Positions 1 to 64,000 of a DNA stretch of 64,000 nt are shown one piece after another. The position numbers and the translations under genes were made by a program. The notes under the pieces are model-generated. The model made no database searches and was not told the origin of the DNA. It saw only the letters and a list, made by a program, of their open reading frames with translations. The stretch comes from Spirochaetales bacterium (lineage in GTDB: Bacteria; Spirochaetota; Leptospiria; Leptospirales; Leptonemataceae), in NCBI GenBank assembly GCA_015075425.1, contig JABTUL010000001.1:496001-560000 (forward strand). The letters are read 5' to 3'. Every line of letters begins with the position of its first letter. Within the stretch, counting starts at the first letter, position 1.

Positions 1-588
1 GAACGGTCCCGGCGGATCAATGACATCACCCGGGTGATCAATGAAATTTCCGATCGCACCAACCTGCTTTCTCTGAACGCGGCGATTGAAGCGGCGCGCG
101 CCGGAGATGCCGGTCGCGGCTTTGCCGTCGTGGCCGATGAAATTTCCAAGCTGGCCGCAATTACGGTGAAAAGTGTTAAAGAAATCAATGAGCTGGTCCG
201 CTCGACAGATGTTGCCATTGATCGCGGCAGTGCGATGGTGGAAGCAACCACCTCGTCATTGCAAGAAATTGTCAGCCGGGTCAGTGAGATCAGCGGTGCG
301 GCTACCGGTGTATTGCAGGCGATTGAAACTCAAGACGCGAATTCGGATACGATTTCCACCCATATGGCAGACATTTCCATTGCCGCCGCAGAGATCCGCA
401 CGGCAACAGCAGAGCAGCGCAGCACTGCCGGTGAGATCAGCCGCAGTGTTTTTGACGTTTCTACGGAAGCCCAGCAGGTAGCCGATGCTTCCCGGGAGGT
501 TGCTGAACTTTCGGCGCGTCTGGTGGAAGAGGCAGAATCCTTGCGCCGGGAAGCCAGCCGTTTTCAGACCGGCAGCAGGCAGGCTTAA
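1..588 (+). CDS. Methyl-accepting chemotaxis protein, C-terminal part (5' truncated)
   Basis: This is the signalling end of a chemoreceptor that would control the CheA/CheW array at the membrane. The reading frame is open from the first base, so the N-terminal sensor and membrane part lie outside the window. The visible part has the highly conserved hairpin tip ([20 protein letters not shown], then [12 protein letters not shown]). It is followed by about 120 residues of heptad-rich coiled coil ending in RFQTGSRQA. No C-terminal CheR-tethering pentapeptide is seen. An internal GTG at 34 is only a mid-gene codon. The family assignment is secure; the ligand cannot be inferred. Confidence 0.95.
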
Positions 589-626
589 TCACTTTACAGG
601 GCATGCGAGCCGGGACAACTGGTAGT

Positions 627-1541
627 ATGGAACATCTGGCCAGGTACAAAAGCTGGAAGGAGCGCATCATCCTTTATTCCAAAGGTGTGGCCATGGGCGT
701 TGCGGATGCGATTCCCGGAGTTTCCGGTGGAACCATCGCTCTGATTTCCGGAATCTATGAACATCTTATTTTAGCCATCAGTTCCGTGAGAGTCCATCAT
801 GCCTGGACCGTGCCGCAGATCGTTCTGCCTTCCCGTCGTAAAGAAGCCCTGAGCGACTTGCTTTCCATCCACTGGAGTTTTCTGATTCCTCTGCTTGCCG
901 GCATTGCAACCGGGCTACTGTCTGTGGCCGGGATCATGCCGATTCTGATTCGGGATTATCCTTTCTACACTTTTTCCTTTTTCTTTGGTCTGATCCTTTT
1001 TTCCGTCTGGATTCCCTTCCGGGCCATGGAAAAGAGGCCGCGCGAAATTCTCCTCCTTCTCCTGTTTGCTGGTCTGACCTTCTACGTGGTGGGTCTCGAT
1101 CAATATTTTTCCGGCAGCACAGCGTTGCCCTATGTTTTTTTTTCCGGAGCGGTTGCCATCTGTGCGATGATCCTGCCCGGAATTTCCGGTGCTTATATTC
1201 TCGTGCTTCTGGGCGAATACGATTTGATTTTATCAGCCCTTCATGAAAGAGAATTTACCATCATACTGGTTTTTATCGCCGGCCTGCTTACCGGGATTCT
1301 TTCTTTTATACAATTGCTAAAAATTTTGCTCGATCGCTACCACAGTCTGACCATGGCTGCACTCACCGGAATTCTGGTGGGCAGTCTGCGCAAACTCTGG
1401 CCATTTGATTATATACAAGAAAATCAAGTGATTCCCTATGCGCCGCTTGTGGCTCTGGGCCTGATTGTGGCCGGGTCGCTGACCATCATGGTGATGGAAT
1501 GGCTCTCGATCAGGCTCAAAGACCCGGAACCGCCTTATTGA
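627..1541 (+). CDS. DUF368 family polytopic membrane protein
   Basis: The protein has about 304 residues and eight or so hydrophobic segments. The DUF368 signature follows a short N-terminus (GVADAIPGVSGGTIALISG, about residues 24-42), and a second related glycine-rich element occurs mid-protein (MILPGISGAYILVLLGEYD). This repeated P-G-(V/I)-S-G element is typical of the family. Some members have been linked to polyprenyl-phosphate flipping across the inner membrane; that role is inferred here only from family membership. An upstream in-frame ATG at 603 would add eight residues. Neither start has a strong ribosome site, and I prefer 627 because it gives the usual short cytoplasmic N-terminus. 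Confidence 0.88.
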   Translation: MEHLARYKSWKERIILYSKGVAMGVADAIPGVSGGTIALISGIYEHLILAISSVRVHHAWTVPQIVLPSRRKEALSDLLSIHWSFLIPLLAGIATGLLSVAGIMPILIRDYPFYTFSFFFGLILFSVWIPFRAMEKRPREILLLLLFAGLTFYVVGLDQYFSGSTALPYVFFSGAVAICAMILPGISGAYILVLLGEYDLILSALHEREFTIILVFIAGLLTGILSFIQLLKILLDRYHSLTMAALTGILVGSLRKLWPFDYIQENQVIPYAPLVALGLIVAGSLTIMVMEWLSIRLKDPEPPY

Positions 1542-1544
1542 TCC

Positions 1545-2873
1545 ATGTCCGCGTCCATCATCGCATCGCTGCGAGAGCTTTTTGCCCGTGATACCACTGC
1601 CCTTCTGGAAGAGGTCGACTCCACTTTAGCCACAGATCGCACGAAAATTTCCGGTCAGGCGCTGGCTCTGGTGCGCCCCGACCGTGAAGAAGACATCTGT
1701 AAGCTTGTGGGTCTGGCCCGTGAGTTCCATTTTTCCCTGGTCCCCTCCGGTGGCCGTACAGGTCTGGCCGGTGGAGCCGTTGCCGTAAGTGATCGACCGG
1801 TTGTGCTGCTCTCTTTTTCGCGCCTTGCCGCCTTCAAATCATTCGATCCGCATACGGCCAGCATCACAGTCGGGGCGGGAATGACCCTGGCAGAGCTGCA
1901 AAGACAGGCGCTGGAACGGGGATATTTTTTTCCGGTAGATTTTGCCGCAGCCGGCACAGCACAGGTCGGCGGTGCCATTGCCACCAATGCGGGCGGCATT
2001 CATTTCTTGCGCTACGGCGGGATGCGTTCCCGTGTTCGTGGACTGCGCTGTATCAACGGTCGTGGCGATCTGCTCTCTTTTCCGGGCGAAGTTTTAAAAA
2101 ACAACACAGGTTACGATCTCAAGGAGTTGATCATTGGCTCAGAAGGGACCCTGGCCCTGGTTACGGAAGCAACGTTAGGTCTTTCGCGACCTCCGGGTGA
2201 ACTGGCCCTGGCTCTGGCCGCTTTTTCCGACTTTGATCAAGTTTTACAACTTCTGGAAGATACGCGTCCCTATGATTTACATGCCTTTGAATGTTTTGAC
2301 GCAGAGTCATTGCTCAGAGTAATGAACCATTTGCAGATCGGTGCGCCCTTTACCCGGAAATTTCCCTGGTACGCGCTGCTGGAATTTGAAATGCCCGGGC
2401 CGGAACCACTGGAGCGGCTTTCCCTTCTGGAACATTGCCGGCTGGTGGAAACAGCAGGAAAACGTAAGGACCTCTGGCGCTATCGCGAAGCGATCAGTGA
2501 GAGTATACACGGTGAGGTGGGCAGCAAGCAGGATGTTTCGCTGCCGCCGCGGATGCTGTCTGCATTTGTAAAGGAAATTCGGGCGCTTGCGCATTCCCTG
2601 GACCTCACTCTGTGCATTTTTGGCCATGTGGCGGACGGCAATCTGCATGTGAATGTGCTGGGGGGGGAAGCGGCCGCGCTTTCTCTTTCAGAAGAGATCC
2701 TGAGAAGGGTTCGTGACCTGGGTGGTTCCATCAGTGCTGAGCATGGAATCGGCCTGTTGAAAAAAACCTGGTTGCCCTATACCCGCAGCCCGGCGGAAAT
2801 CGAGATCATGCGACAGGTCAAACGTGTCTTTGATCCCGATCTGGTGCTCAATCCCGGCAAAATTTTCGACTGA
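1545..2873 (+). CDS. FAD-linked oxidase of the GlcD / D-lactate dehydrogenase family
   Basis: A 442-residue flavoenzyme expected to oxidise a D-2-hydroxy acid (glycolate, D-lactate or D-2-hydroxyglutarate). The FAD-binding PCMH domain shows PSGGRTGLAGG near residue 67 and GGAIATNAGGIHFLRYGG near residue 143. The C-terminal cap domain shows GHVADGNLHVNV near residue 360 and SAEHGIGLLKKTWL near residue 397. These match the HxxxGNxH and EHGxG elements of GlcD/DLD enzymes. No GlcE, GlcF or iron-sulfur partner is adjacent, so it is probably a stand-alone dehydrogenase. It begins three bases after the DUF368 stop, suggesting cotranscription. The exact substrate is not determinable. Confidence 0.92.
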   Translation: MSASIIASLRELFARDTTALLEEVDSTLATDRTKISGQALALVRPDREEDICKLVGLAREFHFSLVPSGGRTGLAGGAVAVSDRPVVLLSFSRLAAFKSFDPHTASITVGAGMTLAELQRQALERGYFFPVDFAAAGTAQVGGAIATNAGGIHFLRYGGMRSRVRGLRCINGRGDLLSFPGEVLKNNTGYDLKELIIGSEGTLALVTEATLGLSRPPGELALALAAFSDFDQVLQLLEDTRPYDLHAFECFDAESLLRVMNHLQIGAPFTRKFPWYALLEFEMPGPEPLERLSLLEHCRLVETAGKRKDLWRYREAISESIHGEVGSKQDVSLPPRMLSAFVKEIRALAHSLDLTLCIFGHVADGNLHVNVLGGEAAALSLSEEILRRVRDLGGSISAEHGIGLLKKTWLPYTRSPAEIEIMRQVKRVFDPDLVLNPGKIFD

Positions 2874-2915
2874 AAAAGGATCGCACACTCAGCGGTCCTT
2901 TATTTGATTCACTGC

Positions 2916-4250
2916 ATGAGAAGAATGCTGGCCCTGCTGGTTCTGTTTTTGTTGTGGAGCGCTGGTGTGACCGGTCAGGAGCCGGAAAAACCTTTTGTTC
3001 TTAAAGTTGTTATCAGTGAGGCTATTACTCCCTCCAGCCTGGATCGCCTGGAAACCGCACTTCACGAGGCCGAGCGCCGCAAGGCGCGTGCATTGCTCAT
3101 CGCGCTGAACACCCCGGGCGGCCTGATGAGTTCCATGGATGATATGATCCGCTTGATCCTTTCTTCACCTGTTCCCGTCATCACCTATGTTTCCCCCCCG
3201 GGTTCCTATTCCGGATCCGCCGGAGTTTTTATCATGTACGCTTCGCATGTTGCGGCGATGGCACCGGCCACCAATATCGGTTCTGCCACTCCGGTCAGTA
3301 TGGGCGGCGCACCGGAAGATGCTTCCGGCAGTGATGAGATTCCCGAGGAAGCGGGAAAGAGCGATGCCGTGAACATGAAACGCAAAACCATGAATCATGC
3401 CCTGGCGCAGATTCGGAGTCTGGCTGAGTACCACGGTCGGAATCGGAACTTTGCCGAACGCGCCATCACGCATGCGGAAAATGTAACTTCCAGTCAGGCC
3501 CTGGCCATCCGGGCCATCGATCTTGTAGCGGAATCAGAACAGCAATTGCTGGAACGTCTGGAAGGCAGGCAGGTACGCACTCTGCCGGCTCCCACAACTC
3601 TTTCTTTCAAGGATGTTGCGATTGTAGAAATGGAAAGCGATACGCGCAGCAAAGTTCTGGCTCTGCTGGCCAATCCCACTCTGGCCTACTTTTTGCTTAT
3701 GCTGGGAATGCTCGGAATCTGGGCGGAAATCCAGTATCCGGGAACCATCTTCCCTGGCGTCATCGGGGCCATCTGCTTTCTTCTGGGTCTTTATGCGATG
3801 CAGACTCTGTCCGTGGATTATACCGGAATTGCTTTGATCGCTCTTGCTCTTGTGCTCTTTGTTCTGGAAATTCATATCACCAGCTACGGGCTTCTCTCGA
3901 TTGCGGCAATTGCCTCCCTCTCCCTGGGGTCACTGATGCTCATGCGCGAAGAACGCCTCGAAATGTCTCTGTGGATTGTTGGTTCCACTGTTGCCAGCGT
4001 ATCGGCTTTGATTGTGTTTCTTATGTATAAAGCCGGACAGGTCATGCGACGCAAACCCACCAGCGGTGGCGAAGCACTTCTGGGTCGCGAAGCGACCGTG
4101 GTTCATGCTGTGAAGGAAGACGGTGGTCAGGTTTCTCTTGGCGGTGAGTACTGGAGTGCGCGAACGCGAGGATCGGAAATACCGGTCGGCCAGGCAGTTA
4201 AAGTTGTTGAACGCAGCGGCCTTGTTCTTTTCGTTGAACGAATACATTAG
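2916..4250 (+). CDS. NfeD-type membrane serine protease (long form)
   Basis: About 444 residues. A signal peptide ([17 protein letters not shown]) precedes a ClpP-like protease domain with a serine in SYSGSAGVF and the downstream lysine stretch KRKTMNHA, the usual Ser/Lys dyad region. After roughly residue 250 there are several membrane segments. The C-terminal NfeD OB-fold contains LLGREATVV and ends in [10 protein letters not shown]. Long NfeD proteins cleave and partner with stomatin-type SPFH proteins. The next gene is exactly such a protein, starting 28 bases downstream. A TTG at 2904 and an ATG at 2925 are alternative starts. Confidence 0.92.
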
Positions 4251-4278
4251 TTTGAGATTTTTTAACCGGAGTTTATCG

Positions 4279-5022
4279 ATGACACTTTTTGGCGGCATAG
4301 CAATCCTGCTCGGGCTTTACATTATTGTAAGCGCAGTCCATGTTCTGAAAGAATACGAACGCGGCGTCGTGTTTCGTCTGGGGAGGTTTTCCTCAGTCAA
4401 AGGTCCTGGCCTCATCCTGATTATCCCTTTTCTGGATAAAATCGTCAAGGTCAGTCTGCGCACCGTGGTAATGGACGTTCCGCCGCAGGATGTGATTACC
4501 AAAGACAACGTTTCCATCAAAGTCAATGCTGTCCTGTACTTCCGGGTTGTGGATCCGGAGAAAGCCATTATTGAGGTAGAAGATTTTCTTTACGCAACAT
4601 CCCAGCTTTCCCAGACCACGCTGCGTTCTATTATGGGCGAATCAGAACTCGATGAGATCCTCAGTGAAAGGGAGAAAATCAATTCGCAGTTGCAGCAGGT
4701 CATTGACAAACAATCAGATTCCTGGGGCATCAAGGTCAGCCTTGTGGAAGTGAAACATATTGACCTGCCCAATGAAATGCAGCGCGCCATGGCCCGCCAG
4801 GCGGAAGCGGAACGTTTGCGGCGGGCTAAAGTCATTGCGGCGGAAGGGGAATTTCAGGCCTCTCACAAAATCTCAGAAGCAGCAACCGTGATTGCCCGGG
4901 AGCCGGTAGCCATTCAGCTGCGGTATTTGCAGACGCTTATTGAAATTGCCGGAGACAAGACTTCCACAATTGTCATGCCCATTCCCATTGAACTTGTTGA
5001 AGCACTATTGAAAAAGAAATAG
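4279..5022 (+). CDS. Stomatin-like SPFH (band 7) protein, NfeD partner
   Basis: A 247-residue slipin/stomatin homologue. One N-terminal membrane segment precedes the SPFH domain ([20 protein letters not shown], then [19 protein letters not shown]). The LREIIGExxLDEILxxR-type helix appears as [17 protein letters not shown], and an Ala/Glu-rich helix follows. The start at 4279 is supported by CCGGAG seven bases upstream; the frame stays open further upstream but into the nfeD gene. It likely forms membrane oligomers that are substrates or partners of the NfeD protease encoded just before it, in a widely conserved gene pair. Confidence 0.95.
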
Positions 5023-5035
5023 TTTCTGTCAAAAG

Positions 5036-5053
5036 GGGGGTCGCAAGGCCCCC
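5036..5053 (+). other. GC-rich hairpin with GCAA tetraloop
   Basis: Seven-base-pair stem GGGGGTC / GGCCCCC closed by a GCAA (GNRA-type) loop, lying seven bases before the methyltransferase start. There is no T-run, so it is not an intrinsic terminator. It may shield or position the ribosome site, or stabilise the upstream transcript end. Only the sequence symmetry is observed; the role is inference. Confidence 0.45.
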
Positions 5054-5059
5054 GGTCAC

Positions 5060-5881
5060 ATGAAGAAAATCCCTGCACGTAAAATCCTCACCCGCAAGAA
5101 TGCGGACAAGTTTGCCCTGTATTTAGAATCCGTTCAGAATCCGCCATTTGAGATTGAAGTCATCAATCGGTTCTATCGCGATCGACATAAGACCGGGGCC
5201 ACGCTCTTTAAGGAAGATTTTTGCGGAACTTTTATGCTTTGCTGCGAGTGGGTCAAGCGTTCCTCACAGAATCAGGCTTTCGGGATCGATCTGGATGAGC
5301 CAACTCTGGATTACGGCAGAAAGCACCATTTCAGCCAGCTAAGCGATGATCAAAAAAATCGGCTGGTACTGCGCAAAGCCAACGTGCTCGATGTTACCGG
5401 TCCCGCCGTGGATATTGTGGCCGCTCTGAATTTTTCCTACTGGCTTTTCAAAACGCGTGAAGAATTGCTTGCCTACTTCAAGAAGGCACGTGCATCCCTG
5501 CGACCCGGAGGCATGCTGGTTCTTGACGCCTTTGGTGGCTCCAACAGTTATCTGGAAGTCAAAGAGCGCCGGCGTCTCAAAGGTTTCAACTATGTCTGGG
5601 AGCATGCACATTTCAATCCGGTTACTTCTGAACTGCAGTGCAAGATTCATTTTGAGTTTCGCGATGGAACAATGTGGAAGAACGCTTTTACATACGATTG
5701 GCGGCTGTGGACCCTGCCGGAGATACGCGAACTTCTGCTGGAAGCTGGCTTTAAGACTTTTACCGTTTACTGGGAAGGTACGGACCCCAAAACCGGCCGT
5801 GGCAATGCTGTGTATCGGCCAACTAAAAGCGGAGAAGCCTGCGTTTCCTGGGTTTCCTATATTGTTAGCTTTCGCGATTGA
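5060..5881 (+). CDS. Class I SAM-dependent methyltransferase
   Basis: A 273-residue soluble protein. The Rossmann methyltransferase core is recognisable. Motif I is divergent (KEDFCGTFMLCCEWV, about residues 52-66). It is followed by an acidic strand end (AFGIDLDEPTLDYG), a LRKANVLDV strand, and a post-motif LRPGGMLVLDAFGG. The C-terminal beta-hairpin region is rich in aromatic residues. The substrate is unknown; members of this type act on small molecules or proteins. It follows the stomatin gene by 37 bases, separated by a GC-rich hairpin. Confidence 0.85.
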   Translation: MKKIPARKILTRKNADKFALYLESVQNPPFEIEVINRFYRDRHKTGATLFKEDFCGTFMLCCEWVKRSSQNQAFGIDLDEPTLDYGRKHHFSQLSDDQKNRLVLRKANVLDVTGPAVDIVAALNFSYWLFKTREELLAYFKKARASLRPGGMLVLDAFGGSNSYLEVKERRRLKGFNYVWEHAHFNPVTSELQCKIHFEFRDGTMWKNAFTYDWRLWTLPEIRELLLEAGFKTFTVYWEGTDPKTGRGNAVYRPTKSGEACVSWVSYIVSFRD

Positions 5882-5887
5882 GGGCAA

Positions 5888-5906
5888 AAAAGCCGGGAAG
5901 GCTTTT
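5888..5906. terminator. Bidirectional intrinsic terminator candidate
   Basis: AAAAGCC, loop GGGAA, GGCTTTT: a seven-base-pair inverted repeat with A-rich and T-rich flanks on opposite sides. It sits exactly between two convergent genes (stops at 5881 and 5906), which suits termination in both directions. Confidence 0.55.
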
Positions 5907-6268
5907 CAGTGCACAAGCGTGGATAGCTTTCCGCGAAAAATAAAAAATACCGCTGCTACCATGCACAGCCCGGCCCAGAGATAGTCCAGGGTAATCTTTT
6001 CTTTCATATAGAATACGGAAAAGGGCAAAAAGACACTCAGGGTAATCACTTCCTGCATAATCTTGAGCTGGCCCACGTTCATCACAGTGTGCCCGATTCG
6101 GTTGGCCGGTACCTGCAACACGTACTCAAAAAAAGCGATTCCCCAGCTCACCAGAATGGCATAGTAGTACGGGGCTGTGGCCAGAGTGCGCAGATGGCCG
6201 TACCAAGCAAAGGTCATAAAAATATTGCTACAGATGAGTAAAACAATTGTGGCCAGATAGGGGTTCAT
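5906..6268 (-). CDS. DUF486 / DMT-like small membrane protein
   Basis: A 120-residue protein with four hydrophobic helices. It starts MNPYLATIVLLICSNIFMTF and contains the characteristic WYGHL, FFEYVLQVPANRIG and KIMQEVITLSVF segments of the DUF486 family, a relative of drug/metabolite transporters. The start at 6268 is chosen because GAGG lies about six bases upstream and a full helix begins there; a longer open frame upstream runs into the acyl-CoA dehydrogenase gene. Its role is unknown. It is placed eight bases after the acyl-CoA dehydrogenase and probably shares its transcript. Confidence 0.88.
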   Translation of the reverse strand: MNPYLATIVLLICSNIFMTFAWYGHLRTLATAPYYYAILVSWGIAFFEYVLQVPANRIGHTVMNVGQLKIMQEVITLSVFLPFSVFYMKEKITLDYLWAGLCMVAAVFFIFRGKLSTLVH

Positions 6269-6275
6269 GCAAGCC

Positions 6276-7460
6276 TCAAGGAGAGCTATAGTGTTTGCGT
6301 AAATCAGCGGCGATGTTCTTTTGCATGGCTTCGTTGGTGCCGCCACCGATGCTGAATAGAATGGCATCGCGGAGCATTCGTTCCACGGGATATTCTCGTG
6401 TGTATCCATAGCCACCCAGAACCTGAATCGCATTGCGGGCCACGCGTTCTGCCATTTGCGTGGCTACAAGTTTGGCTGACGCTGCTCCCAGAGAGTTGCG
6501 CTCATCCGGGTGAATCTTGTAGGCAGTCTGGTAAACCAGAGCGCGGGCTGCGCTGTAGTCGGCAAAACTTTCTGCCAGCAGTCTTTGTATCTGTCCATGA
6601 GATATGATGGGTTTGCCAAAGCTTGAGCGCTCTGTGGCGTAACGACCCATGACGTCGATGCAGCGCCTGGCAATACCGATAGATTGCGCGGCCAGGGTAA
6701 CACGTTCGATTTCCAGATTGCGCATCATTGATGTGATGCCCCCATTTTCCTGACCCACCAGATTTTCCGCCGGTACTTCAAGGTCCTCGAAGTGTAACAC
6801 AGAAGTACTGGAGGCCTTGATGCCCATCTTCTCTTCTTTTTTGCCCACGCTGAAGCCCGGAAATGTGCGTTCGATGATGAAGCTGGTAATTTCTTTGCGA
6901 TCTTTATGGTCCATTTTGGCGTAAACCAGAAAGTAATCCGCTTCCGGTCCGTTGGTGATGAACTGCTTGGCACCATTCAGAATGTAACGGTCCCCTTTTT
7001 TCACGGCAGTGGTCGCAAGGCCCAGGACATCGGTGCCCACACCGGGTTCTGTCATGCCCATGCCGCCAATGCAGCGACCATCGAGAACTCCGGGAAGGTA
7101 GCGTCGTTTTTGTTCATCGCTGGCATTGACAAAGACATTATTCACAAAGAGAATTTCATGAGCCAGATACGACAGGGTAAAGGCCGGGTCGCTGCGACTG
7201 AATTCTTCATGGATGATAACTTCTGCCAGGGCATCCATTCCATGTCCGCCATAGTCCGTAGAAACCGTCAGACCAAAGAGACCCAGCTCCTGTCCCAGGC
7301 GGCGAAATAGAGCGATGTTGAAGGTTTCCTTTTCATCATGCTCTTTAGCCTGTTCCTCCAGACTCTGGGTGGAAAAATCTTCCGCGATCTGGCGCAACTG
7401 CCGGTGTTCTTCTGTGGGGGCAAACAGGTCAAAACGGGCTCTACTCAGGGTGGTGCTCAT
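6276..7460 (-). CDS. Acyl-CoA dehydrogenase
   Basis: A 394-residue flavoprotein of beta-oxidation that introduces the alpha-beta double bond in acyl-CoA. The FAD/substrate motifs are clear: GMTEPGVGTDV near residue 136, ILNGAKQFITNGPEAD, and the C-terminal QVLGGYGYTREYPVERMLRDA. The family's catalytic glutamate is not certain from inspection: the position corresponding to Glu376 of medium-chain enzymes falls near GGGTNEAMQ. It is divergent from the MATE exporter. Leptospires live on fatty acids, so several such genes are expected; chain-length preference cannot be read from sequence. Confidence 0.93.
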   Translation of the reverse strand: MSTTLSRARFDLFAPTEEHRQLRQIAEDFSTQSLEEQAKEHDEKETFNIALFRRLGQELGLFGLTVSTDYGGHGMDALAEVIIHEEFSRSDPAFTLSYLAHEILFVNNVFVNASDEQKRRYLPGVLDGRCIGGMGMTEPGVGTDVLGLATTAVKKGDRYILNGAKQFITNGPEADYFLVYAKMDHKDRKEITSFIIERTFPGFSVGKKEEKMGIKASSTSVLHFEDLEVPAENLVGQENGGITSMMRNLEIERVTLAAQSIGIARRCIDVMGRYATERSSFGKPIISHGQIQRLLAESFADYSAARALVYQTAYKIHPDERNSLGAASAKLVATQMAERVARNAIQVLGGYGYTREYPVERMLRDAILFSIGGGTNEAMQKNIAADLRKHYSSP

Positions 7461-7539
7461 AGTTGCAGTCTGCCCTGTGGCCCGGACCGGTAAAGAAGAT
7501 TTTGCTTTGCCTGGAAAATCGTTTCAACTACCTGGCCCG

Positions 7540-8901
7540 ATGGAAAAAACGAAATCGCCGGGTTCGTTTGCAGAGCTGTTTCCTCTCGCCTTTCCGATTG
7601 TACTGTCTCAGGCCATAGACGTGGCCATGATTTTTTGTGACCGCTATTTCCTTTCCCGGCTGGGCCGGGAGCCCCTGGCAGCCACACTGACGGGCGGACT
7701 TTTGGTATTTTTATTGAGTACTTTTATGATTGGCACTCTGGGCCAACTCACTCCTCTGGTTTCGCAGTACCGTGGTGCCGGGCAGAAGGACCGATGCGTG
7801 CGCGTGGTTCATCAGGGTTTGTTCCTCTGTCTTGTGGTTCCGCCCCTTTTGCTTATTGTAGCGTATCTGGGAGCCCCTCTGCTTATCGCTTTTTTTGCTC
7901 ATGAGGAGTCTCTGGCTCAAAATGAGCTGCGCTATTTTCGCATCCTGAGTTTTACGGTGCTTACGACATCGCTGCGTCAGGTCTTTGCCAATTTTTTCAT
8001 TGGTCTGGGCCGCAGTCGCATTGTGACCTTGGCGTCTGTCAGCGGCTTCTTTTTGAACCTGCCTCTTGCTTACGGTTTGATTTTTGGAGAATTCGGTCTG
8101 CCCGCCCTGGGAATAGAAGGAGCAGCTCTCGGCACAGTCATCGCCAGCGTCATGCCCGTACTGATTCTGGGCGCTGCCTTCTTAACCAGAGAAATGCGGG
8201 ACGAATACAGGACGTCATCACGACCGTCGCTAAACCCGGTTTTGCTCTTTCAGTTGCTGCGCTACGGTTTTCCTGCGGGCATGGAAATGCTGGTCAATGT
8301 TTCTGGATTTTTATTCTTCACGATGCTGATGTATTCTTTTTCTCCCGATGTTGCCGCAGCAACGACGATTGTTCTCAATTGGGACATGGTGTGCTTTGTT
8401 CCCTTACTGGGAGTGAGTCAGGCTGTGGGCGGCCTGGTGGGTAAGTATCTGGGTGCGCAAAGACCGGAACTGGCTCTACGTTCAGCCTGGAACAGTTTGA
8501 AAATTGGCTGGGGCTATGCTTGCTTGATTACTTTTTCTTATTTAATGTTTACCGACTTCCTTATCCACCTGTTTGCACCGGTAAAGGACGCCTCCTTCAG
8601 CGGTGTTTTGCCCTATGCCCGGATTATGCTGCAGATCTCCTGTTTTTACTTTCTCTTTGACGCAACCTATTCCGTACTTGGTGGCATATTGAAAGGTGCG
8701 GGTGATACCCTCTGGACGATGGCGGTTTCTAACAGCTTTATGTGGACTTGTGCGCTCACGATTTATTTCAGTCGCGATGCTACCGGTTTAACTCCGGTGG
8801 GAGCCTGGATCATTTTGACGGTGATGGTCTTTTTGCTGGGGACTGTCTATTTCTGGCGTTTTACCCGGCGCGGCTGGCTGCATCGGCTCATGATTGAGTA
8901 A
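7540..8901 (+). CDS. MATE family multidrug/cation antiporter
   Basis: A 453-residue protein with about twelve hydrophobic segments. It starts MEKTKSPGSFAELFPLAFPI and has the MATE hallmarks of two related six-helix halves (LSQAIDVAMIFCDRYFLSRL early, GFPAGMEMLVNVSGF at the start of the second half). It also has a QxxGGLVGKYLGA element. It would export drugs or organic cations using a sodium or proton gradient. The frame is open upstream to 7315 but that part lies over the divergent dehydrogenase gene, so the ATG at 7540 is the sensible start. There is no clear ribosome site. Confidence 0.92.
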   Translation: MEKTKSPGSFAELFPLAFPIVLSQAIDVAMIFCDRYFLSRLGREPLAATLTGGLLVFLLSTFMIGTLGQLTPLVSQYRGAGQKDRCVRVVHQGLFLCLVVPPLLLIVAYLGAPLLIAFFAHEESLAQNELRYFRILSFTVLTTSLRQVFANFFIGLGRSRIVTLASVSGFFLNLPLAYGLIFGEFGLPALGIEGAALGTVIASVMPVLILGAAFLTREMRDEYRTSSRPSLNPVLLFQLLRYGFPAGMEMLVNVSGFLFFTMLMYSFSPDVAAATTIVLNWDMVCFVPLLGVSQAVGGLVGKYLGAQRPELALRSAWNSLKIGWGYACLITFSYLMFTDFLIHLFAPVKDASFSGVLPYARIMLQISCFYFLFDATYSVLGGILKGAGDTLWTMAVSNSFMWTCALTIYFSRDATGLTPVGAWIILTVMVFLLGTVYFWRFTRRGWLHRLMIE

Positions 8902-9046
8902 AGATGCCCGTCGCGTACCCGCTCTTGCAGGTTTCCGGGGCCTGCCCCTTTCCGGACGGGAAAAGCCGGCAAAACGCGGGTGCACCCGATGCCGGTAATC
9001 CAGGATCATCTTGACTCCAGCTTCCGTTCAATATTTCAGGAGTATC
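8902..9046. other. Structured intergenic region, no gene
   Basis: A 145-base gap rich in inverted repeats: CCGGC (around 8965) pairs with GCCGG (around 8991) around an internal GGGTGCACCC palindrome, and TTTCCGG...CCGGA repeats lie before it. There is no T-run and no coding frame with family resemblance. It could be a structured leader for the acyl-CoA dehydrogenase-like gene that follows. I recognise no known RNA family. Confidence 0.35.
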
Positions 9047-10744
9047 ATGCTGCTCAACCCCAAAACAGAAACCTTCCATCATCTGGATGAAAAATCACGC
9101 CGGATCATGTTAGAAACGATTCGTTTTTTTGAGAACAAGGGCAAGGCTCGTATCAAGCACGATGACCATGAAAGGGTCTGGTACCAGGACTTTTTGGATT
9201 TTCAGGCCAGCCAGCAGATTTTTGCCCGGCTCATGACCCCGCCTGAATATGGTCAGGACGACGCTCGCCATGATTCGTATCGCAATTGTTTTTTTAATGA
9301 AATCCTGGGTTTTTATGGTTTGCCTTACTGGTACACCTGGCAGGTGACAATGCTCGGACTCGGTCCCATCTGGAACAGCCAGAATACGGCCATCAAAAAA
9401 GAAACAGGCGAACTTTTGCGCAAAGGCGGCATCTTTGCCTTCGGTCTGTCGGAAAAAGCGCACGGCGCGGATCTCATTGCCAGTGAGATGACTCTGCGTT
9501 CCGATGGCCGGGGTGGCTACCTGGCCCGCGGTAGTAAATATTACATAGGAAATGCCAACAAGGCTGCGCTCGTTTCTACTTTTGGTAAAATACAAGAGAC
9601 CGGCGAATATGTTTTCTTTGCAGTTAAATCAGACCACCCGAACTACGAATGCATCAAGAATACCGTCAATTCGCAGAATTTTGTGGCGGAGTACCGCTTG
9701 AATGACTATCCCGTTACAGAAGCGGACATTCTCTCTCGCGGCCGCGCTGCCTGGGATGCGAGCCTCAGCACCATCGCCTATTGTAAGTACAACCTGGGCT
9801 GGGCCTCCATCGGGATCTGCACCCATGCTTTTTATGAAGCCATCAATCATGCGGCCAATCGTGTGCTTTTCAATCATGCCGTAACCGATTTTCCGCACAT
9901 CAGGGCCTTCTTTGTGGATGCCTATGCTCGTCTTGTGGCCATGCGCCTCTTTGCCCTGCGGGCCAGCGATTACATGCGCGTGGCCAGTGCCCAGGACAAA
10001 CGCTATTTGCTCTACAATCCCATGGTGAAAATGAAAGTGACCATGCAGGGAGAGGAAGTCATTAATTTGATCTGGGATATTATCGCTGCCAGAGGTTTTG
10101 AAAAAGATACCTTTTTTGAAATGGCTGCCCGTGACATCCGCGCTTTACCCAAGCTTGAGGGAACAGCTCAGGTCAATATGGTCCTGATTATCAAGTTCAT
10201 GCAGAAATTCCTGCTGGAATCCGAAGAATACGCCCCCGTTGCCCGACAGGATCAGCAAAAGAACGATGACTTTCTTTTTGATCAGGGTGCAACCAGCAAA
10301 GGGCAGAATAAGATTTTTTTCCATGATTTCAACACAGCCTACAGGAGTGTTGATTTGCCCAACATTCGTGTATTTCGCGAGCAGATCGAAGTATTGAAAC
10401 GCCTGCTGACAGATGGTGCCCCGGACCGGACGCAGAACCGTGATCTGGATTTTATGCTGATTGTGGGTGAGCTTTTCACGCTGGTCGCTTATGGCCAGCT
10501 CATTATTGAGAACGCTCTTTTGCAGAAGGTGGACCACGATCTTCTGAACACGATTTTTGACTTCATGGTCCGGGATTTTTCACGCTATGCCCTGCAACTC
10601 TATTCCAAGACATCCAGCAGTGCTATCCAGCAAGAAATCGCTCTGGCGATGATCAGAAAGCCGGTAGTGGATACGGCACAGTTTGAACGCGTCTGGAAAA
10701 CGCACGTCCATGCCTTAAAGGATACGTATGAAATGAATCCCTGA
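9047..10744 (+). CDS. Long acyl-CoA dehydrogenase-like protein
   Basis: A 565-residue member of the acyl-CoA dehydrogenase/oxidase superfamily, about 180 residues longer than standard dehydrogenases. It has the middle-domain flavin motif (FAFGLSEKAHGADLIASEM) and LARGSKYYIGNANKA, then an alpha-helical C-terminal domain extended by roughly 150 residues, as in FadE5-type or oxidase-type enzymes. The start at 9047 has a strong AGGAG six bases upstream; a TTG at 9011 would add twelve residues. It is probably for very long or unusual acyl-CoAs. The distinction between oxidase and dehydrogenase is unresolved. Confidence 0.87.
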   Translation: MLLNPKTETFHHLDEKSRRIMLETIRFFENKGKARIKHDDHERVWYQDFLDFQASQQIFARLMTPPEYGQDDARHDSYRNCFFNEILGFYGLPYWYTWQVTMLGLGPIWNSQNTAIKKETGELLRKGGIFAFGLSEKAHGADLIASEMTLRSDGRGGYLARGSKYYIGNANKAALVSTFGKIQETGEYVFFAVKSDHPNYECIKNTVNSQNFVAEYRLNDYPVTEADILSRGRAAWDASLSTIAYCKYNLGWASIGICTHAFYEAINHAANRVLFNHAVTDFPHIRAFFVDAYARLVAMRLFALRASDYMRVASAQDKRYLLYNPMVKMKVTMQGEEVINLIWDIIAARGFEKDTFFEMAARDIRALPKLEGTAQVNMVLIIKFMQKFLLESEEYAPVARQDQQKNDDFLFDQGATSKGQNKIFFHDFNTAYRSVDLPNIRVFREQIEVLKRLLTDGAPDRTQNRDLDFMLIVGELFTLVAYGQLIIENALLQKVDHDLLNTIFDFMVRDFSRYALQLYSKTSSSAIQQEIALAMIRKPVVDTAQFERVWKTHVHALKDTYEMNP

Positions 10745-10767
10745 ATCAATAAAACAGTGGACGCAGG

Positions 10768-10950
10768 ATGGCCCCCGGACACCCTGGTCACATGCGCGAG
10801 CTCATCAAACTGGAATCCACTGCCGGAACGGGCTACTTCTATACGACGACCAAAAACAAGCGTCTGCATTCAGACAAGATGGAAGTGAAGAAGTACGACC
10901 CGAAAGCGCGCCAGCACGTCGTCTTCAAAGAAAAGAAAATTTCAAAATAA
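10768..10950 (+). CDS. rpmG: Ribosomal protein L33 (zinc-free form)
   Basis: The 50S protein L33. The core [20 protein letters not shown] closely follows the proteobacterial-type L33 without cysteines, and ends [15 protein letters not shown]. From the ATG at 10768 it is 60 residues; a second in-frame ATG at 10792 gives the more typical 52-residue protein. Neither start has an ideal ribosome site, so the start is open. It is not next to rpmB or other ribosomal genes. Confidence 0.93.
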
Positions 10951-10993
10951 TCGCTGGCGCAAGTCCGCTGCTATGCAGCTTTGAGGAAAGGTT

Positions 10994-11989
10994 ATGCGCG
11001 TTGCTATCGCTGGAGTCACTGGAGCCGTAGGTGAGGAATTTCTGCGTGTTCTGGAAAAACGTAATTTCCCGGTTTCTGAGCTGAGGCCACTGGCATCGGC
11101 TCGTTCTGCAGGGAAAACAATCCAATTCAGGGGCAAAGAATACACGGTTGGTGAACTGCGATCGGACTCTTTCAAGGGCATGGATCTCGCGCTTTTTTCC
11201 GCCGGAGGGAGTGTAAGCCGGGCCTTCCGCCAGGCAGTTGTGGAAAGCGGGGCGGTCATGGTGGACAACTCTTCCGCTTTCCGGATGGATCCAGACGTTC
11301 CTCTGGTGGTGCCGGAGATCAACCCCGCTGACATCAAGATTCACAAAGGGGTCATTGCTAACCCCAATTGCTCAACCATCATTCTGCTCATGGCGGTTTA
11401 TCCGGTGATGCAACTGGCAAAGGTAAGTAAAATCATTGTTTCCACCTATCAGGCTTCATCGGGAGCGGGAGCGCAGGCCATGCAGGAGCTGGAAAGTCAG
11501 GCCAGGCAACATCTCTCCGGAGAAAAAATGGAGAGCCGTATCTTTCCTTTTCCGCTGGCATTCAATGCCTTCAGTCACAATTCAGCAATGGATGTGGTCA
11601 GTGGCTTAAACCAGGAAGAAGAGAAAATGGTTAAGGAAACATACAAAATTCTGCACAGTGATTCAATGGACATTCAGGCTACCTGCGTGCGCATCGGCAC
11701 CCTGCGTGCTCATGCAGAATCTATCTATCTGGAAACCGACCGCGAACTATCCCGGGAAGAAATCACGGCGGCTCTACAGCACTTTCCAGGAGTTCAGGTT
11801 GAAGATGATCGCAAGAGCAATCGCTTCCCCATGCCACTTGTCGCCTCCGGGCAGGACGATGTATTTGTAGGCCGTATTCGCAGCGGAAAAAGTAAGAGCG
11901 GTCAGGCCTTTGTGAATCTATTTTGTTGTGGAGATCAGATCTTGAAGGGTGCGGCCCTCAATGCCGTGCAGATTGCGGAGAAACTTTGA
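10994..11989 (+). CDS. asd: Aspartate-semialdehyde dehydrogenase
   Basis: A 331-residue NADP-dependent enzyme that reduces aspartyl-phosphate to aspartate semialdehyde, the branch point to lysine/diaminopimelate, threonine and methionine. It has the nucleotide loop GVTGAVG (residues 7-13), the catalytic cysteine C126 in ANPNCSTI, the SSGAGAQAMQEL segment (about 155-166) and the catalytic histidine near H240 in RIGTLRAHAES. AGGAAAGG lies just before the start. The downstream DJ-1 gene overlaps its stop codon, so the two are translationally coupled. Confidence 0.97.
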   Translation: MRVAIAGVTGAVGEEFLRVLEKRNFPVSELRPLASARSAGKTIQFRGKEYTVGELRSDSFKGMDLALFSAGGSVSRAFRQAVVESGAVMVDNSSAFRMDPDVPLVVPEINPADIKIHKGVIANPNCSTIILLMAVYPVMQLAKVSKIIVSTYQASSGAGAQAMQELESQARQHLSGEKMESRIFPFPLAFNAFSHNSAMDVVSGLNQEEEKMVKETYKILHSDSMDIQATCVRIGTLRAHAESIYLETDRELSREEITAALQHFPGVQVEDDRKSNRFPMPLVASGQDDVFVGRIRSGKSKSGQAFVNLFCCGDQILKGAALNAVQIAEKL

Positions 11990-12546
11990 AACGGGTCCTT
12001 GTCCCCCTGGCAGAAGGCTTTGAAGAAATGGAGGCCATCATTGTCATTGATGTGCTGCGTCGGGCCGGTCTTGAAGTGGTATCTGCGTCCCTGAAAGAAG
12101 GGCCGGTAACCGCATCACGCAGAAGCCGCCACCTGGCAGATACGACTCTTGAGGAAGCCTTGAAGAACGATTTTGATGCGATTGTCCTGCCGGGCGGACA
12201 ACCGGGATCAGACAATCTGCGAGCGGACGTTCGTTTGGCTCAAATGCTAAAAAAATATAAAAATGAAAATAGAGTGATCGCTGCAATTTGCGCAGCGCCA
12301 AACGTTTTGCGGCACCACGGCATCATCACTGGCAGTGATCCTTTTGTTTGCTTTCCGGGAACGGAAAACTCTGCCAGCGGAGGCCGGCAGGAGAGCGGTC
12401 GGTTGGCACGGTCCGGACAGGTGTTCACGAGCATCGGTCCGGGATCCGCCTTTGAATTTGCTCTGGCTCTGGTGGGAGAACTCTGCACAGATGAGGTCCG
12501 GGAAAAAGTGAAATTGGCCCTGCAACTGCCGCCAGGCGTGGCCTGA
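11986..12546 (+). CDS. DJ-1/PfpI family protein
   Basis: A 186-residue protein with the DJ-1 fold. It has the N-terminal GFEEMEAI motif (residues 11-18) with the conserved acidic residues, and the nucleophilic cysteine C102 in AAICAAPNVL. Such proteins act as glyoxalase/deglycase-like enzymes or oxidative-stress sensors. A TTG start overlaps the asd stop (TTGA) and has GGAG five bases upstream. The following gene overlaps its own stop by ATGA, so asd, DJ-1 and gldC form one unit. The precise activity is uncertain. Confidence 0.9.
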   Translation: MKRVLVPLAEGFEEMEAIIVIDVLRRAGLEVVSASLKEGPVTASRRSRHLADTTLEEALKNDFDAIVLPGGQPGSDNLRADVRLAQMLKKYKNENRVIAAICAAPNVLRHHGIITGSDPFVCFPGTENSASGGRQESGRLARSGQVFTSIGPGSAFEFALALVGELCTDEVREKVKLALQLPPGVA

Positions 12547-12878
12547 TGAAAGAACGCTCGATTGAGATTGTCGTAACTCTGGATGAAAATAACATTCCGG
12601 AAAAAATCGTCTGGCGTGCTGATGATGCTGGCTTTAGCGGTTACAGGCCGGCGTCATCTATGTCGCTGGCTTTCTGGGAGCAGGAGCGCGAGGAGCTCTT
12701 ATCCATGGAGCTCTGGACCAAAGATCACTCTGTTGAGCACATGCAACGCCAGATTATGGAAAGTCTGTTCAAGCTTTCCGATGCCTGTCAGCGGGCAACG
12801 GGAGACCATGAGATGGCCAGAGTCATCAACGAGACGGCAAAGTCCATCCGCAATATGCTGGGGAAGGGTAAAGAATAA
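12546..12878 (+). CDS. gldC: GldC-like protein
   Basis: A 110-residue soluble protein. The opening IEIVVTLDENNIPEKIVWRA, then LSMELWTKDHSVEHMQRQIM and a C-terminal helical stretch, correspond in order and length to the GldC family known from gliding Bacteroidetes, whose exact function is unknown. The start overlaps the DJ-1 stop. No other gld genes (gldK-N, sprA) are in the window, so gliding itself is not implied. Assignment is from recalled family sequence, not from a search. Confidence 0.75.
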   Translation: MKERSIEIVVTLDENNIPEKIVWRADDAGFSGYRPASSMSLAFWEQEREELLSMELWTKDHSVEHMQRQIMESLFKLSDACQRATGDHEMARVINETAKSIRNMLGKGKE

Positions 12879-12914
12879 CCTTTACAGATCCATTGCTACA
12901 CGGGACAGGACCCT

Positions 12915-13802
12915 GTGGGTAGTCTTTCTTTTCCTCTTGCCCGTGCCTGTCTGGAACTGACCAAACCGGGGATTTCCTTTTTCATTGGCCTGACTTCTCT
13001 CTGCGGCTTTTTTGTGCGCCCGGAACTGGTGGAGAGCTGGTTTTTCTTTCCCGCTCTTTTTTTGTCTTCCTATGCAACCAGCGCCGGTTCTGCGGCTTTC
13101 AACCAGTACTACGAGCAGGACCTGGACCGGCAGATGCAGCGAACTCGCGGCCGGCCGCTTCCTTCCGGTCGTTTGAGTCCGCGCTTTGCTCTTTTGTTTT
13201 CTTTGTTCATGCTTACCTGTGGCCTCCTGCTTGCCTGGAGTGTTTGTGGCGCTTACACAGCGATCTTCTTGTTTCTGGGATCGTTTTCTTATATTGTTTT
13301 ATATACAATCCTCACTAAACGGCGTACGGCCTGGAATGTACCTCTGGGAGGACTTTGCGGTTTTTTTGCAGCCTATGCCGGCGTGGTGGGCAATGGTGGG
13401 GAAATCACTCAGGAGGGACATGCCTACGCGCTGCTTCTGTATTTCTGGAGTGCTCCCCATTTCTGGAGCCTTTCCATTTTCAAGCAGGCCGATTATGAAA
13501 AAGTGGGCATCCCCATGCTACCTGTTGTTGTGGGCAGTCGTAAAACAGCCCTTGCCACTCTGGCACATGTACTCGTTCTCATTCCCGTTTCAACGCTTTT
13601 CTGGTCCATGGCTCTGCCGGCAGTGCTCCTGATACTTATTGCTGCGCTCATTTTTGCCTGGTATTCTTTGCTACTCTGGCATGCAGCTTTGATGCTGCCG
13701 GAAGAGAGCCTCCTGCGCCGGGCCCGGCAAACGTTTCTGTACTCCCTGGCATACCTGCCCCTGGTTTTTCTGGGTTTGGGACTGGGTTATGCTCTAAGGT
13801 AG
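12915..13802 (+). CDS. ctaB: Protoheme IX farnesyltransferase (heme O synthase)
   Basis: A 295-residue UbiA-family prenyltransferase with about nine membrane helices. It adds farnesyl to heme B to make heme O for a terminal oxidase. The first Asp-rich motif is present as FNQYYEQDLDRQMQRTRGRP (about residues 56-75), together with the second-loop FWSLSIFKQADYEKVGIPML. A GTG start with AGGA a few bases before it. No oxidase subunits or ctaA are adjacent. Family and reaction are confident. Confidence 0.93.
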   Translation: MGSLSFPLARACLELTKPGISFFIGLTSLCGFFVRPELVESWFFFPALFLSSYATSAGSAAFNQYYEQDLDRQMQRTRGRPLPSGRLSPRFALLFSLFMLTCGLLLAWSVCGAYTAIFLFLGSFSYIVLYTILTKRRTAWNVPLGGLCGFFAAYAGVVGNGGEITQEGHAYALLLYFWSAPHFWSLSIFKQADYEKVGIPMLPVVVGSRKTALATLAHVLVLIPVSTLFWSMALPAVLLILIAALIFAWYSLLLWHAALMLPEESLLRRARQTFLYSLAYLPLVFLGLGLGYALR

Positions 13803-13858
13803 GCTGCAATTTTTTTGCACAACTGTCTGGCATTTCCTGGTCGATGCCTGAGTCTGGC

Positions 13859-14788
13859 ATGGTGAAAATTTTACTTCTTTCTTTCTTTTTATCTCCGCTG
13901 CTTCTACTGGCCTCTCCGCAGATCGGGCGCTGTCCGGTTTTTCCTGCTGATCATATCTGGAATACACCCATCGACAAAAGCCCCGTGCACAAATCTTCCC
14001 GGGACTTCATTCGCAGCATTGGCAGTCAGAAAAAGCTCAAAGCCGATTTTGGCAGTGGCACCTGGAATGGCGGGCCGATCGGCATTCCCTTCACTCTGGA
14101 AACAGGAAAAGCCGTGCGCCCTACCTTTGAGTATGCCGATGAAAGCGATCCCGGTCCGTACCCGCTCCCCGCCAATCCACCTATCGAAGGAGGGCCGCAG
14201 TCCAGAGGAGACCGTCACATTCTTGTGCTGGATCAAAAAAATTGTATTCTTTATGAACTGTATGCAGCCTATAAGACAGGAGGAGGCTGGCGTGCCGGAT
14301 CCGGAGCGGTCTTTGATCTTGGCTCTTACCGGTTGCGTCCATCGGGCTGGACGTCGGCGGACGCCGCGGGCCTGCCCATTCTGCCTGGCCTCGTCCGTTA
14401 TGAGGAGGTGGCTGCCGGTGAAATCAAGCATGCTGTGCGCTTCACGGCTCGACTGACTCGTCGGTCTTTCGTCTGGCCGGCCCGTCACTATGCCTCGCGT
14501 CGCACGGATCCAAACATTCCACCCATGGGCATGCGGTTTAGACTGAAATCTTCTGTAAACCTGGACGGGTTTTCCGCGCCTGCCCGGGTGATTCTCACCG
14601 CACTCAAGAAGTACGGGATGATTCTGGCAGATAACGGTTCCGATTGGTACATTTCCGGGGCTCCGGACGAACGCTGGAACAATCAGACGCTTAGAGAGCT
14701 GGCCCGCATTCAAGGGGAGCAGCTGGAAGCGGTGGATACACAGGAGCTTATGCTCGACCCGGATACGGGTCAGGCGCGGCAGCCTTAG
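13859..14788 (+). CDS. Secreted conserved protein of unknown function
   Basis: About 309 residues with a signal peptide (MVKILLLSFFLSPLLLLASP). The mature part begins with FPADHIWNTPID. It contains the ordered motifs GDRHILVLDQKNC, DAAGLPILPGLVRYEEV and FVWPARHYAS, then PPMGMRFRLK and MILADNGSDWYISG near the C-terminus. I recognise this motif order from secreted hypothetical proteins scattered in soil bacteria, but know no function. It may be a polysaccharide-active or adhesive beta-rich protein. An ATG at 13844 would add five residues. Confidence 0.75.
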   Translation: MVKILLLSFFLSPLLLLASPQIGRCPVFPADHIWNTPIDKSPVHKSSRDFIRSIGSQKKLKADFGSGTWNGGPIGIPFTLETGKAVRPTFEYADESDPGPYPLPANPPIEGGPQSRGDRHILVLDQKNCILYELYAAYKTGGGWRAGSGAVFDLGSYRLRPSGWTSADAAGLPILPGLVRYEEVAAGEIKHAVRFTARLTRRSFVWPARHYASRRTDPNIPPMGMRFRLKSSVNLDGFSAPARVILTALKKYGMILADNGSDWYISGAPDERWNNQTLRELARIQGEQLEAVDTQELMLDPDTGQARQP

Positions 14789-14805
14789 TGTTGGGCGCAG
14801 CCGTT

Positions 14806-15252
14806 TTAAGCTTCCAGAGCCGTTTTCATATCGAGTAGATCCTGAGCCAGGGCTTTGCGCGTTGCTCTGCCAAACATCCAGCCGGTCAGGAACCACATGA
14901 TGCGCGCGCCGGTCGTAACGGGCCGGGCAACGAAATCCATGGATACAGTAAATGGCGGCCCCTCGGCAGAAAGAGCGACGCGCGTGGTGTAGATTGCTCC
15001 GTGGCTTTCCGCCCGGACATCGTAATGCTGGCCTTCCTGGGCGGCAGTTACCCACATGACTTCTGTTGCTTCCTTTCCCAGAAAGGCTCGGGTTTCGCGC
15101 CACTTCAGACCTACCAGACCCCGGGCCGGTTTTTCGAGGACCTCGACTTTCTGGATGGAAGGCATGACTCGGGGGGATTCTCCTACATTGGTCAGGGTCT
15201 GCCAGATGCGCTCACGATCTGCATGGATGCTCTGTTCGACGGTTATGCGCAT
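14806..15252 (-). CDS. SRPBCC (START/Bet v1-like) family protein
   Basis: A 148-residue single-domain protein. It begins with the family's typical MRITVEQSIHADRERIWQTL and contains VGLKWRETRAFLGKEATEVMWV. This is the polyketide cyclase/dehydrase-type helix-grip fold that binds hydrophobic ligands. It starts seven bases after the propeller lipoprotein stop and is probably the last gene of the minus-strand string. Ligand unknown. Confidence 0.85.
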   Translation of the reverse strand: MRITVEQSIHADRERIWQTLTNVGESPRVMPSIQKVEVLEKPARGLVGLKWRETRAFLGKEATEVMWVTAAQEGQHYDVRAESHGAIYTTRVALSAEGPPFTVSMDFVARPVTTGARIMWFLTGWMFGRATRKALAQDLLDMKTALEA

Positions 15253-15259
15253 AGCTCTC

Positions 15260-16396
15260 TTAAAGTTTATCGGGGCGGTGCAACAGTGCGCCCCCCACGG
15301 GGTTCGTATCAGAAAAAAAAGGGCCGGTCACGGAGACAAAGTCGCCTGTGCCCGGGTTCAGCGTAACACCGTAGACGTTGCCGTTGCTATTGATACTGTA
15401 TAGAGCCAGCCCCAGTTTGTCCACAAGGATGGTTCTACTTCCCGTGGCCGGCAAAGATATGCTACTCCTCAAGCTGATACTCCCACCCGGGGCAATGGCG
15501 TACGCGTCTATCTGGGCGCTCACGGTTTCGTAAGCTAAGTATACAATGGGCAGAGCTGGATGACTGGCAATTCCATAGCGAACGTTTCCGCCAACGCTCT
15601 GGGTTTGCGTTAGATTCAGCGAGCCGTCAGTCTGGTTTACCTGGTAGCTGAAGAGGGTATTGGGTGCGGCAATCGAGGCCAGAAGCAGGTAATTTCCGGA
15701 GAAGTCGTAAGTAAGTCCATACACGTTGGTCGTCCCGGCGATGTTGGTGTTGGAAACCCAGGTGGGCGCACCAATGCTATTCAGGGAAAGGAGCGCCGAT
15801 CCCAGGCTTCCGTTTTCCAGGGCCACCTGGACGAATCGACCTCCGGGGTGGATAGCTATGGCGCGTGGATTAATCATACTGCCGCTGGTGCTTCCCAGCA
15901 GGGAGATCGTGCCGTCCCCCTGAATTGTGTAACTACGTACATCATAAGGAATGCCCTGGTTGCTGACAAAAAGGCGATTGCTAGAACTGGTTGTTACACC
16001 AAACGGAGTATTAAAGCCCGTGATCGAGGGCATAGGTGAGAGGAATCCTGTGTCCGACACAGCGATGGGCGTCACGGCATTGCTCAACGCCTCTGCGGCA
16101 TACAAGTATCGATTGTCGGCGGCCAGGGCCAGTTGTTCGGAAACGTTGGTAAGGTTGACGCTCTGCATCAGACTTAACTGCCCGGGCGCGCTGATGGTAT
16201 ATGCATTGATCGTGGTCACTCCAGAGTGGGAAACATAAAGCCTGTGAGCTCTGGGAACTGTCACCTGTCCAACGGTGTAGAGCAGGCTGACCGTTAGTGG
16301 ATTGCAGCCGGCGTCAAAACTCTGGCAGGAAGTTTCCACCACTGCACAGTTCCAGATTAGCAGGAGAACTGGGAGCAGGTTAACGACCGGGCGCAT
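15260..16396 (-). CDS. Beta-propeller lipoprotein (lactonase-like)
   Basis: About 378 residues. The N-terminus MRPVVNLLPVLLLIWNC is a spirochaetal-type lipoprotein signal with the lipid-bearing cysteine at about residue 17. The rest is a run of about seven repeated blades with the LYVSHSGVTTINAYTI / LYAAEALSNAVTPIAV / GRFVQVALENGS pattern. This is the bacterial 6-phosphogluconolactonase-like/YncE propeller fold used for binding as often as for catalysis. Residues of the lactonase site are not evident. It starts 56 bases after the MscS gene; a longer frame to 16438 lacks support. Confidence 0.8.
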   Translation of the reverse strand: MRPVVNLLPVLLLIWNCAVVETSCQSFDAGCNPLTVSLLYTVGQVTVPRAHRLYVSHSGVTTINAYTISAPGQLSLMQSVNLTNVSEQLALAADNRYLYAAEALSNAVTPIAVSDTGFLSPMPSITGFNTPFGVTTSSSNRLFVSNQGIPYDVRSYTIQGDGTISLLGSTSGSMINPRAIAIHPGGRFVQVALENGSLGSALLSLNSIGAPTWVSNTNIAGTTNVYGLTYDFSGNYLLLASIAAPNTLFSYQVNQTDGSLNLTQTQSVGGNVRYGIASHPALPIVYLAYETVSAQIDAYAIAPGGSISLRSSISLPATGSRTILVDKLGLALYSINSNGNVYGVTLNPGTGDFVSVTGPFFSDTNPVGGALLHRPDKL

Positions 16397-16452
16397 CAGG
16401 TGCTCATCGTTTCCGGGCAGGCCCAGAAGACAAGTCATTCCTGCCTGGTTTT

Positions 16453-18054
16453 TCAGGTCTGAGGAAGGGCCGAAACATTTTCCAGGTATAGCGATCGGGA
16501 GGGAAAAGCAAACTCTGCCCCCAGTCGATGGGAAAGCTCAAGGATCGCCGTAAAAATTTCCTGGCGGCACTGTAGTTCCGCACTCCAGTCCGGGACTTCC
16601 AGAAAGCAATATAACAGGATATCCAGGCTGGAGGCTGCGTACTCATGAAATACGACGTGATAATTTTTCTGATGCACCCGGGGATGACTGCGGAGGATTT
16701 CCTTCACTCCTTCTATGAAGGAATGGAGGGTCTGCGGGGTCGTGCTGTACTTCAAGGAAAGTAAGGTCCGGATGCGCCGGTATTTCCGCATCCCCATATT
16801 ATCAATTTTGACATTGGCGATTTCCGAATTGGGAATGGAAATGACCGAATTGTAAAAAGTGCGAATGCGCGTGGAGCGGAAACCGATTTCCTCCACAGTC
16901 CCTTCCGCTGCTCCGACAACAATCCAGTCTCCCACCTGAAAAGGCCGGTCAAAAAGAATCATCAGGGAACCAAAAAAATTGGCCACCGCATCTTTGGCTG
17001 CCAGAGCAAAAGCCAGCCCACCGATACCCAGTCCGGCCAGCAGAGAGAGGACATTGATTCCCAGATTTTGTATGGCCAGGAGTGAACCCATAATGAGAAC
17101 CAGAATTTTTAGTGTACGATTGAAAAGCGGTACAAGCTGATCATCCAGTGTCGAATGCGTCCGCCCGGCAATCTCTTGAAAGTAGAGCGTCAGCACATTG
17201 ACCAGGCGGTAAGTAAGAAAGATAATAGATATGGATAAAAAAATGTTAACCAGAAAATTGGCTGTCGATAAATAAAATCCCTCCAGTCGCAAAAGCAGAA
17301 TGGACAGTGCCCAGATGAGTGTACAGACAATCCAGCCAGCTGGCGGTGCAGCAGCATTCACAACTTCAACATCCCAGCGAGTCGGAGTTTTGCTGAGCAA
17401 TTTACGTAACAATTCCAGCAGATGGTGGGCAATCAGCCGCACCATAAGGCCCAGTAAAATGGCCAGCCCGATCCCGACCCATTGCCAGAGTCCCAGGCCC
17501 AGATAAGGCTCACGTGCCCAGACCGGGATCAACCGATCCTGCCACGGATGCTGGTAGTGCGCCCCCTGGCCCGAAGCCGGCAGATAAGGTAGATGGCGGA
17601 CACGCGAGTAGAAAGAGCCGGCCCGGGCCACTGTATCAGCGGAAAAAAGAAATTCACCCCGCCGTTCACCCTCTTCAACGCGCACAATTGTTATTTCTGT
17701 ATCTTTCAAACGCCAGCGCAGAGTCTCGGTATCGGGACCGGGAATTTTTTCATAATCGATCAGAATGATCCGATCTATAACTTCTTTTAGGAAAATAGCG
17801 GCTTCCCGTCCGCTTTCCGCGCGCATGAGTGCTGGCACCGCTGATAGATCCAGACAACGTACGGCATCTTCAATCCGATCCTTTTTGCGGGCATCTTTCT
17901 TCCGCTCTCCCTCCGCATAAAGCTGCATTGCTTCCATGAAGGTTTTCATGGTATCACGGGGAGAGTCGGTTTTGACAGGAGCCAGGGGACTTGCTGGCAG
18001 AGCCGAATGCAGCAAGGCGATGAAAATGGTGAAACGCAAGAGCATGTTTAACAT
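16453..18054 (-). CDS. MscS family mechanosensitive channel with periplasmic domain
   Basis: A 533-residue protein. The signal peptide (MLNMLLRFTIFIALLHSALP) is followed by about 180 residues of periplasmic, helix-rich sequence, then four or five membrane helices. The pore helix and beta domain of MscS follow: LAGLGIGGLAFALAAKDAVANF, FDRPFQVGDWIVV, GTVEEIGFRSTRIR and ISIPNSEIANVKIDN. It would protect against osmotic downshock. The N-terminal extension puts it among the larger MscS-like channels. The start lies one base after the stop of the preceding lipoprotein gene. Confidence 0.94.
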   Translation of the reverse strand: MLNMLLRFTIFIALLHSALPASPLAPVKTDSPRDTMKTFMEAMQLYAEGERKKDARKKDRIEDAVRCLDLSAVPALMRAESGREAAIFLKEVIDRIILIDYEKIPGPDTETLRWRLKDTEITIVRVEEGERRGEFLFSADTVARAGSFYSRVRHLPYLPASGQGAHYQHPWQDRLIPVWAREPYLGLGLWQWVGIGLAILLGLMVRLIAHHLLELLRKLLSKTPTRWDVEVVNAAAPPAGWIVCTLIWALSILLLRLEGFYLSTANFLVNIFLSISIIFLTYRLVNVLTLYFQEIAGRTHSTLDDQLVPLFNRTLKILVLIMGSLLAIQNLGINVLSLLAGLGIGGLAFALAAKDAVANFFGSLMILFDRPFQVGDWIVVGAAEGTVEEIGFRSTRIRTFYNSVISIPNSEIANVKIDNMGMRKYRRIRTLLSLKYSTTPQTLHSFIEGVKEILRSHPRVHQKNYHVVFHEYAASSLDILLYCFLEVPDWSAELQCRQEIFTAILELSHRLGAEFAFPSRSLYLENVSALPQT

Positions 18055-18055
18055 G

Positions 18056-18340
18056 CTAAAAAGGGAGCTTGAAATCGTCCGGTGCTTTTTTTACACAGCG
18101 TTCTACGCAATGGGGCTTCTGCAAATTGGCCTTCAGGCAAAGATCGGCTATGGAAGTCAGGATGCACTTCTGCGCCGCACCGCCGGCAACTGCGCCCTGT
18201 CTCAAGCAATCCACCGGTACTGTTTTGAGCGTATGTTCTGTCAACGCCTGGCAGCCGTCACCCATCGGGTAGAAGAAGATGGCTTTCTTACCACCACAGG
18301 AAAGAAGAAAAATAATCAGGACAGTGAGCAACCGGGACAT
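18056..18340 (-). CDS. Small cysteine-rich lipoprotein
   Basis: A 94-residue protein. MSRLLTVLIIFLLSCGGKK is a clear lipoprotein signal with the lipidated cysteine at residue 15. The short mature part has six more cysteines (GDGCQAL, PVDCLRQ, QKCILT, ADLCLK, PHCVERCVKK), suggesting disulfides in the periplasm or at the surface. No family recognised. The frame is open up to 18436, but the signal peptide sets the start at 18340. It sits between a small membrane protein and the MscS gene. Confidence 0.72.
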   Translation of the reverse strand: MSRLLTVLIIFLLSCGGKKAIFFYPMGDGCQALTEHTLKTVPVDCLRQGAVAGGAAQKCILTSIADLCLKANLQKPHCVERCVKKAPDDFKLPF

Positions 18341-18432
18341 GAGAGCATACTCAACGCGGCGATCTTTCCGGGCAACCGATTTTAGACCTTCCCTGTAGAA
18401 TTTATACCGGGTTGCGGTATCCGCGCATGATT

Positions 18433-18783
18433 TCAAAACATATTATGAAATTTTCGTAAAATATTGCTGAGGATACCAAAGGCAACGGTAAGAGCAGCAA
18501 AGCCCAGCATGGGGATGGCGTAGCTGTAGCGGCGCTGAAACAGCCGCACAGCGGACCAGACGGTCGCAACAGCCGATTGCACGACAAGAAGCAGAGGGAG
18601 GGCGTAGCCCACTTTCAACCAGAAAAGAGCGCGGGGTGACACTGCGCCAAACATGGACTGCGGTCCGATCACCTGGTTACGAATGAAGAGAAAGGCGAAC
18701 ACAAACAGTAAAGTGAGGGCGTAAATAGCATAGAGCAGCTTGAGGCGGTCTTTATACCAGGGTGCTTCCACAGCCCAGAACAA
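18433..18783 (-). CDS. Small membrane protein, unknown
   Basis: A 116-residue protein with three predicted membrane helices (LLYAIYALTLLFVFAFLFI, a middle GYALPLLLVVQSAVATVWSA, and AIPMLGFAALTVAFGIL). No family recognised. The likely start is a TTG at 18783, thirty bases after the TPM-domain gene, without a strong ribosome site. Its position between the TPM protein and envelope lipoproteins suggests an envelope role. Confidence 0.65.
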   Translation of the reverse strand: MFWAVEAPWYKDRLKLLYAIYALTLLFVFAFLFIRNQVIGPQSMFGAVSPRALFWLKVGYALPLLLVVQSAVATVWSAVRLFQRRYSYAIPMLGFAALTVAFGILSNILRKFHNMF

Positions 18784-18813
18784 ATGGCCCGCCCGGTGCC
18801 GGCAAGAAAATTG

Positions 18814-19770
18814 TTACCAGCTTCCGGAAGCACCACCCCCGCCAAAGCTTCCGCCACCGCCACTGTATGAGCCGCTGGATGAACTCGAGCTGCTCGATGA
18901 AGAACTGGAACTGGAAGAATAAGATCCGCTTGAACTGCTTGAAGAGTAACTGCTGGAACTTCCCGAGGAACTGTAGGACCCACCGGAGCCGCCTTCTTTG
19001 ATGATAGCAATGAGACCCAGAAGAAGGGTAATGCCCAGCCAGTAGATGGGGATGACAATCAGTGCTGGCCAGAAGTAGTCCGACCAGAAAGCAAGGGCAG
19101 TGATGGGGAATCCATAGAGGAGCGCCGGTAAGAGGTAGGCAAGGCCGGTGAAGTCCAGTAGCAGCAGGACCAGGCCCAGAACAACACAAACACCTATCCA
19201 GACATAGGAGAAAGTGGAGAATAGATCGCGCAACCGGTAGTGCTCCTGCTCCGCGAGGGATTCTTTTTCTGTGGCTTCCCTTTCTACATCCATGGGTAAT
19301 GGTTCTTTGCGGATCGCTGCCATGATAGCCGCTACTCCGGCATCGATCCCTTTTTCCATTTGCCCGGCGCGAAACTGCGGCACAATCGCTTCCTCGATAA
19401 TTTGCTTGCAGCGGGCATCCGGCAGAACACCTTCCAGCCCGTAGCCTACTTCTATTCGCAATTTACGATCATCGCGGGCAACCAGGAGGATCACGCCATC
19501 GTCTTTGCCCCGCCGCCCCACCTGCCAGGCCTCAGCCAGACGCATGCTGTAGGCTTCAATGGCTTCAGCCCCGGTTGTACCCAGAACAACCACGACGACT
19601 TCCGCTCCGGTCTCCTTCTGGAAGCTCGCCAGTTGCCCGGCCAGCTTTTCTTGGTAGTCGGCGCTCAGTGTATTTGTCTGGTCCACCACTCGACCCACGG
19701 GCGGCAGATTTTGGGAAAGCAGGGGCAGGCAGGTCAGTGCAATAAAGATCAGGGCAGAGCGGAGAGACAT
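18814..19770 (-). CDS. TPM-domain membrane protein with Ser/Gly-rich tail
   Basis: A 318-residue protein. It has a signal peptide (MSLRSALIFIALTCLPLLSQ), then a TPM_phosphatase/YgcG domain (VVDQTNTLSADYQEKLAGQL; GAEVVVVVLGTTGAEAIEAY; LRIEVGYGLEGVLPDARC). Two or three membrane helices follow around residues 190-260, and then a tail of almost pure serine, tyrosine and glycine ending SFGGGGASGSW. The Gly/Ser tail and final W are typical of YgcG-like proteins. Bacterial TPM domains have been linked to phosphatase activity or photosystem/respiratory complex repair; the role here is open. It is divergent from the SPFH gene across 82 bases. Confidence 0.88.
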   Translation of the reverse strand: MSLRSALIFIALTCLPLLSQNLPPVGRVVDQTNTLSADYQEKLAGQLASFQKETGAEVVVVVLGTTGAEAIEAYSMRLAEAWQVGRRGKDDGVILLVARDDRKLRIEVGYGLEGVLPDARCKQIIEEAIVPQFRAGQMEKGIDAGVAAIMAAIRKEPLPMDVEREATEKESLAEQEHYRLRDLFSTFSYVWIGVCVVLGLVLLLLDFTGLAYLLPALLYGFPITALAFWSDYFWPALIVIPIYWLGITLLLGLIAIIKEGGSGGSYSSSGSSSSYSSSSSSGSYSSSSSSSSSSSSSSSGSYSGGGGSFGGGGASGSW

Positions 19771-19781
19771 GAGACTTGGTG

Positions 19782-19798
19782 GGCGGCTGCAGGCCGCC
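19782..19798. promoter_or_regulatory. Inverted repeat in divergent promoter region
   Basis: GGCGGC, loop TGCAG, GCCGCC: a perfect six-base inverted repeat between the divergent TPM and SPFH genes, just beyond the TPM start codon. It could be an operator or a 5' UTR hairpin of the TPM transcript. Only the symmetry is observed. Confidence 0.3.
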
Positions 19799-19852
19799 GT
19801 CGACAACTTTTGAAAGACTTGACCGCGAGTCTCCCTGGCGGAAAGTCCTCTC

Positions 19853-20923
19853 ATGCTGGGCATTCGCTTTATCAAGACCAAACCCACCGATTATGTGCTG
19901 CTGTACAAGCGGGGACGGATCCGGGCCCGCGGCAATGGACTGAGTTTCTGGTACTATGAACCAACGACTTCCCTGGTTGTGGTCCCGGCCGATAGTCGGG
20001 ATATTCCTTTTATTTTTAAAGATATTTCAGCCGATTTTCAGGAAATCAACATTCAGGGTCAGTTGACCTACTGTGTGCAGGAGCCGGAAAAGCTGGCCGC
20101 CCTTCTGGATTTCACCATTGATAGTGCGGGCAAACCTCTGGGCGATGGTGTGGAGAAACTTGCAGCCCGCCTGACTAACCTTATCCAGGTGGTTTTGCGC
20201 GAGAAACTACAGAATATGGATCTGGCTGCGGCTCTATCTTCATCGCGAGAGCTGGTAGCCTTTGCTACGGAAAGGTTACAGAAACTCGATGCGGTCATGG
20301 CCATGGGGCTTTCCATTCTCGATTTTTCCCTGACCCGTCTATCGCCCACCCCGGATATGGCCAGGGCTCTGGAGTCCGGTACCCGGGAAAAATTACTGCA
20401 ATCAGCAGATCAAGCCATCTATGAAAGAAGAAATTTTGCTGTGGAGCAGGAAAGGCTCATTAAAGAAAACGAATTGCGAACGGCCATCGCCGTGGAGGAA
20501 AAGAACCGTCAGATTCGCGAAGAACAGATGAACATCGAAATTGCTGTAGCCGAAAAACAAGCGCTCTTAATGAAAAAGCAGCTGGAGGCGCAGGCGGAGG
20601 AAGCACGTCAGCAGGCTGCCATCCAGAGACAAAAATTGATGGATGCCATTGAGCGCGAAGCGGAACGCAAGAGGCTTGTGGATGCGGAAGCCCTCAATCA
20701 GTCGGTTCTTTCGCAGGCGCGTGCGGACAGCATGCGAAAGGAGCTGGGTGCCCTGCGTGAAATTCCGCTGGATATACTGGGTGTGCTGGCAGCCAACCAG
20801 ATGGATTCTCGTGATTTCGTGAGCAAGGCCTTTGCTGATCTGGCAAAGAATGCGCAAAAAATCGGAACGCTCAACATCACTCCGGATCTGTTGCATTCCC
20901 TGATGGAATCCGATCGTGCCTGA
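19853..20923 (+). CDS. SPFH/band 7 protein without obvious membrane anchor
   Basis: A 356-residue protein. The SPFH domain begins almost at the N-terminus (TDYVLLYKRGRIRARGNG, then SRDIPFIFKDISADFQEI) and includes a LREKLQNMDL segment. A long Glu/Ala/Arg-rich coiled coil follows at about residues 180-300. There is no hydrophobic N-terminal helix, unlike stomatin, so it may bind membrane peripherally. GGAAAG precedes the start. The stop overlaps the next start (ATGG/TGA), coupling it to an NAD-kinase-like protein. It is divergent from the TPM gene. Confidence 0.9.
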   Translation: MLGIRFIKTKPTDYVLLYKRGRIRARGNGLSFWYYEPTTSLVVVPADSRDIPFIFKDISADFQEINIQGQLTYCVQEPEKLAALLDFTIDSAGKPLGDGVEKLAARLTNLIQVVLREKLQNMDLAAALSSSRELVAFATERLQKLDAVMAMGLSILDFSLTRLSPTPDMARALESGTREKLLQSADQAIYERRNFAVEQERLIKENELRTAIAVEEKNRQIREEQMNIEIAVAEKQALLMKKQLEAQAEEARQQAAIQRQKLMDAIEREAERKRLVDAEALNQSVLSQARADSMRKELGALREIPLDILGVLAANQMDSRDFVSKAFADLAKNAQKIGTLNITPDLLHSLMESDRA

Positions 20924-21846
20924 TGGATTTTGAGCGCATTGTAGTCGTCACGCGCAAGTCCAGGCTACGGGAAAGCATTCAGCGTTTCAATACCGTGCGT
21001 CAGGCCCGCTTCGTGATCGAAAGTCGCGGTCACTCCTTTCAGGATTATGAACTCGAAGAGTCCAACTACCAGAGGTCCAGGCAGACGGTAATGCAAAGTT
21101 TGCCGGCGGGAGTCAAGTTTCAGGTCATTGACCGTTCGTATTTATCGGACTTTCTGTTTTTGCCCGCGGATCTGATTTTAGTGCTGGGCCAGGATGGGCT
21201 GGTTGTGAATACAGCCAAATATCTAAAGAGCCAGCGGGTCATTGCGGTGAACCCCGACCCGGAACGATTTGACGGAATACTGCTTCCTTTTGTCCCGGAG
21301 GATTTGCCCGGGCTATTTGCTCTCATGCAGAACCGGAAGCCGCCGGAGCGCACGATCAGCATGGCAGCGGTTAAAGTCAATGACGGACAGGAGATGCTGG
21401 CCTTCAACGATTTCTTTGTGGGCCCCAGATCGCATACCAGTGCTCGTTATACGATTTCTTTTCATGAACAGAAAGAAAGACAGAGTTCTTCGGGTATTAT
21501 CATCTCCACGCCGGCTGGATCTACGGGCTGGCTCAGCTCCCTGTGGAATATGGCCCGCGGAATTTCGGGGCAGCAGTCTCTCGAGAATGTCTCACTGCAG
21601 TGGGAAGATCGTCGACTGATCTTTGCTGTTCGCGAGCCCTTCCTCAGCAAATGGAGCCAGGCAAATATCGTAACCGGAGAAATCCAGGAGGAAGAGACCC
21701 TGGTTGTGGAAAGTCATATGGCTGAAGAAGGCGTGATCTTTTCTGACGGAATTCTGGAAGACTACATCGAATTCAATTCCGGTGCCACGGCTCATTTTAG
21801 CCTGGCGGACCGCAGGACGATCCTCCTTACCCGCGAAACCCGCTAA
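20923..21846 (+). CDS. NAD-kinase-like protein coupled to SPFH
   Basis: A 307-residue protein resembling the NAD kinase/diacylglycerol kinase fold. The GGDG signature appears as LGQDGLVVNTAKYL and the C-terminal motif as IIISTPAGSTGWLSS (canonical DGxxxSTPTGSTAY). The middle N-E/D element is AFNDFFVG. The second glycine of GGDG is Q, and the usual DG before the STP motif is SG, so substrate or metal binding may differ from true NAD kinases. It overlaps the SPFH gene by one base. It may instead phosphorylate another nucleotide or lipid. Confidence 0.82.
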   Translation: MDFERIVVVTRKSRLRESIQRFNTVRQARFVIESRGHSFQDYELEESNYQRSRQTVMQSLPAGVKFQVIDRSYLSDFLFLPADLILVLGQDGLVVNTAKYLKSQRVIAVNPDPERFDGILLPFVPEDLPGLFALMQNRKPPERTISMAAVKVNDGQEMLAFNDFFVGPRSHTSARYTISFHEQKERQSSSGIIISTPAGSTGWLSSLWNMARGISGQQSLENVSLQWEDRRLIFAVREPFLSKWSQANIVTGEIQEEETLVVESHMAEEGVIFSDGILEDYIEFNSGATAHFSLADRRTILLTRETR

Positions 21847-21865
21847 AGGCCGGATAAGAGTTCTG

Positions 21866-22408
21866 TCACTGCTTTTCTAAAAGGGCTTTCAGGTTAGAAA
21901 GACCATCGGCCAGGGAGCTTCCCAGCAACCCTTCCATGTCCATAAAGAACAGCATCAGGTTCATAGGAACTTTCATGGATCCGTGAAAACCCCATTTCAG
22001 TCGAGTGCTCTGCTGATCGGGTGACTCGAAAGTCATGTAGGCATGGTCCTGGGCCTCAAAGGGCTCAAAGAAACGCAGCTCGAAATCAATCCTTTTATTG
22101 GTCTCAATGGCTTTGATTTCCTGTTCGCCCCGACCCACATCAGGGTTCTGGCTGTCCCAGCTCTGGACTGCTCCGACGGTACCGTCCGTTCCCCGGAAGT
22201 CTTTCTTCATGGCCGGATCCATGCGAGCCCACACGCTGTAGTTGTCCTGGTTTTTCAGGAAGCGGACGTACTCAAAAACCTGTGCTACCGGCTTCTGGAT
22301 GACAATTTCGCGTTCCACCCGATATTCCTTTCTGGATACCAGAGCTATGCCAAGGACTACGACAAGGGTGCCAGCGATCGCTGCACCGGCGAACTTCAGG
22401 ATCTTCAT
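21866..22408 (-). CDS. Membrane-anchored SRPBCC family protein
   Basis: A 180-residue protein. It has an N-terminal hydrophobic segment (AAIAGTLVVVLGIALVS) followed by a Bet v1/START-like domain beginning YRVEREIVIQKPVAQVFEYV. The domain continues with WARMDPAMKKDFRGTDGTVG and RLKWGFHGSM. Single-helix-anchored SRPBCC proteins of this kind are common and of unknown function. It is convergent with the NAD-kinase-like gene and divergent from the first lipase. Confidence 0.87.
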   Translation of the reverse strand: MKILKFAGAAIAGTLVVVLGIALVSRKEYRVEREIVIQKPVAQVFEYVRFLKNQDNYSVWARMDPAMKKDFRGTDGTVGAVQSWDSQNPDVGRGEQEIKAIETNKRIDFELRFFEPFEAQDHAYMTFESPDQQSTRLKWGFHGSMKVPMNLMLFFMDMEGLLGSSLADGLSNLKALLEKQ

Positions 22409-22621
22409 GATAGGTGCACAACATTGGCTGTTCCCTGGCTGGCAAGAAAAAAGGATACTGAGTAGCCTTAAAAGCTACTGCGTTTGGTGCGCTGCAAAGT
22501 GGCGCCGCGTCAGAAAATTTTCCGGCGCCGGATACGCATTGGCTTGACAGATTTTCTCCAGGAGCCCTCACTTTCCTCCAGTATATCCTTTCCCGGACGG
22601 GGAAGGACAGGAGCAAGAGAT
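22409..22621. promoter_or_regulatory. Divergent control region upstream of the first lipase
   Basis: The longest gap in the window. It holds a nested palindrome: GGCGCCG (22501-22507) and CGGCGCC (22523-22529) flank GAAAATTTTC (22513-22522). Ten bases further on is TTGGCTTGACA (22539-22549), whose TTGACA is a perfect -35 hexamer; no convincing -10 is found at 16-18 bases. The same 11-mer precedes the second lipase at matched distance from its start. A good AGGAG (22609-22613) lies eight bases before the lipase ATG. Confidence 0.5.
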
Positions 22622-23872
22622 ATGTATCTCAAAAGTTTCATGCGTTCCGGTCTGGCGCTGGCCATCATGGTCATAGCCCCGACCACCCTTATGGCGGGCA
22701 AATGTTTCGTGTTTGTACACGGGCACAGAACTGCCAAACCAACACATACACAAATTTACAATGGCCAGGTGGACAACTGCTGTGGCGACGATTCCAGCTA
22801 CTGGTTTGTAGATGGTTCGCTTTCCAATAGCGATTTCATTGGCGATGGCAGCATCGTCGGTGCCGTCACTCCCTACAGCCAGACCGATTCTACCAAGAAT
22901 CGTTACTTTGTTGTGGCCTGGAATCCCCTCAACTACTACTGGGTCGGTGCTGTCGAAGTGGCCCATCAGATCAACAGGGCACTGGCCGGTGGCTCAGCCA
23001 ATGGCGATGGTCGTGGCAAGTATTGTCTGGCAACAGACGATGTGTACATCGTTTCGCATAGCATGGGCGGTCCCACCACGGACTACGTCCTGGGCAACGG
23101 TGCCACAACAGATCCTAACTATAACTATTGCACCACAACAAGTGGCTGGGTAATGGGACCGGGATACAATGATGAAACGGTCAATCCGGGTTTCGATGCC
23201 GATACCACCAACAATAAGTACTGTGGGAACTTTTCCGCTATCCGTAACAATACCCGGCTGAAACGACATATTTCATTGCAGGGTGCTCATCGCGGCACAG
23301 AAGTGGCCAACGCGATCTGCGGTGTTGGTCCCTATGATGGCGCAGCTTCCGTGATGGCCTGGCTTGTCGGCATGTTCTCGAGCACCACCTGCGATAATGG
23401 AACCATGTCACTGACAACTGGCTACTCTTCCCATCAGTACCTCAATTCGCCGTCCAAAACCACGCGCCTCATTGTCGGCTATGAAGCGATCGTGGGACCC
23501 AGCGCTTCCCTTTGCGGTGAAGACGATGGCGTTCTGGAGTATGGCAGCACTCTGGCCTCGAACACGGCGGACATCACTTCCACCTGCTTCAATACCACCA
23601 GCCTGCCGCTCAATACGGCCAAGATGGAATCGGCAGGGATTGCTAACTGCGACCAGTCTCATGAAGATCATGACGAAGGACGCAACGGCAATGATAAAGA
23701 TTCGCGCAAAGCCACAAAGGGCGGCAATACGCTGGGCTCCTGCTGGTCCGGCGATCCGGCCCATGGCACTACAGTGCGGTCGTCCATGAGTTCTGCTCAG
23801 ATGGTTCGCTGTGCCTTTGGCGATGGGGTTTGTGCCGGTTCTGGATCTTACAGCCTGAACTCGGCTCGCTAA
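22622..23872 (+). CDS. Secreted lipase/esterase-like serine hydrolase 1
   Basis: A 416-residue exported protein. The signal peptide is MYLKSFMRSGLALAIMVIAP with cleavage near LMAGK. The mature enzyme opens with a strand and His-Gly oxyanion loop (CFVFVHGH, about residues 28-35). The nucleophile elbow is VSHSMGG with Ser147. A later GEDDGVLEYGS could supply the acid residue and DQSHEDHDEG the histidine. At least a dozen cysteines, including an adjacent pair, point to disulfides. It resembles triacylglycerol-lipase-like alpha/beta hydrolases. It is closely related in layout to the hydrolase at 25228. Confidence 0.83.
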   Translation: MYLKSFMRSGLALAIMVIAPTTLMAGKCFVFVHGHRTAKPTHTQIYNGQVDNCCGDDSSYWFVDGSLSNSDFIGDGSIVGAVTPYSQTDSTKNRYFVVAWNPLNYYWVGAVEVAHQINRALAGGSANGDGRGKYCLATDDVYIVSHSMGGPTTDYVLGNGATTDPNYNYCTTTSGWVMGPGYNDETVNPGFDADTTNNKYCGNFSAIRNNTRLKRHISLQGAHRGTEVANAICGVGPYDGAASVMAWLVGMFSSTTCDNGTMSLTTGYSSHQYLNSPSKTTRLIVGYEAIVGPSASLCGEDDGVLEYGSTLASNTADITSTCFNTTSLPLNTAKMESAGIANCDQSHEDHDEGRNGNDKDSRKATKGGNTLGSCWSGDPAHGTTVRSSMSSAQMVRCAFGDGVCAGSGSYSLNSAR

Positions 23873-23896
23873 GAAAAAGAAAAAAATTCAGCTGAT

Positions 23897-23925
23897 AAAA
23901 GGCGCACATTTGTGCGCCTTTTTTT
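23897..23925 (+). terminator. Strong intrinsic terminator after lipase 1
   Basis: AAAAGGCGCACA, loop TT, TGTGCGCCTTTT followed by further T: a perfect twelve-base-pair stem and U-tract. It lies between the lipase and its anchored partner, only 35 bases before the partner's start, so it should strongly reduce readthrough. Confidence 0.88.
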
Positions 23926-23959
23926 ATAGCACGACGGTCTGCTGAAAAAGGAAAACTGC

Positions 23960-25081
23960 ATGAATGCAAATAATCGCAATATTTTCTTGATGGGGGCTGT
24001 CCTCGCCCTTGTTCTCATCATTGTACTGGTCTATGTGGTCTGGCCGCAGTCAGAAGAAGAGAAGCGCGCTGAAAGTGAAAAAATAGAAAAGGAACTGCGC
24101 GCAGAACATGGAGTGACAGAGTTTGAAGACGAAGAAGTCGATTCCGTGAATGCCGCCATCAATCCGCGCGCCATTGAACTGGCAGAGGCCGCCGACTATC
24201 GCGAGCGGGCCCGCTGGCCCGAATTCGCCTATCCAATCATCGAGGGCAACGATCCGCTGGCCAATGAGTTGACTGTCGGGAAGTCCGCGCGGCGGATCAA
24301 AGACAACCCTTACATCATGGTTCACTATCTGGACCAGTATCACTTTCGGCCTGATGAACCGATTGTCATCCACGCATACCTTCTTGATTCCAAAAACGAA
24401 AAGGTGCCTTTTCATGGTATCCAGGCTGTCCTCACCGAGCGTGGCGTGGAGTCGAAGGTCTTTGATTCTCGCGACATGAAGGACGATGGCGGCCAGGATG
24501 ACACGGCCGGGGATTTGATCTACACGGCAGCCCTGACCCTGCCAGGAGATCGCCGCGGCCCGGACGTTTCTCCGCATGGCTACCCGGTGATGATCCGGGC
24601 AACAACGCCGCGCGGCCCCATGGGGGCCATGCAGCTCGCTCACGTAGGCTGGCTCAACTTAAAACACACGGGGAAATTTTCCGATCGCCTGGTTACCGAT
24701 GCCCGGGGCAATCATCTGGAGGTCACCACCGAGTTTACCGTAGAAAAATGGGGCAACTACCATGTTCAGGCAAGCGTTTATGCTGCTGACGGAACGGCCA
24801 TCGGCTGGGCCCAGAACCGGGTGGCTCTGGCTGCCGGAACCCACCCCGTGTCCCTTACTTTCTACGGGCTCATGTTCTGTGAGAAGAAGATCCCCGGTCC
24901 CTATATGCTGCGGAATTTTGCCTATTCCAACGTATCGGAGATGCCCAACGTGCGCTCCAATCTGATCAACCCCGGCTATTCGACAGCGGCCTACCCCTAC
25001 ACGGAATTTAGCTGCCAGGGTTACGGTGATCCTACCTTCACCCGAATGGCTGAAGAAATGGAAAAGGGATCCGGGCAGTAA
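23960..25081 (+). CDS. Membrane-anchored lipase-partner protein P1
   Basis: A 373-residue protein. A short cytoplasmic N-terminus and one membrane helix (FLMGAVLALVLIIVLVYVVW, about residues 9-28) lead to a charged helical linker. After this comes an Ig-like domain with DDGGQDDTAGDLIYTAAL, resembling choice-of-anchor-X type domains. The C-terminal beta domain is WGNYHVQASVYAADG...LAAGTHPVSLTFYG...GPYMLRNF. That C-terminal domain is shared with the products at 26174 and 27333. Topology and position after a lipase resemble lipase-specific foldases, but no Lif motif is visible. AAGGA precedes the start. Confidence 0.75.
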   Translation: MNANNRNIFLMGAVLALVLIIVLVYVVWPQSEEEKRAESEKIEKELRAEHGVTEFEDEEVDSVNAAINPRAIELAEAADYRERARWPEFAYPIIEGNDPLANELTVGKSARRIKDNPYIMVHYLDQYHFRPDEPIVIHAYLLDSKNEKVPFHGIQAVLTERGVESKVFDSRDMKDDGGQDDTAGDLIYTAALTLPGDRRGPDVSPHGYPVMIRATTPRGPMGAMQLAHVGWLNLKHTGKFSDRLVTDARGNHLEVTTEFTVEKWGNYHVQASVYAADGTAIGWAQNRVALAAGTHPVSLTFYGLMFCEKKIPGPYMLRNFAYSNVSEMPNVRSNLINPGYSTAAYPYTEFSCQGYGDPTFTRMAEEMEKGSGQ

Positions 25082-25128
25082 ATGGAATGCCCTGGTGCGC
25101 TCTTTGTAGCCCGGGCCCGGCCGGGTAA

Positions 25129-25149
25129 AAAAAAGCCGACTGTTGGCTT
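25129..25149. promoter_or_regulatory. Inverted repeat overlapping the lipase 2 promoter
   Basis: AAGCC, spacer GACTGTT, GGCTT: an imperfectly short inverted repeat whose right arm runs into the TTGACA hexamer. It is placed where a repressor could block the -35 element. No equivalent left arm is present upstream of lipase 1. Confidence 0.3.
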
Positions 25150-25176
25150 GACAACAGAAAACAGGACTGCGATAGT
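25148..25176 (+). promoter_or_regulatory. Sigma-70-type promoter of lipase 2
   Basis: TTGACA (25148-25153), 17-base spacer, GATAGT (25171-25176; four of six match TATAAT), 80 bases before the ATG. The -35 lies in the 11-mer TTGGCTTGACA also found upstream of lipase 1. Confidence 0.6.
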
Positions 25177-25227
25177 GTCCCGTCTGCCTGCGGGCAGTCA
25201 TGCGAAAATCTATTGGGGGTAAAACTT

Positions 25228-26100
25228 ATGAAAAAACTGGCCCTTCTGGCAGCCATGGCGCTGTCCTTCAGCCAGATCTCCGCTGTGACTACGATTTATG
25301 TTCACGGCTTCCATTTTTCCGTTCAGAAAACGGAAACAGCAAAGAATTGTCAGGGTGCCACTACCTGTACCAGCTACTGGGGACAGCAGGATAATAGCAC
25401 ACCGGTCGTTTTTGTGGGCTATGACGGACGATTTGATCCAACTGTTTTTAATTCGGATCGCGGCGTTCCACGCCTGCTTTCCATGCTCAATACCTACTGC
25501 CGCCGCGATCAGGGCAAGTCCTGCCGCATTGTGAACCATTCCATGGGTGGCCTGGTGAGCGGATACACGATAGCCAAATACAACCGCACAGGAACCTACA
25601 ATATTCACTATGTGTCTTCCCTGGTTTCCGCTGAAGGTGGCTCTGAACTGGCCAACATTGGTTCGCCCGTGCTGCAAACACTCAATGCCATTACCCTGGG
25701 GCTTTCTAACTATTTTCTGAACTTCCCGGACGCGGTTCGCATCCTGCGCACCAGCGCTGCTCGTGGATCTTACGATCACAATGCCAGCAACGGAACTCCC
25801 TTCTACCACATTGCCGGAAACACTCCTTTTCCCTGGTATCTGGGCTTTGTGAACTGGGTATTTCCTGGCCGTCATGACACCGTAGTAGCCATGCACACTA
25901 CCTGCAGCTACAGGGAGATCAAAGATTACTCGCGCTGCGGTGGAGAGAGCATTACTACCGGGGCCCTGTGGTGGAAGAAAACTACCAAATACTACACGCA
26001 CAGTAACCATCATGCCCATCCGCGTCATTCAGCCGGCGGCGTGAACGTAAAGCATCTGGAATTTCCGAACGTAAGCAGCATGGTCAAATCCAGTCTGTAA
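25228..26100 (+). CDS. Secreted lipase/esterase-like serine hydrolase 2
   Basis: A 290-residue exported protein. The signal peptide is MKKLALLAAMALSFSQISA. The mature part begins VTTIYVHGFHF (oxyanion strand/loop) and has the nucleophile elbow IVNHSMGGLVSG with Ser105. RHDTVVAMH lies in the C-terminal third and a histidine cluster is near the end. Cysteines at CQGATTC, TYC and KSC suggest disulfides. It is shorter than the hydrolase at 22622 but follows the same plan. GGGGGT precedes the ATG. It probably hydrolyses lipids or esters outside the cytoplasm and feeds fatty acids to beta-oxidation. Confidence 0.83.
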   Translation: MKKLALLAAMALSFSQISAVTTIYVHGFHFSVQKTETAKNCQGATTCTSYWGQQDNSTPVVFVGYDGRFDPTVFNSDRGVPRLLSMLNTYCRRDQGKSCRIVNHSMGGLVSGYTIAKYNRTGTYNIHYVSSLVSAEGGSELANIGSPVLQTLNAITLGLSNYFLNFPDAVRILRTSAARGSYDHNASNGTPFYHIAGNTPFPWYLGFVNWVFPGRHDTVVAMHTTCSYREIKDYSRCGGESITTGALWWKKTTKYYTHSNHHAHPRHSAGGVNVKHLEFPNVSSMVKSSL

Positions 26101-26128
26101 TCGGAAGAACCGGAAAGATTGATTTTGG

Positions 26129-26159
26129 AAGAGCGAAGCTGCGAGGCTTCGCTCTTTTT
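26129..26159 (+). terminator. Intrinsic terminator after lipase 2
   Basis: AAGAGCGAAGC, loop TGCGAG, GCTTCGCTCTT then TTT: an eleven-base-pair stem and U-tract. As after lipase 1, it lies between the hydrolase gene and its anchored partner, ending fifteen bases before the partner's start. Confidence 0.85.
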
Positions 26160-26173
26160 GTAAGAGGCGAATT

Positions 26174-27349
26174 GTGAATAAAAAGACCATCCTGTCGATT
26201 GCCCTGGGCGTTGTGCTTCTCATCGGGGCCTTCATCGTTTACCTGCTGGTCGCAGGCACAGATCCCGAGATCGAGAAAATGCGAGAAGGGGCGGAAGGCC
26301 AGTTTGATGATCCCACCCAGCAGCTGGAGGAATTTGCAGCCGGCGGGTTTCGCATTACCTATGAGACTGTGTTAAAGGACTACCAGAACTGGTCGCGCTA
26401 TCCGCCGGATTCACGGCCCCTCCGTCCTGAATACCGTGATGAGATCCAGCACCAAATCATTGAATTGCCCTTCACTCCCATGCCGCTCATTGATGCGGAA
26501 GGGAAACCGGTGGAGGGGACTCACCGCTGTAGACTGCAACCCCTGGAGCACACCGTTGTGGAGGGCAAAAGAATGGAAGTGCAACTGGTCTGTGAAAATA
26601 TCCAGAGCAACCAGCCGGTGGCAACTTCTGTGAGTGAACTCAGCCTTGTACGCTATCTTGATACGCAGACCTGGCAGGTTCCCACGCCAGAAGTGGAAGC
26701 CGGCACAGCAGCCAACCAGCAGGTTACCCGCATACTCTATACGCCGCGACGGGAAGATTGGGGCAACATGGATCTTTCTGTAAAATTTACCATTCCGGGA
26801 GAAAAGCCCGCCTTCACCCACGAACTCAAGGTGCATTTCTTTTCTTCTCCTGTGGCCCCGGCGTATTTCACCGGGACCGTTCAGGAACGTCTTGCGGACG
26901 GCTCTCTGGTTCTACCGGTCGAGGTAGACGTGAAGATTCCCGGACGTTATGAGATTCAGGGTAATCTCTTCACCGCAGAAGATAAACCCATTGCCCGGGC
27001 CCGTGCTGCCGTAAAGCTCGGAACCGGCCGTCATTTTGTTGACCTCAGCTTCTTTGGTAAACTTTTTCACGATTCCGGACATTCGGGTCCTTACGTTTTA
27101 AAGGGGCTGCGGGGAATTCAGGATACCGATGCCCTGGATCCGGAGCTTCTGAAGGGCCCTCCAGAAGAAGTAGAGCGATTGCTGAATACTTTGCGAACTA
27201 CGGAGCCGGATCGTCGGGTGATTCCCACCTGGCCGGAAAAATACACCACGCAGGCCTACAAGCTTTCTGATTTTTCGGATCGAGAATACGACTCGGAGTT
27301 CAAGCGAGAACGCATTGAGGAGCTTAAGAAACTTGCAGAGTCCGATTAG
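26174..27349 (+). CDS. Membrane-anchored lipase-partner protein P2
   Basis: A 391-residue protein with an N-terminal membrane helix (ILSIALGVVLLIGAFIVYLL, about residues 6-25). A linker carries the motif YQNWSRYPPDSRPLRPEYRD, followed by a middle beta domain. The shared C-terminal domain is PGRYEIQGNLFTAED...LGTGRHFVDLSFFG...SGPYVLKGL, ending YKLSDFSDREYDSEFKRERI. It is paralogous to P1 (23960) and P3 (27333). A GTG start has GAGG six bases upstream. It probably acts on or with the hydrolase encoded before it, in the periplasm. Confidence 0.75.
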   Translation: MNKKTILSIALGVVLLIGAFIVYLLVAGTDPEIEKMREGAEGQFDDPTQQLEEFAAGGFRITYETVLKDYQNWSRYPPDSRPLRPEYRDEIQHQIIELPFTPMPLIDAEGKPVEGTHRCRLQPLEHTVVEGKRMEVQLVCENIQSNQPVATSVSELSLVRYLDTQTWQVPTPEVEAGTAANQQVTRILYTPRREDWGNMDLSVKFTIPGEKPAFTHELKVHFFSSPVAPAYFTGTVQERLADGSLVLPVEVDVKIPGRYEIQGNLFTAEDKPIARARAAVKLGTGRHFVDLSFFGKLFHDSGHSGPYVLKGLRGIQDTDALDPELLKGPPEEVERLLNTLRTTEPDRRVIPTWPEKYTTQAYKLSDFSDREYDSEFKRERIEELKKLAESD

Positions 27350-28019
27350 GATAGTTCTTGTCCTGATTTTGTGGCACTGTCAGGAGCGCCCCTTGCAGAT
27401 TCAACATGAAGATACAGCGGTTGACCCGCGCACGCGCCTCGCGCACTATCTTGAGTACAGCGAGTATCCACCTCATTCGCAACCGGCCAATGCGCTTACC
27501 GGAGACCTGGGCGACCTGCTCCCCTCCAGGTATGATGCCAGTGATTCCGGACGGATTACCGGCTGGGACGGAGAGGCTTTGCGTGCTGGCTCCTTGCGTA
27601 TAGGCTATCGTGTGGCCATTGCCAGCGGCGGCCGTTACACTTTCGAGACACTGGTGTACGCGGACAGTAAGAAATTGATACACCCGTCCATGACTGTGGA
27701 CCTTTCCGTTGGTGAGCATCGCCTGGAGTTTGAGCTGGCCGGCCGTCTTCTGCGCAAAAGTTCATCAGGCAGCCCCTTTGAATTGCCCGGCATTGTTGCA
27801 GAACGCGTCCCGAGCGATTCCGAGCTGGAAGCCATGGCCTCCGGCAGACAAGCTTCACCGGAAGGTCGGCTGACCCCGTACCGCAAAGAGTACCGGACGG
27901 GGAGCTACAAAAGCGAGTCATTCAGCGATGCTATCTGGGACAGTCCGGAGAAGCGCCGCAAAATTGCCGGGCTTGAAGCGGAAATTCGCGAATGGGATTC
28001 TACCCGGGCCAAAGATTGA
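27333..28019 (+). CDS. Lipoprotein paralogue of the lipase partners, P3
   Basis: About 228 residues. MQSPIRIVLVLILWHCQERP is a lipoprotein signal with the modified cysteine near residue 16. The mature part has the YPPHSQPANALTGDL motif seen in P2 and the shared C-terminal domain (GGRYTFETLVYAD...LSVGEHRLEFELAG). The end is YKSESFSDAIWDSPEKRRKI, matching the P2 tail. It lacks the middle Ig-like domain. A TTG at 27333 has GAGGAG ten bases upstream; a TTG at 27315 is the alternative. It overlaps the P2 gene by 17 bases, so the two are coupled. Confidence 0.72.
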   Translation: MQSPIRIVLVLILWHCQERPLQIQHEDTAVDPRTRLAHYLEYSEYPPHSQPANALTGDLGDLLPSRYDASDSGRITGWDGEALRAGSLRIGYRVAIASGGRYTFETLVYADSKKLIHPSMTVDLSVGEHRLEFELAGRLLRKSSSGSPFELPGIVAERVPSDSELEAMASGRQASPEGRLTPYRKEYRTGSYKSESFSDAIWDSPEKRRKIAGLEAEIREWDSTRAKD

Positions 28020-28077
28020 AAAAATTTTTATAACACCGGCGTAATTTTCTTTGAACTTATTCGTCTAATCTCTTTAG

Positions 28078-28470
28078 ATGAATTCTGATTCTGAAAAACT
28101 TTATACGATTATGGAACGCCTGGGTTTACGCCCGGCCCAGCTGGCTATTGGTCTGGATCGGGCTCCCTCGGAAATTTCTTTTATTCTTTCGGGGACAAGG
28201 AGATTGTCTGCCGGCATCATGCTGGATCTTCATGAGAAGTACCGCATAGCCCTGCCGTATCTGCGTCACGGAGAAGGTGCCGTGATCGATGCCACGGAAA
28301 ACCTGCTGAGTGAACGTGAAAATGTGATCATTGAGTGGTGCCGTCGCGAGAGCCGCAACCAGGAGATTCTCTATCGCATGGTTCAAAGCATCCTGGATCT
28401 GGATCGGAAAAACCAGCGGACCCGCAGTGCGCGCAAGAAGAAAAAGAAAGAAAAGTCAGCCCGCCGCTAA
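28078..28470 (+). CDS. XRE/Cro-type HTH protein
   Basis: A 130-residue protein. The N-terminal 60 residues look like a Cro/CI helix-turn-helix (KLYTIMERLGLRPAQLAIGL, then SEISFILSGTRRLSAGI). A helical middle and a very basic C-terminal tail (KKKKKEKSARR) follow. It likely binds DNA. It follows the lipase cluster in the same direction after a 58-base AT-rich gap and may regulate it, but no direct evidence ties the two. Confidence 0.75.
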   Translation: MNSDSEKLYTIMERLGLRPAQLAIGLDRAPSEISFILSGTRRLSAGIMLDLHEKYRIALPYLRHGEGAVIDATENLLSERENVIIEWCRRESRNQEILYRMVQSILDLDRKNQRTRSARKKKKKEKSARR

Positions 28471-28493
28471 TCCCGGATAACAGCCTTCAGTTA

Positions 28494-29738
28494 CTATAGA
28501 AATTCCTTAACAAATTGGCGGGAAGAACCCGCATTGCCCTTGATGAAGGCCCGACCACGTTCACCCGCGTTCCTCGCCAGCTCAGGATCGTTGCACAGGA
28601 TCTGGAATCTGCGGGCAAAATCGGCCGTGTTTTGACAGCGCCAGAGAGCCTCCTGCTTTTCCAGAGCAAGGGCTACCGGGCTTGCCTGGATGGCCGGACC
28701 GGTGACTACGGCAACCCCGCAGGCAGCAGGCTCTCCCGTATTGTGCACGCGATGGTGGAGCGCACCACCTACATAGCAGAAGCGGGCCCCGTGGTAGGCA
28801 AAGGCCAGAAGCCCGAGACGATCAACCAGGAGAATATCTGGCCGGGCCTTTGCCTGGCTGAGTCGACTAACGGCCGCCTGAGGCGTTGCGCTGAAAATCT
28901 TGCGCTCTATTTCTTCCAGACGCTCCTCACCGATATGGTGCGGGAAAATCAGTACGCTAAACTTTTTTTCCAGCAGTCCGGAAAGTAAAGGGAAAAGGGT
29001 CTCTTCACAGCTCTTATAGGTTGAGGCAAGGATGATCCTGTCGCGGCCGCCTGGAGGATATAACTCGCGCAATCTTTGCAGTTCGGCGGGAGGCTGGCCA
29101 CTTTTTAGCTTTTCCAGAATGCTGTCATAGCGTGAGTCACCGGTGATCCGGATTCGTTCCCCAGGTGCCAGCTGGCAAAAGCGGTCGAAGTTTTCCCTGT
29201 CCACCACGCCGATGCCCCGGAATAGACTGTAGCAGCGCCGGTAGAAAAGCCGGTAGGGCCAGATCAGATGGCGTGAATTGGCGCCCAGGGCAGCAGAACA
29301 TAAAAAAGCCGGAATATTAGATTCTTTAAGTGTGTAGAGAAGGTTGGGCCACACGTCCCAGGTCATCGTGACATAAGCAGCCGGTCGGAGTTCAGGCAGA
29401 ATCCCCAGCCAGGTAGAACGAAAATCGAGTGGAAAACGGAAAAAAAGATCTGCAAAGGCCGGGGCCTGGCGAACGCTGGAGCTAAATACGCTGACTGCTA
29501 TGCAGACATCTTTTTCTTCGCGCAGGGCCCGGGCAATGGCACCGGCCTGGTCGAGTTCTCCAACAGAGCTTGCATGCAGCCAGTAGACTGGCTTATTGAT
29601 TGCCCTTCGTTGACGCTGCAGCTCCTGGCTAAGATTCTGGCGGCTTATATGGAACTCCCGCATTCCTGGATGGAGCAGGGCAGAGAGCCGGTACAGAGGA
29701 TACAGAAAGTGCAGGAGCAGATTGTAGAGAAAGAACAT
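28494..29738 (-). CDS. waaA: 3-deoxy-D-manno-octulosonic acid transferase
   Basis: A 414-residue GT30-type enzyme that adds KDO to lipid A precursor at the inner membrane. The N-terminal anchor is FLYNLLLHFLYPLYRLSA, followed by the family signature WLHASSVGELDQAGAIARAL. Later come WPNLLYTLKESNIPAFLCSA, the ITGDSRYD element and a C-terminal nucleotide-sugar half with GEPAACGVAVVTGP. The ATG at 29738 shares CATG with the divergent HAD gene; ATGs at 29753 and 29783 are longer alternatives. It indicates an LPS-bearing outer membrane. Confidence 0.92.
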   Translation of the reverse strand: MFFLYNLLLHFLYPLYRLSALLHPGMREFHISRQNLSQELQRQRRAINKPVYWLHASSVGELDQAGAIARALREEKDVCIAVSVFSSSVRQAPAFADLFFRFPLDFRSTWLGILPELRPAAYVTMTWDVWPNLLYTLKESNIPAFLCSAALGANSRHLIWPYRLFYRRCYSLFRGIGVVDRENFDRFCQLAPGERIRITGDSRYDSILEKLKSGQPPAELQRLRELYPPGGRDRIILASTYKSCEETLFPLLSGLLEKKFSVLIFPHHIGEERLEEIERKIFSATPQAAVSRLSQAKARPDILLVDRLGLLAFAYHGARFCYVGGALHHRVHNTGEPAACGVAVVTGPAIQASPVALALEKQEALWRCQNTADFARRFQILCNDPELARNAGERGRAFIKGNAGSSRQFVKEFL

Positions 29739-30402
29739 GGTTAGCACTGACATTTCCGGGAACACTGGCAACAGGAAAATCATTCTACTGGATCTAATGG
29801 ATACTCTTCTTCTGGATCCTGTGCATCGAACCTTCCGGACACTCTTTGGTCGCCGGGATGCTTTAAAAAGCGACCTGATCTCTTTGTATCGAACCTATCG
29901 CAACCAGCAGGCCTTTGAATTTTTTGAAGCAGGCCAGCTGACAGAATATGAGTACTTTCGCCTGTTTTACGATCAGCATACACCCGAGTCTGTGCGGAAA
30001 ATCCTGCCCAGGCCGCAAAAATTGAAGAAAATATTGCTTAAAGAGGTGAGCTGGATGCCGGGCGCTCTTGCTTTGCTGGAAGAAACGCATGGTTCGGGCA
30101 TCAGCACAGGCATTGCCTCCAACTACTCCCTCTGGTATCATTCTATTCTGCGTTCTTGTCCGCAAATCGCTGAGTTGTGCGACTACCTTTTCTTTTCCTG
30201 CGAAATAGGGTACCGCAAACCTGATGCTCGATTCTACCTGGAAATTGGTGAGGCCCTCAGCCGGGAAGGGATAGCGCAGGTTTTCTTTCTGGATGATCGC
30301 CCGGGGAATGTTCAGGCGGCCCGGGATTGTGGCTGGGAGGCCCACACGTTCACCGGGATGGCAGAAGCGCGGCCGCTGATTGCGGATTTTTTGCGGGAGT
30401 GA
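29737..30402 (+). CDS. HAD superfamily hydrolase, DxM variant
   Basis: A 221-residue haloacid-dehalogenase-like protein. Motif I is LLDLMDTLLLDP with the nucleophile Asp19, but residue +2 is Met rather than the Asp used as acid/base by phosphatases. Motif II is IASNYSLWY, motif III YRKPDARFY and motif IV FLDDRPGNVQAA. Plant and bacterial proteins with DxMDTL share this variant, so activity may be atypical. It is divergent from waaA with overlapping start codons. Confidence 0.88.
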   Translation: MVSTDISGNTGNRKIILLDLMDTLLLDPVHRTFRTLFGRRDALKSDLISLYRTYRNQQAFEFFEAGQLTEYEYFRLFYDQHTPESVRKILPRPQKLKKILLKEVSWMPGALALLEETHGSGISTGIASNYSLWYHSILRSCPQIAELCDYLFFSCEIGYRKPDARFYLEIGEALSREGIAQVFFLDDRPGNVQAARDCGWEAHTFTGMAEARPLIADFLRE

Positions 30403-30406
30403 CGGA

Positions 30407-30952
30407 TTAGCGTTTTTGTCGCAGTCTCAGGCGGATCTGCCGGGCCCTTTTGCGATTGGCTTCCATGATAACTTTCAGGCGCTCAAAATCCATCGGATCG
30501 CCGTGGCGGAACAAGCGCTCCGCTATACGTTCATTGAGCAGATACCAGACTGCTGTAGAGCTGACCAGAAGCTCGCCTTCCATGCTGTGGATCGTGCCCC
30601 GTGTGTACAGACGTTTTTTGCGTACGGCCGTAAGCCAGGCCCGCACAGAAAAGGGGTGGAAGAGAGAGGTTGCTTTGTGATATTTCATAGAAAGTCTATC
30701 TGTCATAACCATATGCCCTACGTGAAAACACAGTACGCCCTGCGCCTCATCCATGATGGTTGCCAGAACGCCTCCGTGGACAAATCCCGGAGCGCCCAGG
30801 GCAAAGGGTTTGGGTTCATAACTGAATCGGACTTCTCCGGATTCTTCATCAAAGGCAAAGCTGGCTTCCAGCCCGTGGCCGTTCTGTGGGCCGCAGCCAT
30901 AGCAGGTGGGTAGATGCCAGTCCTGACCTCTCTGGCTTGGTTTTTCTTCCAT
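30407..30952 (-). CDS. Hotdog-fold thioesterase (PaaI-like)
   Basis: A 181-residue protein. The hotdog segment GFVHGGVLATIMDEAQG (about residues 56-72) carries the HGG-x-DE pattern of acyl-CoA thioesterases. The N-terminus has CYGCGPQNGHGLEASF, typical of this subgroup. The C-terminal 40 residues form a basic helix not seen in small PaaI proteins. It probably hydrolyses acyl-CoA esters. It is convergent with the HAD gene with a four-base gap. Confidence 0.88.
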   Translation of the reverse strand: MEEKPSQRGQDWHLPTCYGCGPQNGHGLEASFAFDEESGEVRFSYEPKPFALGAPGFVHGGVLATIMDEAQGVLCFHVGHMVMTDRLSMKYHKATSLFHPFSVRAWLTAVRKKRLYTRGTIHSMEGELLVSSTAVWYLLNERIAERLFRHGDPMDFERLKVIMEANRKRARQIRLRLRQKR

Positions 30953-30993
30953 AGATACGATGGACCATTGAGCGCCGTCCGTGTCAGCGTTTT

Positions 30994-32334
30994 TCAGAGG
31001 AGCTTGCGAGCTTTAATCCACAGGTATTGATTGATCAAAGAAAGATTCAGATCGGTGGGGGACACTTCCATGGCCAGTGCACCGTTGCCTTTTAGAGCCT
31101 CCACTGCCTGAGAGCGGAAGGTCAGAAAATCAGCAGCCGCTGCCTGTCGAAACAGGTCCAGCCGACTTTCCGGTGGACGGCCCAGAACTCGATCCACTTC
31201 CGGCATCCGCAGCAAAATGGAAAAAGGCAAATGTCGCCGGCCAAGGGAACGCATGTATGAGGTCATCATGGCGGCGTTCATTTCATCGATAACATTGGTT
31301 AAAAGGATCACCAGACTGCGTTTGCGGCAAAATTGATGGAGAAACTGGAAGGCGAGATCGAAGTTGCTCTCTTCGTGCAGGGGATAGATGTCGTAGAGCG
31401 CTTGAACCAGACGCTTGTGGTAGGCAACGGAACGGCCAGGTTTTATGTAACGCAGAACATTTCCCGCAAAGGCCACCAGTCCCACATTGTCGCCCTGTTC
31501 CAGGGCCACGCGGGCAAGAAGCAGGGCACTGCCCAGGGAATGATCCAGAAGACTCCGGCCTTCCGTTTCAGCAGTCAGCATTCTGCCACAATCGATCATG
31601 AAGAGCAGGTTCTGGTTACGGTTCATCTGAAAATTGCGAACAATCAGCCGGCCGGTCCTGGCGCTTGCTTTCCAGTCGATATGGCGAAACTCATCGTCCG
31701 GGCCATAGTCGCGCAAGCTCTCAAACTCCGTATCACCACCGGCTTTTTGCAGCCGACGTATGCCCAGTAAGCCCTGACGGGAGCGACGAGCAAGAAGGAC
31801 ATATTCATTGATTGTTTTTAAGTCCGGGTATACCCGAATGGTGGACGGGCATTCTATTCGCAAAACTTTCCGTGCCAGCCTCAGCGGTGAATAAACTGTA
31901 AGATAGACAAATTCCAGCCGATACTGCCCGCGCCGATGAATCCTCAAGCGATACTCAAAGCGGTGCAATCCTTTGCGCAGGCGCCAGGTCAGATAGGCCG
32001 GTTCAGCCTCAAAGGCTGCAAATGTATCATCGCGAAACCGGGCCAGACGACTGCCGCGTAATGCCTGCACGAATACTTCTATTTCAACAAGATGATTGAA
32101 ACTGATCGAAAAAACAGGATCACAGCGACGGCGGACAGAGAAGGATTTTCGGGAGGGAATGAACAGCCCATCGAGCAGAAAAAAAAGCAGCAACATGGCT
32201 GCACTGGCCGAGCAAATCATAAAGTAGATCCCTGAAGTGGGACTGCCCGCCAGTATATAGCGATCCACCACAGCAAAGAGGGCAAAAGCAGCGGGCAGAA
32301 GTAGCAGAGCGACAGTCCGGTTGGTAGGGGTCAA
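30994..32334 (-). CDS. DUF58 domain membrane protein
   Basis: A 446-residue protein. Two N-terminal helices (VALLLLPAAFALFAVV and a second near 35-55) precede the DUF58 region (RRLQKAGGDTEFESLRDYGP, then DDEFRHIDWKASARTGRLIV). A von Willebrand A-like C-terminal domain (LLFMIDCGRML) follows. DUF58 proteins are encoded with MoxR ATPases and are thought to act in assembly or envelope stress. It overlaps the MoxR stop by four bases and is the last gene of the eight-gene operon. Confidence 0.92.
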   Translation of the reverse strand: MTPTNRTVALLLLPAAFALFAVVDRYILAGSPTSGIYFMICSASAAMLLLFFLLDGLFIPSRKSFSVRRRCDPVFSISFNHLVEIEVFVQALRGSRLARFRDDTFAAFEAEPAYLTWRLRKGLHRFEYRLRIHRRGQYRLEFVYLTVYSPLRLARKVLRIECPSTIRVYPDLKTINEYVLLARRSRQGLLGIRRLQKAGGDTEFESLRDYGPDDEFRHIDWKASARTGRLIVRNFQMNRNQNLLFMIDCGRMLTAETEGRSLLDHSLGSALLLARVALEQGDNVGLVAFAGNVLRYIKPGRSVAYHKRLVQALYDIYPLHEESNFDLAFQFLHQFCRKRSLVILLTNVIDEMNAAMMTSYMRSLGRRHLPFSILLRMPEVDRVLGRPPESRLDLFRQAAAADFLTFRSQAVEALKGNGALAMEVSPTDLNLSLINQYLWIKARKLL

Positions 32335-33284
32335 GACCGGGGCACTTCCACGCTCTTGATTACCTCACTGATGACTTCGTCAGGGGAGCGTCCTTCCACT
32401 TCCGCTTCTGGTGTAAGCACAATGCGATGGCGAAGTGCTGGCAGAGCCAGCGCCTTAACATCGTCCGGGATGACAAAATCGCGACCCTCACTGACTGCCA
32501 TCACCCGTGACGTTCGTAGAAGAGCAATGCCCCCCCGGGGTGAGGCACCCAGGTAGATATCGCGCCGCCCACGGGTGGCCCTCACCAGACTGTTGATGTA
32601 GGCGAGGACAGAAGGATCGGTGCGCACCTGATTGATTTCCTTCTGCAGAGTGATGATGCTGCTTGCATCAAGAAGCGGCCGGAGCATTTCCTCTGGCTCG
32701 ATCGTTTGATTGGATGCATGCAATTCAAGGATGCGGGCTTCCTCTTCCTGCTGTGGATAGTGGATCAACACTTTGAGCAAAAAACGGTCAAGCTGCGCTT
32801 CCGGAAGGTTGTAGGTCCCTTCGGATTCCACCGGATTCTGAGTGGCCAGTACAAAAAATGGTGGTTCAATGCGGTAGAGTTTGTTGTCGATGGTAACCTG
32901 CTTCTCCTGCATGATTTCCAGCAGGGCACTGTGGGTTTTGGCCGGAGCGCGATTGATTTCATCAGCAAGCAGCAGATTGGTAAATACAGGTCCTTTATAA
33001 AAATAAAACTTCTGTTCTTTTTGATTGTAGATGTGGGAACCGGTTACGTCCGATGGCATCAGGTCCGGCGTGAACTGGATGCGGGCAAAGTTGCAGCCCA
33101 GAACCCGGCCCAGTGTCCGGACCAGAAGAGTTTTGCCAAGGCCCGGGACGCCTTCGATGAGCAGGTGGCCACCGGAAAACAAAGCGGCAATCGTGCTTTG
33201 AACCAGCTCCTCCTGACCAATAAAAATCTTGCCGATTTCTGCTTTTATTTCTGAAATTTTTTCCTGAATCTGAGCGGGGTTCAT
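32331..33284 (-). CDS. MoxR-type AAA+ ATPase
   Basis: A 317-residue AAA+ chaperone. Walker A is GVPGLGKT (residues 45-52) and Walker B LLLADEI (about 104-110). The conserved RAPAKTHSALLEIMQEKQVT follows, with sensor 1 in LATQNPVESEGTYNLPEAQLD. It would remodel or activate proteins together with VWA/DUF58 partners, consistent with the overlapping downstream gene. Start and stop each overlap neighbours by four bases (ATGA). Confidence 0.96.
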   Translation of the reverse strand: MNPAQIQEKISEIKAEIGKIFIGQEELVQSTIAALFSGGHLLIEGVPGLGKTLLVRTLGRVLGCNFARIQFTPDLMPSDVTGSHIYNQKEQKFYFYKGPVFTNLLLADEINRAPAKTHSALLEIMQEKQVTIDNKLYRIEPPFFVLATQNPVESEGTYNLPEAQLDRFLLKVLIHYPQQEEEARILELHASNQTIEPEEMLRPLLDASSIITLQKEINQVRTDPSVLAYINSLVRATRGRRDIYLGASPRGGIALLRTSRVMAVSEGRDFVIPDDVKALALPALRHRIVLTPEAEVEGRSPDEVISEVIKSVEVPRS

Positions 33285-34549
33285 TCCTTTTCCTTGATGA
33301 TTTTTTCTAAAGATATTTTTAATTCTAAATCACTGTATGGCCGGACCCGCGAATTTAAGAGAAGCCGCGCTGCACTTTCCAGGTGGTCGCTATGGTCCAT
33401 TTTCACGCCCAGCGCCTCTATGTGCTCGAGAAAATCACGATTGCTGCGTTCCTCCAGGGCCACAGGGCGTCCCGTATGCGGCCAGCGACTCCACAGATAG
33501 AGAATTCCTGGCAGCAGCCCGAACAGGAGAATGAGATTCAAAGGAAAGCTGCGCAGAATCTTCCAGAGAGAGTCGTTCTTTTCCGATTCCATAGCCCGTG
33601 CCAGCGGGAGCATGGAATCCGTAATGAGCGCGATCTTTCTGCCCGGACTGTCTGCAAGGGATAGTTCGATGAGTTCACGGGCAAACAGATCATTTTGCGC
33701 GGGCATCATGGCATAGTTAAGGAAAAGATCAGCATTGTAAACCAGCAGCAATCGGCCGCCATCATACAGAAATTCACGGATCAGATGATGTCCGGATGGG
33801 GAGGCCAGCAGCGGCCGCCAGCTGGAAAATCCGCTGGACTGTGGTTCCAGCGCGAAGTAGCGTACAGGAATGTAGGCTGGAAGATTTCTGAACAGATAGG
33901 ACCAGCCGTGGGTGAAGCGCTGCCCGGACGGAAAAGCCAAACGGCGCATGCCCAGCAGCACTTCCTCTTCCTGTGGAGCCGACGTCAGGGCAGATAATCT
34001 TTCCTTCCAGAGATCCAGGGCAAAAGCACGTTCGCCATCATGTCCTTCCATGTCCGCTACGCGGGCGGCCCAGAAATGAGCGGAATGATCGGTGTCCCGC
34101 AGAAAAAAGAGTAGAGTGAAGGGAGTTTTCCGCAGAGGTTCGTCATCTGCTTCCTCGTCCTCGTCCGCGTCCTCTTCATCGGGAGTCTGGCTGATGAGTG
34201 CTGAGCGACCGTGCAGGACTTCCTCAATCTGGATTTCTTCTGTTTCTTCGATCTCTTCCGCGGGTGGAGCCGAATAGAGAAATCCTTCTTCTAGCAGTTT
34301 CTCAATGCTTTCGTACTCCGGCGGCTGGAACAGGGATGGTCCTGGATCGAAATGAACGATCAGATCGGCTTCATAGCGGGCGCTGTCATTGAGGTACGGT
34401 GTGACGCTCAGTTCCCCGTTCTCTTTCAGTAAATCTGTAAAACGATCAATGCCGTTGATGCTTTTGCGACCCAGTGTAGCGTAGGATTCATCCACCAGCT
34501 TTTTCTGACAGGCCAGCAAATATAAGAGAAGGAGCAGGACGCGACTCAT
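33281..34549 (-). CDS. DUF4350-type lipoprotein
   Basis: A 422-residue protein. The signal MSRVLLLLLYLLACQKK has a lipobox cysteine near residue 14. The region contains DLIVHFDPGPSLFQPPEYES and LIREFLYDGGRLLLVYN. A late membrane helix is NLILLFGLLPGILYLWSRW. This matches the DUF4350 proteins found between DUF4129 and MoxR genes elsewhere. An insertion of about 50 residues very rich in Glu/Asp (TPDEEDADEDEEADDEP) is unusual and may bind cations or a basic partner. It overlaps both neighbours by four bases. Confidence 0.8.
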   Translation of the reverse strand: MSRVLLLLLYLLACQKKLVDESYATLGRKSINGIDRFTDLLKENGELSVTPYLNDSARYEADLIVHFDPGPSLFQPPEYESIEKLLEEGFLYSAPPAEEIEETEEIQIEEVLHGRSALISQTPDEEDADEDEEADDEPLRKTPFTLLFFLRDTDHSAHFWAARVADMEGHDGERAFALDLWKERLSALTSAPQEEEVLLGMRRLAFPSGQRFTHGWSYLFRNLPAYIPVRYFALEPQSSGFSSWRPLLASPSGHHLIREFLYDGGRLLLVYNADLFLNYAMMPAQNDLFARELIELSLADSPGRKIALITDSMLPLARAMESEKNDSLWKILRSFPLNLILLFGLLPGILYLWSRWPHTGRPVALEERSNRDFLEHIEALGVKMDHSDHLESAARLLLNSRVRPYSDLELKISLEKIIKEKE

Positions 34550-35187
34550 CCTGGCCACTCCGTTGCGATAGTTTGCCACAGATGGGGCAGGTCTGGTTCC
34601 TCGCGTCCAGCGTACAGGGATTTTTCAAAAGCCTGCCTGCTGCGCTCGATGATCGACAATGGATCCGGCCGTATCTTCTTCATCTCTCTGGCGATTTCTC
34701 TGGCAGTCAGGCTACCTGACACAGCAAGTTCACCTTTTTCGGTCATACGGGCTACAAGATAAATAAAAATGAGTTTTCCGGCCTCTCGCAACTGCATGGC
34801 GGCAATGGCGCGTTCAATGCGCTCCCTGATTTCTGCAGCCGTACGGGCCTGCACAACTTCCTGGAAGGCGGTGTATTCCTGAAACTTCACCGGGAGAACC
34901 ACAGACGATCGCCCTTCTTTTGCTTGCGGTTTTCTACGGATCAGCCAGCGGACGGCAAAGAAAAGAGCCACAGCGGCCAGCAGGTAAAGCAGGATCTCCA
35001 GCAGAAAAAGGGAAACAGGCGGTGCTTCGAGAACCGGCGCGGGTGCGGACTGCGTTTCTTCGGGCATGACCTCACGTAATTCTTCTGCTGTGTATTTGCG
35101 ATAGTCCTGCCGCTCTGTATCGTACCAGGGGAAGTCAGCGAGGGCCAGTATGGGAAAGAAAAAAATAAGGAGTAAAATCCGTTTCAT
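34546..35187 (-). CDS. DUF4129-like membrane protein
   Basis: A 213-residue protein with a signal peptide (MKRILLLIFFFPILALA) and a short periplasmic stretch. One membrane helix (LLEILLYLLAAVALFFAVRW) precedes a cytoplasmic helical C-terminus of the DUF4129 type (LREAGKLIFIYLVARMTEKG, SLTAREIAREMKKI). Such genes accompany MoxR/DUF58 operons. It starts one base after the upstream gene's stop and overlaps the DUF4350 gene start. The family assignment rests on position and topology. Confidence 0.72.
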   Translation of the reverse strand: MKRILLLIFFFPILALADFPWYDTERQDYRKYTAEELREVMPEETQSAPAPVLEAPPVSLFLLEILLYLLAAVALFFAVRWLIRRKPQAKEGRSSVVLPVKFQEYTAFQEVVQARTAAEIRERIERAIAAMQLREAGKLIFIYLVARMTEKGELAVSGSLTAREIAREMKKIRPDPLSIIERSRQAFEKSLYAGREEPDLPHLWQTIATEWPG

Positions 35188-35188
35188 A

Positions 35189-35968
35189 TCAAGTGATGGT
35201 TCGTGACTGGCTGGCAGCAGCCAGCATCATCTGCACATCCCATCCTTCAATGAGGGACCGGGTATCGATGTAAAACAGGAAATGTGTCGTGGTATAAAAG
35301 AACATATAGCCGTGGACAATGGCCAGAAAGTCCGGCCCACTGAACGGCGCGAGGTTGGAAAGAAGCGATCGGCCAAACAGGAGATCTTGTAACAGCCCGG
35401 AAGACATGAGCAGCGCACCCAGACTCAGGGAAAAAATTAGCAAGTGGTAGAATTGAAATGCGGTGATGCGTTCCTGAGCATGATGGGAAAGGATGCGCAG
35501 GCGCTCTTTCAGGGCCGGTCCGCGCTGCCCTTCGAGAAGCAGCACTTCTGCCAGAAAAAAATCACGATACCACAGAAAATAGATGGGGAAAAGGAATGGC
35601 AGCGTGATTGTATAGAATATGCGATACAGAGCAAATCGTACGGTGAAGATGGTTAACCCGCTCCCTATCCATTGTAAAAAAGATTTAAAAGTTGGAGTCG
35701 CTTCAAACATGGCAAGTCCCAGGGTTACGGTCAGGCCCATGACGTACAGAGGTGAGATGATGATAAAGAATAAAAGGGAAAAGACTGAAGAGTATTCATT
35801 TCCCTTCCAGATGGAATTCCAGAGAAGATGGGAGAGAGTTCCGGCCGCGTATAAAAAAATAAGCAGTTTCCAGATGGTCGGTCGCCTGCGCAAAAGAATC
35901 AGTGCCAGGTCAAAGATTTCATCCAGGCGTCGTTTGCGCAGCTCAATCTGGATATTCGCCGGATTCAT
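35189..35968 (-). CDS. Polytopic membrane protein in MoxR operon
   Basis: A 259-residue protein with about six hydrophobic segments, starting MNPANIQIELRKRRLDEIFD, then WKLLIFLYAAGTLSHLLWN. No firm family is recognised. The equivalent position in related operons holds a membrane protein of unknown role, likely part of the same membrane complex. The ATG overlaps the SpoIIM-like stop by four bases, fixing the start; the open frame extends upstream to 36028 without support. Confidence 0.75.
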   Translation of the reverse strand: MNPANIQIELRKRRLDEIFDLALILLRRRPTIWKLLIFLYAAGTLSHLLWNSIWKGNEYSSVFSLLFFIIISPLYVMGLTVTLGLAMFEATPTFKSFLQWIGSGLTIFTVRFALYRIFYTITLPFLFPIYFLWYRDFFLAEVLLLEGQRGPALKERLRILSHHAQERITAFQFYHLLIFSLSLGALLMSSGLLQDLLFGRSLLSNLAPFSGPDFLAIVHGYMFFYTTTHFLFYIDTRSLIEGWDVQMMLAAASQSRTIT

Positions 35969-36924
35969 TGTCGCAAGGCCCGGCTCAGTCCTCCTGCCAG
36001 GTAAACCCAGAGCAAGAGCAGCATACAAAGCCCGATCAAAACCTTTTGGATCAGTGGTAAATCCAGAGGTGCAAAAAGAGCCTCCAGAAAGGCAGCTACG
36101 GTGGTACAGAGGGCTGCTCCCACAATAATCGGAACGGATTTGCGAGCGCCCTCCTGCAATGATTGCAGACGCGGGAGATTACCGGAAAGCACCAGGGACA
36201 ATCCGAGTCGCATGCCCGCGCCAGTGGAGATGCCAATTGCTGTCAGTTCCAGAGGGGCGTGGATGGGAATCCAGGAAAGAATGCTTTCTTTAGCCGGAGT
36301 GCCCAGCAGAAAGCCAATCACACTGCCCAGATGGAGTGCATTGTAAATCATAATATAAAGTGAACCAATACCGCCCAGGATGCCCAGGCCAAAACATGTT
36401 AGATTGATGCTCACATTGTTCATGATATAAAAGCCCGATCCCATGGCCGCATCACCGGCGGAAACACTGCGCGAGCGCTCCTGGTGCATTTCTTGATAGT
36501 TTTGCAGTGTTGCCGTTCCAACCAGGTCGCGAGCAAAATCGGGGGTAAAGTAGCCGAGACACAAAGACAGCATGAAAAAACTGTAAAACAGTACGGTACT
36601 GAATTGTACCAGACGGTCACGTCGGATGGCCCCGGGCACGGTATCGAAAAGGTAGCGCAGCAGCGGTGTGGCCTGAAATCGACCGGCAGAATAAAGGGTG
36701 CCATGAGCACGGGACACCAATCGTTCCAGACGGCGAACTGTTTCAGAGGGCAGGCGGAAGGCACTGGCAATGGACAGATCCGTGCAGATCGAGCGGTACA
36801 GACGGCCAAAACGGAGCACGGATTGCGGCGGCTCCCTCTTTTGTCGGTACTCCAGTTGCGCTGTGATTTCTTCCAGCTCTTTCCATTCATCGCTACGCTT
36901 CTGGATAAAGGCGGCCGGAGTCAT
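35965..36924 (-). CDS. Stage II sporulation protein M-like (DUF95) membrane protein
   Basis: A 319-residue protein. A cytoplasmic N-terminus of about 100 residues (RLERLVSRAHGTLYSAGR) is followed by the SpoIIM/DUF95 membrane domain with INLTCFGLGILGGIGSLYIM, LGSVIGFLLGTP, HAPLELTAIGISTGAGMRLG and several further helices. In non-sporulating bacteria this family is encoded with RDD and MoxR genes, as here, and is thought to belong to a membrane complex. Overlaps both neighbours by four bases. Confidence 0.92.
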   Translation of the reverse strand: MTPAAFIQKRSDEWKELEEITAQLEYRQKREPPQSVLRFGRLYRSICTDLSIASAFRLPSETVRRLERLVSRAHGTLYSAGRFQATPLLRYLFDTVPGAIRRDRLVQFSTVLFYSFFMLSLCLGYFTPDFARDLVGTATLQNYQEMHQERSRSVSAGDAAMGSGFYIMNNVSINLTCFGLGILGGIGSLYIMIYNALHLGSVIGFLLGTPAKESILSWIPIHAPLELTAIGISTGAGMRLGLSLVLSGNLPRLQSLQEGARKSVPIIVGAALCTTVAAFLEALFAPLDLPLIQKVLIGLCMLLLLWVYLAGGLSRALRQ

Positions 36925-37727
36925 GCTGCTCCCCGCTTTTCCGTGTCCAGTTGAAAAAGCGTATGATGTAGAGCGGCAAGGACTTCATCCATGCTGCGCC
37001 CCGGCGGAAACTGGCAAAAATCCCGAACAAAGGGCTGCAGGGGTGCGGTGATTTCTGCCCTGCGCTCCGGATGAAGCAGAGGTCGGCGCACCATATATTC
37101 ATTCAGAGCACGCACAAAATCTGCCGCCGGGAGGTAGCGTAATTGTAAATCTGAGGCAAGCTCCGCTGCGGCCGCATCTGCCTGGAGCTGGATTTCACGG
37201 CCGGACTCCGGTTGATCGCGGATGACCAGGGTCCGTCCGGCCAGATCCCCCAATCTTTGAAATGCCGGTGCGCTTGCGAACATACTGATGAGCCCAATGA
37301 CGCCCGAGGGAATAAAGAAGAGCCAGAACAAAGGCCAGACCGGAAGGACGTCCGCGATACGCACCAGGTTACGGATCAAGAGTTGTGAGACATCAAGTGC
37401 TGTGCCGTCCGCGCTGCTTACGCGTATTTGAAAAGCCATTTTGCCCGGAGTCCGGCCGCGATTCAGCCATTCAAAAAGGAAAAAATATAACCAATAAACT
37501 ATAAAAAAAACAAGAAATAATAAAAATTGAATAACTCCGGCAGCATTCTGGCCCGGCAGGCAGGCTGCTGACAGCGCAAACAAAAACAGGGCGCAGATCA
37601 GGATAAAGGCAATGATCAGATGATCCAGCAGGGCTGCAAAGATGCGAATGGACGGCCCGGCCGTATGGTAGCGGAAAACGATGAATTCGGGAGCCGCAAT
37701 GGCAATCGTCTGGTCCAGTTTCTGCAT
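36921..37727 (-). CDS. RDD family membrane protein
   Basis: A 268-residue protein. The RDD domain has the arginine and aspartate residues near the first and second helices (SIRIFAALLDHLIIAFILIC; RTPGKMAFQIRVSSADGTALD). It has about four helices and a soluble C-terminal extension of about 90 residues (LQLRYLPAADFVRALNEYMV). Some RDD proteins transport cations; here it is the first dedicated gene of the MoxR operon. Its ATG overlaps the coaD stop by one base (TAATG). Confidence 0.9.
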   Translation of the reverse strand: MQKLDQTIAIAAPEFIVFRYHTAGPSIRIFAALLDHLIIAFILICALFLFALSAACLPGQNAAGVIQFLLFLVFFIVYWLYFFLFEWLNRGRTPGKMAFQIRVSSADGTALDVSQLLIRNLVRIADVLPVWPLFWLFFIPSGVIGLISMFASAPAFQRLGDLAGRTLVIRDQPESGREIQLQADAAAAELASDLQLRYLPAADFVRALNEYMVRRPLLHPERRAEITAPLQPFVRDFCQFPPGRSMDEVLAALHHTLFQLDTEKRGAA

Positions 37728-38218
37728 TAGATAAAATGACCGAATTTCCGGGCCAGGGCCTGGCTGATAGAAGGGGGCGTGTACTCGCGAACATCCCGGC
37801 CCAGTCTGGCTATCTCTTTGATGATAGTGCTTGATAAAAAAGAATATTTTTGACTGGAAAGCAAAAATACTGTTTCAATCTGTGGTTCCATATCCCGGTT
37901 GACCTGAAACATGGCGTACTCGTAGTCAAAATCGGTAACGGCGCGCAGGCCCCGAATGATAGAAACGGCATGAAGCTGACGGGCAAATTCCACCAGCAGA
38001 TTCTGGAAGCTTACCACCTGGACTCGACTGTGGTTCTGAAAAATTTCACTGATCAGATTTTTGCGTTCTTCCAGAGTAAACAGAGACGTTTTGGCTGAAT
38101 TGGTGGCGATAGCGACATAGACTGTGTCAAAGAGCTCCAGCGAACGTTCCACAATATCCAGATGGCCGTTGGTGAAAGGATCGAAGCTGCCTGGATAAAG
38201 TCCGATCCGATTCGCCAC
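37727..38218 (-). CDS. coaD: Phosphopantetheine adenylyltransferase
   Basis: A 163-residue enzyme converting 4'-phosphopantetheine and ATP to dephospho-CoA. It has the nucleotidyltransferase motif IGLYPGSFDPFTNGHLDIVE at the N-terminus, IIRGLRAVTDFDYE in the middle and SSTIIKEIARLG near the end. A GTG at 38218 gives the usual length; an ATG at 38296 would add 26 atypical residues and overlap the control region of the EAL gene. It leads into the RDD/MoxR operon by a one-base overlap. Confidence 0.95.
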   Translation of the reverse strand: MANRIGLYPGSFDPFTNGHLDIVERSLELFDTVYVAIATNSAKTSLFTLEERKNLISEIFQNHSRVQVVSFQNLLVEFARQLHAVSIIRGLRAVTDFDYEYAMFQVNRDMEPQIETVFLLSSQKYSFLSSTIIKEIARLGRDVREYTPPSISQALARKFGHFI

Positions 38219-38301
38219 AGGCCGAATCTGGGCGGGAATTTCTGGCTGTCGATAGAAAAGCGGTCCTGATGGAGAAAATAGCGAGCCGCCGGGCATACCG
38301 C

Positions 38302-38330
38302 TTGACAGGGCAGAACACCCGGAATATTCG
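38302..38330 (+). promoter_or_regulatory. Candidate promoter of the EAL/PP2C operon
   Basis: TTGACA (38302-38307) followed after 17 bases by TATTCG (weak -10, three of six), just before the TTG start at 38337. The very short leader argues that the real -10 could lie elsewhere. It lies between divergent coaD and the EAL gene. Confidence 0.3.
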
Positions 38331-38336
38331 AAGGCA

Positions 38337-39707
38337 TTGGAAAATCAGGAACAATACTTGGGTCTGGTGGACCTGGAATCCTTCAAGGAATCCTTCATTG
38401 CCGGGAACAAAGGCAAACCGCTCTTTCTGATCCGGTTTGAGAAAATAACAGGCATGGATCTGCTGGATTTTGTTCAGTTGCTCCGTGCAGAGGTCTGCCG
38501 CATCCTGGAGCTTGATGAACTGGAATTTGGCTTTCATTATATAGATCATCTAAAATGTTTATTACTCGGTATCACTTCCTCCGCCGATGGGGGTATCCCC
38601 AATATCGATAACGCGATTGGCCGTTTCCATGAAGGTTGTCAGAAGCAACAAACCTGCAATTTTAGCTTCGGTATAGCCAGAACCCAATGCAATTTTATTT
38701 CCAGCCGGGATGAAATCTATGATGAACTGTATCGGCTGTCAGAAAAAAATCTGAAAGACAATCTGGTACGCTGGAGCTGGACATATTTCAATCGCGCCAA
38801 TAATTACTTTTCCGGTTCCGCCGATGATGCCGTAATCCAGCCCACTGTTTTTTACGACGACCGCAATCGGACCTTTTCTGTTAAGGGGGGCGAAGTCTTT
38901 GTAGGTGGTCGGGTCTATGCCACCTATGCCTCTCTGATCAATGATATCCCCGCCGATCAGGACCTCAATCGTATCGAGCTTTTGATTCTAGAAAAATTGA
39001 TCCTGGCATGTGCGCGGACACCTGGTGTTCTTAAGTTCAATATATCACCGCAATCGCTGATTGATACTTTCAGCCGCCATGAGCGTGTCACCCGATTTAA
39101 TCGACTGCTGCATGAAAATGGTCTCAACCCTGTTAATGTCCGTCTGGAGCTGGTGGAAAAACCGTACTACGAAGAACTGGGACGGGGACTCAAGGATGTA
39201 TGTCAGGATTTTTATAATTATGGTGTAACATTTGCGGCGGACGATTTTGGTGTAAAAAGCCAGAGCCATCAGGTTGTGCTTGAGCTGGGTGTAATGATCA
39301 AAGAATTCAAACTTGATCCGATCAGCTTCAAGTTCAAGGCCGATGAAGATCGCATCAAATTTCTGGATAACCTGGCTTTTATTGCTTACTGTAAACGGTT
39401 GGCGGACAACCGTGAAGCGGCCATCACAGCGGAAGCCGTGGAAGAATTTGATACACTGCAATTCTTGCTGGAGCACCGGATCCAGCAGTACCAGGCCAAT
39501 ATCTTTTTTAAAAAGATGCCTGTGGTGGAGTACAGGGAAACATTCAGCCAGCTATGCAACTTACCGGAGAAATATGTGTTTGATATATTAAAAGATCCGG
39601 AACTCTACCGTCGCCAACAGACGGTGGGCAATATTTTCAAAGTAGCCCGCGAAATCGGTTACCGCGATGAGAATTTTCACAGTCAGGAGGCGCTGGAGAG
39701 ATTTTGA
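38337..39707 (+). CDS. EAL-domain protein with degenerate N-terminal domain
   Basis: A 456-residue soluble protein. The first 150 residues resemble a degenerate GGDEF fold with no GGDEF loop. The C-terminal two thirds align with EAL phosphodiesterases: GGEVFVGGR stands for the EAL signature, FNISPQSLI and VRLELVEK provide the Asn and Glu, FAADDFGVKS the DDFG, IKEFKLD the lysine, and AEAVEEFDTLQFLL a further Glu. The EAL triplet itself is EVF, so c-di-GMP hydrolysis may be retained or lost. A TTG start. It is coupled by TTGA overlap to a PP2C phosphatase. Confidence 0.85.
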   Translation: MENQEQYLGLVDLESFKESFIAGNKGKPLFLIRFEKITGMDLLDFVQLLRAEVCRILELDELEFGFHYIDHLKCLLLGITSSADGGIPNIDNAIGRFHEGCQKQQTCNFSFGIARTQCNFISSRDEIYDELYRLSEKNLKDNLVRWSWTYFNRANNYFSGSADDAVIQPTVFYDDRNRTFSVKGGEVFVGGRVYATYASLINDIPADQDLNRIELLILEKLILACARTPGVLKFNISPQSLIDTFSRHERVTRFNRLLHENGLNPVNVRLELVEKPYYEELGRGLKDVCQDFYNYGVTFAADDFGVKSQSHQVVLELGVMIKEFKLDPISFKFKADEDRIKFLDNLAFIAYCKRLADNREAAITAEAVEEFDTLQFLLEHRIQQYQANIFFKKMPVVEYRETFSQLCNLPEKYVFDILKDPELYRRQQTVGNIFKVAREIGYRDENFHSQEALERF

Positions 39708-41572
39708 AAAGATCGCTCTGGCAGCGGGTGCTGCTACTTTTTCAAAGTCCGGACCGGCGTGCGCTTAAGGCGGAGTTCAAGGAAGATCTGCACAATCAGG
39801 CCTACGTGATCCACTGGCCCGGCGGGCTTCTGGCTACCGTAGCCTGGCTGGGTTTTGCGCTGGATACGGATAGACGATTGCATCCGGAATTCCCGGAATT
39901 GATTTATTTTCGTCTGGGACTGACAGCCCTGGGCCTCCTCCTCACCGTTAGCTGCCTTTTTGATTTGCTCCGGGGTAAGAATGTCCTGCGCGGCAGGGGT
40001 CTGGGCTGGATGTATGTGCTGGTTGGCTATACCATCTTTAGCGTTTCTTATTTTACCGGCAGGATCGCTGATGATCCCAATTATGTTTCCGGTATGCAAA
40101 TCGCGGTGCTATTGATTATCTTTTTGCCGTTTCCCCGGCGAATCACCTATTCGATGATTGGGCTTTCTATTTTGATTTTTGTTTCTTCCCTGAGCTACTG
40201 GCAGCCGGATCTTTCGAGTTTTCAGGCGCAGTACAGCATGCAGAATCTGGCCATTGCCTATGGTCTGGCCATGGTGATGGGCTTTATTCTGGACCGTTAC
40301 CGATTCAGTATTTTTTCCAATCACAATCAGGTGTTGTTGAAATCATCTCAGCTTCAAGAACAGATTCATACAGTGAACAAACTAAAAGAACAACAGGATG
40401 GTGACTATTTCCTCACGGCCAACCTGATCAAACCTTTGATTCGCAATAATGTCCAGGAAAGTCCCGTAAGTATAGAATTCTACCTGGATCAGCATAAAAA
40501 ATTTCACTTCCGGCACTGGAGCTCACAGATTGGCGGCGATTACCTTTATGCCGATCGAATTCTTCTGGCGGATGGCCCCTCCATTTGTTTCATCAATGGT
40601 GATGCCATGGGCAAGTCCATTCAGGGGGCCGGTGGCGCTCTGGTTCTGGGTACGGTGTTTCGTTCTCTGGTTACCCGAACACAAATGCAGGCCGATCTTC
40701 CCTATCCCGAGCAATGGCTGAAGAACGCCTTTATTGAATTGCAGAATGTTTTTGTCACTTTTGATGGACTGATGCTGATATCTGCGATCATCGGTCTTTT
40801 GCATGAGAAGAGTGGTTTACTGTATTATATCAATGCCGAGCATCCGCGTCCTGTTCTCTGGCGTGATAACCGGGCTGTGTTTTTGCAGGAGAAAACGCTT
40901 TTTCGTAAAATCGGTATTTTGAGCGCGGATGAACACATTGCCATTGATACTTTACTTTTACAGAGAGATGATGTGGTCCTGCTGGGCTCTGACGGGCGTG
41001 ATGACCTTGATCTGGGCCGGGGCTCAGAGGGTAAAAGGCAGATCAATGAAGAAGAAGAATTATTCCTGGAATCTGTTTACGGAACACGCGCTGACCTCTC
41101 TGATCTGGTCAAAGAATTGCGGCGGCAGGGAGAGCTTATCGATGATTTGAGCTTGATGCGCATCGGTTACAAAGAAGACGCGCCGGCACAAAATGATGGC
41201 GGGCAAATTCGGGAGACCCTGGAAAGGGAGCTTGTTCAGGCCAGACAGGCAAAGGACTGGTCAGGGGCCCTGGACCGGGCCTGTCGGCTAAGCGAGCTCT
41301 ACCCGGATCAGGAGGCCTATCTTCTTACAGTGCTCCGGCTTGCCAGGCGAGAATACGTTGCCAGGCGCTTGCCAGAAAAACTCAAACTGGCCATTGATTT
41401 TGGCGAGCGCCTGCGCTTGCGCAACCGACGTAATGCAGCCGCCTTACTCTACCTGGCTGATTCTTATCGTATGCAGGGACAGCAGGAACGCAGCCAAAAA
41501 ATCTTAAAAGAGGCACAGGATGCGGGAGCCGATGAGCAAGCAGTCCAGCGTGTCCGGAGCCTGCTTTCTTAG
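39704..41572 (+). CDS. Membrane PP2C/SpoIIE-type serine phosphatase with C-terminal repeats
   Basis: A 622-residue protein with six or so N-terminal membrane helices (residues about 35-205) and a short coiled coil. The PP2C phosphatase domain of RsbU/SpoIIE type follows, with SQIGGDYLYADRI, FINGDAMGKSIQGAGGALVL and VVLLGSDGRDDL. The final 120 residues look like TPR-type helical repeats (LYLADSYRMQGQQERSQKIL). It probably dephosphorylates an anti-anti-sigma (STAS) protein in a partner-switching pathway. A TTG start overlaps the EAL-gene stop, and GGAG lies six bases upstream. Confidence 0.93.
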   Translation: MKRSLWQRVLLLFQSPDRRALKAEFKEDLHNQAYVIHWPGGLLATVAWLGFALDTDRRLHPEFPELIYFRLGLTALGLLLTVSCLFDLLRGKNVLRGRGLGWMYVLVGYTIFSVSYFTGRIADDPNYVSGMQIAVLLIIFLPFPRRITYSMIGLSILIFVSSLSYWQPDLSSFQAQYSMQNLAIAYGLAMVMGFILDRYRFSIFSNHNQVLLKSSQLQEQIHTVNKLKEQQDGDYFLTANLIKPLIRNNVQESPVSIEFYLDQHKKFHFRHWSSQIGGDYLYADRILLADGPSICFINGDAMGKSIQGAGGALVLGTVFRSLVTRTQMQADLPYPEQWLKNAFIELQNVFVTFDGLMLISAIIGLLHEKSGLLYYINAEHPRPVLWRDNRAVFLQEKTLFRKIGILSADEHIAIDTLLLQRDDVVLLGSDGRDDLDLGRGSEGKRQINEEEELFLESVYGTRADLSDLVKELRRQGELIDDLSLMRIGYKEDAPAQNDGGQIRETLERELVQARQAKDWSGALDRACRLSELYPDQEAYLLTVLRLARREYVARRLPEKLKLAIDFGERLRLRNRRNAAALLYLADSYRMQGQQERSQKILKEAQDAGADEQAVQRVRSLLS

Positions 41573-42029
41573 CGCTCAGCCGGGCAGCGCCCCAATCTGT
41601 GATAAGGATTGTTTCTCCCCTGGCGTTGCGACTGAGCTGGAAGAACCGTTCTCCTTTCTTGTAACTGAAACTGATAATTCCTTTCCTTAAAAGATAGTAA
41701 GGAACTTCTACTATTTCCTGACCTGCTTCTTTTTGACCGGCGGCCTTCCCTTCATATTTGAGTTGAAAGGTCTGACCGCCGGTCCGCCGTCCGGCCATCT
41801 GCAGAGCAACCCTTCCTTCCACGGGAAAGCGGGCCGGCCGGGCGGAAAAAGCGATACGGAGATGTGTGGCGGAAAGTTCAAGCATCTGTCCTTCTCCTAT
41901 GACCTTTCCCTGGCTGTGGATCTGGAAGCGCTGGCCGGTGCCTATGGAAGTGACGGTATTCAAGGAAAAGGCGTAAAGCGGGCCACAAAAGAAAAGGCAG
42001 GATAGGATTGCTACTCGCAGACGCCTCAC
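41382..42029 (-). CDS. Secreted small protein of unknown function, 3' antisense overlap
   Basis: A 215-residue open frame. The signal peptide is MRRLRVAILSCLFFCGPLYA. The mature part starts FSLNTVTSIGTGQRFQIHSQ and reads plausibly to about residue 150 (ARGETILITDWGAARLSAKK). The last 60 residues are antisense to the end of the PP2C gene and are His/Pro/Arg-rich and unconvincing, so either the overlap is real or the true end was lost by a frameshift near 41570. It overlaps the preceding OmpA-family gene by four bases and probably works with it. No family recognised. Confidence 0.6.
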   Translation of the reverse strand: MRRLRVAILSCLFFCGPLYAFSLNTVTSIGTGQRFQIHSQGKVIGEGQMLELSATHLRIAFSARPARFPVEGRVALQMAGRRTGGQTFQLKYEGKAAGQKEAGQEIVEVPYYLLRKGIISFSYKKGERFFQLSRNARGETILITDWGAARLSAKKAGSGHAGLLAHRLPHPVPLLRFFGCVPAVPAYDKNQPGRVRRLHYVGCASAGARQNQWPV

Positions 42030-43813
42030 AACTCCCGCTTTAGCGTCAAACGCACTTCGATGCGGGAATTGCGATAGTCAAGGAAAGGGTTTGAGTCCTC
42101 GCGCAAAGGCTCTGTCTCTCCCATACCCCGAAAATCGATGCGCTTGCGACTGACTCCTTTTTGTAGAAAATAAGCATGGGCGCGGCTGGCTTTGAATTCA
42201 GAACGCAGCAGGTTTTCTTCTTCGCCACCAGGCATGGCTGCGTGGCTTTCTACCCGCACGAAATAGGAGCGATAGGAGGACAACTGCCGTTTGGCTGCGC
42301 GGAGGCGTCGCTTGCCTGTGCCCGTTAGTTGATCCAGGGGTGTAAAGGCCCGGTAATCGGGTATGCGACTGACCAGATCGGGAGAGCCGGGTTTGATGGG
42401 CCGAAAAAGGATGGCTGTGCTCCGGCGCACAAGTCGACTTGAGCGGACGTTGCCGGCCCGGTCGCGTGCTTCCAGGACAAAAGTCAGTCTTTCCAGGGAC
42501 TGTAGCTGTTCGCCATTGTCGCCCAATCCATCCCAGTAGAATCGCGACGGTGGCTTGCCTTCGCCCTGAAAGATCCGGTGGGGCGATTGAATCGTTTCAT
42601 CCGGTTCTACAGCGATGCTGAGCGACCACGATTCCAGATCGTAGTTATCGCTGGCTCCAAGGCTGATCCGCTGCAGGTCCTGCCACCCATCGCCGTCCGG
42701 AGAAAGATCGTTCCAGCCCACACCAATGGAAACCGAGGGAGGCTTGCGGTCGATGTAGATCGGTTTGTAAACGCTCTGGCTTTCACCTTTTGTCAGGTGT
42801 GCATAGTACACTCCACCGGATACGGGTTTTCCGGCTTCACTCAGGCCGTTCCAGATCAGACGCCCCGGCAAAGTCGAGCCGCTCTGCCGGAAGATAGCCC
42901 GGCCCCCCACGCTCCGCGTAATTTGAAAGGACCAGTCCCCGGGAACGGAGGAAGCACTGCCGGCGCTTCTACCGGTCAGACCGGCGACACGTACCGGTTC
43001 GAGTTCAATGTTGCTGCGTGCTTCCGGGGAAAAAAAGTATTTCTCTGATCTTAAGTCGATTTCAAGGTCCTGGTCGGTTATTATGATATCGTTGAGGTAA
43101 GCACTATTGCGATTTCCGGCTGCATCTTCCGCTGTCAGCCTGTAGCGATACACGCCGTGAGCAGCGTTTCCAAAGAAGCCCCGTCCATTCCATTCAATGG
43201 CTGCCGGCAATTCTCCTTCCCAGCGGCGTTTCTCCACCACCCGACCGGAAGCATTCAGAAAAGCTCCTTCAAAGCGGTAAGCGCTTCCTTCAAGGATGCT
43301 CTGGGCAATGAGAATGGGTCCGGATTCTTCGCTAATTCCGCCGGCGTCCACGCGTTTCATGATGGATTGGTCAGAGCTCAAATGGATACGCGGTTTGCGT
43401 GTACTGGCTGTTACGCGCAATGGTTCAGAAACTATGGTATCTCCGGCCAGAGTGTCCACTTTCATCCAGACGTCGTAGTAGCCATCACCCACCAGCTGTC
43501 CTGAGTCGTTCCTGCCATCCCAGAGAATACGGCGCGCGGTGCGGATTGTTTCCCGTCCCTTGACAAAGGGGATCCAGGAGATATTCTTTCTTCTGCGATC
43601 AGCGCGAATCGTGCGAATGATTCCGCCGCCCGAGCTGATTTCCAGACGCCAGTCTCTGGAGCGTTTCAGATCAGAGGGCAATGCATCTACCTCGATCCAC
43701 AAAGTATCCCTTGTGCCATCGGAATTGGGTGAAAAGTACGGATCGGACTGCAAGAGGATTTGCGCAGAAAGGGGTGCCAGGGAGAAAACCAGTGTGCTCA
43801 GCAGTCGAATCAT
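42026..43813 (-). CDS. OmpA-family envelope protein with FlgD/Ig-like repeats
   Basis: A 595-residue exported protein with signal peptide MIRLLSTLVFSLAPLSA. The mature part opens with FSPNSDGTRDTLWIEV, a gliding/FlgD-type Ig repeat. Similar repeats follow (ILWDGRNDSGQLVGDGYYDV, AIEWNGRGFFGNAAHGVYRY, LIWNGLSEAGKPVSGGVYYA, FYWDGLGDNGEQL). The last 110 residues form an OmpA C-terminal peptidoglycan-binding domain (YFVRVESHAAMP, SRAHAYFLQKGV, YRNSRIEVRL). It would link outer membrane and peptidoglycan in the periplasm. A longer frame to 43915 lacks a signal peptide. Confidence 0.88.
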   Translation of the reverse strand: MIRLLSTLVFSLAPLSAQILLQSDPYFSPNSDGTRDTLWIEVDALPSDLKRSRDWRLEISSGGGIIRTIRADRRRKNISWIPFVKGRETIRTARRILWDGRNDSGQLVGDGYYDVWMKVDTLAGDTIVSEPLRVTASTRKPRIHLSSDQSIMKRVDAGGISEESGPILIAQSILEGSAYRFEGAFLNASGRVVEKRRWEGELPAAIEWNGRGFFGNAAHGVYRYRLTAEDAAGNRNSAYLNDIIITDQDLEIDLRSEKYFFSPEARSNIELEPVRVAGLTGRSAGSASSVPGDWSFQITRSVGGRAIFRQSGSTLPGRLIWNGLSEAGKPVSGGVYYAHLTKGESQSVYKPIYIDRKPPSVSIGVGWNDLSPDGDGWQDLQRISLGASDNYDLESWSLSIAVEPDETIQSPHRIFQGEGKPPSRFYWDGLGDNGEQLQSLERLTFVLEARDRAGNVRSSRLVRRSTAILFRPIKPGSPDLVSRIPDYRAFTPLDQLTGTGKRRLRAAKRQLSSYRSYFVRVESHAAMPGGEEENLLRSEFKASRAHAYFLQKGVSRKRIDFRGMGETEPLREDSNPFLDYRNSRIEVRLTLKREL

Positions 43814-43874
43814 CTTCTGATCCAGCTTGAAAAGTTCAACTGTCCTGTAAAGAACTGCTTGTTTCAACAGCAGG

Positions 43875-44720
43875 GTGCTTACCGTTGTCCGGGTGCAGCC
43901 CAATGTTTTCATCACCGGCCTTCTCCCCGACCAGCACTACCGCTTTGTTCTGGCAACCAATGAAGCTCTGGTGCCGGAAATCCAGCAAATGCACCACACA
44001 TCGGAAGACCTTGCCAGACAGGCTGCCGGTTTGCTCCTCGGATCCTTTTTTCTTTGTGCTCACAGCGCCAAAAGTGAGGACAGAAGTATTGGTATTCATC
44101 TGCAACGTAAAAATCCTCCCGAGCGGATGATTGCCCAGAGTAAGCCGGACGGTGAGGGCCGGATCAGTATGGGCGAACATGACCCCGATCTGCCAACAGG
44201 CAACCTGCTGGAAAGTGGCAGCATACTGCGCGTGACCCGCTGGCAGGAAAATCGGAAACTGGCCTTTACTTCGCTTGTGGGCATCCGCCACCATGATCTG
44301 GGCCGCTCCCTGGATTACTTTATCCAGCAATCGGATCAAATCATGAGTTCGACAAGGATTGTTCCGGTTCCTTCCAGCGGAATTTTCTTTGAGGCCCTGC
44401 CCCAGGCCACGGCAGGTGACCACGGAGCGGTACTCGATCTGGCATTTGAACTGCAGCCCGATGTGTTGCTGGGTCCGCTTGCGGAAGGGAAGTCCTGGCA
44501 GATCAAGAGTGCCTTTGTTTTTGTGCCCCTGCATAGCGGCAACTTCACCCTCAAATGCGATTGCAGTACTGACAAAGTCCGCCTCCTGGTACGATTTATG
44601 GGAGCGGATGAGGCGGCTCAACTGCTTGCGGAGCGGGGAAAAATCGAAATCAAATGCGAATTCTGCCAGAAAAAGTATTGCTTTTCAGAGCAAGACATAG
44701 CTTCTATCTTTCAGAGTTAG
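43875..44720 (+). CDS. hslO: Hsp33 redox-regulated chaperone
   Basis: A 281-residue holdase chaperone activated by oxidation. The C-terminal zinc switch is complete: KCDCS, thirty intervening residues, then CEFCQKKYCF (CxC-X30-CxxC). The N-terminal domain shows TEDLARQAAGLLLGSFFL-like helices and GDHGAVLDLAFELQPDVLLG. A GTG start at 43875 has no strong ribosome site, but an in-frame stop lies at 43848, so no long extension is possible. It is divergent from the OmpA-family gene. Confidence 0.94.
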   Translation: MLTVVRVQPNVFITGLLPDQHYRFVLATNEALVPEIQQMHHTSEDLARQAAGLLLGSFFLCAHSAKSEDRSIGIHLQRKNPPERMIAQSKPDGEGRISMGEHDPDLPTGNLLESGSILRVTRWQENRKLAFTSLVGIRHHDLGRSLDYFIQQSDQIMSSTRIVPVPSSGIFFEALPQATAGDHGAVLDLAFELQPDVLLGPLAEGKSWQIKSAFVFVPLHSGNFTLKCDCSTDKVRLLVRFMGADEAAQLLAERGKIEIKCEFCQKKYCFSEQDIASIFQS

Positions 44721-44730
44721 TAAACTAATT

Positions 44731-45597
44731 ATGGAAACCGATTATGTGCAGATCGATTCTGTTGAGGATCTCGATCCCGAGCGCATCACTTTGCGGGATT
44801 TGAATAAGCGTTACATTGATCGCAACGGCAACCGCTACGCTACCCGTTTTAATCTAAAAACCCGGAAGGTGGAAGTCATTCGTATTGTTAAAGGAGTTCA
44901 TGAGGCCATGCGCATCAAGGAGCAGGCTCGCTATGAACGCCAGGCGCCGGCAAAAAGCATCCAGGAGAAATCAGAGGAGGTGTATGAAGAGGAAGATTTC
45001 AGGGAACCCCAGGGGAATGCAGCCCCGGTAGATTTTGACCAGGGAGGATCTCCCTCTCAGCCGATTTTTTATGAACATTCCTTCATTGAAGAGTGCCAGA
45101 GTGATCTGGACAAGATGAAACAGAGATTGCATGGTGTGGTAAATAATCTAAAAGGTTCACGGGTCCTGGAAATGGATGGCGGGGATACCATAGACAATCA
45201 GGTGCGCGCCATAGAATCCGTCTGCCTTACCCAGGCGGATGAACTGGGGAATTATGTAAAAGAACTGACTACCTATCCGCGACCCCTCTCACACTATGCG
45301 ACCCGGCTTTCAGCTGATCAAAAGGACAAGCTGGATCGAGCCCCGGAAGAGCAAAAGATGGATCTTATCAAAAGATTTGAGCTGCGGAAGATATTTGAAG
45401 AATACTATACGCGCATCCTGGATTTGTTTGGAAAACTGCTGGACACTTTGCAGGCCGTGGACCAGGAAAAGTTGCGTCATTTCCCCGCCGTTCAGCAGCA
45501 GAGCTATCGGGATGCCGTCAGTTCCATTGGCTTTGTGCTGGATGATTGTCGCAAGAAGCTTTCCGGGATAGCCACCTGGAAGAAACGCTATCCCTGA
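44731..45597 (+). CDS. Conserved hypothetical protein, helical
   Basis: A 288-residue soluble protein without signal peptide. The N-terminus (TLRDLNKRYIDRNGNRYATR, NLKTRKVEVIRIVKG) is compact and basic. A Glu-rich linker follows (QEKSEEVYEEEDFREPQ), then a predominantly helical C-terminal half with YHEHSFIEE-like start (PIFYEHSFIEECQSDLDKMK) and KIFEEYYTRILDLFGKLLD. No family recognised; leptospires have many such proteins. The stop overlaps the next start (ATGA-type), and it follows hslO by ten bases. Confidence 0.78.
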   Translation: METDYVQIDSVEDLDPERITLRDLNKRYIDRNGNRYATRFNLKTRKVEVIRIVKGVHEAMRIKEQARYERQAPAKSIQEKSEEVYEEEDFREPQGNAAPVDFDQGGSPSQPIFYEHSFIEECQSDLDKMKQRLHGVVNNLKGSRVLEMDGGDTIDNQVRAIESVCLTQADELGNYVKELTTYPRPLSHYATRLSADQKDKLDRAPEEQKMDLIKRFELRKIFEEYYTRILDLFGKLLDTLQAVDQEKLRHFPAVQQQSYRDAVSSIGFVLDDCRKKLSGIATWKKRYP

Positions 45598-46844
45598 TGC
45601 GAATTTTTATTTTCTTTCTTTCAGGCTGTGTCCTGTTTCTGGTTTTATCCCAGGCGTTCTTGCGGCGTCTGGGCAACGCTCACCACTTCACGCCGGGACG
45701 TCCGCTGCAGCAACTCAGCCAGGGCGCTCAAAATCTGATCGCTCAATCCTTTGCCGATCTTGATGTCGATCGGCTGATGGATTATCATGTCCATCTGGTT
45801 GCAACGGGAAGCCATTGCGCTGGATGCTATGTGAATGCCGATTTCTACAGCTGGAAACATCTGGCCAAACGATTGCGATTTGCGGTCTATCGTGATGCCT
45901 CGGGAGTACGCACCCTTCGCGGAGCGGACCGGCAGTATGTAAATCAACTTTATAATATGATTCAATTTGGTCAGATTCCTGGCAGGTTTGTTTTGCTGGG
46001 ATTTGATGCTGTCCACAATGCGGACGGCCTTGCGGACCGGAAAGTCAGTGAATTTTATGTAGATAATGATTATTTGCTGGATGTGGCAGAACTTTCGCCA
46101 CAATTTCTGCCGGCCATTTCCGTGCATCCGGCGCGTAAAGATGCCATTCGTCTGCTGGAAAAATATGCCGGGCGCGGGGTGCGCTTTGTCAAATGGCTGC
46201 CCAATGCCATGCAGATTGACCCCGCGCGGAAAGAATACGTCCCTTTTTACCGGGCCATGCGTCGCCAGCGGATGATTTTGATTACCCATGCGGGAGAGGA
46301 GGCGGCGGTAGAGGCGGCTTCTTTTCAGGAATGGGGGAATCCCTTGCGGCTGCGGTTGCCACTCAAAGAAGGTGTGCGTATCATCGTGGCCCATGCGGCC
46401 AGTCTGGGAAAGGCTCAAGACCTCGATGATCCGGCCAGGCCCCGGATTCCAGCATTCCATCTTTTTCTGCGTTTATTCACGCAAAAGAAATATAAAAAAC
46501 AGCTTTTCGCGGACATTTCCGCCATGACTCAGTTTAATCGGATTGGAGAGCCGCCGGCTGTGGAACCACTGAAGACGCTCCTTGAGCGCCCCGATCTACA
46601 GAGTCGTCTGGTCAATGGCAGTGACTATCCCCTGCCGGCCATCAATCTGGTGATTCGGACCAGTGTGCTACAGCGGCTGGGTTATATCAGCCCGGAAGAG
46701 CGGGTGTTTTTAAATGAAATCTATGACTACAACCCGTTGCTTTTTGATTTTGTGTTGAAACGGACTCTGCGGCATCCACGGGATTCCCGGCTGAAGCTTG
46801 CACCGGAAATTTTTATGGAGCACGAGCTTTTGCAAGTCAAGTAA
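45597..46844 (+). CDS. Amidohydrolase-family metal-dependent hydrolase, membrane-anchored
   Basis: A 415-residue protein. The N-terminal hydrophobic segment FFLSGCVLFLVLSQAFL could anchor or export it. The TIM-barrel amidohydrolase-2 pattern follows: DYHVHLVATG (HxH metal site, about residues 63-72), later RFVKWLPNAMQID, ITHAGEEAAV and VAHAASLG. The metal Asp is in NGSDYPLPAIN. The substrate is not apparent. It ends overlapping the convergent ACT-domain gene by eight bases. Confidence 0.85.
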   Translation: MRIFIFFLSGCVLFLVLSQAFLRRLGNAHHFTPGRPLQQLSQGAQNLIAQSFADLDVDRLMDYHVHLVATGSHCAGCYVNADFYSWKHLAKRLRFAVYRDASGVRTLRGADRQYVNQLYNMIQFGQIPGRFVLLGFDAVHNADGLADRKVSEFYVDNDYLLDVAELSPQFLPAISVHPARKDAIRLLEKYAGRGVRFVKWLPNAMQIDPARKEYVPFYRAMRRQRMILITHAGEEAAVEAASFQEWGNPLRLRLPLKEGVRIIVAHAASLGKAQDLDDPARPRIPAFHLFLRLFTQKKYKKQLFADISAMTQFNRIGEPPAVEPLKTLLERPDLQSRLVNGSDYPLPAINLVIRTSVLQRLGYISPEERVFLNEIYDYNPLLFDFVLKRTLRHPRDSRLKLAPEIFMEHELLQVK

Positions 46845-47418
46845 TGTACTTGATACGCGCATGGAGATCCCGGGACAGATCTTTTAGTTTTTCTTCGCTC
46901 AGGGCTTTTCCGTTGTACTGTAGATAGAAATCATCGGCGACTTCTGCACCGCGTGTGTCGATGTGTCCGTTCAGTATGTTGATCTGGTGGCGGGCCAGCG
47001 TGCCGGTCAGCCAGTACAGCAATCCGTGCCGATCCTCTGTAACCAGGTACATGCGCGTTGCCTCCGCATCGTTCTGAAAAGCAACTTCACAGCCAACAAA
47101 AGACTCTGGATCTACTTCCGGGACAGCACGGGAGGCAAAAATTTCCGCAACCGGAGTGCTGTGGCCCAGAACACTTTCCATGATGAGTGCCAGATCCACT
47201 GCGGGGTTGACGTCATCCCGGGTTTTGCGGACGATAAATGTATCGCTGGTCATTGGTTCGCCGTCTTCATAGTCTGTATGCACCTGGCCGGAAACAATGT
47301 CGAGTCCTGCCGCATAAATGGCCGCCGTCAACCGGTGCAGCGTTCCAGGCATGGTCTGGGGCGTCCGTATGCTGATGAGGAAGCGATCGGGGGGAAACAG
47401 TTCACAACTGAATCTCAA
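46837..47418 (-). CDS. Tandem ACT-domain protein
   Basis: A 193-residue protein made of two ACT-type domains. The first starts RFLISIRTPQTMPGTLHRLT and the second MYLVTEDRHGLLYWLTGTLA, resembling the C-terminal ACT pair of GlnD uridylyltransferase without its catalytic part. It probably senses an amino acid or binds a partner. A TTG at 47418 overlaps the preceding stop as TTGA; a GTG at 47457 would give a longer protein and a 43-base overlap. Confidence 0.8.
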   Translation of the reverse strand: MRFSCELFPPDRFLISIRTPQTMPGTLHRLTAAIYAAGLDIVSGQVHTDYEDGEPMTSDTFIVRKTRDDVNPAVDLALIMESVLGHSTPVAEIFASRAVPEVDPESFVGCEVAFQNDAEATRMYLVTEDRHGLLYWLTGTLARHQINILNGHIDTRGAEVADDFYLQYNGKALSEEKLKDLSRDLHARIKYIT

Positions 47419-48287
47419 GAGCGCGTTTTCCCGTGCCGGATGAGGTCCAGAAACCACTGGGTCAGTGCGTCCGGAATGATCTCGAGGCCACTCCAGCGGT
47501 CCGAACCACGGGCCGGATGAACATCGACACCCTGTTCCAGAGCCAGACGATTGATAAAATCGGCTGTGTGGTTGCCGGCAATCTTCTCAAGTTCCTTCCA
47601 GTAGATGGTGATGTGACCGGTTTTCTGGATGGTCATGAAGCGCTTATCGTTTACATGAAATTCGATTTCCTGTTCTTCTTCCAGGAAATACCATTCTCCG
47701 GCACCTTCCAGATTATTTACAATTCGTTTTATCGTTTTCCAGAGCGTTTTTTTCTCTGACCTGCGTTTGCTCTCTTTTTCCATGCGATCCACGGCGGCAA
47801 CCAGGGCGGGAAATTTAAGATGCCGGACGTTGCTTTTATGGCTTGATTCTTCCCACCAGGGCTTGAAAGCTTTACCTTTGAGTAGCGCACCAAGACTTAC
47901 AAAGGCCTGGGACCAGATTTCTGCCTGGCGATCCCGAATGGCTGCATCCGTCCAGCCGTCGTGGCTTACCGTTAACAGGATTCCCTCACCGGTGTTGGAA
48001 CGAGCCGCCCCCTTATCTGATATTTCAAACGTGATGACCGTGTCCTGGACGGGATCCACATCGCGAATCCAGCGGTAGCGAACCATCTGATTGGCCGTGG
48101 CCTTGAGCTGCTTCATGGTGACATCAATCCCATGTTCTTGGCTCACAATGTTGCGGGACATGATCACCCGTGGGGCAAACCATTTGCGCAGCTCTGTTTG
48201 CGAGGTAACAGCCCGATAGGCTGCGGCCGGGGCAGCGTGGAGCTGCATTTTCAGTTCAATGGCCGGTATGGCGTCTCGATCCTTCAT
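47415..48287 (-). CDS. SRPBCC/AHSA1-like protein with helical C-terminus
   Basis: A 290-residue protein. The N-terminal START/AHSA1-like domain (LKMQLHAAPAAAYRAVTSQT, ELRKWFAPRVIM, GWTDAAIRDRQAEIWSQAFV) is followed by a positively charged linker. The C-terminal region is GAGEWYFLEEEQEIEFHVND, then AGNHTADFINRLALEQGVDV. Fusion of the two parts is unusual and the second part is not assigned. The ACT protein gene starts within its stop codon, so the two products may act together. Confidence 0.8.
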   Translation of the reverse strand: MKDRDAIPAIELKMQLHAAPAAAYRAVTSQTELRKWFAPRVIMSRNIVSQEHGIDVTMKQLKATANQMVRYRWIRDVDPVQDTVITFEISDKGAARSNTGEGILLTVSHDGWTDAAIRDRQAEIWSQAFVSLGALLKGKAFKPWWEESSHKSNVRHLKFPALVAAVDRMEKESKRRSEKKTLWKTIKRIVNNLEGAGEWYFLEEEQEIEFHVNDKRFMTIQKTGHITIYWKELEKIAGNHTADFINRLALEQGVDVHPARGSDRWSGLEIIPDALTQWFLDLIRHGKTRS

Positions 48288-48392
48288 GGGATTCTTGCAC
48301 CCACTTTAAGCTCCCTTTCAGGAAAATGCAAGCTTTTTCGCTTTCTGAAAAGTCGTACTTGCCCGCCGGGCGCCCCCGGCCAGTCTCATTCT

Positions 48393-49550
48393 GTGCAGAG
48401 AAATCCGCAAGCTCTCGCTGTTTACATCCATTATCCCTATTGTATCCAGAAATGTCGTTATTGCGATTTTTATTCCGTGGCCGGTGAGAATTCGAAAGGC
48501 ACGCTATCGGCTTACCTGAAGGCATTGAAAGCAGAGTTCGCGGTCCGCAAACGGGATTTTTCTTCCTTTTCCCGGATCGAGACGATCTTCTTTGGGGGAG
48601 GTACTGCTTCTCGTCTCCCTCTGGAAGCACTCAAAGAGATTCTCTCCCTGCTGGAAGAGTCCTTTGCCTTCCTGCCGGAAATGGAGATCACTCTTGAGGG
48701 AAATCCAGAAGATCTGACACAATCGTATCTCTCCGGTCTTGTGGATCTCGGGATCAGGCGGGTCAATGCCGGGATCCAGACCTTTGACCGCAAAATCCTG
48801 GAGCAGCTGGGACGTTACTTTGATCCGCATCGTTATGAAGCCATTCTTGAAACTCTTCGTTCCTTTCCTCTGCGGCGCGGTGTGGATTTGATCTACGGTT
48901 TTCCAGAGTCGGAAGAAATTTTCCAGTCAGACCTTGCGCGCGTGTTGCAGGCCAACCTTGAGCATCTCTCCCTTTATGCCCTGACGGTAGAAAAGGGGAC
49001 AGAGCTTTCTCGTCTGGGTCCTTACCCCGATGAAGATTTGCAGGCCCGCCTGTTTGATTCCCTGCCGGCCCACCTTGCCCGGGAGGGTTATGTCCATTAC
49101 GAAGTCTCCAACTATGCCCGGCCCGGCTTTGAATCCCGTCACAATCTGCGCTACTGGATGTATGAACCCTACATGGGACTCGGTCCGGGCGCACACGGTT
49201 TTACCGGCCGCTTGCGTTACGGCAATCCGCGCAACGTCGACCGGTATCTGGTGGGTCACGTCATGGGCGCTCTTTCCCCGCACCAACCGGCTGTCGATAT
49301 CTGGCTTGGCCTCTTGCGCCTGGTGCGCTTTCCTCTGGCAATGGTTTTTGAGATTCTGGACGAAGCGGATTTGCCGCATGAGCCCTTTCTTGGGGAGCTG
49401 GACCAACTCCTGGAAGAAGGCGTGGCCAGCCTGGATGACGGTGTTTTTTGCTGGAAGGCCCGGGGCCTCCTTTTTCTGGATCAGTATGTAGAGCGTATGA
49501 TTTCTGCGTACAGCTTCATGAATAATCCTGTTAAAACTGGAAGTAGATAA
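48393..49550 (+). CDS. hemW: HemW-type radical SAM protein (heme chaperone)
   Basis: A 385-residue protein. The HemN/HemW cluster motif is YIHYPYCIQKCRYCDFYS (Cys17, Cys21, Cys24). GGGTASRLP and EGNPEDLTQSYLSGLVDLGI follow, with GVDLIYGFPES. The length and the Cys-x3-Cys-x2-Cys motif lacking the fourth CxC cysteine suggest HemW, the heme chaperone, over coproporphyrinogen dehydrogenase HemN. A GTG at 48393 gives the family's length; the frame is open 260 bases further upstream over the divergent gene. Confidence 0.9.
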   Translation: MQRNPQALAVYIHYPYCIQKCRYCDFYSVAGENSKGTLSAYLKALKAEFAVRKRDFSSFSRIETIFFGGGTASRLPLEALKEILSLLEESFAFLPEMEITLEGNPEDLTQSYLSGLVDLGIRRVNAGIQTFDRKILEQLGRYFDPHRYEAILETLRSFPLRRGVDLIYGFPESEEIFQSDLARVLQANLEHLSLYALTVEKGTELSRLGPYPDEDLQARLFDSLPAHLAREGYVHYEVSNYARPGFESRHNLRYWMYEPYMGLGPGAHGFTGRLRYGNPRNVDRYLVGHVMGALSPHQPAVDIWLGLLRLVRFPLAMVFEILDEADLPHEPFLGELDQLLEEGVASLDDGVFCWKARGLLFLDQYVERMISAYSFMNNPVKTGSR

Positions 49551-50937
49551 AACTGCCGCCTACATCGCCAAAAAGAAAAACCAGCAAAGCAATCAGCGGA
49601 GACAGGATTAAGAGCAGGCTCAGCCGCAAGGCAGGGCGGGCATTCAAGAAGGCCCGGGCCCGGTAGGTATACTGGAAAAAGTTAAAGCTGTAGGCCAGGA
49701 TGCACAGGCTGATGGCCGTGTCCCATTCAGGCATGGGCAGGCCTCTTTCCCATTGAAAGATCCTGGCCAGTATGCCTGTGGTTGTGCTCAAATCAGGGGA
49801 GTTGAAAAAAACAGCGCTAAAAGCAAAAATGGTAAGTACATAAACAATGCGAACTGCTTGAAAGGGCCGGCTTGCCGGTAGCAGGGTCCGCTGGCGCAGC
49901 AGTCGTTCTAACACCAGAAATAAACCGATGTAGATACCCCAAAGCAGCATGGGCCAGGTGGCGCCATGCCAGATGCCGCCCAGGCCCAGTGTGATCAGCA
50001 AATTGATGATGGTCCGCGACTCCCCGAGTCGGCTGCCGCCCAGGGGGATGTAGATGTAGTCGCGTAACCATGTGGAAAGGGTAATGTGCCAGCGCTGCCA
50101 GAGTTCGGAAATGCTGCGGGAAAGGAACGGTCCGGCAAAGTTCTCCGGGATCTCATAGCCCAGGAGTTTGGCCATGCCGCGGGCCATGTCCGTGTAACCG
50201 GAAAAATCGCAGTAGATGCGCATCATGAAGGCCGGCAAAATGATGATCAGAGCCGTGGCATCGTAGGATGCCGGATCCAGCCAGACCCGGGTCGTGATCA
50301 GGCCCAGGCGATCGGCGATCAGGACCTTTTTCACGATTCCCATGAGCAGATAGAGAGATCCATTGATGATGCGATCTTTCGTGAGATAGGGGCGATCTAT
50401 CTGATCCATGAAATCGCTGGCCCGCATGATGGGACCGGCGATAAACTGGGGGAAGAAAAGGATAAAAAGAAAAAATTTGGTCGCGGAAGTGGGTTCGGTA
50501 ATGGAAGAGCGGTAGCTATCCACCACATAAGCGATCATCTGAAAGGTGTAAAAACTGATGGCGATGGGCAGAACGATAGTAAGATTGTAGTCCTCTTCCC
50601 AGTTGGTTTTCAGCGCGGCCAGATAAGGCAGACCGAGGATTTCTCCGGCTGTATGGGCCAGTAAATAAAAGTACTTAAAAAAACCAAGAACACCGAGGTC
50701 GAGACCTAAAATGGCAGTGAGCAGCAAACGGCTTTTGTGGCGCAGGAGCTGGATGCTGGCCAGATAGTTGATGCTGACCAGACCAAGAAAGAGGAGCAGG
50801 AATGGGATGCTGTACCAGGCATAGAAGAGAAGACTGGCAACAATGATCAGGTACTGTTTCCCGCGCTGTCCCAGGTGCCAGTACACCAGGTACACGCAGA
50901 GGAAGAGAACCAGGAAGATTGCCGAATTGAAAAGCAC
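49531..50937 (-). CDS. MBOAT family O-acyltransferase (AlgI-like)
   Basis: A 468-residue protein with about eleven membrane helices. It starts VLFNSAIFLVLFLCVYLVYW, typical for AlgI/PatA-type MBOATs. It contains IYCDFSGYTDMARGMAKLLG, ELWQRWHITLSTWLRDYIYI and the catalytic histidine region GLGGIWHGATWPMLLWG. It moves acetyl or another acyl group onto an exported polysaccharide or peptidoglycan. No AlgJ/AlgX-type partner is adjacent. The GTG at 50937 sets the usual start. It overlaps the hemW 3' end by 20 bases. Confidence 0.92.
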   Translation of the reverse strand: MLFNSAIFLVLFLCVYLVYWHLGQRGKQYLIIVASLLFYAWYSIPFLLLFLGLVSINYLASIQLLRHKSRLLLTAILGLDLGVLGFFKYFYLLAHTAGEILGLPYLAALKTNWEEDYNLTIVLPIAISFYTFQMIAYVVDSYRSSITEPTSATKFFLFILFFPQFIAGPIMRASDFMDQIDRPYLTKDRIINGSLYLLMGIVKKVLIADRLGLITTRVWLDPASYDATALIIILPAFMMRIYCDFSGYTDMARGMAKLLGYEIPENFAGPFLSRSISELWQRWHITLSTWLRDYIYIPLGGSRLGESRTIINLLITLGLGGIWHGATWPMLLWGIYIGLFLVLERLLRQRTLLPASRPFQAVRIVYVLTIFAFSAVFFNSPDLSTTTGILARIFQWERGLPMPEWDTAISLCILAYSFNFFQYTYRARAFLNARPALRLSLLLILSPLIALLVFLFGDVGGSFIYFQF

Positions 50938-51043
50938 GCCAGGGCCAGCCCGGTTTTCTCGGGCGGGCCTGTCAAGCCGATGCTCCCCAAGGACAAGCCC
51001 GGTTTCCTTTGACATCCACAGCAAGGATCAGACGCTGGGCCCA

Positions 51044-51328
51044 ATGCGGACGGTTATCAAAAATGATCAGCTGATTTTTCATTTTGATTCACCGGTGACC
51101 GTGGAAATTCAAAGCGACAGTCTGCTCATTCCTCCTAATTTGAAGATCCGGCAGGTGGTGCTCGATTTTACCGGTGTGCGGGCCATCAGTTCCCTGGCCA
51201 TTGGAGCCATACTGCGTTTGATGGAAACGGAAAAGGACCGCCTGGAAGTGCGCATGGAGAATGTGGGCCCGGAACTCGAGGAGATTTTCAAGCGAACCGG
51301 TCTTGAGCACATACTGAGGAATCCCTGA
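51044..51328 (+). CDS. STAS-domain protein
   Basis: A 94-residue protein resembling anti-sigma factor antagonists: beta-strand KIRQVVLDFTGVRAISSLAI, where the phospho-site serine would fall, then GAILRLMETEKDRLEVRMEN and the ending GLEHILRN. Such proteins are substrates of PP2C phosphatases and Rsb-type kinases; a PP2C phosphatase is encoded at 39704. The start is uncertain because no ribosome site is obvious and the frame extends upstream over the divergent MBOAT gene. Confidence 0.78.
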   Translation: MRTVIKNDQLIFHFDSPVTVEIQSDSLLIPPNLKIRQVVLDFTGVRAISSLAIGAILRLMETEKDRLEVRMENVGPELEEIFKRTGLEHILRNP

Positions 51329-51399
51329 CCGGTCGGCGGAATCAGGACAAAAAGTTCTTTACGAATTCTGCCAGGCTTCTTTCTGTTAAGAGTAAGGTT

Positions 51400-51873
51400 A
51401 TGCGCTTCGGACTGAGTAAAAAAGAGGTCAGTGGACTCCTCAAAAGTCGCGGTATCAACCCCACTTCCCAGCGCATTGAAATCGCCACGCTCTTGCTACA
51501 GCGGCCGCAGCATCTATCTGCAGAAGAGATCTACCAGCAGCTCAATCAGGAATTTGGCCTTGTTTCTCAAGCAACCGTCTACAACACCCTGCGGCTTCTG
51601 GTAGAACGGGGAGTCATCAGTGAGGTGTTATTTTCTCCCGATCGTATTTACTACGATTCCAACACGGCACCACATCATCATTTTCTGGATCTGGACACGG
51701 GTAGCATAACGGACCTGGCCCCGGCCTGTGCCGGCCCGTTGAATCTGTGTGGACTGGATATCCAGGTGGAAGGGGTTAGCCTTCTGATCAAGGGCCGGCA
51801 GAAGAGAGAGAGCGTTCCAGTGCCTGCTCTAAATCATTCAGTTCCGCGTCAGTATGGCCACTCTGCAGGCTGA
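51400..51873 (+). CDS. Fur/PerR-family transcription regulator
   Basis: A 157-residue protein. The winged-helix DNA-binding domain is clear (KSRGINPTSQRIEIATLLLQ, LSAEEIYQQLNQEFGLVSQA, TVYNTLRLLVERGVI). The regulatory part has NTAPHHHFLDLDTG with the metal-binding HHH, but lacks both CxxC pairs of the structural zinc site. Leptospires encode several such regulators for iron, zinc or peroxide. AAGG precedes the ATG. The C-terminal 28 residues overlap the bioF-like gene antisense. Confidence 0.92.
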   Translation: MRFGLSKKEVSGLLKSRGINPTSQRIEIATLLLQRPQHLSAEEIYQQLNQEFGLVSQATVYNTLRLLVERGVISEVLFSPDRIYYDSNTAPHHHFLDLDTGSITDLAPACAGPLNLCGLDIQVEGVSLLIKGRQKRESVPVPALNHSVPRQYGHSAG

Positions 51874-52957
51874 TTCGCAAACGACTCAGCTCATCCGGCA
51901 CGGTGGGCGGACGGATAGCGCGCACATCGAAACCTTCACTCCGTAAAAGGGCAGAGAGTTTGAGAGCCCGCCCGGCGGTGCCGGCAATGATGGGAATGAT
52001 ATGGCCGTAGCTGCCTCTGGTGTCAGCCAGGCTCTGGATCCGGGATCGAAACAGACGCACGTTTTCTGCGAGTTGCCGCCGGCGCTCTTCCAGTCCTTTT
52101 GCCAGCGCTAAAACGACTTCCTTTAAGAGCAGGGGAATGATGAGCGGCGGGGCGGTGGAGAACACAAAACTGCGAGCGCGCTGGATCAGTTGCTCCAGGA
52201 TCAGCGGATGCGCGCCCACAAAAGCCCCGCACAGGCCCAGGGCCTTGCCACAGGGGTATATCGTAACGGTAACATCCGGACGGACCTGTGCGCCCAGTCC
52301 CCGCCCCAGCGGTCCCATGGCTCCAATGGCATGCGCTTCATCGAGAAGCAAGAGACAATCGTAGGTAGCGGCAAGCTTTACCAGGCCCGCTAAATCGGGG
52401 CTGTCTCCATCCATGCTGAAATAACTTTCCGTTACGATCCAGGTGTGCCGCGCTTTTTTGCGCTTCTTCAGCTTATTCTCTAAATCTTCTAAATTATTAT
52501 GCCTGAAGTAATTTTTTCCCGCCCCTGAGAGGCGTACGGCGTCAAGCAGAGATGCGTGCAAAAGTCGGTCACAGAAGATTTGATCGGCCGGGGAAAAAAG
52601 CGCGCTGCCCACACCCAGGGCCGCAGCGTAGCCGGAGCTAAAATACAGAGAGCCTTCATGGCCGGCAAAGCTGGCAAATACGTTTTCCAACTCTTCAAAA
52701 GGCCCTGACTGCCCGCGAATCAGCCGCGAACCCGTGCTGCCAATGCTGCCCCTGTGCACCAGGTTCCGGTAGATTTCCGGTAAGAAGTCTTTATTCAGAC
52801 TCAGGCTATCATTGGAGCAGAAGTCGATGCCCTGCGGCAAATGGAGTTCACGGAATAGCTCCTTCTCTTTCTGGGTTTCTTTCTCTTGAGCCAGGAATTC
52901 GTAGTATTTTCGATTTGACTGCAAAGCTATGCCTGAAGGTAGATTTCTGTGGTCCAT
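51788..52957 (-). CDS. bioF: 8-amino-7-oxononanoate synthase-like alpha-oxoamine synthase
   Basis: A 389-residue PLP enzyme. IDFCSNDSLSL opens the fold and GSTGSRLIRGQSGPFEEL follows. Asp-binding LLLDEAHAIGAMGPLGRG carries the cofactor aspartate/histidine, and the PLP lysine is in YPCGKALGLCGAF. BioF-type condensation of pimeloyl-ACP/CoA with alanine is the best guess, with Kbl-type or other acyl-CoA/amino acid condensations as alternatives. No bioB, bioD or bioA is adjacent. The start shares CATG with the divergent deacetylase-family gene. Confidence 0.8.
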   Translation of the reverse strand: MDHRNLPSGIALQSNRKYYEFLAQEKETQKEKELFRELHLPQGIDFCSNDSLSLNKDFLPEIYRNLVHRGSIGSTGSRLIRGQSGPFEELENVFASFAGHEGSLYFSSGYAAALGVGSALFSPADQIFCDRLLHASLLDAVRLSGAGKNYFRHNNLEDLENKLKKRKKARHTWIVTESYFSMDGDSPDLAGLVKLAATYDCLLLLDEAHAIGAMGPLGRGLGAQVRPDVTVTIYPCGKALGLCGAFVGAHPLILEQLIQRARSFVFSTAPPLIIPLLLKEVVLALAKGLEERRRQLAENVRLFRSRIQSLADTRGSYGHIIPIIAGTAGRALKLSALLRSEGFDVRAIRPPTVPDELSRLRISLQSGHTDAELNDLEQALERSLSSAGP

Positions 52958-53888
52958 GGCAACGGCAACTTTTTATGATCCGCTGTTTCTCGAGCACGAT
53001 ACCGGCCCCGGTCATCCCGAGCGGGCTGCAAGACTCGAAGCCATTGTCGCTTGCTTACAGCGCACCAGCTATCATGCAAGCCTGGTCAAGCTGCCCAAAA
53101 GAGAGGCAACACTGGCAGAAATCGGTCTGGTTCACGATAGCCAGTACATCGCACAGCTGGAATCTTTCTGTAATCAGGGCGGCGGTTACCTTGATGGGGA
53201 CACACCGGTCAGCCAGAACAGTTATGCTGCGGCCGTGCTGGCTGCCGGTGCCGGACCGGGCGCTGTTGACGCAATACAGAAAGGGGATGCAAGCAATGCT
53301 TTTTTAATGCTGCGCCCGCCCGGACACCATTCGCTAAGAAACCGGGCCATGGGATTTTGTCTTTTTAACAATGTGGCCATCACGGCCAGCTATGCCCGCT
53401 CCCGTGGTTTTGAACGGGTGGCCATTGTGGACTGGGATGTTCATCATGGCAATGGAACGGAGTCCATATTCTATAACGATTCAAGCGTATATTTTATAAG
53501 TTTGCATCAATATCCTTGTTACCCCGGAACGGGCGCCAGAAAGGATCGCGGTGCCGGTGCCGGCAGTGGCTATACACTCAACATTCCCCTTGCCCCGGGC
53601 ACAGGCCCTGCAGAGTATGAGCGGCATTTTGCTGAGGAGGTGCTGCCGGCCCTTGAAGAGTATGCCCCGGATTTGATTCTGGTCTCTGCGGGATTTGATG
53701 CTCACAAAAGCGATCCTCTGGCCAGTCTGGAACTGACGACGGAAAGTTTTGCCCGGCTGACAGAAGGATTGCGGACTCTCTCCGGGAGCCTCTGCGCGGG
53801 CCGCATCATCAGCTTTCTGGAAGGAGGCTATCATCTGCAAGCTCTGGCAGAATCCGTGGAAGCGCATGTTGCTGTCCTGGCTACGTAA
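52956..53888 (+). CDS. Histone-deacetylase-family (class II-like) hydrolase
   Basis: A 310-residue zinc amidohydrolase related to acetoin-utilisation and acetylpolyamine deacetylases. It has DTGPGHPERAARLEAI, the active-site LRPPGHHSLRNRAMGFCLFN, metal residues in VDWDVHHGNGTESIF and LVSAGFDAHKSDP, and the last SFLEGGYHL. The substrate could be acetylated lysine or polyamine. An ATG at 52929 would add nine residues. It overlaps the next gene by 23 bases. Confidence 0.93.
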   Translation: MATATFYDPLFLEHDTGPGHPERAARLEAIVACLQRTSYHASLVKLPKREATLAEIGLVHDSQYIAQLESFCNQGGGYLDGDTPVSQNSYAAAVLAAGAGPGAVDAIQKGDASNAFLMLRPPGHHSLRNRAMGFCLFNNVAITASYARSRGFERVAIVDWDVHHGNGTESIFYNDSSVYFISLHQYPCYPGTGARKDRGAGAGSGYTLNIPLAPGTGPAEYERHFAEEVLPALEEYAPDLILVSAGFDAHKSDPLASLELTTESFARLTEGLRTLSGSLCAGRIISFLEGGYHLQALAESVEAHVAVLAT

Positions 53889-54804
53889 CCTTCCGGGACG
53901 CTTGCTTCTGGCAATCCGGGCCCTCAAACAACACTATCGCTTGCGGCGCTCCGGGTATGTCTCCCAGAGGCATAAAGCCGATGGCGTTTGCATCCACAGC
54001 TATCGACGTACCCCTGCCGCCGGGTCCTCCACAGATAGGCCAATGGTCTTTTTGCATGGACTGCTGGATTCTGCGCGAAGCTTTCGCTACCTGGCCCGTC
54101 ACCTGGAGGACCGGCCACTTTTGCTGGTCGATCTTCCAGGCTACGGCCGCTCCTCTCTTCCGGCTGTCCGGGAACTGTGGCATCTTCCGGTCATGGCTCG
54201 CCTGCTCTATCGCTATCTGGAGGGTATGGCCACACCCTTTGAACTGGTGACCCATTCCATGGGCGGGCTGCTGGCCCTGCAAATGCTGTCTTTTGCGAAG
54301 ACGCTCGGACGCCCCCTGCCAGTGGTCCGACTGCACCTGATCGCTCCCGGCCTTCTGCCGCTCCGTCCTGAAGACCGCGAGTACAGAAGAAAGTTATTCT
54401 ACCCGGAGTCAGCTGCCGTCGTTGCTGATTTACTTTCCCATCTTTATCATTCCCGTCTGCCGGAGATCCCGTCCTCCGTGCTCCGGGCGCTTTGCAGCGA
54501 GTGGAACCAGGAGGGCTACCACTACCTGGCGTGGAATACTATAGAAATGGAGAAGGATATTTTTTTCACCATCCAGCGCATCCAGCGCCTGACGCAGAGA
54601 ATTCCGCTGCATTTCTACTGGGGGAAAGAAGATCGCATCATTCCCTGGCGGGAGGGCCGTACCCTGGCCAGAAAAGTCGGGGGAACATTCGATCTATTTC
54701 CAGAGTGCGGGCATGCGATCCATCTGGAGGATGCAGACAAGCTGGCCAGAACTTTGCGAGCCCGGGCCGGGCGTGCGGTCAGGCCCGGGCTTCGTTCTGC
54801 ATGA
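53866..54804 (+). CDS. Alpha/beta hydrolase
   Basis: A 312-residue hydrolase with the full catalytic triad in view: oxyanion/HG loop VFLHGLLDSARS, nucleophile elbow VTHSMGGLLALQ, acid residue in YWGKEDRIIPWREG and histidine in ECGHAIHLED. A basic N-terminal extension precedes the core. Likely an esterase, possibly for lipid or acyl thioester. Its start lies inside the deacetylase-family gene and its end overlaps hldD by 26 bases. Confidence 0.88.
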   Translation: MLLSWLRNLPGRLLLAIRALKQHYRLRRSGYVSQRHKADGVCIHSYRRTPAAGSSTDRPMVFLHGLLDSARSFRYLARHLEDRPLLLVDLPGYGRSSLPAVRELWHLPVMARLLYRYLEGMATPFELVTHSMGGLLALQMLSFAKTLGRPLPVVRLHLIAPGLLPLRPEDREYRRKLFYPESAAVVADLLSHLYHSRLPEIPSSVLRALCSEWNQEGYHYLAWNTIEMEKDIFFTIQRIQRLTQRIPLHFYWGKEDRIIPWREGRTLARKVGGTFDLFPECGHAIHLEDADKLARTLRARAGRAVRPGLRSA

Positions 54805-55750
54805 GGTAATTTTTTACATAATCTGCGACCGCCCGGTCCAGACCGGTGATGGGTCGCGTGTAGCCTGATGAACGCAGTTTGTCCATGGGTGCGCAGGTGT
54901 AGTACTGGTAGCGATCTTTGAGTTCTTCCGGCATTTCGATAAAATCGACATTCATTTCCCGATCCATGGCAGAGAAGATGGCCCGCGCCAGATCAAGCCA
55001 GCTGTGCGCCTGGCCGCTACCGGCATTGAAGAGTCCCGTCAACCGTGGCCGATCCAGGGCCAGAAACACCGTCATCTGGGCAGCATCCCGAACATAAAGA
55101 AAGTCCCGCTTCTGTTCACCATCTTTGTAATCGGGATGGTAACTTTTGAAAAGTTTGAGCCGACCGCTGGCCTGGATTTGCCGGAACGCCTTGAGGACCA
55201 GGGACATCATATCGCCTTTATGGTATTCATTGGGGCCAAAGACATTGAAGTATTTGACCCCCGCAAACAGTGGCTTGAACCGCCGGCGATGTATCTTCAG
55301 GTCAAACGCATGCTTGGAATAGCCATAGGCATTGAGCGGTCGCAATGCCTCCAGGCGACTTACATCGTCTTCATAGCCTTCATGGCCATCGCCATAAGTA
55401 GCGGCGCTGGAGGCGTAAACCATGCGAATATTGTAGTGCCTTGCCAGTTCTGCCAGAGTGGCCGAGTATCGAAAGTTATTTTCCATCAAGTAAGAAGCAT
55501 CCTTCTCCGTAGTGCTGCTGCAGGCACCCAGGTGAATGATAGCGCTGATCTTGCCCGACACTCTCCGGGACAGCTGTTCAAGGAAGGTATCTTTCTCAAA
55601 ATAATCATAGTATTTCAGGCTACGTAAATTCATCCATTTATCGGATGTGCCCAGATGATCCACTAATATGAGATCGTCCCGGCCGCGCTCGTTCAGCTCT
55701 CGAACGACAGCACTGCCAATGAGTCCGGCGGCTCCTGTTACCACGATCAT
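54779..55750 (-). CDS. hldD: ADP-L-glycero-D-manno-heptose 6-epimerase
   Basis: A 323-residue NADP-dependent SDR epimerase making ADP-L-glycero-D-manno-heptose for LPS core. It has the nucleotide motif VTGAAGLIGSAV at the N-terminus, GTSDKWMNLRSLKYYDYFEK, YASSAATYGDG and the catalytic YGYSKHAFD. Typical HldD elements KYFNVFGPNEYHKGDMMS and FNAGSGQAHSWLDLA follow. Together with waaA it supports an LPS-bearing outer membrane. Confidence 0.95.
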   Translation of the reverse strand: MIVVTGAAGLIGSAVVRELNERGRDDLILVDHLGTSDKWMNLRSLKYYDYFEKDTFLEQLSRRVSGKISAIIHLGACSSTTEKDASYLMENNFRYSATLAELARHYNIRMVYASSAATYGDGHEGYEDDVSRLEALRPLNAYGYSKHAFDLKIHRRRFKPLFAGVKYFNVFGPNEYHKGDMMSLVLKAFRQIQASGRLKLFKSYHPDYKDGEQKRDFLYVRDAAQMTVFLALDRPRLTGLFNAGSGQAHSWLDLARAIFSAMDREMNVDFIEMPEELKDRYQYYTCAPMDKLRSSGYTRPITGLDRAVADYVKNYLMQNEARA

Positions 55751-55847
55751 AAATCCAGGATAGGTTCAAGCGGCCGTGGCGGTCAAGCTGAAGGGGTATT
55801 TTTTTCTTGCCCGATGAAGCCACTGCCTTTACGCTGCTTCCTGCCTG

Positions 55848-57119
55848 ATGGATTTATACTGGCATCCCTTGTGGACCCTGTCACTTCTTTTGCAGAGCCT
55901 GTTTCAGGCCATGGAAGTCGCCTTCCTGACCGCTCAAAAATCAGCGCTGGAGCGCCAGAGCGGTGCGGCCCGCATTTTTTTCTTCAAGAGTCGTCCGGAT
56001 CGGTTGTATGGCGTTACCCGTAGTGGCTACCTCCTGGCAATGGGCGGGGGAATTTTGGGCGTGGCCGATTTATACAATCGTTCCCAGCCGTATGGCGGCT
56101 GGGCTTTTCTTTTGAGTGCGCTGGGTTTTCTTGTTCTTTCGCTGGGTCCGGGCTACCTGTGGCCCCGCGCCCTGGCGGCCCGCTTTTCCGTGAGCCTGGC
56201 CCGATTGTTTGTCTGGCCGGCCGTGCTTTTACAGTATTTGCTCTGGCCCCTGTACGGTCCCATGCTTCATTTGAGTAAAGCGCTGCTGGGACTGTTTCGC
56301 CTGGAAGTGAATTTTGAACTGGCCCGGCCTGAGGACGAGCTGCAACAGATGCTGGCGGAAAGTTTGAAAGCGGGAACCATCCAGGATGCCGAGCATGAAT
56401 TCATCGCTAATATTCTGGAGTTTAGCGATACAGTGGCCCGGGAAATCATGGTGCCGCGCGTGGAGATAGAAGCTCTGGACGTCGATTCTGATCGCGAGGA
56501 CTGGGAGGCGGCCATTCAGTTGAACTACAGCCGCTTGCCGGTATACAAAGAGACCATGGATAACATCATTGGCGTCCTCAACGTGAAGGATTTAATGCGG
56601 GCCGTGGTGACCGGACAGGACGTTGTCATCCAGAATCTGGTCCGTCCGGCCTATTTTGTGCCGGTAAGCATGAAAATAGGCAGCATTCTTTCGCAAATGC
56701 AGAAAAATAAAAACCGCATGGCCATCGTAATCGATGAATACGGCGGAACGGCGGGAATGCTGACCATGGAAGATATCCTCGAAGAGATTGTTGGAGAAAT
56801 TCAGGAAGCCACAGTTCTTACAGAAGAAGAAGATATCCGCATGCTGGCCGATCAGACCTATATGGTTCGCGGTTCCTGCTCCATCGATGATTTCAACGAA
56901 TACTTTGCGGTGGAATTGCCAGAATCGGAGAGCTACAACAGTCTGGCCGGTCTGGTCATCGAGCGCATGGGTCGCTTTCCGGAGGTAGGGGAAAAATTCG
57001 TGACTGAGGATTTCAGCTTTGAACTCACCCGTAAGGTTCGCCAGAAGCTGGAACAATTCCGGGTGATCCGGTTGCGCGTGCCCTCGGAGGAATCTTCGCT
57101 TTTGGGTTCCCTGCATTGA
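55848..57119 (+). CDS. CorC/HlyC-family CBS-domain membrane protein
   Basis: A 423-residue protein. It has N-terminal membrane helices of a CNNM/DUF21-like region (MDLYWHPLWTLSLLLQSLFQ, AMEVAFLTAQKSALERQ). A cytoplasmic CBS pair follows (AREIMVPRVEIEALDVDSDR, RLPVYKETMDNIIGVLNVKD, IVIDEYGGTAGMLTMEDILE). The C-terminal CorC_HlyC domain is MVRGSCSIDDFNEYF, SLAGLVIERMGRFPEVGE. Magnesium transport or its regulation is the usual role. The predicted N-terminal helices are degenerate compared with full DUF21. Confidence 0.92.
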   Translation: MDLYWHPLWTLSLLLQSLFQAMEVAFLTAQKSALERQSGAARIFFFKSRPDRLYGVTRSGYLLAMGGGILGVADLYNRSQPYGGWAFLLSALGFLVLSLGPGYLWPRALAARFSVSLARLFVWPAVLLQYLLWPLYGPMLHLSKALLGLFRLEVNFELARPEDELQQMLAESLKAGTIQDAEHEFIANILEFSDTVAREIMVPRVEIEALDVDSDREDWEAAIQLNYSRLPVYKETMDNIIGVLNVKDLMRAVVTGQDVVIQNLVRPAYFVPVSMKIGSILSQMQKNKNRMAIVIDEYGGTAGMLTMEDILEEIVGEIQEATVLTEEEDIRMLADQTYMVRGSCSIDDFNEYFAVELPESESYNSLAGLVIERMGRFPEVGEKFVTEDFSFELTRKVRQKLEQFRVIRLRVPSEESSLLGSLH

Positions 57120-57142
57120 GCCGATCCAGGGCACCGGCCAGG

Positions 57143-57162
57143 AAGCTCCGGGGGCTTTTTTT
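57143..57162 (+). terminator. Intrinsic terminator candidate
   Basis: AAGCTC, loop CGG, GGGCTT (one T-G pair), followed by TTTTT: a short six-base-pair stem and U-tract just after the CBS-domain gene and before acyl-CoA dehydrogenase. The stem is short, so the call is moderate. Confidence 0.5.
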
Positions 57163-57199
57163 CTTGTCCGCCCAGTCGCTTTAGCGATTCCTGTCTCCC

Positions 57200-58375
57200 A
57201 TGTCCGATTTTCATTTCGATGTTCGATTTTCTGAAGAAGAGCTGCAACTGCGCGATCTGGTCCGTGATCTGGTAAAGAACGAGGTCATTCCCAACGCCCT
57301 GTCTCTGGATGAAAAGAACGAATACCCCACAGAAATATTTAAGAAATTCCGGGAGGCTGGCCTTTTTGCAGCCATGTTCTCTGAGGAATACGGCGGACTG
57401 GGTATTGGTGACATGTCCTGGATTATTTTATCAGAGGAAATCGCTTACGGCTGTCTGGGCGTGAACACGGCTTTTCTGGCCACCAAACTGGGTGCTCTGC
57501 CCCTGGAAGTGGGCGGAACTAAAGAACAGAAGGAAAGATGGCTCACCCAGCTTGCCGGGGGGAATAAAACCTGTGCCTTTGGTCTGACTGAGCCTGGCGC
57601 TGGTTCGGATGTGCCGGCTCTACGCACCTATGCGGAGAAAAAAGGCGATCGTTATATCATCAATGGAACCAAACAATGGATTTCCGGTGCCGGTCAGGCA
57701 GACATCTATACTGTTTTTGCTCTCACGGCAAAAGACCGGGGTCCGCGCGGCATGTCCTGCTTTGTGCTGGAGAAAGGGATGAAAGGTTTCTCCTTTGGAA
57801 AGAAGGAAGATAAACTGGGAATTCGTTGTTCAGAAACAAGGCAACTGATCATGGAAGATGTTGAGGTGCCCGTTGAAAATCTGGTGGGCGGCGTGGAAAA
57901 CACGGCGTTCCTCTACGCATTAAAGACACTCAATGCCTCCCGCCCGGCTGTGGCCGCGTCCGCGGTAGGAGTGGCCCAGGCTGCTTTTGATTATGCGATC
58001 GGCTATGCCCGGCAGCGGGAACAGTTTGGTGTGAAAATTGCCAGTTTCCAGGCCATCCAGCACATGCTGGCGGATATGGCCATGAGAATCGAGGCTTCCC
58101 GTCTACTTACCTATAAAGCAGGCAAAGCTGTGGCTGCCGGCCACAAAGACCAGGCTCGCTTTTCCGCAATGGCCAAATGTTACGCTGCCGATACAGCCAT
58201 GGCTGTGGCCACGGATGCCGTGCAGATTTACGGGGGCTATGGTTATACCAAAGAATACCCGGTGGAGAAGCTCTTCCGTGATGCCAAGATTCTGCAGATC
58301 TATGAGGGAACCAGCCAGATCCAGCGCAATGAGATTGCCGCCGGTTTGATCAAAGAAGCAGCTTCCCGGAAGTAG
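57200..58375 (+). CDS. Acyl-CoA dehydrogenase
   Basis: A 391-residue beta-oxidation flavoenzyme. CAFGLTEPGAGSDVPALRTY, YIINGTKQWISGAGQADIYT, the C-terminal AVQIYGGYGYTKEYPVEKLF and the catalytic-glutamate loop QIYEGTSQIQRNEIA are all canonical. It matches short/medium-chain type dehydrogenases better than the enzyme at 6276 does. It stands as a single gene between terminator-like sequences and a convergent lipoprotein gene. Confidence 0.96.
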   Translation: MSDFHFDVRFSEEELQLRDLVRDLVKNEVIPNALSLDEKNEYPTEIFKKFREAGLFAAMFSEEYGGLGIGDMSWIILSEEIAYGCLGVNTAFLATKLGALPLEVGGTKEQKERWLTQLAGGNKTCAFGLTEPGAGSDVPALRTYAEKKGDRYIINGTKQWISGAGQADIYTVFALTAKDRGPRGMSCFVLEKGMKGFSFGKKEDKLGIRCSETRQLIMEDVEVPVENLVGGVENTAFLYALKTLNASRPAVAASAVGVAQAAFDYAIGYARQREQFGVKIASFQAIQHMLADMAMRIEASRLLTYKAGKAVAAGHKDQARFSAMAKCYAADTAMAVATDAVQIYGGYGYTKEYPVEKLFRDAKILQIYEGTSQIQRNEIAAGLIKEAASRK

Positions 58376-58384
58376 AACGCAAGT

Positions 58385-60667
58385 TTACTTTCTGTATTTT
58401 CTGTAGTATGAGCAGTCGCGGATGACTTCCCGGAAGAACTGCGTGTTTTCCAGCGATTGTATTTGCGCAAATTCTTCTTTTTGCACTGCAGTAAGTTTCA
58501 GGCCTCTGTCCTCTGCCTCCCAGCCCGTCGGCGTTTCATCCAGGTAGGAAACCAGAGCCAGCATGTAGCGTGCTGCAGCCTCTGTTTCCCGGTCGGGCCT
58601 GTGTTTTAAGGCCTGGCGGAAGTGTTCCATGGCCCGTAAAAGCTGGGGATCTCCAGCCCGGTCAGAGTATTCATAGTATGCGCTCCAGTCTGTATCCACC
58701 GCCGACCACCACTGTCCTGCCTGGCTCATATTGTACTCCAGCAGCCCCAGACGATAATGGGCGTTCGCAGCATTCTGACCGGTTTTTATCTGTTCTTCGT
58801 GCTCGACTTTTTTCCGGGCGATCTTCAGAGTATTCCAGCTCATTGCGGATTCTCCAGCGGAAAACCGTTCGGTCAGGGGATGGGAAAACGGACCGGCCTG
58901 GATTTGCTCACTGCGGTACATACGATCCAGCTCTGACGGCTCAAGGGAAGTGAGTGTCTTTATGGCAGCGCTCGCCTGGTTATCCTTGAGGAGTCTCCCA
59001 CCCAGGCGCAGACGCAGGGCAGTACCGGTAAGACCGCTGAGCTGGCGGAGCTTTTGCATGTAGGGCGATTTATCTTCATCGAGCAGCGCAATGGCTTCCT
59101 GAAGAGCCTGTAACGGGTATGTATTTACGGGGGCGCTACGGTCCATCCGTGCGCCATCCATTTCCCAGAGCAGGGCATACCCTGACTCTTTGTTTTTTTT
59201 ATGCAGAGCACTCATGCTCTGGTGCAGTCGGACCCTGGCACCCCGGTCATTGAGCGGGCAGCTATCACCATCGGCTCCGGGCAAAAAGGCCGGATAGTGG
59301 CTGATGATTTCTTTTTTCAGCCCGGGGCCCACATCTTTTGCCGCCGCAACGTGCGAAAGCAGTTGCAGCCTCTGTGATTGTTTTTTAACAAAATCCTTTG
59401 CGGATTTCTGAATGAGCGAATCTTGCAGCAGACGCTGGCTTTTAAGCGGATCATCGGACAGGTAGGCAAGAAAAGCACGACTCAGATGCCAGAGATCAGG
59501 GGAAGGCGCGATCCCCGCATCAATGCTTGCGCCAATGAAAAGGTCCAGCTCCCGGATATAGCGCAGCTCTTCAGCAGGCGCTGCAGCGGCCAGGCTGCCG
59601 CCAAAAAACACCATGAGGCGGGAAAAAATCCGCTGCCACAAGGAGACGGACGGATTTTGCGATCTTCTGGCATTCTCCGGATAGAAAAGATGTTCTTCGA
59701 GTCTGTCCTCCAGGCGATCGATTTCGCGCAGCAGCATGAAATCAAGGAGCGGGTCACGGGGTCTCTCCGTGCTGGCTGCTTTTAAAGCTGGAAGGCCGGG
59801 GGCCGGGTTCGCAAAAAAATGGAGTAGCCTGAGTGAGAGTCGGATCCGGGGATCGGCAGTAGAAAGAGCCCGAGCAAAAGCATCTCCCTGACCATGGTAG
59901 AGAAGAAAATCGGTCTGCACGCGACCGATTTGCACGGGATCGGCGGCTACCAGGCCGGCCAGCAGCAAGAGCCCCTGGCTGGTTTTCTTTTGCTTGAGCA
60001 ATGCTCCGGCCTCCAGATGCTTGATCTCTGCATAGAGCGGATCGCGGGTAGAGAAATCGGCCGGTAGTTGATTGCTGAGTGACTCTACCGTTGCGTAATC
60101 ACCGGAGTAATGTACAAGACGCATCGCCTGAAACAGGTAACGAATTCCCGTTGCTCTTTCCACTTTGCCCTTTCTCTTCAGAGCTTCGTCGACCAGTGGC
60201 TTTACTTCCTCCCTGCCGGGGCGAGCCGGTTCGGGCTGCCAGGAATCGTTATTCCCCCGCACGTAAGGTTCTAATTTTTTAGCAAAAAGTAAATAATCAA
60301 GAGACGTCCGGTCATTTTGCAAAAGCCCTGTGAGCCACCCGGCCGGCTGACCGGCCAGAGCGCCCGCAATTGTTTCCGCCGGGATTTCGTACACCAGTTT
60401 TTGCAAAGCGGGCAGATCCAGACGGGTTTTCAGACTCTTCTGCCAGTGGACCAGATTCGCTTCGCGGGAGTCAAACGCCTTTACGTTGCAGGAGCCACTC
60501 AAACGATCCAGCTCCTGGTAGTAGGGGTTGTTCTGGTCGGCTGCCGCTAAAAAGGCCCGTCGCAATTCTACCGGTCGGAAAAGGCGCAGCGGATCGGGTA
60601 AACCCGGGCCACAGGGCAGAAGCGCTGTTGTGGTTATAAAGAAAGCAAGGATAGCGCGAGATAGCAT
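58385..60667 (-). CDS. Large helical-repeat lipoprotein
   Basis: A 760-residue protein. MLSRAILAFFITTTALLPCG is a lipoprotein signal with the cysteine near residue 19. The rest is almost all alpha-helical, with TPR-like units mid-protein (SGDYATVESLSNQLPADFST) and near the end (NAANAHYRLGLLEYNMSQAG, RAMEHFRQALKHRPDRETEA). No enzyme motif is evident. It is likely a periplasmic scaffold. An N-terminal extension in the open frame to 60811 lacks a signal. It follows the lipoprotein gene at 60708 by 40 bases and may share its transcript. Confidence 0.75.
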   Translation of the reverse strand: MLSRAILAFFITTTALLPCGPGLPDPLRLFRPVELRRAFLAAADQNNPYYQELDRLSGSCNVKAFDSREANLVHWQKSLKTRLDLPALQKLVYEIPAETIAGALAGQPAGWLTGLLQNDRTSLDYLLFAKKLEPYVRGNNDSWQPEPARPGREEVKPLVDEALKRKGKVERATGIRYLFQAMRLVHYSGDYATVESLSNQLPADFSTRDPLYAEIKHLEAGALLKQKKTSQGLLLLAGLVAADPVQIGRVQTDFLLYHGQGDAFARALSTADPRIRLSLRLLHFFANPAPGLPALKAASTERPRDPLLDFMLLREIDRLEDRLEEHLFYPENARRSQNPSVSLWQRIFSRLMVFFGGSLAAAAPAEELRYIRELDLFIGASIDAGIAPSPDLWHLSRAFLAYLSDDPLKSQRLLQDSLIQKSAKDFVKKQSQRLQLLSHVAAAKDVGPGLKKEIISHYPAFLPGADGDSCPLNDRGARVRLHQSMSALHKKNKESGYALLWEMDGARMDRSAPVNTYPLQALQEAIALLDEDKSPYMQKLRQLSGLTGTALRLRLGGRLLKDNQASAAIKTLTSLEPSELDRMYRSEQIQAGPFSHPLTERFSAGESAMSWNTLKIARKKVEHEEQIKTGQNAANAHYRLGLLEYNMSQAGQWWSAVDTDWSAYYEYSDRAGDPQLLRAMEHFRQALKHRPDRETEAAARYMLALVSYLDETPTGWEAEDRGLKLTAVQKEEFAQIQSLENTQFFREVIRDCSYYRKYRK

Positions 60668-60707
60668 TTGTCCAGCCGGCCCGGGATCGTCTTTGCGGCA
60701 ACGAAAT

Positions 60708-61754
60708 TTAGGGCCGACTCCCGGCCAGCTGGAAGAGTCGTTCGAGTTCCTCCATGTTTCTGGACGTCCGTTCCTTCTGGTAATCAAAGATGACCAGGCG
60801 ACGATCCGCAAGTGCAGGCAGACTTTTCAATTCTTTGAGGATTTCCATCCGATCCTGGCTGTCGACTTTTTCAAAGCGCAGTACCGTATTCTCTGGCAGG
60901 AGCATGCCACCAAGACTCAAGTCTTTTTTCAGCTGGAAGCGGTAGCTATCAATGGCTAATATATGAGGCCGAGCATTTTCCTGTTCTACACCGCTCAGCA
61001 GGGCATGAAAAGAACCATGCACAAAAGCAACAGCCCAGGCAAAATCCGGCAGGGCCAGATCAAGAGGCAGAGGATAGCTACCGGCATGTCGTAAGTAAGC
61101 CATAGTTTTCTCCCGATTCAGGATGCTATTTTTTTCTAATGGATCTGTTACACGTCCCGTGTTATAGATCATTAACATCCCGCGATCCACCGGTGGCAGG
61201 CCCATGCTCTTATCCATCAATTGATGCAGGCGGATGGTTGCGGAAACTTTCCAGGGGAGCCGGCTTTCTTTCAACTCCTGTTTAAGCGCGTTCAGAAAGC
61301 TAAAGTAATGCTTGCGGGTGCTGCGGGTCCAGTCGGCATCGATCTGAATTTCCGCGGGGTTCGCGGATGTGACCAGCTCCCTGACCAGACGGAGAGTCTT
61401 CCGGGCCAGAGCTTCCGGCTCGTTTTGAATGCGCAGCGCTTTCACTGTCATGTACACAACAGGAATGATTTCGTATTCTGCCCGGACAGCGTGCCGCACA
61501 GCCCGAGGTTTCACTGTTCCGCCTTCAGCATCCAGATCAAAGAGGCGCACATAGAGCAGGGCACTGTGCGCGGCCAGAAGATCCTTTGACGGGGGGAGAT
61601 CCGCCTCTATCTGCCAGAAGTAGTAGGCGTTTTTTGTGGCAATCTTTAGCGGCTCCGGGTCAGGATGCTTGCAGGCGCCGATGCAGACTGCGGCAATAAC
61701 GGCAATGACGACGAGGCCGACAAAGGGCGTACGTTCAACCTGGGAGTTCTTCAT
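60708..61754 (-). CDS. Conserved lipoprotein, TIM-barrel-like, unknown
   Basis: A 348-residue protein with lipoprotein signal PFVGLVVIAVIAAVCIGAC (cysteine near residue 28). The mature part contains ATKNAYYFWQIEADLPPSKD, PAEIQIDADWTRSTRKHYFS and ATIRLHQLMDK. GLPPVDRGMLMIYNTGRVTD and SYPLPLDLALPDFAWAV follow. I recall this ordered set from hypothetical lipoproteins of Bacteroidetes and relatives; it resembles a glycosidase-like barrel but I know no function. Its start overlaps the pseudouridine synthase stop by 20 bases. Confidence 0.78.
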   Translation of the reverse strand: MKNSQVERTPFVGLVVIAVIAAVCIGACKHPDPEPLKIATKNAYYFWQIEADLPPSKDLLAAHSALLYVRLFDLDAEGGTVKPRAVRHAVRAEYEIIPVVYMTVKALRIQNEPEALARKTLRLVRELVTSANPAEIQIDADWTRSTRKHYFSFLNALKQELKESRLPWKVSATIRLHQLMDKSMGLPPVDRGMLMIYNTGRVTDPLEKNSILNREKTMAYLRHAGSYPLPLDLALPDFAWAVAFVHGSFHALLSGVEQENARPHILAIDSYRFQLKKDLSLGGMLLPENTVLRFEKVDSQDRMEILKELKSLPALADRRLVIFDYQKERTSRNMEELERLFQLAGSRP

Positions 61755-62415
61755 AGTTCCAGTCGGGGGCGCACTCCAGGCGGAGCATTTCTTTTTGTAC
61801 CGGATGCAACAATTCCAGACGAAAGGCATGCAGGTAGATCGCGCTGGCTCCGGATGGCTCTTCCGGGTCAGAAAGTAGCAAACGTGAACCGTACTTAAAG
61901 TCGCCGACAACCGGCAGTCCGCGCGAAGATAGCTGGCAACGGATCTGATGGTAGCGGCCGGTGATGAGCTGGATTTCCAGAAGGTACAGCGGTATTTTCT
62001 GCGGCAGAAGCTTTACCCGGTGACAGGACACGACTTCCAGTTGCGCTTCTTTTCCCCCGTCTGCAACTCGCGCTTTGCGCGAGCGCTCGTCTTGCAGCAG
62101 GTGGTCTTTGTAGAGCCCGGGCGGCAATGGATTTTCGCACAGAACCTGATAGATTTTGCGGACCTGTCTGGATCGAAACTGCTCCTGGAGACGGCGTGCC
62201 GCCCGGGAAGTCCGCGAGAGTATCACAATCCCGCTGGCCGGTGTATCCAGACGGTGCGCAGCAGAGCAGAACACGTTTCCAGGCTTATGGTATTTCTCTT
62301 TTATGTATTTTTTGCAAATTTCAATCAGATCGATTTTGTGTCCGTCTCCCTGCACGGTCAGCCCAGAGGGCTTACAGACAATGAGCAGGTGATTGTCTTC
62401 AAGTAAGATTTTCAA
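61735..62415 (-). CDS. RluA-family pseudouridine synthase
   Basis: A 226-residue RNA-modifying enzyme. It starts with the short N-terminus MKILLEDNHLLIVCKPSGL and lacks the S4 domain. The catalytic aspartate is Asp57 in AHRLDTPASGIVILSRT. LITGRYHQIRCQLSSRGLPV and YLHAFRLELLHPV are the usual C-terminal motifs. It converts uridine to pseudouridine in rRNA or tRNA. A TTG at 62415 overlaps the preceding stop as TTGA; the longer frame upstream is not supported. Confidence 0.9.
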   Translation of the reverse strand: MKILLEDNHLLIVCKPSGLTVQGDGHKIDLIEICKKYIKEKYHKPGNVFCSAAHRLDTPASGIVILSRTSRAARRLQEQFRSRQVRKIYQVLCENPLPPGLYKDHLLQDERSRKARVADGGKEAQLEVVSCHRVKLLPQKIPLYLLEIQLITGRYHQIRCQLSSRGLPVVGDFKYGSRLLLSDPEEPSGASAIYLHAFRLELLHPVQKEMLRLECAPDWNYEELPG

Positions 62416-63128
62416 AAGTGGAAGGTGTACCCTGCTTCTGCCACGCGATTGTGTGCGCGGGTCAGGTTGGTAACCTGCACAGCACTGATCAGGCGCATAA
62501 CGGCAAGGCCGGCTATGATATTCCCCTGATGCTCTACCGGGTCCCATTTGCCCTGACGGAACCAGTCGGTTCCGCCAGCATAGATGAAGAAGAGGTCCGC
62601 TGAGAGATAAAAAAGAAAGCGAAACCAGGTTTGTCCGCGGGTGAGCAGCGGTGAATGATAGGACTGATACCCGGTAGCCAGCCAGGGCGCCAGCAGGTTT
62701 AAGGGATGGCTGATGATCTGGTATTTGGCAGACAGCGGGCGGTACTCTCCGCTGATCAGCCGTCCGTCCTTGAAAAGATTCTCCTGCTCCAGCACCCGGG
62801 CAATGGTGCGTGCGGCTCCCCCTGGCCCCTCCACCCGGATGAGAGTGATGGGGATTTTTTCGGAAACGCGGCCGCCGTAGATACGGTAGTCAAAAGGGGA
62901 GAAAAAGGAAGAGCGCAGCAAAAACTGATAGCCCAGAGTTTCTTCTTCGCTACGGTACTGGCTTTTGTCCACGCGGTCCAGGATGCTGCGGATGCGATTT
63001 TCTAACTGGTCCAGCGGGACTGCAGACTCATGGGCAATTTTTGTCTCCGCCCGCAGCAAGAAGGCAGGCAGCAGAAGCAGCAAAAGACCGTTACGGATGA
63101 AGCCTGGCGTATAAAAGGAGCAACGCAT
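62412..63128 (-). CDS. Secreted conserved hypothetical protein
   Basis: A 238-residue protein with an N-terminal export signal (FIRNGLLLLLLPAFLLRA). The mature region contains PLDQLENRIRSILDRVDKSQ, a membrane-like stretch FRFLFYLSADLFFIYAGGTD, and the end ISAVQVTNLTRAHNRVAEAG followed by an aromatic-terminated YTFHF, suggesting outer-membrane insertion. No family recognised. It overlaps the CPBP protease gene by 38 bases, implying a unit protease, unknown, RluA, lipoproteins. Confidence 0.7.
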   Translation of the reverse strand: MRCSFYTPGFIRNGLLLLLLPAFLLRAETKIAHESAVPLDQLENRIRSILDRVDKSQYRSEEETLGYQFLLRSSFFSPFDYRIYGGRVSEKIPITLIRVEGPGGAARTIARVLEQENLFKDGRLISGEYRPLSAKYQIISHPLNLLAPWLATGYQSYHSPLLTRGQTWFRFLFYLSADLFFIYAGGTDWFRQGKWDPVEHQGNIIAGLAVMRLISAVQVTNLTRAHNRVAEAGYTFHF

Positions 63129-63816
63129 TGTAGGTCCAGTGAGCCACAAAAGGGGACATAAAGCCTGCGCGCCAGTACAAAATTCCGAGGGACAGGCCCA
63201 GAAGGGCAAACCAGACCTGATGCAGGGAGTGACCCAGAGCAAAAAGGGTGGCTGTGAGGGTAATGCCCGCGGCCGGTGGGACGTTTTGTTTCAAGAGCCA
63301 GCCCAGAAACAAAAAGCGGTAAACGAATTCTTCGAGAGCCGGCCGCAAAAGAAGAGCGGAGTAGAGTTCAAAAGCGGAAAGCGGCCGGGCCGCACCCTGG
63401 ATAAGGTCCATGTGGATCAACAGGAAAAGGAGCCCGGCCAGGCCCGAGCCGGCCAGAGAGCCGGAAATGGCAGCAAAGAGCATTCCGCGCGCTGTCCCGG
63501 GTAGAAAGGCATCCAGGGAAAAGTCGCTCCGGTTCTGTCGGGAAAGTAGCAGCAAAATCAGCCAGATCCATAAAGCCAGGGCCAGGTAAATCAAATCGTC
63601 CAGAAACCAGGGAAGAAGAGATCCGAGGGATTTCCAGCCCCACTGTAAGAAAAACCAGAAGAGACCGATGATTGCGCATTTGACCAAAAGACTCAAGAGC
63701 TCTGGCCTTTGTTCGATAGAAGAATTGTTGCGACCTGCTCTTTGCATTCTGCTTCTCTCCGGGCTACCGCTCATGGCTTCTGAGGCCATTCCTTTAAGCG
63801 ATCTTTCCCCGGCCAA
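63091..63816 (-). CDS. CPBP-family intramembrane metalloprotease
   Basis: A 241-residue (or shorter) protein with about six membrane helices. The CAAX/bacteriocin-processing signature is RPALEEFVYRFLFLGWLL (EExxxR), FALGHSLHQVWFALLGLS (first His) and FVAHWTYNALLL (HxxxN). It would cleave membrane substrates or self-immunity peptides. The start is uncertain: ATGs at 63816, 63789 and 63747 are in frame; the last gives the tightest protein. It is divergent from, and overlaps, the LysM gene. Confidence 0.87.
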   Translation of the reverse strand: MAGERSLKGMASEAMSGSPERSRMQRAGRNNSSIEQRPELLSLLVKCAIIGLFWFFLQWGWKSLGSLLPWFLDDLIYLALALWIWLILLLLSRQNRSDFSLDAFLPGTARGMLFAAISGSLAGSGLAGLLFLLIHMDLIQGAARPLSAFELYSALLLRPALEEFVYRFLFLGWLLKQNVPPAAGITLTATLFALGHSLHQVWFALLGLSLGILYWRAGFMSPFVAHWTYNALLLLYARLHP

Positions 63817-64000
63817 TCCCCAATTGATCCGCCTGCGCCAGGAGATTGCAGAAAACCTGCGTTCTACAGCTCGCGACGGTTCACTGAAATACCCGCTGCG
63901 CTTTGTACGTTACCGGGTCAAAGAAGGGGAACATTTTTTCAGCATCATGGCCCGCGTATCCCAGAATGCGGACACTCTGGCTTCGCTGAATCGATTGCCC
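63728..64000 (+). CDS. LysM-domain exported protein, 5' part
   Basis: The reading frame runs past the window end. From a TTG at 63728 it gives a clean signal peptide (MRPALCILLLSGLPLMASEA), then a helical stretch and a LysM domain (YRVKEGEHFFSIMARVSQNA, TLASLNRLP). It probably binds peptidoglycan, often with a C-terminal M23 peptidase that would lie beyond the window. Alternative starts are ATG 63773, which would remove the signal, and ATG 63668, which would lengthen the N-terminus. Confidence 0.75.
   Translation, partial: MRPALCILLLSGLPLMASEAIPLSDLSPANPQLIRLRQEIAENLRSTARDGSLKYPLRFVRYRVKEGEHFFSIMARVSQNADTLASLNRLP

Follow-up and report, generated by a model that had tools for sequence, protein, structure and literature searches.

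Several membrane-anchored helper proteins of secreted enzymes have been described. The foldase Lif (LipB/LipH, PF03280) is paired with the lipase LipA, and its chaperone domain is helical and headphone-shaped. An RxxFDY motif has been described in Lif MD1 (PMC13381987). LipB and CpaB have been treated as a class of type II secretion system (T2SS) chaperones, whose defining features are an N-terminal transmembrane (TM) helix and a secreted client encoded next to the chaperone (PMC4713064). CpaB (Acinetobacter), described with an SRPBCC-like domain, has a single dedicated client, the metalloprotease CpaA, encoded beside it; the Pseudomonas LipB and the distant LipC are listed as a case of one helper serving several enzymes (PMC4713064). 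Two further families are relevant by sequence or fold. NttD (lpg0956, Legionella pneumophila, 4kh9) is a DUF4785 protein listed as a novel secreted T2SS substrate (PMC6617341). Choice-of-anchor X (NF041940) is a short motif with no assigned function. NttD was the sole relevant result of the literature search on DUF4785, and the searches on choice-of-anchor X and on Leptospira with foldase returned nothing useful. No publication on the hydrolase-partner pair described below was found in the searched literature, which largely excludes subscription journals.

The window, that is, the whole stretch of DNA analysed, comprises 64,000 nucleotides from a Spirochaetales bacterium (GCA_015075425.1, contig JABTUL010000001.1, positions 496,001 to 560,000). 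Five genes, in the order H1, P1, H2, P2, and P3, occupy positions 22622-28019 of its + strand:

22622..23872, + strand: H1, exported Cys-rich alpha/beta-hydrolase, 416 aa, a divergent family member; alternative start at 22640
23901..23925, + strand: intrinsic terminator in the H1-P1 spacer, GGCGCAC-ATTT-GTGCGCC followed by a T-run
23960..25081, + strand: P1, beta-rich partner of H1 with an N-terminal anchor, 373 aa; weak PF20943 match
25228..26100, + strand: H2, exported alpha/beta-hydrolase, 290 aa; conserved S105, D217, and H276; Cys 91, 99, 226, and 237
26131..26159, + strand: intrinsic terminator in the H2-P2 spacer, GAGCGAAGC-TGCGAG-GCTTCGCTC followed by a T-run
26174..27349, + strand: P2, GTG start, 391 aa; N-terminal membrane anchor, linker, two beta-domains, and a conserved C-terminal tail
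27315..28019, + strand: P3, TTG start, 234 aa; second beta-domain and tail only, with an N-terminal signal sequence

The gene calls and their order agree with the first-pass annotation, which had recognized two exported hydrolases, each with an anchored partner. The proposed tandem repeat of hydrolase, terminator, and partner is borne out by the two hairpins with T-runs, and the clear Ser elbow noted in both hydrolases is HSMGG in H1 and in H2. The partner length of about 340 residues had been underestimated, as given by the sizes of P1 and P2 above. P3 begins 35 nt before the end of P2, and its orthologues sit after P2 orthologues in other genomes. P3 had been called a partner-like lipoprotein; the likeness to the partners holds, and the lipoprotein assignment is not supported, as most of the P3 orthologues have a signal peptide and lack a conserved Cys. 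An Rfam search of the region 22622-28019 gave no match, and a sigma-70 promoter scan gave matches at chance level only.

The N-termini of H1 and H2 are signal-peptide-like (Sec-type). In an alignment of 78 hydrolases, three residues are conserved, given here in H2 numbering: the Ser S105, the Asp D217, and, in 74 of 78 sequences, the His H276 towards the C-terminus. Four Cys (91, 99, 226, and 237) are conserved as well. Judged from this conservation, S105, D217, and H276 may form the catalytic triad, and the four Cys are likely to form disulfides. H1 was recovered by the hydrolase profile A1, whose own alignment contains H1; its nearest relatives, in genomes G003, G015, and G004, have P1-like partners. 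The hydrolase group has no confident family annotation. The best profile matches in the PDB were the Legionella phospholipase PlaB (6zth, E 8e-7) and the lipases of Burkholderia, Chromobacterium, and Pseudomonas glumae (E 4e-6 to 1e-5), and these matches mostly span the N-terminal half. The predicted structure of H2 (pLDDT 89.4) matched the same lipases, including 2es4 and 9g8u, which were solved with their foldases (TM about 0.4-0.5). PlaB and the Burkholderia and P. glumae lipases, the best profile matches with E about 1e-6, are also among the best fold matches, with TM about 0.45, and the hydrolases differ from them in having their own conserved Cys pattern. In profile-profile comparison, 149 columns aligned with the LipA of the class at E 2.5e-14. 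The hydrolases are remotely related to the Lif-dependent lipases, and may themselves be active lipases.

The partners have a different architecture. In P1 and P2, a charged linker joins a strongly hydrophobic N-terminal helix to the beta-domains. The N-terminal hydropathy peak of the 64 full-length partners has a median of 2.9 near residue 6, and a second such helix was found in none of them. The confident model of P2 (pLDDT 94.4, pTM 0.86) consists of a helix (residues 3-27) and two beta-domains, in agreement with the earlier description of the partners as beta-rich. The second beta-domain of P2 matches DUF4785_3rd (PF20943) with an E of 9e-8 and 32.6 bits, above the curated cut-off of 24.5. 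The DUF4785 comparison suggested by the first-pass annotation was therefore positive for P2, and P1 and P3 scored below the cut-off. Of 62 partners, 35 match PF20943 with E no higher than 0.01, and no DUF4785 domain other than the third was matched in any partner searched. The partner profile found nothing significant among PDB sequences, the best being 4kh9 (E 0.02), and PDB searches with single sequences gave no matches. When the partner model was compared with solved structures, 4kh9 was again the best match (E 1.7e-9, 209 columns, TM 0.39-0.42), followed by assorted Ig-like proteins.

NttD therefore shares with the partners the PF20943 match of the second beta-domain and the closest known fold. 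However, NttD is a secreted T2SS substrate, whereas the partners are predicted to be membrane-anchored and are paired with hydrolases. That NttD is a secreted substrate and no chaperone is counted against a chaperone or escort function of the partners. The choice-of-anchor X profile matched no partner of the window; it matched an Ideonella partner above cut-off over a 26-residue motif, and one deltaproteobacterial partner below cut-off. A confident match to a characterized family of unrelated function had been named beforehand as evidence against a helper role. The third DUF4785 domain and choice-of-anchor X were the sole family matches, and neither has a function at odds with the idea.

The partners resemble Lif in layout. 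Both have a single N-terminal anchor, a linker, and a periplasmic domain (predicted for the partners), and both are encoded beside a secreted enzyme of the lipase superfamily in genomes with a type II secretin; their clients are remotely homologous. However, the Lif chaperone domain is helical, whereas the partner is predicted to be beta-rich. The PF03280 (Lipase_chap) profile matched neither P1-P3 nor any of the 62 partners; the same profile detects an above-cut-off Lif in 32 of the 48 class genomes, this one among them. The RxxFDY motif is present in 0 of 62 partners. Profile-profile comparison of the partners with Lif, which had been proposed as a check, aligned the 27 columns of the anchor helix and nothing more, and no Lif was among the listed fold matches of the partner model. 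The possibility that the partner is Lif was rejected by profile, motif, profile-profile comparison, and the beta-rich predicted fold, and the earlier remark that the partners carry no Lif-type sequence motif was correct. A true LipA-Lif pair is found elsewhere in this genome (C2, L260, 2834-3970 and 4090-5145). Its presence together with the new pairs indicates two systems working in parallel on related enzymes in one genome.

The partners also have both features of the LipB/CpaB class, namely a single predicted N-terminal TM helix and an adjacent hydrolase gene. With CpaB they share the TM helix, the gene position beside the client, and the one dedicated client. The partner is DUF4785-like and CpaB is SRPBCC-like, and the two are set apart by this description only. 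The type II secretin GspD was found above cut-off in this genome (G000) and in 41 of the 48 class genomes; it is not discriminating, because it also occurs in genomes that lack the pair. Because of the TM helix, the adjacent client, and GspD, a chaperone or escort function is the best-supported account of the partner. We lean slightly toward a view of the partner as a chaperone or escort that is anchored in the membrane and dedicated to its hydrolase; it would act like Lif and CpaB with a different fold. The hydrolase would be exported to the periplasm by Sec. The cognate partner would sit in the inner membrane through its N-terminal helix, with the beta-domains presumably facing the periplasm. 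It might bind the newly exported hydrolase, aid it toward the native state, and release it for type II secretion. Its scaffold would be DUF4785-like, with two beta-domains, and different from that of Lif. This account is based on the obligate pairing across lineages, on the pair-by-pair match of the two trees, on the superfamily to which the client belongs, on a predicted partner fold unlike that of Lif, and on the type II secretin.

The pairing was analysed in this genome and in the class. This genome (4.13 Mb, four contigs) contains seven hydrolases, six full-length partners, and one short partner, all adjacent at five loci; searches with the hydrolase or with the partner converge on the same five loci. 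Among the 48 class genomes, 33 have hydrolase matches and 32 have partner matches, and the sole mismatch is G045, where the hydrolase is truncated by a contig end. A hydrolase lies within 2 kb of 67 of the 80 partner matches in the class. The gene-neighbourhood survey that had been recommended thus yields pairing as a family-wide rule. Chance proximity is estimated to account for <1% of partners, given that a 4-Mb genome has three or four hydrolases. Of the remaining 13 partners, six lie close to the end of a contig and seven are truly apart: two in G022, one each in G023, G028, and G031, and those on G012:C9 (2.5 kb) and G018:C96 (8.6 kb). These seven partner loci without a hydrolase within 2 kb count against the chaperone or escort reading. 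It had been considered damaging to that reading if partners were regularly far from hydrolases; this is not so in the class, and they are paired outside it too.

The 67 close pairs are arranged as hydrolase-partner (46), partner-hydrolase (13), convergent (3), or divergent (5). Since pairs occur in all orientations, the linkage exceeds a fixed operon order. Linkage of this kind is also compatible with a shared function without any complex. The hydrolase and the partner might share a process without contact, for example if the partner binds a substrate or product at the membrane, and the third lipoprotein gene beside some pairs would fit such an arrangement. We consider it very improbable, as the pair-specific congruence among the paralogues of one genome (see below) exceeds what a shared substrate needs.

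Some of the pairs are accompanied by a third, lipoprotein gene. Some loci have a 1-kb gap with an additional gene, which was considered as a hydrolase remnant and proved to be a lipoprotein instead. An apparent natural fusion of hydrolase and partner (G012:C279, an 826-aa frame) was rejected; the frame results from readthrough of the stop into a dihydroorotate-dehydrogenase-like gene.

Many hydrolase genes are alone or share one partner with other hydrolase genes, and several loci have three hydrolase genes and one partner. In genomes that also have a paired hydrolase, the unpaired ones are closely paralogous to it (52-96% identity). Since they are close paralogues of paired enzymes, this arrangement fits one helper serving several clients.

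The distance matrices of hydrolase and partner were compared for 54 pairs (mirror-tree), with a null of 5000 shuffles of partners among pairs of the same genome, so that the species history was preserved. The correlation was r=0.885; the null averaged 0.16 and did not exceed 0.42. The nearest neighbours were concordant in 35 of the 54 pairs, compared with 11 on average in the shuffles. This pair-by-pair match of the trees indicates one-to-one inheritance of hydrolase and partner. The congruence alone is no proof of contact, because linked genes share their history. Obligate co-occurrence and congruent pairs are equally compatible with a toxin-immunity pair, in which the partner would act in the periplasm as an inhibitor or immunity protein and protect the cell's own envelope until the hydrolase is exported; the numerous paralogous pairs in some genomes also point in this direction. 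However, hydrolase genes are often alone or outnumber the partner, no genome was seen with a partner and without any hydrolase, and a search of a defence-system library gave no match to known defence families. Such an inhibitor would, moreover, have to be made in sufficient amount, and the terminators bear on this point.

A hairpin with a T-run is present in 23 of 33 hydrolase-to-partner spacers of the class, compared with 0.04 expected from mononucleotide shuffles. Given these spacers, the class probably produces more hydrolase than partner. A surplus of hydrolase would suit a helper that is used again and again better than an inhibitor or anchor needed in stoichiometric amounts. A terminator after most hydrolase genes would leave too little stoichiometric inhibitor, and the immunity function is unlikely in our judgement. 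The partner could also be a retention anchor or stable subunit of a periplasmic enzyme complex at the inner membrane, from which the hydrolase is never secreted. The N-terminal anchor typical of full-length partners would suit this role, and P3 could be a soluble version. Beta-sandwich domains frequently bind proteins, which is likewise in favour of retention. However, the terminators imply unequal dosage in Leptospirae, the loci with three hydrolase genes per partner are at odds with a fixed complex, and the hydrolases are Cys-rich and similar to secreted lipases; retention is quite improbable. In pairs from outside Spirochaetota, the hydrolase stop and the opening of the partner frame coincide or nearly so, which leaves scant space for a terminator, so the dosage argument in favour of the chaperone or escort reading is confined to Leptospirae.

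The distribution of the pair beyond the class was also surveyed. Among 296 Spirochaetota genomes, the partner was found outside the class in one distant genus only, where it adjoins the hydrolase in 5 of 5 genomes. When a hydrolase alignment of 12 rows was used to scan genome contigs, remote hydrolases came up in Myxococcota and 'Deltaproteobacteria', in two species of Ideonella, and in unclassified MAGs; the same kind of scan with P1 alone as the query gave no matches. When the flanks of the remote hydrolases were searched with the partner profile, nearly all adjoined a partner, with E mostly 1e-37 to 1e-61 and weaker values in L321 and L322. In a whole-genome search with the same profile, 17 of 17 non-spirochaete genomes found via the hydrolase also encode the partner. 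These genomes contain 19 partners. The short flank includes a hydrolase for 17 of them, and the other two have little flanking sequence. The non-spirochaete partners, as judged by eye, retain the anchor, a YPPxSRPL-like motif, and the C-terminal tail. The system had been regarded as spirochaetal; this restriction has to be dropped, as the pair occurs in several phyla, with genomes of Myxococcota, 'Deltaproteobacteria', Ideonella, and others among its carriers.

In summary, the pair probably constitutes a dedicated helper system for secreted enzymes that had not been described before. An anchored, dedicated helper of a secreted enzyme is known; the scaffold is undescribed for that role in the searched literature. 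It is possible, though we hold it only tentatively, that the partners represent a third class of membrane-anchored foldase, with Ig-like/DUF4785-type beta-domains unrelated to Lif and CpaB, which is present in several phyla and serves a sister branch of the enzyme superfamily alongside LipA-Lif within one cell. If this is true, dedicated anchored chaperones would have arisen more than once and on differing scaffolds, and relatives of the same lipases would be served by a third one without structural relationship to the others. A single genome would then permit a side-by-side comparison of the two solutions. The pairing rule may also help to find and produce secreted Cys-rich hydrolases that lack a confident family annotation, because their activity may require the partner.

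Of the parts that make up a partner, P3, the short partner-like gene (27315-28019, + strand) that ends the window cluster, has kept just the tail and the second of the beta-domains. Its orthologues lie after those of the partner gene P2 in genomes G003, G015, G011, G032, and G046; most contain a cleavable-looking signal peptide, and one (G011) contains a lipobox. The window also encodes a membrane protein with a long low-complexity Ser/Gly-rich tail (18814-19887, - strand), which by eye is apparently TPM-domain-like.

The source genome also contains a canonical pair of the lipase LipA and the lipase-specific foldase Lif:

L260 (contig G000:C2), 2834-3970 and 4090-5145: LipA-Lif pair

Lif is common in the class, exceeding the cut-off in 32 of the 48 genomes, although Pfam describes the family as proteobacterial.

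Arrays of at least three hydrolase genes have one partner gene each (G013:C17, G016:C34, G027:C206, and G020:C4); some copies in the G020:C4 array are broken. Among the L319, L326, L331, and L333 loci, several deltaproteobacterial hydrolases have both a Cys-rich domain close to the N-terminus, which in L333 matches Somatomedin_B (E 6e-8), and YSGGD replacing HSxGG.

Several pair loci in G000 and G003 contain a further gene, either in the hydrolase/partner gap or 3' of the partner. It encodes a lipoprotein of about 300 residues with CNxLFW after the lipobox and lies at:

L009, 4605-5600: lipoprotein gene
L117, 3425-4354: lipoprotein gene
L007, 7351-8253: lipoprotein gene

This gene is absent from the pair loci of the window; judging by spacing, it is probably also present at those of G015 and G018. 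The lipoprotein may be a third component of the hydrolase-partner system.
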